Below are positions 1 to 44,312 of a DNA stretch of 44,312 nucleotides, one piece after another. Numbering within the stretch: the stretch's first letter is position 1; each line of letters begins with the position of its first letter. Position numbers and translations under genes: made by a program. The notes under the pieces are model-generated. The model had not been told where the DNA came from, ran no database searches, and saw only the letters and a program-made list of their open reading frames with translations. The stretch is from Akkermansiaceae bacterium (GTDB lineage Bacteria > Verrucomicrobiota > Verrucomicrobiia > Verrucomicrobiales > Akkermansiaceae). The stretch covers positions 1 through 44,312 of the forward strand of contig CAIZNN010000012.1 in assembly GCA_903934285.1 (NCBI GenBank). Reading direction: 5' to 3'.

Positions 1-113
1 TGGTGACCAGAGCGTGGTGGAACCACCCGGTCCCATTCCGAACCCGGAAGTGAAACGCCGCAGCGCCGATGGTAGTGAGACGATAGGTCTTGTGAGAGTA
101 GGTCGTCGCCAGG
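1..113 (+). rRNA. rrf: 5S ribosomal RNA, 5' end cut by the window edge
   Basis: The sequence has the standard bacterial 5S landmarks: the TGGAACCACCCG and TCCGAACCCGGAAGTGAAACG blocks, the GCGCCGATGGTAGT segment, and the closing GAGAGTAGGTCGTCGCCAGG. The 3' CCAGG pairs with the very start of the window, so only a few 5' bases are missing. A terminator follows directly, so this is the last gene of an rRNA operon lying to the left. Confidence 0.95.
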
Positions 114-119
114 TATATG

Positions 120-155
120 CCCGGCCCCGAGCAATCGGGGCTGGGCTCTTTTTTT
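120..155 (+). terminator. Intrinsic terminator of the rRNA operon
   Basis: An 11-bp stem (120-130 paired with 135-145, one G-T wobble) closes a GCAA tetraloop and is followed by CTC and a run of eight T residues. This is a strong Rho-independent terminator just after the 5S gene. Confidence 0.92.
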
Positions 156-234
156 GTGGGTGGGGAGTGCTCCGCGCAGTCCGCTGTGCGGTCTTCATTC
201 GCAAGAGCGACGTGGCAGGCCGGGTCGAAAAATC

Positions 235-283
235 TAACCACAGATTGCACGGATTCCACAGATTCCACAGATTACGCGGATTG
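235..283. repeat. Dispersed 'CCACAGATT' tract
   Basis: Short imperfect copies of CACAGATT / CACGGATT / CGCGGATT follow each other in the gene-free stretch after the rRNA operon. The tract resembles low-complexity intergenic repeats and has no convincing coding potential. The whole gene-free interval 156-666 holds this tract and the two next repeats; I see nothing else in it. Confidence 0.5.
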
Positions 284-285
284 AA

Positions 286-325
286 GAGGCAGACTTGGGG
301 TGGGGTGGATGAGGTGACTTGGTGG
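286..325. repeat. Dispersed repeat, copy A (G/T-rich on + strand)
   Basis: The core GGGGTGGGGTGGATGAGGTG, flanked by ACTT sequences, reappears in inverted orientation at 5131-5168. Both copies lie in non-coding DNA, which suggests a small dispersed repeat family rather than a gene part. Confidence 0.6.
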
Positions 326-343
326 GGTGGCTCGGGAGCAAGC

Positions 344-422
344 AACCACAGAGGCCACTGGGCACGGAAGAAATCTTCAATCAGTGGCGTCAGTCTTCTC
401 AGTCTTCATCAGTGGTTTCTTC
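344..422. repeat. Imperfect inverted repeat with CCACTG / CAGTGG arms
   Basis: The stretch begins AACCACAGAGGCCACTG and ends with CAGTCTTC repeats and CAGTGGTTTC, so its ends are roughly complementary. It resembles the element at 7361-7450 in vocabulary (ACTGAGG/CCTCAGT-like words). It is non-coding as far as I can see. Confidence 0.45.
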
Positions 423-666
423 CCCACGAGCTATCCCGACACTCCAATTTACCCCGCCCCGAATTCTTAAGCCGGGCAATCGTTCGACTGAGCTCACACC
501 GAAGTCCTCTTCATCGGTGGTCCCCTTTGACCAGATACACCATTCAAGCCGGACGCCGGATGCTTTTCCCTAAAAACGGATTTCACACTCACTTCCCGGA
601 GGTAAGGAGTCGTGGGGCTAGCCCGAAGCGCGCAGCGCGGGCCATGTGGACCGGAGCGCGCAGCGA

Positions 667-2079
667 TCAGATGCCGTTGGCGCGATTGTCACCCGCGGGC
701 AGGGGCGGGAGGCTGGCGGCGGCGACGGCTTGGCCGAGGCGTTTGGTGTTTTCGTCGGGGACGACGAGTTTGATCTGGAGCTCGGGGAAGACGTGGGCCA
801 GCACGGTTTCGGCTTCGTTGACGATGATATGGCCGCCCTCGCCGGAGGTGACGCGGCCCAGGATGAGCAAATTGGCGGTGTCGTAGTATTCGGCGTAGTG
901 GGCGATGGCATAACCCAGATAGCAGCCGATGGTTTCATAAATCGCGGCGGCCCTGGGGTCGTCGGCCTGTTGGGCGTGCTGCACCTTGACGAGTTGCTCG
1001 GGGAAGGGGAGGTGGGCGAAATCAAAACCCGCGTGCGGTGCCAGGCGGGCGACGGCTTGCTGGGAGAAATACAAGGCGCCGCAGCCGATGTCCTGAGACC
1101 ATTCATCAATCGGTGCATCGTCGCGGAAATCCACGGGGGCGAAGGCGAGCTCGTTGAGCCAGGGCTTGATGTGGCCGTTGGCGTCGACGTAGCCGCCGGC
1201 TTGGGACGTGCCCATGGCCACGCCCAGCACGCGGTTGGCTGAGAGCCCCATGGAGCCGGCCAACGCGGTGACCTCACCATCATTGACCACCTCGAAGGGG
1301 ACGTTGTGCCAGCGTTGTTTGAGGGTGAGAAACACGCGGCGGATAGATTGTTCGAAATCCTCCGCGCTGACCCCCCGGAACAACGAGGCGGCGCGCACCT
1401 CGTTGTTGACATAAACGCCAGCGGAACTGCCGCCGATGGCATCCACCCGCGGCAGGTGCGCGGCGGCGCGCAGCAACGAATCATGGATGCCCTCGATGTG
1501 ATAATTCGGATCGCTTTGAAAATACGGGTCCCAGATGACTTCTTCGGAGAACACGACCTTGCCGTCGATGACCGCGGCACACTTGCGATCCGAGCCGCCG
1601 AGATCGAAGCCGATGCGACAGCCATCCAGATTGCGCCCGAGGGTCATGGTGCCTTCGTTGGCGGGCGGCAGCGCGGCGGGTTCGACCGCGGCGACCGTGA
1701 TGGCCGCGCCAAAGATTTTGCTGCCGATAAAGTCCCAGTCAAAGGAGCGGGCACCGGTCTGGGAGTAAATCCGCCCCAGGGCGGCTGCCACTTCGGGTGC
1801 GCCGGCCAGCAGCAGCCGGTTGCCTCCTTTTTGCCACAGTAGGAACTTGAACAGGCGCTCGACGTATTTGAGCGTCAGCGCCTCGTTGTGGCCACCGGCC
1901 GAGAGGATGCGGTCCTCCAAGCGGAACACCGTGCCGTCGTCGCGGCATAGCGCCAGCTCCAATGGCCGCGCTCCGGGATCGGCTTTGGCCTTGGCGCGAT
2001 AAGCGCGATTCCATAGCACTGCGGGGACAAATCCCGGATCGAGCACGGGGCGGAATTCTGGGGAAATCGAGAGAGCCAT
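667..2079 (-). CDS. ROK-family (glucokinase-like) sugar kinase or regulator
   Basis: The 470-residue product has an ASKHA/ROK-type core in its C-terminal two thirds. The phosphate-binding loop reads GFDLGGSDRK (157-166), a VVNDGEVTAL segment (264-273) sits where ROK proteins have END-A-N-A-AL, and GVAMGTSQAGGYVD (286-299) matches the second glycine-rich loop. About 150 N-terminal residues precede the kinase core, longer than in ordinary 300-residue ROK glucokinases, and I do not see a clear helix-turn-helix there. The classical ROK zinc-binding cysteine cluster is not evident. It probably phosphorylates a hexose, or is a degenerate sugar sensor; the substrate cannot be read from the sequence. 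The ATG has no Shine-Dalgarno. The gene follows the dus gene on the same strand after about 70 bp in the opposite reading order, so it has its own leader. Confidence 0.75.
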   Translation of the reverse strand: MALSISPEFRPVLDPGFVPAVLWNRAYRAKAKADPGARPLELALCRDDGTVFRLEDRILSAGGHNEALTLKYVERLFKFLLWQKGGNRLLLAGAPEVAAALGRIYSQTGARSFDWDFIGSKIFGAAITVAAVEPAALPPANEGTMTLGRNLDGCRIGFDLGGSDRKCAAVIDGKVVFSEEVIWDPYFQSDPNYHIEGIHDSLLRAAAHLPRVDAIGGSSAGVYVNNEVRAASLFRGVSAEDFEQSIRRVFLTLKQRWHNVPFEVVNDGEVTALAGSMGLSANRVLGVAMGTSQAGGYVDANGHIKPWLNELAFAPVDFRDDAPIDEWSQDIGCGALYFSQQAVARLAPHAGFDFAHLPFPEQLVKVQHAQQADDPRAAAIYETIGCYLGYAIAHYAEYYDTANLLILGRVTSGEGGHIIVNEAETVLAHVFPELQIKLVVPDENTKRLGQAVAAASLPPLPAGDNRANGI

Positions 2080-2150
2080 AACTAACTAAGTACGCAACGC
2101 GCGGAAAATAACCCCACGGTGAAAAAATTCCAAGGCAAGAACTGAAAATT

Positions 2151-3185
2151 TCACGCCTCCTCCTCGAGTTCCGCAAAGCCGCTGAATAATTGCGAGGTGA
2201 CGGGCGGACGAAGCGGCAGCGGTGCGTCGCTGGCGAGGTGGGCATCGCAGAGCGACCAGAACTCGGCCGGCGTGGCACAGCGCCGGATGTGCAGCTCAAA
2301 CTCCGGAGCCAACCCGTGGCTGATGTATCCCAAGGTGCGCTTCATCCGTTGCACATGCCCCAGTGGTTCGTAGCGCGGTGCCTCGCGGGCAATCTCCCCA
2401 GACAAGTCGCGAATGTATTCAAGAAGGTCCCGGTGGGTCGGTATCACTGGCAGGGTGCCGTCGAAGGCGGCTTGCAGCTGGGCGAAGATCCACGGGTTGC
2501 GGATTGCGCCGCGGCCGATCATGAGTCCGGCGGCGCCGGTGCGGCGGTGGTAGGCCAGGGCGGTTGGGGCGTCGACGATATTGCCGTTGGCGATGACCGG
2601 GCAGGGCAGGGCGCGCACCGCCGCCTGCACCCACGCGGGCTGGACCGGCCCGCGGTAACCCTGCTGGACGGTGCGGGCATGGATGGTCAGGCCATCGATG
2701 GCGTGGCTGCGGAAAATGTCCAGCAGGCGCGGAAATTCGCCGCAGTGAGTGTAGCCGATGCGGGTTTTCACCGTGAAGCGGCCGGCAATGGCCGCGCGCA
2801 GCCCGCCGAGGAGGCGGTTGAGCGCCTCGGGGTCGCGCAGCAGGCCGCCGCCGGCCGCTTTGCGGCACACGATGGGGGCCGGGCAGCCGAGGTTGAGGTC
2901 GATTCCGGCGATCGGGTAGGCGGCCAGGGCGGTGGCGCTGCGCAGCAGGCTGGGCAGGTCGGCGCCGATGAGTTGTGCGAATACCGGACGCCCGGTAGCG
3001 TTTTCGGTGATGGCGCGCAGCAATTGGCGATTGAGTGAGGAGGCGGGATGGGCGCGGAAATACTCGGTGACGAACCAATCGGGCAGGCTGCGCTTGGCCA
3101 GCACGCGCATGAAGGGCAGGTCGGTGATGGCCTGCATGGGGGCGAGGACGAGGGCGGGGCGGAGGGCGGGGAGGAGCGCGCGCAT
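2151..3185 (-). CDS. dus: tRNA-dihydrouridine synthase
   Basis: This FMN enzyme reduces uridines in tRNA to dihydrouridine. The 344-residue product opens with the family motif LAPMQAITDLPFM. It contains NLGCPAPIVCRKAAGGGLLRDP with the catalytic cysteine in GCP, then VKTRIG, the LTIHARTVQQGYRG block that binds tRNA and FMN phosphate, VIANGNI, and the MIGRGAIRNPWIF motif. The frame is open to 3248, but I chose the ATG at 3185 (MRALLPALRP). The longer start would add a proline-rich leader and run into the promoter of the divergent PUR-domain gene. Which dus subtype it is cannot be decided by eye. Confidence 0.92.
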   Translation of the reverse strand: MRALLPALRPALVLAPMQAITDLPFMRVLAKRSLPDWFVTEYFRAHPASSLNRQLLRAITENATGRPVFAQLIGADLPSLLRSATALAAYPIAGIDLNLGCPAPIVCRKAAGGGLLRDPEALNRLLGGLRAAIAGRFTVKTRIGYTHCGEFPRLLDIFRSHAIDGLTIHARTVQQGYRGPVQPAWVQAAVRALPCPVIANGNIVDAPTALAYHRRTGAAGLMIGRGAIRNPWIFAQLQAAFDGTLPVIPTHRDLLEYIRDLSGEIAREAPRYEPLGHVQRMKRTLGYISHGLAPEFELHIRRCATPAEFWSLCDAHLASDAPLPLRPPVTSQLFSGFAELEEEA

Positions 3186-3237
3186 GGGGAGTGGGCCGGT
3201 GGAGTGGGGGTGGGTGGGAGGAATAGCGGGAAAAGGG

Positions 3238-3265
3238 TTGACGTACAAGTCAGTGCGGTCATGCT
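3238..3265 (+). promoter_or_regulatory. Candidate sigma-70 promoter for the PUR/PIN gene pair
   Basis: TTGACG at 3238-3243 is followed after 16 bases by CATGCT at 3260-3265. It lies 32 bases upstream of the GTG start, between two divergent genes. The -35 is strong and the -10 weak. Confidence 0.35.
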
Positions 3266-3296
3266 CGGCGCAACCTCAACCTTCAAGGAGAGCCAA

Positions 3297-3506
3297 GTGG
3301 ACAGTGACTTATTGCATACGGAAAAGATACTCGCGGATCGGAAGACATTTTATCTCGATCTGAAACAGAACCAGCGCGGGATGGTGGTCAAGATCACGGA
3401 AGACGTCAGCGGCAATCGCGACACCATCATGGTGCCGGCGGAAATCCTCGGTGATTTCATTGCGGCGTTGTCCGACATCAAGGCGACGGCGGACGAACAC
3501 GCATGA
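3297..3506 (+). CDS. PUR-family (DUF3276) nucleic-acid-binding protein
   Basis: The 69-residue product (KILADRKTFYLDLKQNQRG, VVKITEDVSGNRDTIMVP, EILGDFIAAL) matches the small bacterial PUR-alpha-like domain, which dimerises and binds single-stranded DNA or RNA. The start is the GTG at 3297 because AAGGAG sits at 3285-3290, six bases upstream; this is the best Shine-Dalgarno in the window. The frame is open further upstream, but that part reads as low-complexity shadow of the dus gene. Its stop overlaps the start of the PIN/TRAM gene by ATGA, so the two are probably co-translated. Confidence 0.88.
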   Translation: MDSDLLHTEKILADRKTFYLDLKQNQRGMVVKITEDVSGNRDTIMVPAEILGDFIAALSDIKATADEHA

Positions 3507-4699
3507 ACGGGGAGCATGAAGCCGGCACCGGCAAGCGCGGGCCAGGGTCGGGCCCCGCGGCGGGGCCGTTGGGCGCGCGATGGGTGGGGAGGAATCGGCA
3601 CTGGGGCACGAGCCGGTTTTTTTCATCCTCGCCATCAGTCAATGTTGCCCGGCTTTGTTATTTGCTGGTATGTGAGGCGGCGGGAGTGGCGATTGCGCTG
3701 AGCACCAAGGGCACCGGCATTGAAGTGTCGGTGAGCATGGGTTTGTTAGGCGGGGTGGCGGTGGCGGGTTTGTTTATTTTTGTGGAGTCGCTGATGAAAG
3801 GTTTCACGTTGCGGGGTTTTTCCACTGCGACCTTCGGCCTGGGGGTGGGCTTGCTGTGTGCGTGGCTCCTGACGCGGGTGAACATCGGCAATCTGCTTGA
3901 CCTGGCGTTCCGGGAGCGGATTTTCGCCGAGGAAAGCATGGGGGAGGCGCGGGCGGACCTGTTGGTCAATGCGCTGCGGCTCACCTTTGATGTGACCTTG
4001 TTTGCCAGTCTCGGGTTCATTGGCGCGGTGCTGGCACTGCGCAGCAACCGCGATGATTTTGCCTTCATCATTCCCTACGTGCGTTTTCGCCAGGACGCGG
4101 CCACGGGCCAGCCGCTGGTGTTAGACGCGGAGGCGGTGATAGACGGGCGCCTTCCGGCGATTTTCCGCGCGGGTTTTCTGCATGGGCGGTTGATAGTGCC
4201 GCGCTTTGTTCTGGAAGAGCTCCAGGCGATGGTTAGTTCGGCCACCAACCATGCGCGCCAGCGCGGGCAACGCGGGTTTGAATGTCTGCAAAAGATGCAG
4301 GATGCGCCCGACATCCAGATTACCATCCATGACAGTGACAGCCTAGCGCCGGAGGAGAGCGTGGCGCAACGCTTGATGGAAACCGCCCGCCTGCTGGGGG
4401 CGCGAATCCTCACCGCCAACGACAATCTGACCAAGATGGCGAAACTCCAAGGGCTGGATGTGCTCAACATCTTTGAGCTTGATGAGGCGCTCAAGCCTGC
4501 CGTGGTGGTGGGCGACCGCGTGCGCATCACCTTGGTGCGTGGCGGCAAGGATGAGCACCAGGCGGTGGGCTATCTGCCGGACGGCACCATGATTGTGGTC
4601 AACCACGGTGCTGGTGCCATCGGCAGGACGGTGGAAGTGACGGTTATCAGCACGCTTCAGACCAACGCCGGCACCATGGTGTTTGCGGAGTTCAACTGA
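3503..4699 (+). CDS. Membrane-anchored PIN/TRAM-domain protein (YacL-like putative RNase)
   Basis: The 398-residue product has about four N-terminal membrane segments (roughly 50-67, 76-97, 106-124 and 160-180). A PIN nuclease domain follows (about 206-330) with LDAEAVIDGR, an acidic VLEELQ segment and TANDNLTKMA carrying conserved acidic positions. A C-terminal TRAM domain (about 335-398) has the pattern VGDRVRITLVRGGKDEHQAVGYLPDGTMIVV. This architecture is that of the YacL family, thought to act on RNA at the membrane. The ATG overlaps the stop of the PUR-domain gene (ATGA), which supports coupling. The first ~45 residues are glycine/proline-rich and unlike the family, so translation may in fact start further downstream, though I see no better start codon. 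Confidence 0.88.
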   Translation: MNGEHEAGTGKRGPGSGPAAGPLGARWVGRNRHWGTSRFFSSSPSVNVARLCYLLVCEAAGVAIALSTKGTGIEVSVSMGLLGGVAVAGLFIFVESLMKGFTLRGFSTATFGLGVGLLCAWLLTRVNIGNLLDLAFRERIFAEESMGEARADLLVNALRLTFDVTLFASLGFIGAVLALRSNRDDFAFIIPYVRFRQDAATGQPLVLDAEAVIDGRLPAIFRAGFLHGRLIVPRFVLEELQAMVSSATNHARQRGQRGFECLQKMQDAPDIQITIHDSDSLAPEESVAQRLMETARLLGARILTANDNLTKMAKLQGLDVLNIFELDEALKPAVVVGDRVRITLVRGGKDEHQAVGYLPDGTMIVVNHGAGAIGRTVEVTVISTLQTNAGTMVFAEFN

Positions 4700-4861
4700 G
4701 CGGCGGGCGGCCGTGCCGCGCCGTGTATGGCGGGCCCTCAGGACAAATCCGCCGTTCCAACAGATTCGGGTGTCCCTTCACAGTTGCTGATCCCGGTGGA
4801 AAATGCTTTGGCACAATTGGGCGCGGTTCGCGGGCTTGAATGGTAATGCGGGACGAAGATG

Positions 4862-5029
4862 ACCACGGATGAAGAAGAAGACGCAAGACTACAAGACCCA
4901 AGACGCAAGACTAGAGAAGAGAGCGCAGCGCTTCTGCATCTGCTCTTCTCTTGCGTCTTGCAGTCTTGCGTCTTGCAGTCTTGCGTCTTGCAGTCTTGCG
5001 TCTTTGTCTCAATCTGCGTGATCCGTGGT
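4862..5029. repeat. Long hairpin element with AGACGCAAGAC / TCTTGCGTCTTGCAG arms
   Basis: The outer arms ACCACGGAT (4862-4870) and ATCCGTGGT (5021-5029) are perfect complements. Inside, copies of AGACGCAAGACT (about 4879-4912) face several tandem copies of the 15-bp unit CTTGCAGTCTTGCGT (about 4951-5002), and AGAGAAGAG faces CTCTTCTCT near the centre. The whole ~168 bp can fold into one stem-loop. It lies in the gene-free interval 4700-5355. Besides this element and the copy at 5131, I see nothing functional in that interval. Confidence 0.75.
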
Positions 5030-5130
5030 GGTTTCAGGCCGTCAAACCCCAACGCTTGTCGGAAGGAAGAGTGCCATGTCATTTTCCGGCAGGGTCGCTC
5101 AATTCCACGTCAATTAAAAACCGAGGTCAG

Positions 5131-5168
5131 GAAGTCTGCACCTCATCCACCCCACCCCGAGTCTTCCT
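5131..5168. repeat. Dispersed repeat, copy B (inverse of 286-325)
   Basis: Read on the minus strand, this stretch repeats the core GGGGTGGGGTGGATGAGGTG found at 286-325. GGAAGTCTGC occurs again just downstream (about 5171-5180), so the copy has a short direct repeat at its edge. Confidence 0.6.
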
Positions 5169-5355
5169 CAGGAAGTCTGCATTCAGTTTCCCGAAATATC
5201 ATCATTTCCCGGCACGGCGCAGGATGTCTGATTCCGTGAAATCGCCCGGCGGGCGGCCGGACATGGAATTGGACACGGAACGTGACATGAATCATGTGTA
5301 TTCGCCACAAGCCATTTTTTCTCAACTCTGAAACAGGACAACTAACTGGACGTTG

Positions 5356-5928
5356 ATGCGGACATTGGAACGGACACACGGGTGGATTTTGTTTCGCTGC
5401 GACCTCGCCAAGGCGGGGGCGGCGCTGTGGCTGGCGCTGGGCGAGGCGGCGTCGAAATGTGAGCACATTTCGCGGGTTCCGCTGCGCCCGGCCACGGCGC
5501 AGGCGTTGCATCAGTTGCCATGTTCGACTGCTTTGCTCCATTGGAGTGGCCATTGGCTGCAGCACGCGACTATCCGCCTGAACAAGACGCGAGCCGACTT
5601 CGCGGAGAAATCCGAGGAATTGATAGAATCATACCACACCGGCAGCCGGGACATCGGGGATGTGTTCGAGGAGTTGGTGAAATTGTGCCGAAATCCAAGC
5701 GAGGAGCAGCAGCGCCACGTCCGCGAAAACATGACCGGGGAGGAACTCGTCATCTTCGAATTCCTCACGCGCCCGGTGCCGGAACCGGGCGCCGAGAAGC
5801 GCGCCGAGGTGAAGAAGGTCGCCCGTGAGTTGCTGGACCGGCTCAAGCAATTGCTAGCGAGGCTTCGCCTCAGACCCAAGACCACGAGACCCAAGACGCA
5901 AGACGCAAGACAAAGAAATTTGACCTAA
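5356..5928 (+). pseudogene. Relic: N-terminus of a Fic-family protein joined to the C-terminus of a type I restriction HsdR
   Basis: The open frame (190 residues from the ATG at 5356) is a chimera. Its beginning, MRTLERTHGWILF through ALGEAASKCEHISRVPLRP to ALHQL, looks like the first ~54 residues of Fic-domain proteins. It stops just before the segment where such proteins have their TTAIEGN motif. After an unrecognised ~20-residue junction, TRADFAEKSEELIESYHTGS, FEELVKL, EEQQRHVRENMTGEELVIFEFLTRP and AEVKKVARELLDRLK match the extreme C-terminal helical region of type I restriction R subunits. The Fic catalytic HPFxxGNG motif and all HsdR nuclease and helicase motifs are absent, so neither activity can remain. 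The 3' end runs into an AGACGCAAGAC repeat. It is probably what an internal deletion left of a neighbouring Fic and hsd locus. Confidence 0.72.
5871..5913. repeat. AGACCCAAGAC/AGACGCAAGAC repeat tract
   Basis: Several near-copies of AGACSCAAGAC lie over the 3' end of the Fic/HsdR relic. They use the same words as the left arm of the hairpin element at 4862-5029. The frame passing through them encodes a meaningless RPKTTRPKTQDARQ tail. Confidence 0.6.
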
Positions 5929-6034
5929 CGACAACACATATGTTTATGCAAGGACGCTAGTCCTCGACTGGCGGCAAAAATCCGCCGCCCGCTAGGGAAT
6001 GGTTGGGGTGTGGCAAGGCCTGCGCGACTGCCTA

Positions 6035-6493
6035 TCAGCTCACCCCGGTGATGGTGAGGGGAGGGGAGTGGGGGGAGTCGCCGAGGTGGCGGCCGCGGAG
6101 TTGTTGATAGAGGTGGCTGGCCGGGGTGAGCAGGGTGATTTCCATGCCGGCATGGGTGATGACCAAGCCGCCCGAGGCCGGCACCAGCAGGAAAAACGCG
6201 GTGTCGCCTTGGAAATCGACTTCGACCAAGGCCCCGGCGTCGATGGCGGCGTCGCTGGCAAACTCCGGCAAGCTCAGCGCTTCAAAGGTATGCAGCGCGG
6301 CGGCGAGGTCATCGACTTGGCGGGCCTGGCCGGCGGCCAGATACGAGGCTTCGAGGCTGCGGGTGTCGTATTTCCCCTCGGCCTTGCTGCCGGGGTCGGT
6401 GGCGGCGGCATGGGCTTCGGTGGCGGCCTTGGCCAACCGCTCCAAGCGGGTGCGCAACTCGGCGCGGATGATATCTAGCAAGTGGGGTTTCAT
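6035..6493 (-). CDS. GreA/GreB-like protein, putative transcription elongation factor
   Basis: The 152-residue product begins with a predicted coiled coil in which KAATEAHAAATDPGSKAEGKYDTRSLEASYLAAGQARQ-type sequence is prominent (about residues 20-60). A small beta-rich C-terminal part follows (VEVDFQGDTAFFLLVPASGG). The KYDTR..EASYL..GQA signature is that of a widespread small family annotated as GreA/GreB-type elongation factors. True Gre factors carry acidic residues at the coiled-coil tip; here the tip region (DPGSKAEGK) is acidic only in part, so transcript-cleavage activity is uncertain. It stands alone on the minus strand, downstream of the DUF1097 gene and separated from it by a hairpin pair. 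Confidence 0.65.
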   Translation of the reverse strand: MKPHLLDIIRAELRTRLERLAKAATEAHAAATDPGSKAEGKYDTRSLEASYLAAGQARQVDDLAAALHTFEALSLPEFASDAAIDAGALVEVDFQGDTAFFLLVPASGGLVITHAGMEITLLTPASHLYQQLRGRHLGDSPHSPPLTITGVS

Positions 6494-6497
6494 GGAG

Positions 6498-6572
6498 CGC
6501 CGGCTTGAGCCGGCGTGTAGTTGTTAGAGTGGCGCAGGGAAGATAATCCAGACACGCCGGCTGCAGCCGGCG
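6498..6572. repeat. Pair of REP-like GC-rich palindromes
   Basis: CGCCGGCT-TG-AGCCGGCG (6498-6515) and the perfect 18-bp palindrome at 6555-6572 (CGCCGGCTGCAGCCGGCG) are close to reverse complements of each other including their flanks. They occupy the gap between the GreA/B-like and DUF1097 genes. A related palindrome lies at 34011-34031. Confidence 0.6.
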
Positions 6573-6602
6573 CGCCGTAGAGGGTGTTGCCGCTGGCGGC
6601 GC

Positions 6603-7172
6603 TTACTTGGCGAGGGAGGCTTCGTACTTGCCGCGCCAGAACACGGTGATGTAGCCGAAGCTCAGGCCCAGCGCGCAGTAGATCAATTCGGTCTGCGCCG
6701 CATAGAGGAACTGGGTGGTCTGGCAGCCGACGGCATTGGCAGCCTTGAGCGAATCGGCGAGGGCGGCATGGCCGAGGGAGGCGAAGAACGCGCCGGAGCC
6801 GATGAAGAGAGCGGGCACCATGTTTTTGACATTTTCGGACATGATGGCGGGGATGACCACGATGAAAACCGCGCCTGCCATGGCCAGATTCATGCCGCCA
6901 ACCGTTGGCAACCCCTTGATGCCGGGCATGCCCATGAGCTTGATGATGGCGATGGAGGCGATGATGCCGGTGAGGTATCCGATCCACGCCTTGAGGCCGT
7001 TGGTGGCGGTGCAGCCCACGACGAAATAGACCGCCCAGGCTTGGAAGGCGATCCACATCATGTCCATGCCATGGGTGATGGCGGGTAACACCCCGTTGAT
7101 GAGGACCAGAATCGCGGCTTGGAGAGCCAAGCCGCAGGACACCACAAATAGTTGCTTATGAGACAGAGACAT
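6603..7172 (-). CDS. DUF1097-family integral membrane protein
   Basis: The 189-residue product is almost entirely hydrophobic, with five or six likely membrane helices. It includes the family-like stretch AFQAWAVYFVVGCTATNGLKAW, then YLTGIIASIAIIKLMG and AGAVFIVVIPAIMSE. It ends in a basic tail (WRGKYEASLAK). The function of the family is unknown. The frame is open to 7349, but the upstream part is arginine- and histidine-rich and not membrane-like, so I start at the ATG at 7172 (MSLSHKQLF). No Shine-Dalgarno is visible. It is transcribed away from the ribosomal operon. Confidence 0.8.
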   Translation of the reverse strand: MSLSHKQLFVVSCGLALQAAILVLINGVLPAITHGMDMMWIAFQAWAVYFVVGCTATNGLKAWIGYLTGIIASIAIIKLMGMPGIKGLPTVGGMNLAMAGAVFIVVIPAIMSENVKNMVPALFIGSGAFFASLGHAALADSLKAANAVGCQTTQFLYAAQTELIYCALGLSFGYITVFWRGKYEASLAK

Positions 7173-7360
7173 CTTGTTTGGTTGTTTGGTTGTGAGTTTG
7201 TGACGCGTCGCCGACACCCATTGCCGGTGGTGGCGCGCCCAGAACGGGCGGAGCTGTAGCGAATGCCCAAGCTGATGCAAAGCCAAAATCAGCCCACGGT
7301 GTGGCCAGCCGCCAAGAGGGCGCAGTTGCGGATGGTTTTGGCATTGCACGGGTCAATTTT

Positions 7361-7450
7361 GACCACTGAGGCACTGAGGCCCACTCAAACCACTGCAATG
7401 ATCACGGAAATCATCCTCAGTGACCTCAGTGCATGCAGTATTTCAGTGGA
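7361..7450. repeat. Inverted-repeat element with ACTGAGGCACTGAGG / CCTCAGTGACCTCAGT arms
   Basis: The left arm (about 7365-7379) and right arm (about 7415-7430) are imperfect inverted repeats made of the words ACTGAGG and CCTCAGT; further CAGTG words follow. The element lies in the 600-bp gene-free stretch 7173-7775 upstream of the ribosomal operon. Apart from this and the candidate promoter I see nothing else there. Confidence 0.55.
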
Positions 7451-7559
7451 TTCTTTGGCCCGATGTCCCAGCACTCCGCGGCTTGCCGGCATCGCCCGGT
7501 TATCAGCCGAAAAAACCTGCTGCCAAGCCGGAAACTCCCAAAATTTTGCCGGGTGGAAC

Positions 7560-7616
7560 AAAAAAAACAAAAAAAGTCAAATTAGGGCTTGCAAGGTCGG
7601 GGGTGGCCACTAAGGT
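7560..7616 (+). promoter_or_regulatory. Candidate promoter of the ribosomal operon with A-tract UP element
   Basis: An A-rich block (about 7560-7582, two long A-runs and AAATTA) precedes TTGCAA (7589-7594). After 16 bases comes TAAGGT (7611-7616). The A-tracts directly upstream of a -35-like box resemble an UP element, as expected for a strong ribosomal promoter. The -10 box is only a partial match. It would leave a 160-base leader before rpsL. Confidence 0.4.
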
Positions 7617-7775
7617 CGCCGCCCCACATCGCAACTCGCCGCCGCAAACACCGCAGCGGGTTGCCAAATCAGGGAATCATTTATCGGGTGCAGCTCCGGA
7701 AAAAAGGCTCCTGCGAGGAATCTCGCTGGCGCACCGGTTTGTCCCCACGGGAAAATCAGAACCACGCAGGAAATC

Positions 7776-8186
7776 ATGCCGACCATCAATCAGCTCGTTC
7801 GCAAGGGACGCCTCACTCCGGCCGAAAAGTCGAAGTCACCCGCACTTGTGAACTGCCCCCAGCGCCGCGGAGTTTGTCTCCAAGTGATGACACGTACCCC
7901 GAAGAAGCCGAACTCGGCGCTTCGTAAGGTCGCCAAAGTGCGCCTCACCAACGGCTTCGAAGTCATCGCCTACATTGGCGGCGAAGGCCACAATTTGCAG
8001 GAGCACTCGATCGTGTTGGTCCGTGGCGGTCGCGTCAAGGACCTTCCGGGCGTGCGCTACCACATCGTCCGCGGCTCGCTCGACACCCTCGGTGTCGACA
8101 AGCGCCGCCAGAGCCGCTCCAAATACGGCGCCAAACGTCCCAAGCCGGGGCAGGCCGCAGCGCCCGCCAAAGGCAAGAAGAAGTAA
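7776..8186 (+). CDS. rpsL: Ribosomal protein S12
   Basis: First gene of the str-S10-spc superoperon. S12 sits at the decoding centre of the 30S subunit. The 136 residues contain the hallmark [12 protein letters not shown] start, [21 protein letters not shown] and [17 protein letters not shown]. The lysine in TPKKPNS where streptomycin-resistance changes occur in other bacteria is the ordinary residue. The C-terminus is about 12 residues longer than in E. coli and lysine/alanine-rich. The AGGA of CAGGAAATC just before the ATG is one of the few SD-like signals in the operon. Confidence 0.98.
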
Positions 8187-8219
8187 TCCACCGTCAACCT
8201 AACCGCACCTCCTACCGCC

Positions 8220-8693
8220 ATGCCACGCCGCAAGCGAGTTTTTTCCAAGCCCGACCGTCGCGATCCCCGCTACGACAGCCCGCTCGTCGGTCACCTCATC
8301 AGCAAGGTGATGCGATCCGGGATGCGCTCGCTGGCGCAACGGATCGTCTATGCCGCCATCGACCGCGCCAATGAAGGCATCGACACGGTCGATCCGCTCG
8401 AAGTGGTCACCCGCGCCGTCGAAAACTCCAAGCCCCGCGTCGAGGTGAAAAGCCGCCGCGTCGGGGGGGCCACCTATCAGGTGCCGCTGGAAGTCGCGCC
8501 GGATCGATCCGAGTCGCTGGCGATGCGCTGGCTGGTCAATTACGCCCGCAATCGCAAGGGCACGCCGATGCATGTGGCGCTGGCCAACGAGATCAAGGAC
8601 GCCGCCAACAATCAAGGCAGTGCGGTGCGCAAACGCGACGACGTGCACAAGATGGCGCAAGCCAACCGTGCCTTCGCCCACTTCCGCTGGTAA
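8220..8693 (+). CDS. rpsG: Ribosomal protein S7
   Basis: S7 organises the 3' domain of 16S rRNA and touches the E site. The 157 residues match the usual length, with MPRRKRVFSKPDRRDPRYDSPLVGHLISKVM, VENSKPRVEVKSRRVGGATYQVP and the C-terminal DDVHKMAQANRAFAHFRW. It begins 33 bases after rpsL. The leader before the ATG is CACCTCCTACCGCC, which lacks an SD and contains CCTCC, the same string as an anti-SD core. Confidence 0.98.
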   Translation: MPRRKRVFSKPDRRDPRYDSPLVGHLISKVMRSGMRSLAQRIVYAAIDRANEGIDTVDPLEVVTRAVENSKPRVEVKSRRVGGATYQVPLEVAPDRSESLAMRWLVNYARNRKGTPMHVALANEIKDAANNQGSAVRKRDDVHKMAQANRAFAHFRW

Positions 8694-8744
8694 GCGCGAG
8701 TCAGAGAGAATTTTTTCCCACCGAACCAGACCAGGCCACGCCAC

Positions 8745-10886
8745 GTGAATCCCAACAGTCCAAACCGCCAATACTTGCTCGAGCGCACCCGGAATATCGG
8801 GATCGCCGCGCACATTGACGCGGGCAAGACGACCCTCACGGAGCGCATTCTGTTCTATACCGGGATGATCCATAAGATTGGTGAGGTGCACGATGGTGCG
8901 GCCACCACCGATTGGATGGAGCAAGAGCGCGAACGCGGCATCACCATCACCTCCGCAGCGGTGACCACCGAATGGTGGCAGCGCGCCGAAGAGGGGACGC
9001 TGAAGTTGTTTCCCGAACAAAAGCACCGCATCAACATCATCGACACTCCGGGCCATGTGGACTTCACCGCCGAGGTGGAGCGCTCGTTGCGGGTGTTGGA
9101 TGGGGCGATTGTGGTGTTTTGCGCGGTGGCCGGCGTCCAGCCGCAAACCGAAACCGTGTGGCGCCAAGCCACCAAATATGACGTGCCGCGCATCGTCTTC
9201 GTCAACAAGATGGACCGCACCGGCGCGAATTTCCAAAGCGTCTGCGATGAGATGAAGGAGAAACTCGGCGCCAACGCCGTGCGCATCCTCATCCCGATCG
9301 GCGCCGAAGACCAACTTATCGGCCAGATCGACGTGGTCAACCAAACCGCCGTCTATTTCACTGACGACGGCCAACTCGGCTCGACCTACCGCATCGGCGC
9401 GCTCGAAGGCGAACTGATAGATATCGCCGCGCTCGCCTACGACGAACTCATCCATGCCGTCGCCGACGTCGATGAGACTATCGGTGACAAGTTCGTCCAT
9501 GAGCAGCCAATCTCCGCTGAGGAGCTCAAACAGGGCATCCGCCGCGCCACCATTGCTAACAAGCTGGTTCCCGTCGCCGGCGGTTCCGCCTTTAAAAACA
9601 AGGGCATCCAATACCTGCTCGATGCGGTGGTGGACTACCTCCCCAGCCCGCTGGACATACCGCCGGCTCTCGGCATGGACCCGGACGACCGTGAGCGCGT
9701 GATCGGGGTGCTGACTTCCGACAACGAAAAGTTTGTTGCCCTTGCCTTCAAGCTGTGGGCCGACAAGTACGTTGGCAAGCTGGTGTTTTTCCGCGTCTAT
9801 TCGGGCGTCGTCAAGAAGGGCGACACCGTGTACAACCCGCGCACCCGCCGCAGCGAACGGGTCGGCCGCCTGATTCAAATCCAAGCCAACGAGCACAAGG
9901 ATATCGACGCGTGTTACGCGGGTGACATCGCCGCGCTCGTCGGCCTGAAAAACGTCACCACCGGCGACACCCTAACCACTCCCGGCCACGATGTGGTGCT
10001 CGAGCCGCCGACCTTTCCCGATCCGGTCATTTCGATGGCGGTGGAGCCCAAGACCAAGGCCGACCAGGAGAAGCTGGGGATTGCCCTGGGCCGGCTCTCT
10101 GAAGAAGATCCGACCTTCATGGTCAAGACCGACGAGGACACCGCGCAGACGATCATTTCCGGCATGGGTGAGCTGCACCTCGAGATCATCATCGACCGGA
10201 TTCGGCGCGAATTCAAAGTGGCCGCCAACACCGGCGCGCCGCAAATCGCCTACCGCGAAACCATCACCAAACCCGCCGCCGGCGAAGGCAAGCTCGTCAA
10301 GCAGTCCGGTGGCCGCGGCCAATACGGCCATGTGGTGCTGCGGTTGAAGCCCAACGAAAAGGGCAAGGGCCTCACCATCGAAAACAAAACCGTCGGCGGC
10401 TCGATTCCCAAGGAATACATCAACTCGGTGTTCAAGGGGGTGACCGAGGCCATGACCAATGGCGTCATTGCCGGCTATCCCGTCGTCGATGTCGCCGTCG
10501 AGATCACCGATGGCTCATATCACGAGGTGGACTCCAACGAAAATGCCTTCACCATGGCGGCCATTTTCGCCATGAAAGATGGCTTCAAGAAAGCCCAACC
10601 CATTTTGCTCGAGCCCATCATGGCCGTCGAGGTGTCCACTCCGGAGGATTACCAAGGCGATGTGATGGGCGATCTGAACCGCCGCCGCGGCCAAATCGGC
10701 AACACCGAAACCAAGGGCCGGCTGGCCATCGTCCACGCCAAGGTGCCGCTCAAGGAAATGTTCGGTTACTCCACGGCCGTGCGCACCTTGTCTTCGGGCC
10801 GCGCGTCCTACGCGATGACGCCCTCGCATTTCGAACAAGTACCTAACAACATCGCCGAGTCCATCATCAGTGATCGCATCGGCTAA
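8745..10886 (+). CDS. fusA: Elongation factor G
   Basis: This GTPase drives ribosomal translocation. The 713-residue product carries G1 AHIDAGKTT (22-30), G2 RGITITS (64-70), G3 DTPGHVD (100-106) and G4 NKMDRTG (154-160). Domains II-V follow, including [18 protein letters not shown] and [13 protein letters not shown]. The start is a GTG ([19 protein letters not shown]). No SD is seen. No tuf gene follows, unlike the classical str operon; rpsJ begins only 55 bases downstream. Confidence 0.98.
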
Positions 10887-10941
10887 GCAGTTGCTCCACC
10901 GTCCCCACCCCCCACGCAAACCGCCACCCCCCTCCTCCCCC

Positions 10942-11250
10942 ATGGAAAACCAGAAAATCCGCATCCGCCTGCGTGCCTACGACCACCGTGCCATCGACCG
11001 CTCGGCGCAGGAAATCGTGGAGACCGCCAAACGCACCGGAGCCCGCGTCGCCGGTCCCATCCCGCTGCCCACCCGCATCGAGAAATTCAGTGTGAATCGC
11101 TCGGTGCACGTCAACAAGAAGTCTGCCGAACAATTCGAGATTCGCACTCACAAGCGGCTCCTCGACATTGTCGATCCGACCGCCCGCACCGTCGACGAGT
11201 TGAAAAAGCTCAACCTGCCCGCCGGTGTTGACATCACCATCCGCATCTGA
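10942..11250 (+). CDS. rpsJ: Ribosomal protein S10
   Basis: S10 is a 30S head protein that also serves as NusE in antitermination. The 102 residues include [51 protein letters not shown] and the C-terminal [11 protein letters not shown]. The frame is open from 10870, but those residues are a proline-rich run of leader sequence, so the ATG at 10942 is the start. The 25 bases before it are almost all C, with CCTCC inside and no SD. Confidence 0.97.
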
Positions 11251-11306
11251 GTCCCGCTCGCTGCATCATCGATTCTCTATCTACAATCTTCCATCACCCC
11301 TTCGCC

Positions 11307-11942
11307 ATGTCTCTCGGAATATTAGGCAAAAAACTCGGCATGACCCGTCTGTTTGATCAACAGGCCGGCAGCATGATTCCCGTCACGGTCATCGACGTCT
11401 CCGGCAACACCGTGTTGCAGGTCAAAACGCCTGACAGTGACGGCTACACCGCCGTGCAAGTCGGTTACGGTGATCAAAAGGAGCAACGCGTCTCCAAGCC
11501 GGATATGGGCCGCTTCAAGAAAGCCGGTTCCACGCCCAAGCGTTTCATTCAGGAATTCCGTTTGGAAAATGGCACGACCCCGCCGGCGACCCATCCGGGC
11601 GTGGAGTTGTTCACCGCCGGCCAGTGGGTGGATGTGATCGGCACGACCATCGGCAAGGGCTTCCAAGGGGTTTACAAACGCTACAACTTCGGCGGTCTCA
11701 AGCAGTCCCACGGCTCCATGATGCATCGGCGCACCGGTGCCATCGGGTGCCGATCGACCCCCGGCCGCGTCTGGAAAAACCAGAAGATGCCCGGCCATCA
11801 TGGCACCACCCGCGCCACGGTGCAGAATCTCAAGATTGTGGCGGTCCGTCCCGAGGACGGGGTGCTGCTTGTTTCCGGTCCGGTTCCTGGAGCCACCGGC
11901 AGTTATCTCACCGTTCGTCCCGCCAAGAAGAAGTCCGCTTGA
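11307..11942 (+). CDS. rplC: Ribosomal protein L3
   Basis: L3 is an early-assembling 50S protein whose loop reaches the peptidyl-transferase centre. The 211 residues include MSLGILGKKLGMTRLFD, GTTIGKGFQGVYKRYNFGG, the KQSHGSMMHRRTGAIGCRSTPGRVWKNQKMPGHHG loop region and VRPEDGVLLVSGPVPGATG. Length matches E. coli (209). The upstream leader is TCATCACCCCTTCGCC, without an SD. Confidence 0.97.
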   Translation: MSLGILGKKLGMTRLFDQQAGSMIPVTVIDVSGNTVLQVKTPDSDGYTAVQVGYGDQKEQRVSKPDMGRFKKAGSTPKRFIQEFRLENGTTPPATHPGVELFTAGQWVDVIGTTIGKGFQGVYKRYNFGGLKQSHGSMMHRRTGAIGCRSTPGRVWKNQKMPGHHGTTRATVQNLKIVAVRPEDGVLLVSGPVPGATGSYLTVRPAKKKSA

Positions 11943-11985
11943 GTTGACCCAAGCCCTCTGAACCCCTTCACACCGTTTCCCAGTC

Positions 11986-12594
11986 ATGTCCGCAAAGACC
12001 TTCACCGTTGAAGACGCCCAAGCCGCCAACCTCGTGTTAGCCGGCGTCGAAAAAGGCCGCCAGGCAGTTCACGACCTCGTGACCGCCTACCGTGCCAACC
12101 GCCGCACCGGCTCCGCCTGCACCAAAACGCGTGGCGAAGTGTCCGGTAACAACAAGAAAATCTTCAAGCAAAAGGGTACGGGCAATGCCCGTCACGGCGA
12201 CAAGCGCGCTCCGATCTTTGTCGGTGGTGGCGTTGTGTTCGGTCCGCGCCCCCGCGATTACTCCAAGAAAGTGCCCAAGACCGTGCGCAAGCTCGCCTTG
12301 CGCCGCGTGCTAGGGGATCTGACCCGTGCCGGCACCATCCGCACCGTGGCCGAATTCACCATTCCCGACGGCAAGACCAAATCGTTCATCAGCGCGGTGT
12401 CGGCCCTTACCGCACCGGCCAAGATCCTGGTCGTCGGCAATGCCTTCGACGACAACACCTACCTCGCCGGCCGCAATGTCAGTTGGGTCCAGCTCGTCAC
12501 CGCCAACGATCTCAACGTCGAACAATTGCTTCTCGCCAAGTCCGTCATCCTGGTGGGTGACGCCCTGACCACCTTGGCCAACCGCACCGCCTGA
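11986..12594 (+). CDS. rplD: Ribosomal protein L4
   Basis: L4 lines the exit tunnel and in E. coli also represses the S10 operon. The 202 residues contain the conserved loop RTGSACTKTRGEVSGNNKKIFKQKGTGNARHGDKRAPIFVGGGVVFGPRPRDYS, then KVPKTVRKLALRRVL and the C-terminal nucleotide-binding-like fold. Length is normal. It has no SD. The Leu codon in LVLAG is a TTA in GTTAG context. Confidence 0.97.
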   Translation: MSAKTFTVEDAQAANLVLAGVEKGRQAVHDLVTAYRANRRTGSACTKTRGEVSGNNKKIFKQKGTGNARHGDKRAPIFVGGGVVFGPRPRDYSKKVPKTVRKLALRRVLGDLTRAGTIRTVAEFTIPDGKTKSFISAVSALTAPAKILVVGNAFDDNTYLAGRNVSWVQLVTANDLNVEQLLLAKSVILVGDALTTLANRTA

Positions 12595-12617
12595 ACCCCG
12601 GACCCCTTACCGAGACC

Positions 12618-12902
12618 ATGAAAGATATTTACCAGGTCGTTAAAAACGTCCACCTCAGCGAAAAGGCGACACTCCTGCAGGAGACCAACAATGAAGTCGT
12701 GCTCAAAGTTGACCGCAGGGCCAACAAGCTTGAAATCAAGCAAGCCGTGGAAACATTGTTCGGCAAAAAAGTCGACTCCGTCCGCACCGCCAACTGCGCC
12801 GGCAAGGCACGGCGTCGTCGCCGTGCGGATGCCGGACGCACCAACCACTGGAAAAAAGCCATTGTCCGTCTTCAAGCAGGCGAGTCCCTCGACCTCGTCT
12901 GA
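12618..12902 (+). CDS. rplW: Ribosomal protein L23
   Basis: L23 sits at the tunnel exit and binds trigger factor and SRP. The 94 residues contain LSEKATLLQETNNEVVLKVDRRANKLEIKQAVETLFGKKVDSVRTANC and the basic GKARRRRRADAGRTNHWKKAIVRL. This is a normal size for the family. It starts 23 bases after rplD with no SD. Confidence 0.97.
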   Translation: MKDIYQVVKNVHLSEKATLLQETNNEVVLKVDRRANKLEIKQAVETLFGKKVDSVRTANCAGKARRRRRADAGRTNHWKKAIVRLQAGESLDLV

Positions 12903-12950
12903 GCCGCACAGCCGTTGCAGCAAACGTAACCTCGAACCGTTCCGCGAGTC

Positions 12951-13790
12951 ATGCCCCTGAAAAATTTCAATCCCATCACTCCCTCCGCCCGCTACAAGTC
13001 GCATCCCTCATTTGAGGAAGTGACCAAGAGCAAGCCGGAAAAGAGCCTCCTCACCCCGCTCAAGCGCAGTGGGGGCCGCAACAACACCGGTCGCATCACC
13101 TGTCGCCACGTCGGCGGCGGTCACAAGCGCCACTATCGGATCATCGATTTCAAACGGCGCAAGCACGATGTGCCGGCCACCGTGGTGGGCATCGAGTACG
13201 ACCCGAACCGGACCTGCCGCATTGCCTTGCTGCAATACGAAGACGGCCAGAAATCCTATATCCTCGCTCCCGTCGGCCTGGAAGTGGGTGCCACCGTCAT
13301 CGCCGGCGCCAAAGTGGCGCCCAAGACCGGCAATGCGATGCCGCTGAGTTGTGTGCCGCTGGGCACCTCGATTCACAATATCGAATTGCTGCCGGGCAAC
13401 GGCGGCAAGGTGGCGCGAGCCGCCGGCCAATTGGCGGTGTTGTCCAACCGCGATGGCGGCTGGGCCCTGGTCAAAATGCCTTCCGGTGAAATCCGCCGCT
13501 TCCACGAAGCGTGCTTCTGCACCATCGGCCAGGTCGGCAACCGCGACCACATGAACGAAATCTCGGGCAAGGCCGGCCGCACCCGCTGGATGGGCGTGCG
13601 CCCAACCGTGCGCGGCATGACCATGAACCCGGTTGACCACCCCAACGGCGGTGGCGAAGGCAAGTCGAAATCCGGGGGTGGCCGCCAGCATCTGCTCAGC
13701 CCGTGGGGTCACGCCAAAGGCCAGAAGACCCGCCATCACAAGAAGACCACTTCCATCTTCATCGTTGAATCCCGCCACAAGAAGCAATAA
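12951..13790 (+). CDS. rplB: Ribosomal protein L2
   Basis: L2 is required for subunit joining and peptidyl-transferase structure. The 279 residues contain [36 protein letters not shown], the G-rich [18 protein letters not shown], and the C-terminal [19 protein letters not shown] with the universally conserved histidine. Length fits (E. coli 273). The leader AACCGTTCCGCGAGTC has no SD. Confidence 0.98.
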
Positions 13791-13835
13791 TCCGTCTCGC
13801 TCGTCCCCGACCCGCATTCTAACGCACCGATCCCC

Positions 13836-14108
13836 ATGCCCCGCTCCCTCAAGAAAGGCCCCTTCGTTGATCAAAAGCTCCTCGCCAAGATTGACGTCGT
13901 CGCCGAAGCCGGACCCGACCGCAAGCCCATTAAAACCTGGAGCCGCAAGTCGATGATCACCCCGGACTTTGTTAGCCACAACTTCGCCGTCCACAATGGC
14001 AAAACCTTTGTGCCGGTCTATGTCACCGAAAACATGGTCGGCCACAAGCTCGGCGAATTCGCTCCCACCCGGATCTTCCGCAATCACGGCGGCATCGGTA
14101 AGAAGTAA
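13836..14108 (+). CDS. rpsS: Ribosomal protein S19
   Basis: S19 forms a complex with S13 in the 30S head; the S13 gene is not in this window. The 90 residues include [67 protein letters not shown] and the [10 protein letters not shown] end. The following gene, 28 bases on, is not a ribosomal protein. Confidence 0.97.
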
Positions 14109-14136
14109 GCTCCTGACCCTCATTTTCCTCACTCCC

Positions 14137-14853
14137 ATGCGCACTTGGTTCCATCTGCCCACGCTTGCCGCCACCTTCGGGTTGCTGGCCAGTGCGGCGG
14201 TGTGCCCGGCGCAGCAGAGTGAGGATTCCGCTAGATTGCAGGCCACCCTGACCGAACTGCGCGACCAAAACCGCGCCCTCCAGCGCAGCCTCGCCGAAGC
14301 CAACCGCGGCGAAAAGCAGGCCTCCGACCAACTCGCCCAAGTCCGCCTCCACCTCGAAGCCCTCGGCAAGAACCTGCTCGATGGTGGCGATGACCGGCTG
14401 GTGCGGGCGGCGGCCGATCTCGAGGTGTCCAAGCAACGCCTCAGCGAACTGGAAGCCACAGTGATGCGGCTGACCTCGGCGGTCACCGATTACTTGCGCC
14501 AAGCGGTGGTGTCCGACCCCGCCACCCGCCTGCGCGTCGAAACTTCACTACGCGAGCTTGACGCGCTGCTCGGATTGCGCCAGAAACCCCGTGCCGATGT
14601 CTTGGCTGGTTCGTTGCAAAAAGCGCGCATCGTAAGCATCGATCAGGAAAGCGGCATGCTGGTGCTCAACCTCGGTGAAAGCCAGGGCGCCAAAATCGGC
14701 ATGTCCTTCCGCCTCTTCCGGGGCCAACAGCCCTACGGCAAAGCCATGCTCGCCGACGTCCGCACAGCCGTCAGCGGCGCCTTTGCCGACCACTTAGATA
14801 TCTCCGCCGATTCTCCCCGCCCCGGCGACCTCGCCGTTCTCGAAACCGAATAA
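14137..14853 (+). CDS. Secreted or periplasmic coiled-coil protein of unknown function, inserted in the S10 operon
   Basis: The gene lies exactly between rpsS and rplV, where bacteria normally have nothing. The ATG at 14137 gives 238 residues beginning with a signal peptide (MRTWFHLPTLAATFGLLASAAVCPAQQ, cut near CPA/QQ). A long coiled coil follows (about 30-125: TLTELRDQNRALQRSLAE and later ASKQRLSELEATVMRL-like heptads). The C-terminal domain (about 155-238) reads KARIVSIDQESGMLVLNLGESQGAKIGMSFRLFRG and then GDLAVLE. That last domain resembles the small beta-barrels of MreC- or FlgT-like envelope proteins, where 'NLG...GVKVGM' strings are common, but I cannot name the family. The frame is open back to 13969 only as a shadow of rpsS. 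Same strand, tight spacing and no internal terminator suggest co-transcription with the r-proteins. Confidence 0.85.
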   Translation: MRTWFHLPTLAATFGLLASAAVCPAQQSEDSARLQATLTELRDQNRALQRSLAEANRGEKQASDQLAQVRLHLEALGKNLLDGGDDRLVRAAADLEVSKQRLSELEATVMRLTSAVTDYLRQAVVSDPATRLRVETSLRELDALLGLRQKPRADVLAGSLQKARIVSIDQESGMLVLNLGESQGAKIGMSFRLFRGQQPYGKAMLADVRTAVSGAFADHLDISADSPRPGDLAVLETE

Positions 14854-14891
14854 GCCGCCCCGCCACCCCAACCCCTCACGTCAGCCGACCC

Positions 14892-15317
14892 ATGGAAGTC
14901 AAAAGCAGCACCAAATTCGTCCGTCTCTCGCCGCAAAAAGCGCGGGATGTCGCCCGGGAAATCCAAGGCCTAGCGGTCTCGAGCGCCCTGGACATTCTCA
15001 ATTACACCCCGAAGAAGGCGGCCACCCTCATCGGCAAGACGCTCAAAACGGCCATCGCCGATGCGGAAAACAACTATTCGCTCGACACCAACACCCTCGT
15101 CATCAAAGAGGCGGTCATCGGCGCGGGTCCCACGCTGCGCCGCTTCAGCCCCAGGGCGAAGGGCTCCGCCGGTCCCTTGCTCAAGCGCACCAGCCACATT
15201 TACATCACTCTCGTCGGCTCCGCCCCCGAGAAAAAGAAGCCGACCGTTCCGAAGGTCGCCAAGAAAAAGTCTCCCGATGCCCCGGTTGCCGCGGCAAGCG
15301 AAGAACAACCCGCCTGA
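14892..15317 (+). CDS. rplV: Ribosomal protein L22 with C-terminal extension
   Basis: L22 lines the exit tunnel with L4. The conserved 110-residue core runs from KFVRLSPQKARDVAREIQGL through SALDILNYTPKKAATLIGKTLKTAIADAENN to the tunnel hairpin ending RFSPRAKGSAGPLLKRTSHIYITL. The total of 141 residues includes an added ~30-residue tail rich in K, P and A (EKKKPTVPKVAKKKSPDAPVA). No SD is present. Confidence 0.97.
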   Translation: MEVKSSTKFVRLSPQKARDVAREIQGLAVSSALDILNYTPKKAATLIGKTLKTAIADAENNYSLDTNTLVIKEAVIGAGPTLRRFSPRAKGSAGPLLKRTSHIYITLVGSAPEKKKPTVPKVAKKKSPDAPVAAASEEQPA

Positions 15318-15350
15318 ATCCCCCCCCATTAATCTCATCCCTCACCGACC

Positions 15351-16076
15351 ATGGGCCAGAAAGTAAATCCGATCGCATTCCGCCTCGCCGTCAACAAGGA
15401 CTGGCGCTCCAAGTGGTATGCCTGCGGCAAGGACTACACCGACAAGCTCCACGAGGACTTGTCCGTGCGGGCCTACCTCCGCAACAAACTGCAGAACGCC
15501 GGCCTGGCCAAGGTCGTCATTGAGCGCGCTTGGAACAGCGTCCGCGTTACCCTCCACACCTCCCGCCCCGGCCTCATCATCGGCCGCCAGGGTAAGGAAA
15601 TCGAGGTCATGACCAAGGACATCGCCGAGCTTTGCAAAGGCGCCCAAGTCAAACTCGACATCTTGGAAATCCGCAAGCCTGAGCTCGACGCCCAACTCGT
15701 CGCCGAGCAGGTCGCGGTCCAGCTCGAGCGGCGCATCAGTTTCCGCCGCGCCATGAAGCGCGCCATTCAGACCGCCATGGAATTCGGGGCCGAAGGGATT
15801 CGGCTGCGGGTGGCCGGCCGCCTCGGTGGCGCCGACATTGCCCGTTCCGAGTCGTATCGGGAAGGCAAGGTGCCTCTGCAAACCTTGCGCGTCCCGTTGG
15901 AATACGGCTTCGCTGAAGCCCGCACCCTCTACGGCATCATCGGCGTCAAGTGCTGGGTCAACAAAAAGGAAGAAGATCCCAAACTTGCCCAACAAGGCCG
16001 CGGCGACCGCGGCGATCGGGGTGACCGCGGCGATCGCGGTGACCGCAACGGCCGCCGCCCCCCGCCCCGCAATTGA
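15351..16076 (+). CDS. rpsC: Ribosomal protein S3 with RGD-repeat tail
   Basis: S3 lies at the mRNA entry site. The 241 residues begin MGQKVNPIAFRL. The KH domain is evident in SRPGLIIGRQGKEIEVM, and the C-domain in AGRLGGADIARSESYREGKVPLQTLR and YGIIGVKCWVNKKEED. The end is unusual: five consecutive RGD/GDR triplets followed by NGRRPPPRN, encoded by near-perfect 9-base repeats at about 16002-16046. No SD is present. Confidence 0.97.
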   Translation: MGQKVNPIAFRLAVNKDWRSKWYACGKDYTDKLHEDLSVRAYLRNKLQNAGLAKVVIERAWNSVRVTLHTSRPGLIIGRQGKEIEVMTKDIAELCKGAQVKLDILEIRKPELDAQLVAEQVAVQLERRISFRRAMKRAIQTAMEFGAEGIRLRVAGRLGGADIARSESYREGKVPLQTLRVPLEYGFAEARTLYGIIGVKCWVNKKEEDPKLAQQGRGDRGDRGDRGDRGDRNGRRPPPRN

Positions 16077-16136
16077 TTTCCCCCACCGCTTCCCCAATTT
16101 TTCCAACCGAACATCTTACCTAAGAAGGACTGAGCC

Positions 16137-16556
16137 ATGGCCTTAATGCCCAAACGAACCAAGTTCCGCAAGAGTCACCGCGGCAGCCGCTCTGGCAATG
16201 CCCAGACCGGAACCACCGTCGCCTTCGGTGACTTCGGCCTCCAGACGCTTGACCGCGGCTGGATGACCAACCGCCAAATCGAAGCCTGCCGTATCGCCAT
16301 CAACCGCTCCCTCAAGCGCAAAGGCAAGGTGTGGATCCGCATTTTCCCGCACAAGCCGATCACCTCCCGCCCGCCGGAAACCCGCATGGGCAAGGGCAAG
16401 GGCGCCGTCGAAGGATGGGTCGCCGTGGTGCGCCCCGGCAATGTCCTGTTCGAAATCGGCGGTATCCCTGAGTCCCAGGCGCGCGAAGCCATGCGCCTCG
16501 CCTCCTACAAACTCGGCATCCGCACCCGCCTCATCGTCCGCAATCCTCATCTCTGA
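16137..16556 (+). CDS. rplP: Ribosomal protein L16
   Basis: L16 binds near the A-site tRNA elbow. The 139 residues contain [65 protein letters not shown] and [18 protein letters not shown]. The ATG at 16137 is supported by AAGGA at 16125-16129, one of the rare SD signals in this operon; a second in-frame ATG at 16146 is possible. Length matches the family (136). Confidence 0.97.
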
Positions 16557-16593
16557 GTCCCGCCCCCGCCCCATCCCTTTATCCGTCTGAACC

Positions 16594-16794
16594 ATGGCCA
16601 GAACCAAAGTCAAAGACATCCGCGAATGTTCCGCCGACGAGCTCGCCGCTCGTCTGCGCGACCTCAAGCAGGAAACCCTCAACCTCCGTCTCCAGCAGGC
16701 CACCGGCCAACTTGAGAACTCCGCCCGCATCCGCATCGTCCGCCGCGAAGTCGCCCGCATCCTCACCATCCTCTCCGATCGCAAACGCGCCTGA
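16594..16794 (+). CDS. rpmC: Ribosomal protein L29
   Basis: L29 is a small helical protein at the tunnel exit. The 66 residues MARTKVKDIRECSADELAARL, DLKQETLNLRLQQATGQLENSARIRIVRREVARILTIL match the family in sequence, size and position between L16 and S17. The ATG follows a C/T-rich leader without an SD. Confidence 0.96.
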   Translation: MARTKVKDIRECSADELAARLRDLKQETLNLRLQQATGQLENSARIRIVRREVARILTILSDRKRA

Positions 16795-16828
16795 CCCGCT
16801 GCCTTCCAACGCCTAAACTATTCCCAAC

Positions 16829-17098
16829 ATGAGCGACACTCCCCAGGAAACCCGCCTCCACCTGCGCAAAACACGCGTCGGGCTGGTCGTATCTAACAAG
16901 ATGGAGAAAACCATCGTCGTCGAACACATTGCGCGTGTTCCCCATCCCAAGTTCAACAAAATCGTCAAGCGCTCCAAGAAGTACTACGTGCACGATGAGG
17001 ACCGCCAGGCCCAAATCGGCGACCGCGTGCGCATCGTCGAGACCCGTCCGTTGTCCAAGCTCAAATGCTGGGCGCTGCAGGAGGTCATCACCCACTGA
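16829..17098 (+). CDS. rpsQ: Ribosomal protein S17
   Basis: S17 binds the 5' domain of 16S rRNA early in 30S assembly. The 89 residues include [46 protein letters not shown] and [24 protein letters not shown]. Size and position are normal. The leader CGCCTAAACTATTCCCAAC has no SD. Confidence 0.97.
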
Positions 17099-17153
17099 GC
17101 CGGCTGCGCCTGCGCTCGAATCCTTAATTTCAACTCACAACCATCTCTCTGCC

Positions 17154-17519
17154 ATGATCCAAATGGAAAGCATGATAGCCGTCGCCGACAACACCGGCGC
17201 GCGCTCCGCAAAAATGATTGGCGTGCTGGGCAAACGCACCCGCTCCGCCCGCATCGGCGACGTCATCACCTGCCACATCCGCGATGCCACCCCCACCGCC
17301 TCGGTCAAGAAGGGCAGCGTGGTCAAAGCCGTCATTGTGCGCACCGCCTATCCGATTCGTCGGCCTGATGGTTCGACCCTGCGCTTTGACAGCAATGCGG
17401 TGGTGCTCATCGACAAGGATAACAACCCGCGCGGCACCCGCATTTTCGGGCCGGTGGCCCGTGAACTCCGCGAGAAGGGGTTCATGAAAATCGTCTCTCT
17501 CGCACCCGAGGTGCTCTGA
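17154..17519 (+). CDS. rplN: Ribosomal protein L14
   Basis: L14 forms an intersubunit bridge. The ATG at 17154 gives 121 residues: [63 protein letters not shown] and [29 protein letters not shown], a near-exact family match. The frame is open upstream only as a shadow of rpsQ. The leader ACTCACAACCATCTCTCTGCC has no SD. Confidence 0.97.
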
Positions 17520-17559
17520 TGCCAGCCCCCATTCCCAACTCCACACCACTTTCCATCTG

Positions 17560-17793
17560 ATGAGCCAAATCAAGACCCACGTCAAAAAGGGCGATCAAGT
17601 CCAAATCATCGCCGGCAACAACAAAGGCAAACGCGGGCTCGTCCTCAGCGTCAATGCCGCCAAGGGCCAGGTCATCGTCGAAGGCGGCCGGCCGTTGAAG
17701 AAAGCCGTCAAACGCTCCGAAAAAGAACCCGATGGTGGCATCAAAACCATCGACGGCCCGATCCATATCTCCAATGTCAAGAAACTGGCCTGA
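17560..17793 (+). CDS. rplX: Ribosomal protein L24 (short form)
   Basis: L24 initiates 50S assembly. The KOW motif is clear in [36 protein letters not shown], followed by [18 protein letters not shown]. At 77 residues it is about 25 shorter than E. coli L24, and lacks the C-terminal extension. I read this as a short natural form, not a truncation, because the end is typical. Confidence 0.95.
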
Positions 17794-17853
17794 AGCATCC
17801 GCTTCGCGCCGCGCTTAAGCGCCCCATCAACCCCGCGCTGACCCGCCACTGCC

Positions 17854-18456
17854 ATGAGCATCCCGCCCCTACAACAACACTACCAAGACAAGGTCGTCCC
17901 GAACCTCACTCAGAAGTTCGGCTACACCAATCGCCATCAGGTCCCCCGCCTCGAGAAAATCGTGGTCACCTCCTGCATGGGCAAGTCGCCCGACCGCAAA
18001 CTCGCCGTCGATGACGCCGTCAACGAGATCACCAAAATCACCGGGCAACGGCCGTCGATTTCCTTCTCCAAAAAGGCGGTGGCCAACTTCAAACTGCGTG
18101 AGGGCGAACCGCTCGGCGCACGCGTCACGCTGCGGGGTGCCCGCATGTGGGAGTTCATGCACCGCTTCATCCATATCACCGCGCCCAACATCCGCGACTT
18201 CCGCGGGATCTCCTCGAAGTCCTTCGATGGCCGCGGCAACTATGCCTGCGGCATTCAGGACCAGGCGATTTTCCCGGAAATCGAGATCGATCAGATCAAG
18301 CGCCACATTGGCTTCGACCTGATTTTCGTCACCACCGCCGCCACTGATACGGGTGGGCGCGAATTGCTGGCCGAACTCGGCATGCCGTTCCGCGACATGA
18401 AAAAGGCCAACGAAGCCGAGCCTGCCGCCACCCCGGAGGCCGCTGCCGCCCAATAA
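17854..18456 (+). CDS. rplE: Ribosomal protein L5
   Basis: L5 binds 5S rRNA and contacts the P-site tRNA. The 200 residues include YQDKVVPNLTQKFGYTN, VPRLEKIVVTSCMG, ITGQRPSISFSKKAVANFKLREGEPLGARVTLRG and GNYACGIQDQAIFPEIEID. About 20 extra C-terminal residues are A/P/E-rich (EAEPAATPEAAAAQ). The S14 gene, usually next, is absent: rpsH begins 33 bases later. Confidence 0.97.
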   Translation: MSIPPLQQHYQDKVVPNLTQKFGYTNRHQVPRLEKIVVTSCMGKSPDRKLAVDDAVNEITKITGQRPSISFSKKAVANFKLREGEPLGARVTLRGARMWEFMHRFIHITAPNIRDFRGISSKSFDGRGNYACGIQDQAIFPEIEIDQIKRHIGFDLIFVTTAATDTGGRELLAELGMPFRDMKKANEAEPAATPEAAAAQ

Positions 18457-18489
18457 CCCACCGGACCAACCAACCTAGGAATCCCCATT

Positions 18490-18885
18490 ATGGCAGTTCT
18501 AACCGATCCAATCGCCGACTTCTTCACCCGTTTCAAGAATGCTTGCAACGCTGGCAACGAGGAATTCACCGCCCCCTACTCCAAGATCAAGGCCGACATC
18601 GCCCGCATCCTCCAGGAGGAAGGCTACCTCTGGAACTATGAGGTAGTCACCGGCACCCGCACCATGCTCAAGCTCAAACCAAAGTTTCTCGATGGCCGCG
18701 CGGTCCTCACCGACCTCAAGCGTGTCTCCAAACCGGGCCGCCGCCGCTACGTCGGCTTCGATGAAATCCCCCCAGTCATGTCCGGCCTCGGCATCTCGAT
18801 CCTTTCCACTTCGAAAGGCATCATGTCAGGCGGCGCCGCCAAACGTCAGAAACTCGGCGGCGAACTCCTCGCCTCCGTCTGGTAA
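18490..18885 (+). CDS. rpsH: Ribosomal protein S8
   Basis: S8 binds the central domain of 16S rRNA and in E. coli regulates the spc operon. The 131 residues contain MAVLTDPIADFFTRFKNAC, FTAPYSKIKADIARILQEEGYL, SKPGRRRYVGFDEIPPVMSGLGISILSTSKGIMSG and a normal end. TAGGAA upstream is a weak SD. Confidence 0.97.
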   Translation: MAVLTDPIADFFTRFKNACNAGNEEFTAPYSKIKADIARILQEEGYLWNYEVVTGTRTMLKLKPKFLDGRAVLTDLKRVSKPGRRRYVGFDEIPPVMSGLGISILSTSKGIMSGGAAKRQKLGGELLASVW

Positions 18886-18914
18886 CCCCCAACTCGCCAA
18901 AGGAAACTCTTACC

Positions 18915-19454
18915 ATGTCACGAGTCGGTCTCAAACCAATCTCCCTCCCGGAAAAAGTCGCTGTCACACTCGACGGTCGCACTGTCATCGTCGAAGGCCC
19001 CAAAGGCCACCTCGATTTCCGCCTCCCGGACGGCATCTCCCTCAAAAACGAAGACGGTCACGTCGTCGTGTCCCGCGCCAGTGAATTGCGCCTGCACCGT
19101 GCCCTCCACGGCACCGCACGCTCATTGGTCCAAAACATGATCCTCGGCGTCACCCAAGGCTACGTCAAGAATCTCGAAATCCAAGGCGTCGGCCTGCGCG
19201 CCGCGGTCAAGGGGTCGGATCTGGACCTGTCATTGGGCCGGTCCCATCCGCTGCTCCATCCGATTCCGGCCGGGCTGACCGTCACGGTTGCCGACAACAC
19301 CAAGATCAAGGTGGAAGGGATCGATAAGCAACTCGTCGGCCAATTCGCCGCCGAAGTGCGCGCCTACTACCCGCCCGAACCCTACAAGGGTAAAGGCGTC
19401 CGCTACGCCGGTGAACACGTTCGCCGCAAGGAAGGCAAAAGCGTCGGTAAATAA
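18915..19454 (+). CDS. rplF: Ribosomal protein L6
   Basis: L6 sits near the factor-binding site. The 179 residues include [59 protein letters not shown] and the C-terminal [30 protein letters not shown]. An AAAGGA run at about 18899-18904 gives a reasonable SD. Confidence 0.97.
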
Positions 19455-19495
19455 TCCCCCTTCGCCGCCCTCACCCCCATTCCCATCTCGGCATT

Positions 19496-19852
19496 ATGAG
19501 CACCATCAATCGCAAGGACATCCGCCGGCGCATTCACGATCGCATCCGGCGCAAAGTCGTCGGCACCGCAGAGCGCCCGCGTCTCGCCGTCCATTATTCC
19601 AATCAGCACATTTACGCGCAAGTCATCGACGACGCCCACGGCCGCACCCTGTGTTCGGCCTCGACGTTGGACAAGTCTTTCGAGACGGCGGCGTCGAATG
19701 TGGCCAGCGCACAGCAAGTCGGCAAACTCCTCGCCGAACGCGCCCTGGCCGCCAGCATCAGCGCCGTGGTCTTCGACCGCGGCGGCCACCTCTACCACGG
19801 AAAAGTCAAAGCCCTCGCCGACGCCGCACGTGAAGGCGGACTCAAATTCTAA
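19496..19852 (+). CDS. rplR: Ribosomal protein L18
   Basis: L18 binds 5S rRNA together with L5. The 118 residues show [41 protein letters not shown], an [26 protein letters not shown] core and the end [18 protein letters not shown]. Size and position are normal; no SD. Confidence 0.97.
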
Positions 19853-19865
19853 CGCCCATCCCATC

Positions 19866-20597
19866 ATGGTAACTACCCCTTCTGATTCAACGAACGAACC
19901 GACTGCCCCAGAGGCGGCTGCGCCTCAAGTCGCGGCGGCACCCCCGGTGGCGGTGGCACCCCCGGTGGCGGCAGCGCCCCTGGTGGCGGCCCCGCCCCAA
20001 CGCGAATACCGTGGCGGCGGCCGTGGCGGCCCAGGCGGCGGCGGACAAGGTGGCGGCCAAGGCGGCCGTGGCCGTGGTCCGCGCCGTGAGGAACGAGCCA
20101 CGCCGACGGATGCCGATGGCAACGAGATTTCCGAAAAGGTGGTCTTCATCAATCGTTGCGCCAAGGTGGTCAAAGGCGGCCGGCGCTTCAGCTTCTCTGC
20201 CTTGGTGGTCTCCGGCAACAAGACCGGGCGCGTCGGCTTGGGCTTCGGCAAGGCCAACGAAGTGGCCGATGCCATCAAAAAGGCCAGCGAGAGCGCCAAG
20301 AAGGTGCTCAAGCCCATGTGCATCGTCGATGGCACCATCCCGCATGAAATTTACGCCGAATTTGGCGGTGGCAAGGTGCTGCTCAAGCCGGCCTCGCCGG
20401 GTACCGGCATCATCGCCGGTGGGGGTGTGCGTGCCGTCTGCGAAGCGGTCGGCATCCGCGACATCCTCGCCAAGTCGATGGGGTCCTCCAACCACGCCAA
20501 CGTGGTCAAGGCCACCCTCAAGGCGTTGTCGCAATTGCGCACCCGCGACCAGGTCCTCTCCAGCCGCGGCAAGAAGAAGCGCGAAAAGGCGGTCTAA
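19866..20597 (+). CDS. rpsE: Ribosomal protein S5 with long N-terminal RGG-type extension
   Basis: S5 acts in decoding fidelity at the mRNA entry site. The conserved part starts near residue 87 ([29 protein letters not shown]) and continues with [50 protein letters not shown] and [19 protein letters not shown]. Before it lies an extension of about 75 residues absent from E. coli S5 (167 aa). This is first an A/P/V-rich repeat and then [30 protein letters not shown], an RGG-box-like RNA-binding sequence. The ATG at 19866 is 13 bases after rplR and no later ATG would remove the extension. rpmD (L30) does not follow. Confidence 0.95.
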
Positions 20598-20728
20598 AGA
20601 CAGCAGACCGCTGCGCTGCAAGACAAGCTAAAGAAGAGGACGCCTCATCACTCACTCATTGCCACCAACCTTCCCGCCACCGCTTGCGTCCAGTCTTCTG
20701 TCTTCTGTCTCCCAGTCTTCTGTCTCTA
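20598..20728. repeat. Imperfect inverted repeat (AGACAGCAGAC / GTCTTCTGTCT) in the rpmD position
   Basis: The 165-base gap between rpsE and rplO is the largest inside the operon. It starts with AGACAGCAGAC (20598-20608) and ends with three copies of AGTCTTCTGTCT-like sequence (about 20691-20728), the arms being near-complementary. The vocabulary is that of the 4862-5029 element. I find no L30 reading frame here. Confidence 0.6.
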
Positions 20729-20762
20729 TCCGATACCAGATAACTCCCAACTTTTACTCATC

Positions 20763-21212
20763 ATGAACTTACACACACTCAGCCCCAACCCCGGTGCCAA
20801 GCATCGCGTCAAGCGTCTCGGCTGCGGCGAAAGCTCCGGCCACGGCAAGACCTCGTGCAAAGGCAACAAGGGCCAGAAAGCCCGCTCCGGCAGTGGCACC
20901 CGCGTCGGCTTCGAAGGCGGCCAGATGCCGCTGCATCGCCGCTTGCCCAAGCGCGGCTTCAATAACTACGACTTCCGCGATGTGCCCGGCGTGATCAACG
21001 TCGGCGACCTCGATGGCGCGTTTGAAGCCGGTGCCATCGTCGATGAGGCCGCCCTGCGCAACTGCGGCCTGCTCAACGGCCGCTGCGATTACGTCAAAGT
21101 CCTCGGCACCGGCGACATCACCAAGGCGCTGACCCTCGTGGTCAAGACCGCCAGCGCTTCCGCCCGTGAGAAAATCGAAAAAGCCGGTGGCTGCATTCAG
21201 CCGCCCGCTTGA
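20763..21212 (+). CDS. rplO: Ribosomal protein L15
   Basis: L15 is a late-assembling 50S protein. The 149 residues begin MNLHTLSPNPGAKHRVKRLGCGESSGHGKTSCKGNKGQKARSGSGTRVGFEGGQMPLHRRLPKRGFNN, the family signature, and end TASASAREKIEKAGGCIQPPA. It is the last r-protein gene before secY. No SD. Confidence 0.97.
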   Translation: MNLHTLSPNPGAKHRVKRLGCGESSGHGKTSCKGNKGQKARSGSGTRVGFEGGQMPLHRRLPKRGFNNYDFRDVPGVINVGDLDGAFEAGAIVDEAALRNCGLLNGRCDYVKVLGTGDITKALTLVVKTASASAREKIEKAGGCIQPPA

Positions 21213-21309
21213 TCGTGCCTGTCGTCATTTTCGTTCTGCGGTGGGGAAGTGCTGGCGCACTTCCTCGTCGTGTATCTAACCGCCGCATTGTTTCCGTCCC
21301 CTCCAGCTC

Positions 21310-22803
21310 ATGATTTCCGCCTTTGCTAACACCTGGAAAATCCCGGAACTCCGGGACCGCATTCTCTTCACCCTCGCCCTCATCGTCATAGTGCGTTTGG
21401 GCACGCATGTGACTATTCCCGGCGTTGATGCCACCGTCATCAAGGCATGGTTGGATAGCCTGCAAAAACAGGACCCCACCAGTCCCACCGGCGGCATCAC
21501 CGCCCTGCTCACGGTGTTCTCCGGGGGGGGACTCCAACAGGCGGGCATTTTCGCCCTCGGCATCATGCCCTACATCTCGGCCTCCATCGTGGTGCAGCTC
21601 ATGACCGCCATCGTGCCCAAGCTCTCGCGCCTGGCCCGTGAGGATGGCGGCCGCCAGAAAATCACCCAGTATACCCGTTACATCACCATCGGCATCGCCT
21701 TGGTGCAGGGGTTCTTCGTCACCAAGAGCCTGATGAGCCCCGGCAGCATCCCCTACATGGCCGGGGTGGAGAATTTCGGCACGCTGGTGCCCAATCCGAC
21801 CGCGATGTGGATGGCGCTCACCGTTCTAACCATTGTGGCGGGCACCGTGTTGTTGATGTGGATCGGCGATCAGATGACCGAGAAGGGGATCGGCAACGGC
21901 GTTTCCATCATCATCACCGTCAACATCATTTCCGCCCTGCCGGGCGCCCTCATCCAGGCCTGGAAATATTTCACCACCGGGGACAACCAAGGGTACCACT
22001 CGCTGATGATGGTGGTCATGATCGGGCTGTTGTTGGCGGTCATTGCCGCCACCATCTCCATCACCCAGGCCCAGCGCCGCATCGCCGTGCAATATGCCAA
22101 GCGCAACGTCGGGCGCAAACAATTCGGCGGCCAGACCCAATATCTGCCGCTCAAAGTGAACTATGCCGGGGTGATGCCCATCATTTTCGCCTCCGCCGTG
22201 TTGTCGCTGCCGCCGATGATGCTGCAGTGGTTCTTCGCCGGCAAGGCCTGGTCGACCAAACTCTACGGTGAACTCGCCGGCGGCGGCACCTGGTATTACA
22301 TCCTCGGTGGCGTCGGCATTTTCCTGTTCTCCTACTTCTGGGTGGCGATGATGTTCCAGCCCTCGCAGATCGCCGAAGACCTCAAGCGCAATGGCGGCTA
22401 CGTGCCCGGCGTGCGCCCCGGCAAGCCCACCGCCGACTTCCTCGATTTCACCATGACCCGGCTCACCTTCGCCGGTTCCATTTTCCTCACCATCATTTTC
22501 ATCCTGCCGGTGGGGGTGGGTTACCTGGTCGGGTTGCCACCCGGCTCGCTGGTGTTGCAATTTTTCGGCGGCACCTCGCTCCTGATCATGGTCGGCGTGA
22601 TCCTCGATGTCATGCGCCAAGTGGAAACCCACCTGCTGCAAAAACATTACGACGGCTTCCTGCGCAAGGGTAAACTCAAGGGCCGCTACGACCGTCTCAC
22701 CCAGTCCGGGGCCGGCGCCTCACGGCCCGCCCTGGTCTATCTGTGGGTCGTCATCGCCCTTCTCATCGTCTTCGGCATCACGGCATTCATCTACCGAGCC
22801 TAG
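21310..22803 (+). CDS. secY: Preprotein translocase channel subunit SecY
   Basis: SecY is the ten-helix protein-conducting channel of the Sec translocon; its partner SecG is encoded at 38114-38635 and SecE is not in the window. The 497 residues show WKIPELRDRILFTLALIVIVRLGTHVTIPGVD at the start. The plug-region GGLQQAGIFALGIMPYISASIVVQLM, the KLSRLAREDGGRQKITQYTRY cytosolic loop and ADFLDFTMTRLTFAGSIFL follow. It is about 50 residues longer than E. coli SecY, mostly in loops. The leader CGTCCCCTCCAGCTC has no SD. Confidence 0.97.
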   Translation: MISAFANTWKIPELRDRILFTLALIVIVRLGTHVTIPGVDATVIKAWLDSLQKQDPTSPTGGITALLTVFSGGGLQQAGIFALGIMPYISASIVVQLMTAIVPKLSRLAREDGGRQKITQYTRYITIGIALVQGFFVTKSLMSPGSIPYMAGVENFGTLVPNPTAMWMALTVLTIVAGTVLLMWIGDQMTEKGIGNGVSIIITVNIISALPGALIQAWKYFTTGDNQGYHSLMMVVMIGLLLAVIAATISITQAQRRIAVQYAKRNVGRKQFGGQTQYLPLKVNYAGVMPIIFASAVLSLPPMMLQWFFAGKAWSTKLYGELAGGGTWYYILGGVGIFLFSYFWVAMMFQPSQIAEDLKRNGGYVPGVRPGKPTADFLDFTMTRLTFAGSIFLTIIFILPVGVGYLVGLPPGSLVLQFFGGTSLLIMVGVILDVMRQVETHLLQKHYDGFLRKGKLKGRYDRLTQSGAGASRPALVYLWVVIALLIVFGITAFIYRA

Positions 22804-22833
22804 CCGTCTTTTTCAGCCCCCTCCCGCTGCAAG

Positions 22834-23637
22834 GTGTCCCGCCGCGTCCGCATCCCGATCAAGTCCGCGCGGGAAATCGAGCTCATGCGCGCCGCCGGCG
22901 CCATTGCCTCGGCCATCTTGCAGGCGCTCGTCAAGGCCGTCGAGCCCGGCCGCACCACCGCGGACATCGACCAGTTGGCCGCCGAGTTGATGCGCCAGCA
23001 TGAGTGCAAAAGCGCCTTTCTGAATTACCGCGGGTTTCCCGGCTACACCTGCATCTCGGTCAACGAGGAAGTGGTCCACGGCATCGCCGGGCCGCGCCGC
23101 ATCCTGCCGGGCGACATCGTCAAGATCGACGTCGGCATCATCAAGAGCGGGTTCATTGGCGACAATGCCACCACCGTGCCGGTCGGGGACTTGCCGCAGG
23201 CCACCCGGCAGTTGTTAGCCGTGACCGAGCAAGCGCTCTTCGAGGCCATCGACCGCGCCCGGGCCGGCACCAAGCTCGCCGACCTGTGCGGCGCGGTGGA
23301 GGCCTTTGTGGTGCCGCGGGGCTACTCGGTGGTGCGCGAATTTGTCGGCCATGGCGTCGGCCGCCGGCTCCACGAAGAACCGCAGATTCCAAATTTCCGG
23401 CCGCACGGGGTATCCCCGACCCTGCAGCCCGGCATGACCCTCGCCATTGAGCCGATGATCAACGCCGGGGTGGCCACCGTGCGCATCCTGCGCGACGGTT
23501 GGACTGTCATCACCGATGACCGCAAACCCTCCGCTCACTTCGAGCACACCGTCCTGGTCACCCACGGCGAGCCGGAACTGCTCACTTGGCGTCCGCGCGA
23601 AGCCCTCCCGGAAATGTTGGGCCTGGCGCCGCTGTAG
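22834..23637 (+). CDS. map: Methionine aminopeptidase, type I
   Basis: Removes the initiator methionine of nascent proteins. The 267 residues carry the full set of metal ligands and catalytic residues: H82 (VVHG), D99 (KIDVG), D110 (GDNATT), H173 (GHGVG), E206 (AIEPM) and E237 (FEH). The GTG at 22834 gives the family-typical start (RIPIKSAREIELMRAAG). It closes the superoperon, as in many bacteria. infA, rpmJ and the alpha operon genes do not follow here. Confidence 0.96.
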   Translation: MSRRVRIPIKSAREIELMRAAGAIASAILQALVKAVEPGRTTADIDQLAAELMRQHECKSAFLNYRGFPGYTCISVNEEVVHGIAGPRRILPGDIVKIDVGIIKSGFIGDNATTVPVGDLPQATRQLLAVTEQALFEAIDRARAGTKLADLCGAVEAFVVPRGYSVVREFVGHGVGRRLHEEPQIPNFRPHGVSPTLQPGMTLAIEPMINAGVATVRILRDGWTVITDDRKPSAHFEHTVLVTHGEPELLTWRPREALPEMLGLAPL

Positions 23638-23749
23638 CCCTTGGCAGCAGCCGGTCTCTGTCTAACGGTCCGGCAGGCGGGGTTTCGGGTCCGGTGAGGG
23701 ATGCCCCGGTTGCCCGCCCCAGCCGTGAACCGGCGGCAAGGACTCTAGT

Positions 23750-23767
23750 GCGGTGACAAGTCACCGC
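23750..23767. other. Small hairpin between convergent genes (possible bidirectional terminator)
   Basis: GCGGTGA-CAAG-TCACCGC is a perfect 7-bp stem with a 4-base loop, between the end of map and the end of the topoisomerase gene. There is no T-run on either side, so a role as terminator is only plausible. It might instead be a small dispersed palindrome. Confidence 0.35.
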
Positions 23768-23789
23768 CGTCCACGGCGCCGCGGGTGGC

Positions 23790-25637
23790 TCACGCGACTT
23801 GGCGGTCGACGTCTTCGCGGAGGTTTTCGATGATGAAGTCCTGGCGGTCGGGGGTGTTTTTGCCCATGTAGAAGGCCAGCAACTCCTTGACGCCCTTGCC
23901 CTCCTCGTAGGCGACCGGATCGAGCCGCATGTCCGGGCCGATCATGAACTTGAATTCGTCGGGCGAGATTTCCCCGAGGCCTTTGAAGCGGGTGATCTCG
24001 GCATTCTTGCCAAGTTTGGCCAGCGCCTGTTTGCGCTCGTCCTCCTCATAACAATAGATCGTTTCCTTCTTGTTGCGCACCCGGAACAACGGCGTCTGCA
24101 GAATGAACAAATGCCCGTCGCGAATCAGCTCCGGAAAAAATTGCAGGAAAAAGGTCAGCAGCAACAGCCGGATGTGCATGCCATCGACATCGGCATCGGT
24201 GGCGATGACCACCTTGTTGTAGCGCAGGGCGTCCACCCCATCCTCGATGTTGAGGGCGGCCTGCAGCAAGGCGAACTCCTCGTTCTCATAGACGATTTTG
24301 CGCGGCAGGCCGAAGGTGTTGAGCGGCTTGCCACGCAACGAGAACACCGCCTGGATCTCCACGTCGCGGCTCTTGGTGATCGACCCGGAGGCCGAATCCC
24401 CTTCCGTTAGAAACAACGTCGATTCCTCACGCCGCTTGTGTTTGCTGTCGTAGCGGACGCGGCAATCGCGGAGTTTCTTGTTATGGACCTTCGCCTGTTT
24501 CGAGCGTTCGCGGGCGATTTTCTGGATGCCTTTGAGGTCCTTGCGCTCGCGCTCGGCGGCTTGGATGCGTTTTTGAATCGCCTCGGCCACCTGCGGGTTC
24601 TTGTGGAGGTAGTTGTCGAGGTTGGTTTTGAGGAAATTGCCGATGAAGGTGCGCAGCGACTCGCCATCGGGGGTGATTGTGTTAGATCCGAGCTTGGTCT
24701 TGACCTGGCTTTCAAACACCGGCTCGATGATGCGCACGCTCACCGCCGCCTCAATCCCGGCGCGGATGTCGGCCGGCTCGTATTGCTTCTTGTAGAACCC
24801 GCGGATGACCTGCACCAGTTGCTCGCGGAAGGCGGCCAGATGGGTGCCGCCCTGCGAGGTGTTCTGGCCGTTGACGAAGGTGTAGTATTCCTCGCCGCTC
24901 TCGGCGCTGTGGGTGAAGGCGATTTCAATGTCCTTGCCGATGAGATGGACCGGCGGATACAGCGCCTCGTTCTCCATCTCCTCGCGCAACAGATCCAACA
25001 ATCCATCCTTGGCGCGGAATTTCTTGCCGTTGAAAATCATCGTCAGCGCCGGATTGAGATACGAGTAGTAGCGGCACATCTTCTCGACGAACGCCTCGCG
25101 ATACTTCGCCTTGGCCGGAAACACCCCGCGATCCAACTCGAAAGCCAACCGCGTGCCGTTGATCCCGTCATCGCGCCGCGGGTTCTTCATATCCATGGTG
25201 AGCAGACCGCGCGAAAATTCCAGCGCCTTGGTCAACCCGTCGCGCCACGCCTGGACTTCAAAAAATGACGACAGGGCATTGACCGCCTTGATGCCGACGC
25301 CATTGAGGCCGACGGATTTCTTGAACGCCTCGCTATCGTATTTGGCGCCGGTGTTGATTTGGGCGGCACAATCGAACAACTTGCCGAGCGGAATGCCGCG
25401 GCCGAAATCGCGCACCTCCACCCGCCCCTCGTCATCGATGACCACCTGGATTTCCTTGCCGTAGCCCATGATGTGCTCGTCAATCGAATTGTCGATGGCC
25501 TCTTTGAGCAAAATATAGAGGCCGTCGTCCGGCGATGACCCGTCCCCCAGCTTGCCAATATACATGCCCGGGCGCATGCGAATGTGCTCGCGCCAGTCCA
25601 AGGACTTGATGTCCGCTTCCGTGTAATCCGCTGCCAT
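23790..25637 (-). CDS. parE: Type IIA DNA topoisomerase subunit B (ParE/GyrB family)
   Basis: ATPase subunit of topoisomerase IV or a gyrase relative. The 615 residues contain the GHKL ATP-binding site ([11 protein letters not shown] with E46 and N50; DFGRGIP at 77-83; [14 protein letters not shown] at 110-123). The transducer domain is followed by a charged helical stretch (about 355-395). The TOPRIM domain has TEGDSASGS (411-419) and [17 protein letters not shown] (481-497). Length and sequence fit the ParE-like branch found in Bacteroidota and Verrucomicrobiota better than GyrB of about 800 residues. The A subunit is not in the window, so ParE versus GyrB rests on sequence impression only. 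No SD. Confidence 0.88.
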
Positions 25638-25856
25638 AAGTGAGGTAATGTTTCGGCTTTCTTAAACGCCCGGCGTCGCGCATGCAAGTCTTGGTTTGGA
25701 GTCTTTATTTGGAGCGGCGCGCTGAGAGCGGCGGCGGCGGCGGCGTGCGGCGCGGCCCGGCTTCATTGTGATGGCCACGGCGTGGTCGGCGTCGGGCCCA
25801 GCCCGGCCGGCCACCAGGTCTTGAATTCCGGCCGATCTGCGGCACAGTGGCGGCGG

Positions 25857-27416
25857 ATGCATGCGACCGAGGCGATGGATGAATTGATGACGTGCCGCCT
25901 GGAGCAGGTGCGCAAGGCAGTGGAGCCGTGCACGCTGGTGATTTTCGGGGCCAGCGGCGACCTGACGGCGCGCAAGCTGATTCCGGCCCTCTATCATCTG
26001 GCCAAGGGCGGCCAGATGCCGGCGGAGTTCCGGATTGTCGGGTTTGCCCGGCGCGAGAAATCCGATGCCTCGTGGCGCGCCGAGTTGCGCGAGGCGTTGG
26101 ACGTGTTCTCCCACAGCCAGCCGGTGGACGAGGCGGTGTGGGCGGGGTTTGCCCAGCGCGTGCACTACTGCCAAGGCGACCTCGACGACGCGGCGGCCTA
26201 CGCGAAGCTGGCGGCGATGATCGCGGGGTTGCCTAACGAGGCGCTGCAAAAAAACCTGCTGTTTTATCTGGCGACCTCGCCGAGCCAATTCAGCGTGGTG
26301 GCGGCGCACTTGCACGAGGCGAAGTTGCTGCATCGCGACGCGTCGGGCAATTGGCAGCGCCTGGTGGTGGAGAAACCCTTCGGCCACGACCTCGCCTCGG
26401 CCCGCGAGCTCAACCACGAACTGACCCGCTACGCCCACGAACAACAGGTGTTCCGCATCGACCACTACCTCGGCAAGGAGACCGTGCAGAACATCCTCAC
26501 CTTCCGCTTCGCCAATTCAATCTTCGAGCGACTGTGGCACCGCGATGCGGTCGATCACATCCAGATCACCGTCAGTGAGCGCCTCGGCGTCGGCACGCGC
26601 GGCGGCTACTACGAGGAGGCCGGCGCGCTGCGCGACATGGTGCAGAACCATCTGATGCAAGTGCTGGCATTGGTCACCATGGAGCCGCCGGTGTCGCTGG
26701 ATGCCGAGCCGGTGCGCGATGAAAAAGTCAAGTTGCTCTCGGCGGTGCGGCGCTTGCAGCCGGGGCAGGTGGCCGGGCAGGTGGTGCGCGGGCAATATTG
26801 CGAGGGATTTGTTGGGGGCGAGGCGCAACGATCGTATCGGCAGGAGCCGAAAGTGCAGCCGCAGTCCAACGTGGAAACCTTTGTCGCGCTCAAGCTGTTC
26901 ATTGATAACTGGCGGTGGGCGGGCGTGCCAATCTACCTGCGCACCGGCAAGGCCCTGCCCGTCAGCGCCAGCGAGGTGCGGGTGCAATTCAAACCCACGC
27001 CGAATGTGTTATTTGCCGCGCAATGCGGGCCGCTGCTCGACGCCAACGCGCTGACGCTGCGGCTGCAACCCGACGAGGGGATTGCGCTGCGCTTCACCGG
27101 CAAGGTGCCCGGCGTGGGCTACGGTTTGCGGCCGGTGCGGATGCATTTCAGTTATGATAGCGAATTTGGCGCCTACACGCCGGAAGCCTACGAACGCCTG
27201 TTGCTCGATGCGATCGCCGGCGACGCGACCTTGTTCATCCGGCGCGATGAGGTCGAACAGGCGTGGCAGATCACCGATTCCATCCGCGCCGGCTGGGACG
27301 GCAGACCATTGGAAAAATGCGAGTTCTATCCGGCGGGAAATTGGGGGCCGCACCTGGCCGACCAGCTTCTAACCCAATCAGGCCGCGCCTGGCGCGAACC
27401 CTATCCGGTGCCATGA
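25857..27416 (+). CDS. zwf: Glucose-6-phosphate 1-dehydrogenase
   Basis: First enzyme of the oxidative pentose phosphate pathway: glucose 6-phosphate plus NADP+ to 6-phosphogluconolactone. With the ATG at 25857 the product has 519 residues, with the coenzyme loop GASGDLT (31-37), EKPFG (172-176), the catalytic RIDHYLGKE (200-208) and a normal C-terminus ending in GPHLADQLL. The frame is open to 25782, but the extra residues are unlike the family; ATG at 25887 is a further option. Its stop overlaps the pgl start by ATGA, so the two consecutive pathway steps are coupled. Confidence 0.95.
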   Translation: MHATEAMDELMTCRLEQVRKAVEPCTLVIFGASGDLTARKLIPALYHLAKGGQMPAEFRIVGFARREKSDASWRAELREALDVFSHSQPVDEAVWAGFAQRVHYCQGDLDDAAAYAKLAAMIAGLPNEALQKNLLFYLATSPSQFSVVAAHLHEAKLLHRDASGNWQRLVVEKPFGHDLASARELNHELTRYAHEQQVFRIDHYLGKETVQNILTFRFANSIFERLWHRDAVDHIQITVSERLGVGTRGGYYEEAGALRDMVQNHLMQVLALVTMEPPVSLDAEPVRDEKVKLLSAVRRLQPGQVAGQVVRGQYCEGFVGGEAQRSYRQEPKVQPQSNVETFVALKLFIDNWRWAGVPIYLRTGKALPVSASEVRVQFKPTPNVLFAAQCGPLLDANALTLRLQPDEGIALRFTGKVPGVGYGLRPVRMHFSYDSEFGAYTPEAYERLLLDAIAGDATLFIRRDEVEQAWQITDSIRAGWDGRPLEKCEFYPAGNWGPHLADQLLTQSGRAWREPYPVP

Positions 27417-28174
27417 ACCACGTCCATGTCGAATCCTTGCCAAGCGACGACGCGCTGGCGGCGGCGGCGGCCACCATGTGGTTAGATGCGGTTGCGGCGG
27501 CCACCGCGGCCGGCCGCGATTTCACGGTGGCGGTGTCCGGCGGCCGGGTGATGCGCAAGTTCTTTGCCGCCGCCGCCACCCTGGCGGCAGCGCGGCGGGT
27601 CAATTTCAGCCGCGTGCATTTCTTCTGGGCCGACGAGCGCTGCGTGCCTCCGGACGACGTGGCGAGCAATTTCCGGCTGGCGCAGGAGGAACTGCTGCAA
27701 CCCGCCGGCATCCCTGGCGCAAATATCCATCGCGTGCGCGGCGAGCTTGGCCCGGCGCAGGCGGCACAAGCGGCCGCCGCCGAGATGCGGCGGGTCTGCG
27801 GCGCGGCCGGCGAGGCAATGCCGGCGCTGGACCTCGTGTTGTTAGGCATGGGCGAGGACGGGCATGTGGCATCGCTCTTCCCGGGCAACGCGGATACCGC
27901 AGCGGACCTGGCTTCCGTGTTCCTGCCGGTCCGCGATGCACCCAAGCCGCCGCCCGCACGCGTTACCTTGGGCCACGGCCCGCTGGCCGCCGCGCGTGCC
28001 GTGTGGGTGCTGGCGTGCGGCCCGGGCAAACAGGCGGCGTTGCGCGAATCGCTGGCCGCCACCGGCACCACGCCGCTGGCGCGGGTCATCCAGCGGCGGG
28101 CGGCGACGACGATCTTCACCGACCTCGCGGGGGAAGCCAGCCCCGGTCTGGAGCCGCCGCCAGATCTTGTCTGA
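27413..28174 (+). CDS. pgl: 6-phosphogluconolactonase
   Basis: Hydrolyses 6-phosphogluconolactone, the product of the upstream zwf. The 253 residues include TVAVSGGRVMRKFF, VHFFWADERCVPPDD.ASNFRLA, the DLVLLGMGEDGHVASLFPG signature with the catalytic histidine, and RVTLGHGPLAAARAVWVLACGPGKQ. The ATG overlaps the zwf stop, which fixes the start. The alternative upstream frame is a zwf shadow. Confidence 0.94.
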   Translation: MNHVHVESLPSDDALAAAAATMWLDAVAAATAAGRDFTVAVSGGRVMRKFFAAAATLAAARRVNFSRVHFFWADERCVPPDDVASNFRLAQEELLQPAGIPGANIHRVRGELGPAQAAQAAAAEMRRVCGAAGEAMPALDLVLLGMGEDGHVASLFPGNADTAADLASVFLPVRDAPKPPPARVTLGHGPLAAARAVWVLACGPGKQAALRESLAATGTTPLARVIQRRAATTIFTDLAGEASPGLEPPPDLV

Positions 28175-28292
28175 AACCCCGGGATTGGCCGCCGGGTCGG
28201 TTAGATCAACCGCCGGTTCCGCAAGACACCCGCCATTTTCGCGTATCCCTCGCAAGAGTCGTGGCGGCGGCGCGTATACGAAAGCCCAACTG

Positions 28293-28496
28293 ATGAGAAC
28301 CTTCTTTGCCCGCAACATAGGACCGCGCGGCCGCGTCGTGCGCGGGTTTGCCGCGCTGGTGGTGCTGGGTGTGGCCTACCTGTCCCACACGGTGTGGCTC
28401 AGCGGGGTGCTCACGGGGGTGGGGATGTTCATGTTATTCGAGGCGCTGCGCGGCTGGTGCGTGCTGCGCGCCTGCAACATGAAAACCCCGTTGTGA
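28293..28496 (+). CDS. Small membrane protein, YgaP-like/DUF2892 type
   Basis: The 67-residue product has two membrane helices (about 18-33 and 37-52) and ends with RGWCVLRACNMKTPL, matching the C-terminal GWC.L...G..T signature of DUF2892 proteins. The function is unknown. The ATG at 28293 starts the family-like part; the longer frame is a pgl shadow. It is 118 bp after pgl and may be independently expressed. Confidence 0.72.
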   Translation: MRTFFARNIGPRGRVVRGFAALVVLGVAYLSHTVWLSGVLTGVGMFMLFEALRGWCVLRACNMKTPL

Positions 28497-28524
28497 GCAG
28501 GCGCACTCACAGGGCATGCCGGCA

Positions 28525-29100
28525 TCATGGGGGGAAATCCACCCGTTCGTAGAGTTCGGCGAGCGCGAGAGATGCGTCAATCTCGGGCAGCGCCAGCGTG
28601 CTTGCGAGGCCGGAATGATATTCGCAGGTGAAGCCGCCTTCGGATTTGCGCCGGTGAACCGTCACGGCGGGCGCATCCGGATCGACCAAAAGCAGGACTT
28701 TCAATGACGGGATAGTCAGGTAGGCGTCGCGTTTCTCACCCAGGTCGGTGCGGCGGGTCGAGTCGCTCAGGACCTCGATGATGACGACGGGTTGGTCCTG
28801 GAAGTGATCGGACGCTTGATTGGGATGGCAGACGACCATCGCATCGGGATAATAAAAGCGGATGTGGTCGGGCAACGCGATGCGGATTTTGGTGTCGCCA
28901 TTGAACGGCTGGCAGGGTTTGCCGCGGAGCTGGTTTCCGATTGAGAGAATGGCGCTGGTGGCAATGGCGTTGTGCCGGTTCGTGGCGCCGGCCATGGCAT
29001 GGACGGTGCCGCCGACATATTCGTGCTTGATCCCACTGCCTGCCTCGCCAGCAAGGTAGTCGGCAATGGTGACAACATGCGGCTGTCTCAACCCGGTCAT
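28525..29100 (-). CDS. Uma2-family (DUF820) PD-(D/E)XK nuclease-like protein
   Basis: The 191 residues match the Uma2 fold: GIKHEYVGGTVHAMAGATNRHN with the first acidic residue, FYYPDAMVVC, VVIIEVLSDSTRRTDLGEKRDAYLTIPSLKVLLLVD supplying the E and K of the nuclease core. The family is abundant in Cyanobacteria, Planctomycetota and Verrucomicrobiota, often as many scattered paralogs; its biological role is unknown. The ATG at 29100 begins the conserved part. The open frame continues to 29586 only as a tyrS shadow. It lies 94 bp downstream of tyrS on the same strand. Confidence 0.82.
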   Translation of the reverse strand: MTGLRQPHVVTIADYLAGEAGSGIKHEYVGGTVHAMAGATNRHNAIATSAILSIGNQLRGKPCQPFNGDTKIRIALPDHIRFYYPDAMVVCHPNQASDHFQDQPVVIIEVLSDSTRRTDLGEKRDAYLTIPSLKVLLLVDPDAPAVTVHRRKSEGGFTCEYHSGLASTLALPEIDASLALAELYERVDFPP

Positions 29101-29194
29101 GGGCGGACTGTAACAGGAGCCATGGGCATTGGCAAGGCGGATGCAATCACTTGCAGCCGCGGCTATGCCATGCGGGGCGGCGCGGGCAGCGGAC

Positions 29195-30376
29195 TCAAAG
29201 GAAACGCACGGCGTGTTTCTTGGACAGCTTGAGCACATCGCCGGCTTGCGGTGCGACCGGGGCGGCGGGGTCGGTGAGCTTGTCGCCGTTGAGTTGGACC
29301 GAGCCGGTGGTGATGAATTGTTTGCGCAGTTCGCTGTTGGATTTGGCGATGGCGAAGGCGGCCTGGAACGCGTGGGCACTAAGACTGAGCACGCTGAGGC
29401 CGGCCGGCAGGCCCGCCAGCGGGAGTTGCGGCAATTCGGCCGCCGCCAGATCCTTCTTGGAAAAGCGCGTGTCCCAATCGGCGCGCGCGGCCTGGCCGGC
29501 TTGCGCGCCGTGATAGCGGCCGGTGAGCTTTTCGGCGAGCGCCTTCTTCGCCTCCATCGGGTGGCCGGCGGGGTCGCGCGCCTCACCTAACAAAAGCAGG
29601 TAATAGCGGTCCATCAACTCGTCGGACACGCTCATGAGCTTGCCAAACATCTCCTGCGGCGGGTCGCTCACGCCGACATAGTTGCCATACGATTTGGACA
29701 TCTTGCGGACGCCGTCGAGCCCCTCTAACAACGGCAGCACCATCACCACCTGCTGCGGCTGGCCTTCCTCTTTCTGGAGGTCGCGGCCGACGAGGATGTT
29801 GAAGAGTTGGTCGGTGCCGCCGATTTCCACATCGGCGCGGATTTCCACCGAATCCCAGCCCTGCATGATCGGGTACTGGAGTTCGTGGAGGCGGATTTCC
29901 TGGCCGGCATCGAGCCGCGTGCGGAAATCCTCGCGCTGCAACATCTGCTGGAGAGTGACGCGGGCGTTGAGGCGGAGGATTTCCTCATAGGTCATCTTGC
30001 GGAACCAATCGCCATTGTACACCACCTCGGTTTGCGCCTTGTCGAGAATCTTGAACGCCTGCTCGGTGTAGGTCGCGGCATTGACCAGCACCTCGGCGCG
30101 GGTCAGCGGCGGCCGGGTGGCGCTGCGCCCCGACGGATCGCCCACCGTGGCGGTGAAATCGCCAATGAGCAACACCGCCTGATGCCCCAACAACTGGAAC
30201 TGGCGCAGCTTTTCCAGCGCCACGGTATGACCGAGATGGATGTCCGGAGCGGTGGGGTCCACCCCGAGCTTGATGCGCAACGGGCGGCCGAGCCGGAGTT
30301 TTTCTAGCAATTCATTGGCCGACAGCACTTTGGCGGTGCCGGCGGTGAGCTGGACGAGTTGGTGTTCGGGGGACAT
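29195..30376 (-). CDS. tyrS: Tyrosyl-tRNA synthetase
   Basis: Class I synthetase charging tRNA-Tyr. The 393 residues carry the HIGH-type motif HLGH (47-50) in PTAPDIHLGHTVALEKL, GDFTATVGDPSGRS, the tyrosine-pocket region IRADVEIGGTDQLFN and KMSKS (225-229). A C-terminal S4-like RNA-binding domain (about 330-393) reads SNSELRKQFITTGSVQLNG. The spacing fits the TyrRZ branch of the enzyme. The ATG at 30376 is clear although the frame runs on through the upstream repeat. The entire 134-nt leader is a 7-bp tandem repeat with no SD. Confidence 0.95.
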   Translation of the reverse strand: MSPEHQLVQLTAGTAKVLSANELLEKLRLGRPLRIKLGVDPTAPDIHLGHTVALEKLRQFQLLGHQAVLLIGDFTATVGDPSGRSATRPPLTRAEVLVNAATYTEQAFKILDKAQTEVVYNGDWFRKMTYEEILRLNARVTLQQMLQREDFRTRLDAGQEIRLHELQYPIMQGWDSVEIRADVEIGGTDQLFNILVGRDLQKEEGQPQQVVMVLPLLEGLDGVRKMSKSYGNYVGVSDPPQEMFGKLMSVSDELMDRYYLLLLGEARDPAGHPMEAKKALAEKLTGRYHGAQAGQAARADWDTRFSKKDLAAAELPQLPLAGLPAGLSVLSLSAHAFQAAFAIAKSNSELRKQFITTGSVQLNGDKLTDPAAPVAPQAGDVLKLSKKHAVRFL

Positions 30377-30380
30377 GGGG

Positions 30381-30506
30381 GAGGTCGGAGGTCGGAGGTC
30401 GGAGGTCGGAGGTCGGAGGTCGGAGGTCGGAGGTCGGAGGTCGGAGGTCGGAGGTCGGAGGTCGGAGGTCGGAGGTCGGAGGTCGGTGGTCGGAGGTCGG
30501 TGGTCG
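30381..30506. repeat. 7-bp tandem repeat (GAGGTCG x18) filling the tyrS leader
   Basis: Fifteen exact copies of GAGGTCG (30381-30485) are followed by GTGGTCG, GAGGTCG and GTGGTCG up to 30506. A partial nineteenth runs into the stop codon of the upstream hydrolase. The array ends four bases from the tyrS start codon. In the tyrS transcript it reads as repeated CGACCUC, so CCUCC occurs in nearly every unit. Since seven is not a multiple of three, all frames translate the same heptapeptide without stops. Confidence 0.95.
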
Positions 30507-30510
30507 GTGG

Positions 30511-32106
30511 TTACTCTCCTCGTTGGCTCTTGAGGTGCAGGAGGAGGATGCGCTTGAGTTCCTCGCTGGTGGCCGGGCAGTGGGGCACGCTGTGGTTGGA
30601 GTTGACGATTTTCTCGGAGGCGACGGGAGTGACATGGCTTGACCAATAGGGGACGACGCCGTCGCTGCTGTTAGGGGCATCGCCCTTGCCGCGGTCGCCG
30701 ATGATGGAGTGGAAGGTGAGGGCGGGGGGCAGCGGCAGTTGGCCCAGGGCGCGGGTGGACTTATCGGCGGGCGAGAGGGTGTTGATGGAGGTGGGCAGGT
30801 GCGGCTGTTGGGCGCTGCCATCGAGCACTTTGCCGAGGGTCAAAACGGTGGCATCGAGGAACTCGACGGAGAGTTGTTTGGGGAGGCGGATGAGCTTGGA
30901 GATGAGCACGGAGATGCGCAGGTTGGCGGCGGGGCTGCCGCGGTGCGGCACCGCCAGAAACACCACCCGCCGCGGCTCCCGCAGGGGTTGATAGAGCGTG
31001 GCCTCGCGGATGGCGCGGCGGTTTTTGTCGGGGATTTTGAGCTGCTCGACCGGTTGGTTGAAATAGGCGTCATAGAACGCCGAGCCGGGCGTGCTGACGC
31101 TGGAGCGGGCGATGAGGCCGCCCATCGAGTGGCCGATGACGACCATTTGATTGAGTTGGTGGTCGCCGCCCTTGGTGCGGGCGTAGGCGCAGGCCTCGCC
31201 CATCAGCTGGCGGAAGCGCATGCTGCTAAACAACCAGGGATTGCCGGTGGGGTAATTGTAGAGCCAGATTTGGTAATGCTGGCGGAACCACGGCTCCGGG
31301 GCGAGGTCGTTGATGGTGGTTTTGAATGCATCCGGGCTGGAAACCAAGCCGTGGATCAAGACGACCGGGATTTTGTTAGGATCATAGGGTTGCAGGAAAT
31401 ACAATCCGGTTTCCTCGCTGAAGCGCTCGGGCAGCAGGACGTTGAGGATTTTGAGTTCGTCGAGGTTGCACATCTGCCAGTAAAACGCGTTGGGTGCAGA
31501 CCAATCGGCGGCCAACGCATGGCGGCGCGCGCCGATGCGGGTGTCGTCGTGGAGCCACCGCTTGACGAAGCGCCACACCGGCGCGCCGGCGCCATCGAAA
31601 TCGAGGGTGGCAGTGACCGGATAGGGCAACCCAGTGGGCAGATAGAACGGCGGCCGCGGCGTGCCGACCGGGGTGGTTTTTTTCCAACCGACCAGCGGCA
31701 GGCCGAGGCCGGCAGTGGTGCGGCGGGTGCCGAGGCTGCGGGTGCCCACCTGCGCGGCCGGAAACAAGGCATCCAGCTTTTCCAAATCGAGGTGGCGGGC
31801 ATCGGGCCGGGCGATGCGCGTGCCGAGGGCGGCGGCGCGGGTATCCCAAGTGCCCGGGCCGCAGCGGAGTTGGTCGAAGAGTTTGGCGACCGCGGCGTTG
31901 TAGTTGGCTTGGGCGGCGGGCCAGTCGTGGCGGCGGGATGGCTTGGCCAGGACGCGCCACGCTTCACCGGCGTTGGTGGTGAGGGTGGCGGCGGGAGCCC
32001 GCGAACCCAGCGGCACATGAGTGCAACGCGGCACCTGGGGCGCGCCGCACTGGCACAGCAGGGCGGCGGCAATTAGTGGCAGCGCAATGGGCAAAGCGGA
32101 CTTCAT
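30511..32106 (-). CDS. Exported alpha/beta hydrolase (PGAP1/lipase-like)
   Basis: With the ATG at 32106 the 531-residue product begins with a hydrophobic signal (MKSALPIALPLIAAALLCQC), possibly a lipoprotein signal though the lipobox is not canonical. The hydrolase fold starts at IPVVLIHGLVSSPDAF (HG at 252-253). The nucleophile elbow is VVIGHSMGGLIAR (serine in GHSMG, 325-329). A catalytic aspartate is likely in SSDGVVPYWS (D482) and the histidine in NSNHSVPHCP (H505 or H509). About 240 residues before the core are unrecognised. The substrate is unknown; a lipid or ester at the envelope is plausible. It sits between ssb and tyrS, same strand. The longer start at 32166 would spoil the signal peptide. 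Confidence 0.82.
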   Translation of the reverse strand: MKSALPIALPLIAAALLCQCGAPQVPRCTHVPLGSRAPAATLTTNAGEAWRVLAKPSRRHDWPAAQANYNAAVAKLFDQLRCGPGTWDTRAAALGTRIARPDARHLDLEKLDALFPAAQVGTRSLGTRRTTAGLGLPLVGWKKTTPVGTPRPPFYLPTGLPYPVTATLDFDGAGAPVWRFVKRWLHDDTRIGARRHALAADWSAPNAFYWQMCNLDELKILNVLLPERFSEETGLYFLQPYDPNKIPVVLIHGLVSSPDAFKTTINDLAPEPWFRQHYQIWLYNYPTGNPWLFSSMRFRQLMGEACAYARTKGGDHQLNQMVVIGHSMGGLIARSSVSTPGSAFYDAYFNQPVEQLKIPDKNRRAIREATLYQPLREPRRVVFLAVPHRGSPAANLRISVLISKLIRLPKQLSVEFLDATVLTLGKVLDGSAQQPHLPTSINTLSPADKSTRALGQLPLPPALTFHSIIGDRGKGDAPNSSDGVVPYWSSHVTPVASEKIVNSNHSVPHCPATSEELKRILLLHLKSQRGE

Positions 32107-32168
32107 GGGCCGGGGCGGGCCGCAAGCATGCCTCACCCAGTGCATCTGCCAAGCGCGGAATGGCACGC

Positions 32169-32675
32169 TCAGAACGGGATGTCGTCCTCTTCAGTAAAGT
32201 CGTCGGCAGGCGCGGCGGATGCCCCTTGTTGGGGGGCGGCGGGCCGCTGCGGGGGCGGGCGGTGGCTTTGTTGCTGGCCGCCCTGTTGCTGCGATCCCTG
32301 TGACGCGCCGCCACCGCCGCCGCCACCGCCACCACCACCCTTGCCATCAGGCAAAAATTGGAGGGTTTCGCCGATGACCTTGAGTTTGCTGCGCTTCTTG
32401 CCGGTTTCCTTGTCGTCCCAAGTGTCCATTTGGAGGCGGCCTTCGATGTAGGCGAGGCGGCCTTTGCTCAAGTATTGCTGGGCCAACTCGGCTTGGCGGC
32501 CCCACAGGGTCACCTCGACGAAAATGGTTTCCTCTTGGCGCACGTTTTGCTCGTTGTTCCAGATCCGGTTGATCGCCAGGGTAATGTCGGCCACCGCAGT
32601 GCCCTTGGGGGTGTAGCGCAATTCGGGATCCCGGGTGAGATTGCCGATGAGCATGACTTTGTTTAGATTGGCCAT
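32169..32675 (-). CDS. ssb: Single-stranded DNA-binding protein
   Basis: The 168 residues comprise an OB fold (MANLNKVMLIGNLTRDPELRYTPKGTAVADITLAIN, TIFVEVTLWGRQAELAQQYLSKG, AYIEGRLQMDTW) of about 110 residues. A disordered linker with a run of eleven glycines plus Q/P-rich sequence follows, then the acidic tip DDFTEEDDIPF that recruits DNA-processing enzymes. It follows rpsF by 69 bp, the usual neighbourhood. rpsR and rplI, often next, are missing. Confidence 0.96.
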   Translation of the reverse strand: MANLNKVMLIGNLTRDPELRYTPKGTAVADITLAINRIWNNEQNVRQEETIFVEVTLWGRQAELAQQYLSKGRLAYIEGRLQMDTWDDKETGKKRSKLKVIGETLQFLPDGKGGGGGGGGGGGASQGSQQQGGQQQSHRPPPQRPAAPQQGASAAPADDFTEEDDIPF

Positions 32676-32744
32676 AACGGGAAAAGCTGGGGGTTAATTA
32701 GGAACGCCGCCGGTGCTCAGCGCCCGGCGGAGCGGCAAACGCGC

Positions 32745-33032
32745 TCACGCGACGCGTTGGAAATGCTGCAAGTGGACTTTGCCGTTGAGGCGCAAGCGGG
32801 CTTGGAGCTTGGACACAATCTCCGGGCTGCCGGTGAAGATGTAGTTGACGTAATGCCCGGCTTCCAGGTGGCGGGCGTTGTAGGCGAACTGACGGCGGCC
32901 AAGTTGGGCGACCTTGTCGATAGTGCCGCCTTCGGCTTCGATTTCCCTGGCGATGGAGCTGACGAGTTCATCGAGAGTTCCGTCCAGGGATTTGGTGTTA
33001 AGGACGATCAGGCCTTGGTATTTGCGACTCAT
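32745..33032 (-). CDS. rpsF: Ribosomal protein S6
   Basis: S6 binds the 30S platform with S18. The 95 residues (KYQGLIVLNTKSLDGTLDELVSSIAREIEAEGGTI, LGRRQFAYNARHLEAGHYVNYIFTG) fit the family. The ATG at 33032 lies inside the 3' end of pth (35-bp overlap), so the two are co-transcribed. Alternative upstream starts in the same frame are pth shadows. Confidence 0.93.
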   Translation of the reverse strand: MSRKYQGLIVLNTKSLDGTLDELVSSIAREIEAEGGTIDKVAQLGRRQFAYNARHLEAGHYVNYIFTGSPEIVSKLQARLRLNGKVHLQHFQRVA

Positions 33033-33618
33033 CGGGGGGAGGATTGGGTGGATTGCTGCGGGGGTGGAAGCGGTTCGCCGCGGCGGCGATACCTTGTGAA
33101 CGCGCAAGTTGCACCGCTTCCAGCGCCATGGCAAGCATGTTTTCCAAAAGCGGACGTTCTTCCGGGGTGAAGCGACCCAGGACATGGCCGACCATGGCCT
33201 CGGGCGGGCCGCCGCCGATGCCGAGTTTGAGGCGGGCGAAGCCATCGCTGCCGAGGTGTTGGAGGATGGATTTGATGCCGTTGTGGCCGCCGGCGGAGCC
33301 TTTTTCGCGAAACCGCAACGTCCCGAGCGGCAGTGCGGCATCGTCGTGGATGACCAGCAACTGCTCCGGAGTCCACTTGTAGTACGCCAAAATCTGCTGT
33401 ACCGCGCGGCCGCTGAGGTTCATGAAGGTTTGCGGCTTGAGCAAAATCGTCGCGCTGCCCGGCAGCTTGGCCACATGACTCTGCCACCGCGGCTGCGTCT
33501 GAAACACCGCCCCCGCCGCCGCCGCCAGACGGTCCAGCACCATGAAACCGACGTTGTGACGGGTGGCTTCATATTGCCGCCCCGGATTGCCAAGGCCGAC
33601 GATGAGTGAAAAGGACAT
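32998..33618 (-). CDS. pth: Peptidyl-tRNA hydrolase
   Basis: Recycles peptidyl-tRNA that drops off ribosomes. The 206 residues start MSFSLIVGLGNPGRQYEATRHNVGFMVLD with the catalytic histidine, then KPQTFMNLSGRAVQ, LLVIHDDAALPLGTLRFREKGSAGGHNGIKSI and LKLGIGGGP. The last ~25 residues are proline-rich, and their DNA doubles as the rpsF start. The gene L25/ctc that often precedes pth is absent; a repeat-bearing spacer lies upstream instead. Confidence 0.95.
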   Translation of the reverse strand: MSFSLIVGLGNPGRQYEATRHNVGFMVLDRLAAAAGAVFQTQPRWQSHVAKLPGSATILLKPQTFMNLSGRAVQQILAYYKWTPEQLLVIHDDAALPLGTLRFREKGSAGGHNGIKSILQHLGSDGFARLKLGIGGGPPEAMVGHVLGRFTPEERPLLENMLAMALEAVQLARSQGIAAAANRFHPRSNPPNPPPDESQIPRPDRP

Positions 33619-33709
33619 GCCCGCAGAAGGTAGCCATTGGATCCATTCTGGAAAGCCGGCTTTTCACCAGCCTGCCACTTTCTCGCCAGGCGGCATTCCC
33701 GGCCGGATG

Positions 33710-33838
33710 CCCAATACGGTTTACTTAGCACCCTTGGTGGTTTGAGTCGAGGCTCCGGGCAAGATGCCCGGGCCACCTGTGGCGCGGGCATCCTGCCCGC
33801 CGCCTCTTCCTGTCTCGTCTTAAGTAAACCGTATTGGG
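33710..33838. repeat. 129-bp element bounded by perfect 18-bp inverted repeats
   Basis: CCCAATACGGTTTACTTA (33710-33727) is repeated exactly as its reverse complement at 33821-33838. Between them are two hairpins, CCGGGCA-AGA-TGCCCGG (33755-33771) and GCGGGCA-TCC-TGCCCGC (33784-33800). No open frame of note lies inside. It resembles a miniature non-autonomous element. It lies in the gene-free stretch 33619-34046, between divergent pth and the ABC genes. Confidence 0.8.
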
Positions 33839-33985
33839 CCAGATGCCCAAACCTGCATCATTGTCGCATCCGGGGTTGTCAGAGGGCGCGCTTCATGATG
33901 TCATTTGTGCGCACCATGGCAGTCCCCGCAATCGCTCCGCTCCTTGGTCCCGCTTGGCTGGTCTTGCGCGACACCTTCACGGCAG

Positions 33986-34031
33986 AGTGTTCGGCAGGAT
34001 GCCGCACACTGCCGGCGCGACGCCGGCGCTC
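33986..34031. repeat. Hairpin pair, second half REP-like
   Basis: AGTGTTCGGCAGGATGCCGCACACT (about 33986-34010) can fold on itself. The adjoining GCCGGCGCGACGCCGGCGCTC (34011-34031) resembles the palindromes at 6498-6572. They end 15 bases before the ABC ATPase start. Confidence 0.5.
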
Positions 34032-34046
34032 CCCCGCTCACCTGCC

Positions 34047-35024
34047 ATGCACCGCGAAATAGCAACCAGCAGCGCGCGCCGCGCGGCGGCCATCGACATC
34101 CGGTACCTGCGGGTGGACTACGGCGAGTTCTGCGCGGTGGATGATCTCACCCTGAGCGTGCCGGCGGGCGAAGTGTTCGGGTTGGTGGGGCCAAACGGCG
34201 CGGGCAAGACCAGCACGTTCCGAGTCCTGTCCACCCTGATGGAGCCGACCTATGGCGAAGTGATGCTCGACGGCATCGATGTGTTGGAGGACCTGGCAGG
34301 CGCGCGGCGGATCATGGGCTACATGCCGGACCTGGCGCCGCTGCCGGCGGACCTGAAGGTCTGGGAGTTTCTCAATTTCCATGCGGCGGCGTACGGGCTT
34401 GGGCGGCGCGCGCAGCGGCACGACCGGGTGGCCGAGTGTTTGGAGGAAGTTGCGCTCACCAGCCAATGGCACAGTTGGTGCAAGGAACTGTCGCGCGGCC
34501 AAATGCAGCGGGTGGTCCTCGCCAAGACCTTGCTGCACCGGCCGCGGGTGCTCATTCTCGATGAGCCGGCCAGCGGCCTCGACCCGCTGGCACGCCGCGA
34601 TTTGCGCAACGCGCTGCGCAAGCTGGCAAGCACCGGCGCCACCGTCTTTGTCAGCTCGCACATTCTGAGCGAACTCGCCGAGATGTGCTCGTCGCTGTGC
34701 GTGATGAACCGCGGCCGCCTGCTCGCGGCAGGCACCGTCGAGCAAGTCCGCAACCAACTCGGCAGCACCGCCCGCACTCTAACAGCCACCTTGCTGGGTG
34801 GCCAGGAGCAAGCCGCCGCCTGGTTGCGAGCGCAGCCAGCCGTCCACGACTTGCGCATCAGCGGGCCGCAAGTGGTGTTCGGGTTCACCGGCAGCGACGA
34901 GGCGCAAGCCGGCCTGATGGAAGGCCTGATTCATCGCGGCGTGCGCATGCGGGCGTTCGAGGAGAAACGCTCGTCATTTGAGGACATCCTGGTGGAAGTC
35001 GCCGAAACCAACCGCCGCCCATGA
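34047..35024 (+). CDS. ABC transporter ATP-binding protein
   Basis: The 325 residues contain a complete nucleotide-binding domain: Walker A GPNGAGKT (48-55), signature LSRGQMQR (148-155), Walker B VLILDEPASGLDP (168-180) and switch histidine SSH (203-205). The C-terminal ~100 residues resemble the accessory domain of CcmA/NatA-type exporters. The frame is open to 33834 through repeat DNA, so the ATG at 34047 is taken as start. Its stop overlaps the permease start (ATGA), showing a coupled exporter pair. The substrate is unknown. Confidence 0.9.
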   Translation: MHREIATSSARRAAAIDIRYLRVDYGEFCAVDDLTLSVPAGEVFGLVGPNGAGKTSTFRVLSTLMEPTYGEVMLDGIDVLEDLAGARRIMGYMPDLAPLPADLKVWEFLNFHAAAYGLGRRAQRHDRVAECLEEVALTSQWHSWCKELSRGQMQRVVLAKTLLHRPRVLILDEPASGLDPLARRDLRNALRKLASTGATVFVSSHILSELAEMCSSLCVMNRGRLLAAGTVEQVRNQLGSTARTLTATLLGGQEQAAAWLRAQPAVHDLRISGPQVVFGFTGSDEAQAGLMEGLIHRGVRMRAFEEKRSSFEDILVEVAETNRRP

Positions 35025-36736
35025 ACCCAACAAGTCAACTCATGCCAGCCGGCCGTCATTCCGCATGGGCGCTGTGGAGCAACCCGATTTTCCGGCGCTA
35101 TTGTCAATCGCGGCTGCGGCTGCGCGGGGTGGGCATTTCCCTGCTGCTCACGGTGCTCATCGCCGGGTTCATGGTGGCGATGGCCGGTTCCATCGGCATC
35201 CGCAGCCACATGAATGCCGCCGATGCCGCGCGCAGCGGGCTCATCCCGCTGCTGGTCATTCAGGGGATCATTCTGTTTGTGTTAGGCACGGCGCAAGTGG
35301 CGGGCGGCATGACGGCCGAACGCGACGAGGGGGTCATCGACTATCAGCGGCTCATCCCGATGTCGCCGTTGTCGAAAGTCATGGGCTATCTCTTCGGCCT
35401 GCCGGTGCGCGAGTATGTGATGTTTGGCGCCACGCTGCCGTTCACGGCCTGGTTGTTGTGGCGCGGGCAGGTGGCCTGGAGCGTCTGGCTGCCGCTGTAT
35501 GGCGTGGTGTTCAGCTCGACCCTGCTCTATCACTTCACCGGGCTGGTTACCGGCACCGTGGCGCGCAACCGGCGCTGGGCGTTTCTCACGTCGATCGGGC
35601 TGGTGTTTTGCCTGTACACGGTCATTCCGCAGCTGGCGAAATTCGGGCTGGTGTTTTTCAAGTATCTAACGATCACGCCGGTGTTTGAGGAATGCCTGCC
35701 GGGCCTATTGCCCGAGACGGCGGGAGCGCTCGTCAGCGCCGGGCAACGGTTGCTGCCGACGGTGAAATTTTTCAATCTGGATTTTTCCGAGGCGGTGTTC
35801 ACCGGGTTTTCCCAGGGTGGGCTGATCCTGACCTTTGTGGTGATGCTGTGCCGGAAATGGCGGCGGGCGGAATCGCACCAGTTAGGCAAGTTGTGGGCCG
35901 CCGGTTTTTTCATTTGGCTGCAGTTGCTGTTGCTGGGCAACGCGTTGCCGCTCATTGAGCCGGGCAGTTTGTTTCCCTCGCTGGGGTTGGCCCAGATGGT
36001 GCGGCAGATGGTGGGGTGGGCGCCCAGTGCGGCGGAGGCGGTGGCGATGTCGGGGATTTACGGGCTGGTCACGCTGCTGCTGCTTTTCGTGTTAGGCGGG
36101 ATGATCACGCCCACGGCCGATCACCAGCTGCGCGGATGGCGGCGGGCGCGCAAACAGGGGGCGACCTCATTGCCGCGATTGGCAGATGCGGCCAGCGCGT
36201 ATTGGTGGGTGGTGGTCATGGCGCTGGCGGGTGCCACGGGCTGGTTTTGGTTCACCCGCGCGTTGGTCGAGTCGCGCTGGTTTGCGGGCCATGTCGTGCC
36301 GTTGCACACGTTGGGGTACTTCGCCGCGGTCATGCTCACCGGCGGCGTCGGCTTCCAATCCTTGCTTGAAGCAAAAGGCGGCCGCGTGGTCGGGCTAACG
36401 GCCATCTGTGTCGGCGTGGTGCCGCTGATGGTGGGCGCGGTGCTCAGCGCGGTGAACGACCGCATGCTGGAGGCCGCCTCATGGTTGATCGGCATATCCC
36501 CGGTGAGCATGCCGTTTTATGCGGCGGGCTCGTTGCTCCCGATCTCGGAACTACCGGTGGCGGTGGCGCGCGCGGTGCCGCAAGCGTTCTATTTCTGGCT
36601 GGGCGTCGCGGTGCTGGTGACGCTGTGGCTCAGTGGGCGGCTGTGGGCGGCGCGCAAGGCGATGGCCGGCAACGCCCGCGCCGCGGTGCCGGGCCAACCC
36701 GCGGTGCCTCAAGGCCAAGCCGGCAATCCACCGTAG
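35021..36736 (+). CDS. ABC transporter permease, multi-span membrane protein
   Basis: The 571 residues hold about twelve hydrophobic segments (first near 40-60, last near 525-545) and a P/A/Q-rich cytoplasmic tail. The pattern AQVAGGMTAERDEGVIDYQRLIPMSPLSKVMGYLFGLPVREY resembles ABC-2-type permeases, in which a 'ERE.GTLE.L...P.S....GK' string follows the second helix. The overlap with the ATPase gene supports pairing. Length suggests a fused or double ABC-2 module. No substrate can be inferred. Confidence 0.82.
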   Translation: MNPTSQLMPAGRHSAWALWSNPIFRRYCQSRLRLRGVGISLLLTVLIAGFMVAMAGSIGIRSHMNAADAARSGLIPLLVIQGIILFVLGTAQVAGGMTAERDEGVIDYQRLIPMSPLSKVMGYLFGLPVREYVMFGATLPFTAWLLWRGQVAWSVWLPLYGVVFSSTLLYHFTGLVTGTVARNRRWAFLTSIGLVFCLYTVIPQLAKFGLVFFKYLTITPVFEECLPGLLPETAGALVSAGQRLLPTVKFFNLDFSEAVFTGFSQGGLILTFVVMLCRKWRRAESHQLGKLWAAGFFIWLQLLLLGNALPLIEPGSLFPSLGLAQMVRQMVGWAPSAAEAVAMSGIYGLVTLLLLFVLGGMITPTADHQLRGWRRARKQGATSLPRLADAASAYWWVVVMALAGATGWFWFTRALVESRWFAGHVVPLHTLGYFAAVMLTGGVGFQSLLEAKGGRVVGLTAICVGVVPLMVGAVLSAVNDRMLEAASWLIGISPVSMPFYAAGSLLPISELPVAVARAVPQAFYFWLGVAVLVTLWLSGRLWAARKAMAGNARAAVPGQPAVPQGQAGNPP

Positions 36737-36796
36737 CGCCGCGACAGCCGAGATTGGCAGCAGCGATGGCACGGTGGCGCGGTGGTGTGGGTTGCC

Positions 36797-38083
36797 TCAG
36801 GAGCCGGCGATTTGCCAGATGGCGAGAGCGGCGGCAGCGACCAGCACGGCCATGGCGGTGGTGCCGGCGAGGCGATCGGTGAAATTGGTGCCGGGGCGCT
36901 TCGGCGAGGCGGATTTCGGGAACACGATGGCGGCATAAACCATGCCGGCGAGCAACCCGCCGAGGTGCGCGGCATTGTCGATGAACCGATAGCCCAACAG
37001 CCCGATGAAGGCGGTGAGCAAGACCCCGGCGATGAGGCGGCGCCGGGCGGGACGTGGCACCAAGCGTGCATGGAGGGTTTCAAAGACGATCAAGAATCCG
37101 AGCCAACCCATCAGACCACCGGAGGCTCCCACCGAGGTGGCACTAACGAAAGTGACCGACGCCTCGCCGCCCACCACCGCGGCGAAAAGAAACACCAAGG
37201 CCAAATGCGGCCAGCGCGCAAACACCTCCAAGCGCTTGCCAAGGTAAACCAAGGCCGCCATGTTCATCAGGAAATGCACGATGTTGCCGTGCAAAAACGG
37301 CGCGGTGAGCAGCCGCCACCACTGGCCGTGAAGATAGTCGGCCTTGACCAGGCCCGCTGCGAGAACGGCATCTCCCGGCAGCAATTGCGCAAGGCCGACG
37401 AAAGTCATCAAGCCTAACAAAAACATCGTGGCCCGCGCGGGCTGGAGTTCCAGCCAGGTTTCGAAGCGCAGCGAGGGCACCCGCACCGCATCGCCGTCGG
37501 CACCCCAGACTGCGAGTTCGGCCCGGCGTTTGCGGGCTTGATACCACGGAATGAACCCGAACAACACGAACAACAGCACGGCCAAACCAAGCGCCGTAGA
37601 CCCGAGCACAGCCCTGACGGCAAAATAAACCCGCTCGCCGAAGGTGAGCACCTGGCCGGCGCGGGCGGCGAGCTTGGCCACGGCATCCATCCCGCTGAAA
37701 AACGCATGCACGGTGAAACCCGCCATCAGGACCGCGAACCAGCGCAAGCGTGAGGTGGCCCCCTCCAGGTCCTCGCGGGTCCAGCGCTCGCGGGCCACGG
37801 CCATCGCGGCATGCAGTCCGGCAACCTCTTCGGGTAGACACATCCGCGGATGCCCGGGGGTCCACACCAACAGAATCGCGGCGTGCCGGTCATCGCGCAC
37901 CTCGCTGGCGAGAGCCTCCAGCGAGGCGCAGGGGTGCTGGCGCCGCTTCACATCGACCCAACCCCAACCCTGCGGGGCTGGCGAAAAAGCTTCGTCACGA
38001 GCCCACACTGGCGACTCGGCTATTGCTATTGCGGCATCCGTCACGCTCGGAAAGCGGCATGGCCACCTCGATTTTTCCAACAA
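36797..38083 (-). CDS. Rhomboid-family intramembrane serine protease
   Basis: The 428-residue product has a cytosolic N-terminal domain (about 1-110), two early membrane segments, then a rhomboid core. The core carries the HGNIVHFLMNM motif (H265, H270, N274), the nucleophile loop GASGG (S321) and the catalytic histidine in NAAHLGGLLAG (H373). All catalytic residues are present, so it should be an active protease. The start used is TTG at 38083; GTG at 38044 is a plausible alternative as no ATG exists nearby. It is 30 bp downstream of secG. Confidence 0.85.
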   Translation of the reverse strand: MLEKSRWPCRFPSVTDAAIAIAESPVWARDEAFSPAPQGWGWVDVKRRQHPCASLEALASEVRDDRHAAILLVWTPGHPRMCLPEEVAGLHAAMAVARERWTREDLEGATSRLRWFAVLMAGFTVHAFFSGMDAVAKLAARAGQVLTFGERVYFAVRAVLGSTALGLAVLLFVLFGFIPWYQARKRRAELAVWGADGDAVRVPSLRFETWLELQPARATMFLLGLMTFVGLAQLLPGDAVLAAGLVKADYLHGQWWRLLTAPFLHGNIVHFLMNMAALVYLGKRLEVFARWPHLALVFLFAAVVGGEASVTFVSATSVGASGGLMGWLGFLIVFETLHARLVPRPARRRLIAGVLLTAFIGLLGYRFIDNAAHLGGLLAGMVYAAIVFPKSASPKRPGTNFTDRLAGTTAMAVLVAAAALAIWQIAGS

Positions 38084-38113
38084 AATCCCAACGGGGGGCG
38101 ACTCGGCCAGGGC

Positions 38114-38635
38114 TTACGGGGGAGGCGCGGGTGCCGGCTCCGGAGTTGTCGGCTCAGGCTCAGGCGCTGGCTCCGGGGCCGGGGCCGGCTCCGGCGCTGC
38201 GGGCGCTGCGGGAGTTGCGGGCTCCGGCGCTGCGGGAGCCACCGGCGTGGTGTCCGCAGCCGGGGGCGCGGGAGTGACTGGAGCAGGCGGGGGCGTCACC
38301 ACGGGTGTGGTGGGGCTGGATTTCTGGGCGGTGACGGGAGCCTTGATTTCTTTGGTGAGGCCTTTTTGTTTGTTTTGGTGGCCGATGAGGATGGCCAGCA
38401 CCAAGCTCAGGATGAAAAACAAGGAGCCCAGATAGACGGTGCCGCGCTGCAGCACGTTGGTCGTGCGGGCCCCGAACACCTGGTCGGTCACGCTGGCACC
38501 GAACGCGGCGCCGAGGCCTTCCTGTTTTGGCCGCTGCATCAGGATGAGCAGGGTCATCAGCAGGCAGACAAGGACGAAGACCACCAACAAAAGATTGATG
38601 ATGATGGGGAGCCATTCAATTGCAGCTAGAATCAT
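38114..38635 (-). CDS. secG: Preprotein translocase subunit SecG with long P/A/E tail
   Basis: SecG assists SecYEG. The 173 residues have two membrane helices (about 8-33 and 66-85), with the family loop ILMQRPKQEGLGAAFGAS between them. Known SecG proteins are about 75-110 residues; here some 80 more follow as an almost pure P/A/E/T tail (PTTPVVTPPPAPVTPAPPAAD and repeats of PAPEPAPEPEP). Gene position next to rhomboid on the same strand suggests co-transcription. Confidence 0.9.
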   Translation of the reverse strand: MILAAIEWLPIIINLLLVVFVLVCLLMTLLILMQRPKQEGLGAAFGASVTDQVFGARTTNVLQRGTVYLGSLFFILSLVLAILIGHQNKQKGLTKEIKAPVTAQKSSPTTPVVTPPPAPVTPAPPAADTTPVAPAAPEPATPAAPAAPEPAPAPEPAPEPEPTTPEPAPAPPP

Positions 38636-38767
38636 GGGGCGGCGAAACTATGCGGCCTTTCGCGGCTTGTAAAGCAGGGACTTTGGGGAAATGTGCCGGT
38701 GCCGCGCGATTGCCGCGGATTGGCGCTTGATCCAGCGTTGGCTCCCGGCGCATCGTCGGCCCAGCCG

Positions 38768-39979
38768 ATGAAAGAATTGCTTGCGGAACTCGAACGCTGG
38801 GGATCAGACGTGATCTTTGGGCGCGCCAAAGGTTTCCGCGCCGCCATGACCCGGCTGTTGATGCACACCCTCTCCGGACTCTACAGGCTGGTGGTACAAT
38901 CCCGCCTGTGGTTGTTTCGCCATGGCTGGGTACCCCAGCACCACCTCGGCACCCTCGTCGTTTCCATCGGCAACATCACCGTCGGCGGCACCGGCAAAAC
39001 CCCGGTCGTCGAATTGCTGGCCCGCTCATTGCGCGATCGCGGCCGCCGCGTCGCCATCCTGTCGCGCGGCTACAAAAGCCGCAAACTCGACACCCCCCAA
39101 CATTGGGCCGGCCCCAATGGCCGACCGCTGCCGCCCGAAAGCTTGCCCAAAATCGTCTCCACCGGCAGCACCCTGCTCCTCGAATCCAAATTTGCCGGCG
39201 ATGAGCCGTACATGCTGGCCCGCAACCTCGCCGGGGTGGCCGTCATCGTCGATAAGGACCGCGTCAAAGGCGGGCGTTTTGCCGTCACCCAGCTCGGGGC
39301 GGACACCCTGCTGCTCGACGACGGCATGCAATATCTGCGCCTCGCCCATGCCCTCGATTTGGTGTTGGTGGATGCACGGGAGCCATTCGGGACCGAGGCC
39401 TTGCTGCCGCGCGGCACCCTGCGCGAACCGCCGCGCAACCTCCGCCGCGCCAGTTATATCCTCATCACCAAGTGCGATGGCGGCTCCAACCAGACGCTCG
39501 TCTCGCGCCTGCGCCACTACAACCGCAGCGCCGAAATCATCGAGTGCGCCCATGGCCCGATCCACCTCGAAAACCTCTTCACCGGCGAACGCCAGCCGCT
39601 CACTTTCCTCATGGACAAATGGGTCGCCGCCATCAGCGGCATCGCCGTGCCGGAAAATTTCGAGCGCTCCTTGGAAAAACTCGGCGCGCGGGTGGAAATC
39701 CGCCGCCGCTTCCCCGATCACCACCGCTTCCCGCGCAAGGAAATCGACAAGTTCATGCAGCGTTGCGTCGAGCGCGACATGGAATTGATCCTGACCACCG
39801 AGAAAGACGCGGTGCGCTTTCCCCGCCCCACCGACCTGGATGTGCCGGTCTATTTCCTCCGCATCGAGGTGCAAATCCTCAATGGCCACCAGGCCTGGGA
39901 GGGGTTGTTAGACCGGCTGAGCCATCCGCCGCCCGCCTTCGACCACGTGCTGCGCCACCGCGAAGCCTATCGGCCGTGA
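38768..39979 (+). CDS. lpxK: Tetraacyldisaccharide 4'-kinase
   Basis: Phosphorylates the lipid A precursor at the 4' position on the inner membrane. With the ATG at 38768 the product has 403 residues, a hydrophobic N-terminal helix, the P-loop [11 protein letters not shown] (68-78), [45 protein letters not shown] and FPDHHRF. These are the family motifs. It is evidence for lipid A-containing LPS in this organism. Its last 13 bases overlap the end of rsmE on the other strand. Confidence 0.95.
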
Positions 39980-40734
39980 GGGGCCGGGGAATCGGCGCTC
40001 ACCGAGCCGGCGAATTCATAGCGCAGGGCGGAGAGGCAGAAAAGGGCGGCGGTTTCGACGCGCAGGATGATAGTGCCCAGCGAAATGGGCACAAAGCCGG
40101 CCGCCACAGCCGCCACCGTCTCCACCGGAGCAAAGTCCCCCTCGGGTCCGACAAGCAAGGTCGCGGCGGTGGTGCCAGGGTGCGCGTGCAGCACCTCACG
40201 CAACGGGCGGGCACCGGGGGCGAGTGAGGCGATGAGCTTGAGTCCGGCGGCACCGCCGGATTGGCTGGTGAGCCAGCGGTCGAAGGCAACCGGCTCGGCG
40301 ATGCCGGGGAGTTGGTCTTGGCCACATTGCTTGCAGGCTTCCAACGCGATGCGCCGCCATTTTTCGGATTTGCCGTCGCCGGGCTGCACGATGGTGTGGC
40401 GGGTGACGAGGGGTTGGATCACGGCAACCCCGAGCTCGACGGCTTTCTGGACGATGAGGTCCATGGTTTTGCCTTTGGGAATGGCTTGGGCGAGGGTAAT
40501 GGCCGGCAGCACCGGGCCCCCGGTCACCGCCTCACCGAGCTCCACAAGCACCCGGGCGCGGGCCACCTCGAGGACTTTCGCCTGGGCCCGCCGCCCCTGC
40601 CCGTCAAACACCGTGACGCTCGCGCCGGGCTGAATGCGCAGTACTTGCCCAAGGTGGCGCGCCTCATCGCCGGTGAGCGCCGCCTGCTGGCCGCAGCCAG
40701 CCCAAGCGGCGGGCGGGAGGAGAAATCTGGGCAT
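39967..40734 (-). CDS. rsmE: 16S rRNA m3U1498 methyltransferase RsmE
   Basis: The 255 residues start MPRFLLPPAAW, with the PUA-like N-terminal part (DEARHLGQVLRIQPGASVTVFDG). The SPOUT methyltransferase domain follows: AIPKGKTMDLIVQKAVELGVAVIQPLVTRHTI, KWRRIALEACKQCGQ, LLVGPEGDFAPVE and SLGTIILRVETAAL, the knotted SAM site. Start chosen at 40734; the frame up to 40815 adds a non-family leader. Confidence 0.94.
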   Translation of the reverse strand: MPRFLLPPAAWAGCGQQAALTGDEARHLGQVLRIQPGASVTVFDGQGRRAQAKVLEVARARVLVELGEAVTGGPVLPAITLAQAIPKGKTMDLIVQKAVELGVAVIQPLVTRHTIVQPGDGKSEKWRRIALEACKQCGQDQLPGIAEPVAFDRWLTSQSGGAAGLKLIASLAPGARPLREVLHAHPGTTAATLLVGPEGDFAPVETVAAVAAGFVPISLGTIILRVETAALFCLSALRYEFAGSVSADSPAPHGR

Positions 40735-40836
40735 CGGCAAGGGTGGGAGTGGCTCGCCAAAGAAAGACTGAAGCCCGCCCGACGGCAAGACCGAAGACAC
40801 AACAATAGCCGTCAATGCATAGGTAGCTCCCTAAGC

Positions 40837-40873
40837 ATTTTCCGCATATTTGCATTGCGCCCGCACGGAAAAT
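40837..40873. promoter_or_regulatory. Dyad operator-like site upstream of the secreted protein gene
   Basis: ATTTTCCG (40837-40844) and CGGAAAAT (40866-40873) are perfect complements separated by 21 bases. They lie about 100 bases upstream of the ATG at 40958. A weak promoter candidate, TTGCGC (40855-40860), 16 bases, TATGTC (40877-40882), lies across the right arm. The remainder of the gap 40735-40957 shows nothing I recognise. Confidence 0.35.
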
Positions 40874-40957
40874 CCATATGTCAAGGGTCTGCCAGTTGAA
40901 TGCGCCGCGAAAATATACCGATAGCCGACGTTCGGGGCAGAACAACAAACGCACCAT

Positions 40958-43900
40958 ATGAACACAAAAAACCAGTTGTCGGGCCGCAGCGGGCATTCCC
41001 TAACGGCGTTCACAGTCGGCGCCATGATCCTGGCGGCCGCCGTGATGCCGGTGTCGGCCGTCTCCCCCTCGATTTCCCCGTGGGAAACGATATTGTCGGT
41101 GGATTCCACCGGTGCTGCCGAGGAAGATCATTTTCCCGAGGCCATGGTTTCCGGCCAAACCATCCACACGGTGTGGACCGCTAGCATTGGCTTCGATCTG
41201 CACCACCTGTGCTACCGCCGTTCGCTCGATGGCGGGGCAACCTGGCAGCAGCGGGTGATTCTGCTCGACTACGACTACGACAATTGGCCGAACATGATGA
41301 CGGGTGAGACCACGCGGCTCGCGGTGGACGGCGACAACGTGCACGTGATCCAACTGCGCTCTGTCAGCGGCTGGCACTATGAGATTGATTATTTCCGTTC
41401 CACCGATGGCGGCGCGACCTTCGAGCCGAGGCGGACGATTGCCTCCTCGGAACAGTACTGGATTTTTGGGGGCGCGCGCATCACCGCGGGAGGCGGCAAA
41501 GTGGCTGTTGCCTTCAGCTTGAGGCCCAATTGGTATTCCGATCCGAGCGGTCACCTGCTGCTGTCCGGCGACAACGGCGCCACCTTCACTCACCAAACCA
41601 TACTTGGCAACAGCTATGCCCCCTATGATTGGAACAGTGGCTCATTTGACTGCATCGACATCAAGCGCACCGCGGACAAGATCGTTTCAATCTGGCGCAC
41701 CAATGGCTCGCCGCGTTTCATTGCTGTGACATCCACCGACGGCGGCCTTAGTTTCCACACCCCCGGCCTTTCCTCTCAAGTTAGCGAAGCTTGGAGCGTC
41801 AATTCAGACGCCATGCGGCCGCAACTCTGCGCGCTGACCGGCGAGACCATGCATGCGGCCTGGCTCCAGCGCAACGCGAGTGGCCGCATCGCGTTCTTCT
41901 ATGCCCGCTCGCTCGACGGGGGCCTGACCTTTGAAACCGAGCGCGATTTGTCGGAAGGCACCATCGGCAGCGAGGAAATCCGCGGCGGCCGCATGCTCAT
42001 GGTGGCCCAGGGCACCCATGTCTATCTGTGTTATGTGGCCAACGCCAGCGGCGGCGTCTGGCTGCGCTCGTCTAACGACTCCGGGGCCACCTTCGGCGCG
42101 GCGCGGCCCTTGCATATTGCCGCCAGCAATATGTTAGGCAACGGCGAGTTTCCGAGTCTGACCATCGACCCGGCGGATGCCAGCGGTGCCAGCGCGTGGT
42201 TTGCCTTTGCGGTGCCCTCGGGCTACGGCGGGTGCTCGGCCAGCGCGATTGGCCGCACCACCGATGGCGGTGCCACTTTCGCGCCCTTGGTGATGCCCGC
42301 CCATCCGTGGGCCTGGGGCAATGGGCATCCCCGCAGTTTCCAACTGTTGCCGGTTGGCAGCTCGGGCGGCACGCATTGGACGATGCTTTATGTCGGTTCC
42401 CGGCCAGGGTATGACGGCGACTTGTTCGCCCGCAGCTTCGTCCCGCAACCCGGCCCAAGCGCCACCAATCAGGTGCTCCATTGCGCGCCGGACCCGTCCC
42501 TGACCCGCTATGACATGGTTGAAGTCCCGGCAGTCGCGTCGCTCCAACTTTCTAACACCCTCAGCGCGGAATTGTGGGTCAAGCTGGCTCCCGGCACCGC
42601 TGCGATGTCACTGCTCGAGTGGGGCAACGGCGACAGCGCGCTGGCGTTCCGCTGCTATCCCAGCGGCGCCAACCGCTGTGCCAACGCCAGACTCCGCACC
42701 ACCGCCGGCAACTATTCGATCGGTGCCGGCAGCGTGATCGGCGACGGCCGTTGGCACCATCTGGCCTTGACCTACGACGCCGAGGCCGGCCCGCTCAACC
42801 TGCGCTTCTACATCGACGGTCACCTGGACCATTCCCTAACAGTCACCGGGGCTTTCGTGCCGGTCCCCGAACCGCTGATGGTCGGCGGCATCCCGGTCGC
42901 CGGTCTTAGTCCCCTCACCGGCGATGTCGACAACCTGCGGCTTTGGAACCGCGCCCTCAGCGAGGATGAAATCCGCGCCTCGGCGCGGCAGGCCGGCCTA
43001 ACAGGCAGTGAGACCGGCCTGGCCGCCGCCTTTTCCTTTGACGGCACGGTCAAGGACCTCAGCGGCCACGGTGCGGACGGCTTGCTGCAGTTTGGCGCGA
43101 CCTATCAGGACGATGGCAGCGTGCCCGGCAAGTTGCTGCGCGAGTGGGCCGATGACTTCGCCGGCAACACGCTGCGCCCCGGGTTTTGGCACACCACTGC
43201 CGCCAGTTCCTACACCGTGGACACCAGCCATGGGGATGTGCGGGTGTCCAAGCCCCTCGGCGTCGCGGGTAGCGACGCGTTCACCATGGACTCGGTGTGG
43301 CAGGCCGTCGCCGACTTCGATGTGTCATTCGACTTCCGCGATGCCGCGCTGGCCCGCAGCGGGAATTGGGGCAATCACCTTGGCATCACCTGCCTCATTG
43401 ACGGCACCTCCTACTATTTCCTTCGTAGCGACGAGAATCAGTTAGGCCAGAACATCCGCTTCGGCATCGAACCGGGTTGGTGGACGGAGGGTTTGCTCAG
43501 CACCAGCACTGCTGCGGGCAACCTGCGCCTGATCCGCCGCGGTGCGCAGTTGACCACCTTCATTGACGGCGAGATCCTCTCCCAGCGCGCCTGCCTCACC
43601 GGTCCGATGACCTGCAAGATCAACCTCTTCAACAACGCCACGCCCGACGCCATCGCCGCCACCTTCGACAACTTCAAAATCTCCGCCACCCGCCTGGAAC
43701 CACGCTGGACCTGCTGGGATTCCTTTGCCACCTATGTCGCCGCCAGAGGGCTCGAAAACGCCGCCGCCGACCCGCGCGCCGATCCCGATGGCGACGGCGC
43801 GGCAAATTTGTTGGAGTATGCCGCCGGCAGCGACCCGGCCGCCGCCGCCTCCGCTCCGCCCGCCCTGGTCATCGGCACCGAGGACACGGGACCGGCCGGG

Positions 43901-44125
43901 AAGTTTCTAACAATCACCGCGCGTCTGGCCAAACCCGCCCCCGCCGACCTCGAGATGCGGGCGGAGTTCTCCATGGATCTGACGCCGGGCAGCTGGGACA
44001 GTTGGGACATCCCCGGCAGTGACACCGACCGGGGCGACCACATCGAGCGCACGTTCCGCGCGCCATTGCTGATAGGATCCCCGCCAAGCGGGTTCATGCG
44101 GGTGAATGTAACGCAACAACCATAG
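40958..44125 (+). CDS. Large secreted protein with Asp-box repeats and two lectin-like domains
   Basis: The 1055-residue product starts with a signal peptide (hydrophobic AFTVGAMILAAAVMPVSA, cut near residue 34). Residues 40-490 form a sialidase-like propeller carrying seven Asp-boxes of the S.DGG.(T/S)(W/F) type, at about 89, 148, 203, 259, 318, 372 and 434. The arginine-containing FRIP motif and a clear catalytic set of sialidases are not visible, so a binding or structural role is as likely as hydrolysis. A LamG/concanavalin-like domain follows (about 515-690: SAELWVKL, RWHHLALTYD, FYIDG.LD, VDNLRLWNRALSEDEI). A second such domain runs from about 735 to 905. The C-terminus holds DPDGDGAANLLEYAAGSDP (about 944-962), a calcium-binding-like segment common at the end of Verrucomicrobiota exported proteins. 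No neighbouring gene suggests a substrate. Confidence 0.85.
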   Translation: MNTKNQLSGRSGHSLTAFTVGAMILAAAVMPVSAVSPSISPWETILSVDSTGAAEEDHFPEAMVSGQTIHTVWTASIGFDLHHLCYRRSLDGGATWQQRVILLDYDYDNWPNMMTGETTRLAVDGDNVHVIQLRSVSGWHYEIDYFRSTDGGATFEPRRTIASSEQYWIFGGARITAGGGKVAVAFSLRPNWYSDPSGHLLLSGDNGATFTHQTILGNSYAPYDWNSGSFDCIDIKRTADKIVSIWRTNGSPRFIAVTSTDGGLSFHTPGLSSQVSEAWSVNSDAMRPQLCALTGETMHAAWLQRNASGRIAFFYARSLDGGLTFETERDLSEGTIGSEEIRGGRMLMVAQGTHVYLCYVANASGGVWLRSSNDSGATFGAARPLHIAASNMLGNGEFPSLTIDPADASGASAWFAFAVPSGYGGCSASAIGRTTDGGATFAPLVMPAHPWAWGNGHPRSFQLLPVGSSGGTHWTMLYVGSRPGYDGDLFARSFVPQPGPSATNQVLHCAPDPSLTRYDMVEVPAVASLQLSNTLSAELWVKLAPGTAAMSLLEWGNGDSALAFRCYPSGANRCANARLRTTAGNYSIGAGSVIGDGRWHHLALTYDAEAGPLNLRFYIDGHLDHSLTVTGAFVPVPEPLMVGGIPVAGLSPLTGDVDNLRLWNRALSEDEIRASARQAGLTGSETGLAAAFSFDGTVKDLSGHGADGLLQFGATYQDDGSVPGKLLREWADDFAGNTLRPGFWHTTAASSYTVDTSHGDVRVSKPLGVAGSDAFTMDSVWQAVADFDVSFDFRDAALARSGNWGNHLGITCLIDGTSYYFLRSDENQLGQNIRFGIEPGWWTEGLLSTSTAAGNLRLIRRGAQLTTFIDGEILSQRACLTGPMTCKINLFNNATPDAIAATFDNFKISATRLEPRWTCWDSFATYVAARGLENAAADPRADPDGDGAANLLEYAAGSDPAAAASAPPALVIGTEDTGPAGKFLTITARLAKPAPADLEMRAEFSMDLTPGSWDSWDIPGSDTDRGDHIERTFRAPLLIGSPPSGFMRVNVTQQP

Positions 44126-44179
44126 TGGCAACCCCCGCGGATTCTGCCGTACGGGCGCAAAACGCGTAGAATTACTGAC

Positions 44180-44198
44180 TAGTCCTTGGCATAGACTA
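44180..44198. promoter_or_regulatory. TAGTC-N9-GACTA dyad in AT-rich end region
   Basis: TAGTC (44180-44184) and GACTA (44194-44198) are inverted repeats around a 9-base spacer, in the AT-rich stretch 44126-44312 after the secreted protein gene. It could be an operator for a gene beyond the window. I see no coding sequence and no clear promoter in the rest of this stretch. Confidence 0.25.
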
Positions 44199-44312
44199 CA
44201 CTTGGGGCACGAAAGAATGATCTTACAAGTTTTGGGTTTGATTTAATGTTAGCCATATCTGTGATAACTCTTTCCTTGAGGGATTCGTTTTGTTTGAGAG
44301 GCTTCTTCGACA

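Follow-up and report, generated by a model that had tools for sequence, protein, structure and literature searches.

A conserved gene for a predicted exported helix-and-barrel protein between rpsS and rplV in the S10 operon of Verrucomicrobiota

Few gene orders in bacteria are as well conserved as that of S10, and the S10, spc and alpha operons carry the non-ribosomal genes secY, adk, map, infA and rpoA, which serve secretion, nucleotide supply, translation and transcription. Among the envelope proteins to which the product described here can be compared, MreC consists of an N-terminal hydrophobic segment, a coiled coil and a periplasmic beta domain, and FlgT is exported, as our protein is predicted to be; TsaP (PDB entry 3jc8) is a secretin-ring protein with a LysM and a FlgT_C-like part. 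PMC2837039 describes clear conservation of the alpha, spc and S10 region across most of 113 organisms. Our literature searches, with most subscription papers outside their coverage, returned no description of a gene of the present type, and it is not mentioned in the accessible portions of PMC3444138, PMC2474590, PMC2837039, PMC3353972, PMC4960237 and PMC13335675. In the available text of PMC13335675, Amuc_0296-0297, 0301 and 0304 are among the ribosomal genes that rise together. The CT421.2 family is named as a PVC signature protein in PMC3444138.

We analyzed a 44,312-bp stretch of DNA from an Akkermansiaceae bacterium (contig CAIZNN010000012.1; hereafter the window), in which the gene for a protein that we call P0001 is surrounded by ribosomal protein genes (Table 1). 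A sequence-only reading of the window had described a 238-residue ORF between rpsS and rplV, on their strand and at distances of 28 and 38 bp, which is exactly what we found. That reading took the gene to be co-transcribed with its neighbors and held that a separate promoter or terminator around it would speak against this. Between 13700 and 15500 we detected no sigma-70-type promoter, the scan being for this type alone, and no terminator-like site on the same strand, the sole one lying on the opposite strand. Elsewhere in the window, rpsC (S3; 15351-16076) has a run of RGD repeats at its C-terminal end, and the 1055-residue protein encoded at 40958-44122, which appears exported by eye, combines BNR repeats with a LamG-type lectin domain. 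The only feature that Rfam and tRNA scans identified in the window is a 5S rRNA at the contig start (1-114, its 5' end cut by the window edge).

Table 1. Features of the P0001 locus, in window coordinates
Feature	Position	Strand	Basis
Gene for predicted exported helix-plus-barrel protein (P0001, 238 aa, ATG start)	14137..14853	+	ORF and orthologs at the same place
rpsS (S19), upstream neighbor	13836..14108	+	sequence recognition
rplV (L22), downstream neighbor	14892..15317	+	sequence recognition
S10-spc ribosomal protein cluster, rpsJ to rplO, surrounding the P0001 gene	10942..21212	+	names from sequence, not database
rpsS-to-gene gap, 28 bp	14109..14136	+	
Gene-to-rplV gap, 38 bp	14854..14891	+	
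Predicted export signal, residues 1-25	14137..14211	+	102 orthologs; low-confidence model helix 8-19
Long helix, probable coiled coil, residues 28-144	14218..14568	+	model and heptad test on alignment A3
C-terminal beta barrel, FlgT_C-like fold, residues 160-238	14614..14850	+	model, fold search, weak PF16538

We searched for P0001 within the order and found a match in 56 of 59 genomes, the source genome included, and in 42/42 of those of good quality; all genome counts in this work refer to Verrucomicrobiota. The three genomes without a match (G002, G020 and G027) are 84, 59 and 81% complete. In 55 of the 56 matching genomes, again counting the source genome, the ORF was flanked by rpsS and rplV, while in the 56th (L046) the contig starts ahead of the gene and rplV alone is visible. 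The sequence-only reading had proposed a search of related genomes for orthologs at this locus. We scanned named GTDB genomes and ranked the loci by similarity of the protein only, which kept position out of the selection; among the best 80 of 97 relatives, all 80 loci have rpsS, the gene and rplV in this order. These include Haloferula rosea (L157), Luteolibacter pohnpeiensis (L137) and strain CSUN-56 (L166) of the intensively studied gut bacterium Akkermansia muciniphila. In the same 80 loci the gap between rpsS and the gene measured 18-46 bp in 69 and 64-120 bp in the other 11, and that between the gene and rplV 10-56 bp. The rpsS-gene gap is AT-rich and ~100-120 bp long in a subgroup of the window's genus (L123, L130, L133, L135, L138, L139 and L141). 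It contains a long imperfect hairpin in L123 (2881-3000, z -4.0) and L141 (z -3.0) and a weaker one in L130 (z -1.4), with 18-nt inverted arms in L123 and L130 and none at the same setting in L141; it looks like a small palindromic insertion. The source genome also gave a second match (G000:C158, E 1.2e-5), and an 814-residue open frame with an E of 2.7e-4 was set aside as a helicase by eye.

The class was analyzed by searching 188 genomes for rpsS, rplV and the family profile A1; the resulting table holds 127 of them, the others having been dropped since one gene was not found, lay outside the matches listed or was on another contig. Wherever rpsS and rplV were more than 400 bp apart, a homolog lay between them (98/98 genomes, 7 of which are rows of profile A1). 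At distances of 150-400 bp it was found in 2/4 genomes and at up to 150 bp (26-131 bp as observed) in 0/25. At least one genome of 29 of the 36 class families had a homolog and 7 families had none in the table, where absences rest on at most 13 candidates per genome (17 for the phylum) and some may be misses. For example, family f44 was tabulated as lacking the homolog, but one of its genomes (G213) has a 113-aa ORF of a short form that the profile missed, and another (G170) has a profile match between rpsS and rplV. Such short forms, consisting of signal and barrel with no helix, occur in families f13, f17, f39 and f47, where the ORFs were 111-124 aa in the six loci read and 74 aa in G192. 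Five of them aligned with the barrel region of the long forms by hhalign at 98.2% (E 4.7e-14). Since several families keep the signal and barrel alone, the barrel appears to be the core of the protein. One reduced genome of 0.9 Mb (G084, locus L180) has a 337-bp rpsS-rplV gap with no ATG-started ORF above 70 aa, possibly a decayed copy of the gene.

Outside the class we tabulated 96 genomes of the phylum, in 6 of which rpsS, rplV or both were not found. When rpsS and rplV were contiguous, the homolog was present in all 15 genomes with a gap above 400 bp and in none of the 27 with gaps up to 240 bp. Given these 27 genomes and the 7/36 class families without it, the gene is not essential to the phylum. 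In the remaining 48 genomes the two ribosomal genes were apart, on different contigs in 43, where assembly breaks and true splits are indistinguishable case by case, and on one contig in five (G242, G269, G293, G316 and G319; loci L182 and L193-L201). The latter five carry both halves on one contig and thus indicate that true splits of the S10 operon exist. A second profile, A4, was built from seven split-lineage loci and proved homologous to A1 (hhalign 98.7%, E 1.8e-16). With both profiles, 31 of the 48 genomes (7 of the 31 being A4 rows) had the gene ahead of rplV at a distance of at most 161 bp and 7 had it elsewhere in the genome, while no copy was found in 10. Where the operon is split, the gene therefore mostly travels with rplV. 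In G242, G293, G316 and G319 the first half stops at rpsS, followed by a listed ORF on the opposite strand, and the second half opens with the P0001-type gene, then rplV, rpsC and rplP. The gene of G319 is short, with 90 aa from the first ATG within a 148-aa open frame, and in G269 the operon is split on one contig and the gene was not found. Because four one-contig splits end at rpsS and resume at the gene, we consider the rpsS-gene joint to be a break point of S10.

The homolog lay away from rplV in seven genomes, all of genus g131, and we read six of these loci. In three of them, L213, L216 and L218, an AcrB-type gene of the same orientation stands immediately ahead of the displaced copy; it was assigned by Pfam (ACR_tran) in L213 and L218 and by eye in L216. 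Pfam further identified a HlyD-type adaptor and a MarR regulator in L213, and by eye L218 has the same order. After an AcrB-type transporter gene, an outer-membrane channel gene is expected. In L214 and L215 the copy is near an FtsH gene (Pfam in L214) and a gene for an FHA protein (Pfam in L215), and in L217 no clear ORF for it was found in the ORF list. The displaced copies favor an envelope role and suggest that the protein is retained for its own sake.

To describe selection on the gene, we calculated dN/dS against seven close relatives and obtained 0.164-0.264. In 11 of 12 further pairs the ratio was 0.065-0.28, so 18 of the 19 pairs fell in that range, and the nineteenth (L171 against L172) had zero non-synonymous changes; the sequence-only reading had named a ratio near 1 as evidence against its proposal. 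These ratios and the matches in 56/59 genomes rule out a chance or decayed ORF. Divergence of the protein tracked that of rplB, rpsC and rpsS combined (r=0.888, Mantel p=0.001, 29 loci), and the same comparison for rplV itself gave 0.821. Horizontal spread within the order is not favored, as the divergence follows that of the ribosomal proteins. The gene appears to have been inherited vertically as a long-standing part of the S10 operon of Verrucomicrobiota, and its place there looks very old.

The sequence-only reading had predicted a signal peptide, a long coiled coil and a small C-terminal beta domain. The hydrophobic N-terminus was borne out in 102 orthologs, where the most hydrophobic 12-residue stretch of residues 1-40 had a mean score of 2.17 and a lowest of 1.49, against a mean of 1.23 and a highest of 1.93 for the rest of the protein. 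An AxA-like site followed the stretch in 89 of the 102 (a loose pattern with no chance control), and cleavage of P0001 near ...CPA/Q is predicted from an AxA pattern. A lipobox pattern occurred in 1/102 orthologs, which rules out an outer-membrane lipoprotein, and some lineages outside the class have, as judged by eye, a membrane anchor instead of an export signal. The coiled coil fared less evenly. Heptad tests on the single sequence were not significant (p 0.29 and 0.32), whereas the alignment-averaged test (A3, residues 28-144) gave p = 0.0012 at a period of 3.55, and AlphaFold modeled one long helix at 29-126, continued at 128-144. The beta domain was present in the model, with strands from 162 to 235. 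The models of P0001 and of the A. muciniphila protein had mean pLDDT values of 79.2 and 78.8 and pTM values of 0.37 and 0.38, and in both the helix reached ~144 and the barrel began at ~160. Since the pTM is low, the placing of helix and barrel relative to each other is not fixed by the models.

We compared the modeled barrel with known structures and found the closest agreement with the LPHT ring chain 8z5n (VIA-align Z 11.7, rmsd 1.9, 74 residues) and FlgT 3w1e (Z 10.9, rmsd 1.9, 75 residues); we infer that chain 0 of 8z5n is FlgT. The A. muciniphila barrel gave Z of 11.1 and 10.5, respectively. F1-ATPase barrels reached Z 10.1 with the window protein, 1.6 under 8z5n and tied with 3w1e to within 1, and with the Akkermansia protein stood 1.0 under 8z5n and 0.4 under 3w1e. 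Because these barrels score nearly alike, the fold names no function. The sequence-only reading had pointed to MreC- or FlgT-type barrels, and the fold search placed the barrel nearer FlgT than MreC, the Foldseek match to MreC 7eft having an E of 7.4e-3. PF16538 (FlgT_C) was absent from the 9 Pfam matches of P0001 and matched 9 of 39 family members weakly (E up to 1, best 0.0089). NCBIfam MreC models matched 3/39 members (best E 0.0012) and a PDB profile search gave MreC an E of 0.023. A profile search linked the barrel weakly to TsaP (3jc8; E 0.01); unlike TsaP, P0001 had no LysM among its Pfam matches. PF04085 (MreC) did not match P0001 and its own genome encodes a separate MreC (G000:C230), so we ruled out that P0001 is MreC or a stand-in for it. 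A search of the 188 class genomes found MreC in 162. Of the 26 others, 20 are listed, and these are all 20 genomes in our class sample of g18, which we take to be Akkermansia (including G060, G077 and G086); all 20 keep the P0001-type gene.

Other database matches were also limited. In Pfam and NCBIfam nothing for P0001 was over the curated cut-off (best DUF3584, E 0.0017), and PDB sequence searches returned nothing better than E 0.005. Among the first 25 families listed for the 39 members, most were coiled-coil families and the lowest E was 8.7e-7, for Phage_scaffold with 14 members matching. The short forms had one match, to FeoA (E 0.0031), and the split-lineage forms matched coiled-coil families with E down to 0.00027. 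Tandem gene pairs far from ribosomal genes were found at L054:4415-6432, L057:5986-7954 and L058:5989-7760, where P0001 matched the C-terminal domain of one gene product of each pair (E 2.1e-5 to 8e-4) and A1 also matched that of L057. By eye these proteins have an N-terminal helix and a C-terminal domain, a layout like that of P0001; unlike P0001 they are larger, appear membrane-anchored, and are encoded elsewhere and in pairs. The neighbors of the related genes elsewhere gave no clue to function.

The product of the gene is most likely a periplasmic envelope protein made from the ribosomal transcript. The fuller reading that we prefer, with slightly less than even confidence, is that an ancient S10-operon gene encodes an exported stalk with a FlgT-type barrel. 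The gene would be co-transcribed with rplV, rpsC and rplP, and the protein would be made in proportion to ribosome output; its helical stalk may oligomerise, its barrel may bind or ring an envelope structure, and P0001 would then be a structural envelope adaptor required in step with growth. We regard as speculative and rather unlikely the proposal that in Verrucomicrobiota an envelope scaffold protein is under ribosomal-operon control such that pulses of ribosome synthesis yield a fixed share of one envelope part, an arrangement older than the S10 split with the gene as its hinge. The codon adaptation of the gene was 0.611, like that of ordinary window genes (0.616 ± 0.068 for 16 others), and 19 ribosomal and EF-G genes of the window gave 0.676 ± 0.056, so high expression is unsupported by codon use. 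Since the gene heads the rplV operon in split lineages, a promoter of its own would be needed there and is possible in others. The sequence-only reading thus stood as to the conserved locus, the spacing, the export signal and the FlgT-type barrel, while its simple view of ribosomal control is weakened by the ordinary codon use and the position in split lineages.

The same two observations can be read in favor of the main rival, namely that the place is kept in cis, the gene marking an operon joint with an internal promoter or its removal harming ribosomal expression, and that the envelope job needs no link to ribosomes. Outside the class, S10 is broken between rpsS and rplV in many genomes, mostly with the gene at the head of the part that contains rplV, and genus g131 retains the gene at another place. 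We consider this explanation a serious possibility that nevertheless falls well short of probable. The spacing is tight on both sides, the stretch from 13700 to 15500 has no sigma-70-type promoter, selection acts on the protein, and the 25 class genomes with rpsS and rplV 26-131 bp apart and the gene absent indicate that the joint can exist without it. It is decidedly unlikely, in our estimate, that P0001 is part of one envelope machine, such as a ring around a secretin or efflux channel in the manner of FlgT or TsaP, and is placed in the operon by accident. The barrel matches to the LPHT ring chain and FlgT, the weak TsaP profile match (E 0.01) and the copies that follow an AcrB-type gene in L213, L216 (by eye) and L218 are consistent with such a role; against it, P0001 has no Pfam FlgT_C match, a helix replaces the N-terminal and middle domains of FlgT, and F1-ATPase barrels score nearly as high. 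Gene order, and nothing else, would suggest a ribosome-associated factor that stays in the cytoplasm and whose N-terminus does not serve in export. This is highly improbable, given N-terminal hydrophobicity scores of 1.49 or more in 102/102 orthologs with an AxA-like site in 89, short forms that by eye keep a signal-like start without the helix, and no ribosome factor among the Pfam and NCBIfam matches (for the alignment, among the first 25 families listed).

The gene is genuine and has apparently belonged to its ribosomal operon since ancient times; its product is predicted to be exported, and the gene is undescribed within the literature searched. Because the S10 order is so conserved, the retention within it of a non-ribosomal gene across many families of one phylum calls for an explanation. 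A product predicted to be exported is a concrete candidate for a means of matching envelope growth to ribosome growth and, if the speculative scaffold proposal above were true, surface growth would have a built-in coupling to biosynthetic capacity. The gene also marks the S10 break point in several families of the phylum. In the layout of its parts P0001 resembles MreC, although its gene lies between rpsS and rplV and not in an mreB-mreC-mreD context. It shares with FlgT the fold of the C-terminal barrel, a fold that is not exclusive to the two as the F1-ATPase barrels reach Z 10.1. On the other hand, the N-terminal and middle domains of FlgT are missing from P0001, residues 1-145 of which form the signal and long helix (by the model, with no Pfam match), and while FlgT is a flagellar H-ring protein, the P0001 gene is in the S10 operon with no flagellar context at the locus. 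Like secY, adk, map, infA and rpoA, it is a non-ribosomal gene in a ribosomal operon; unlike them, it lies inside the S10 part and its product is itself predicted to be exported.
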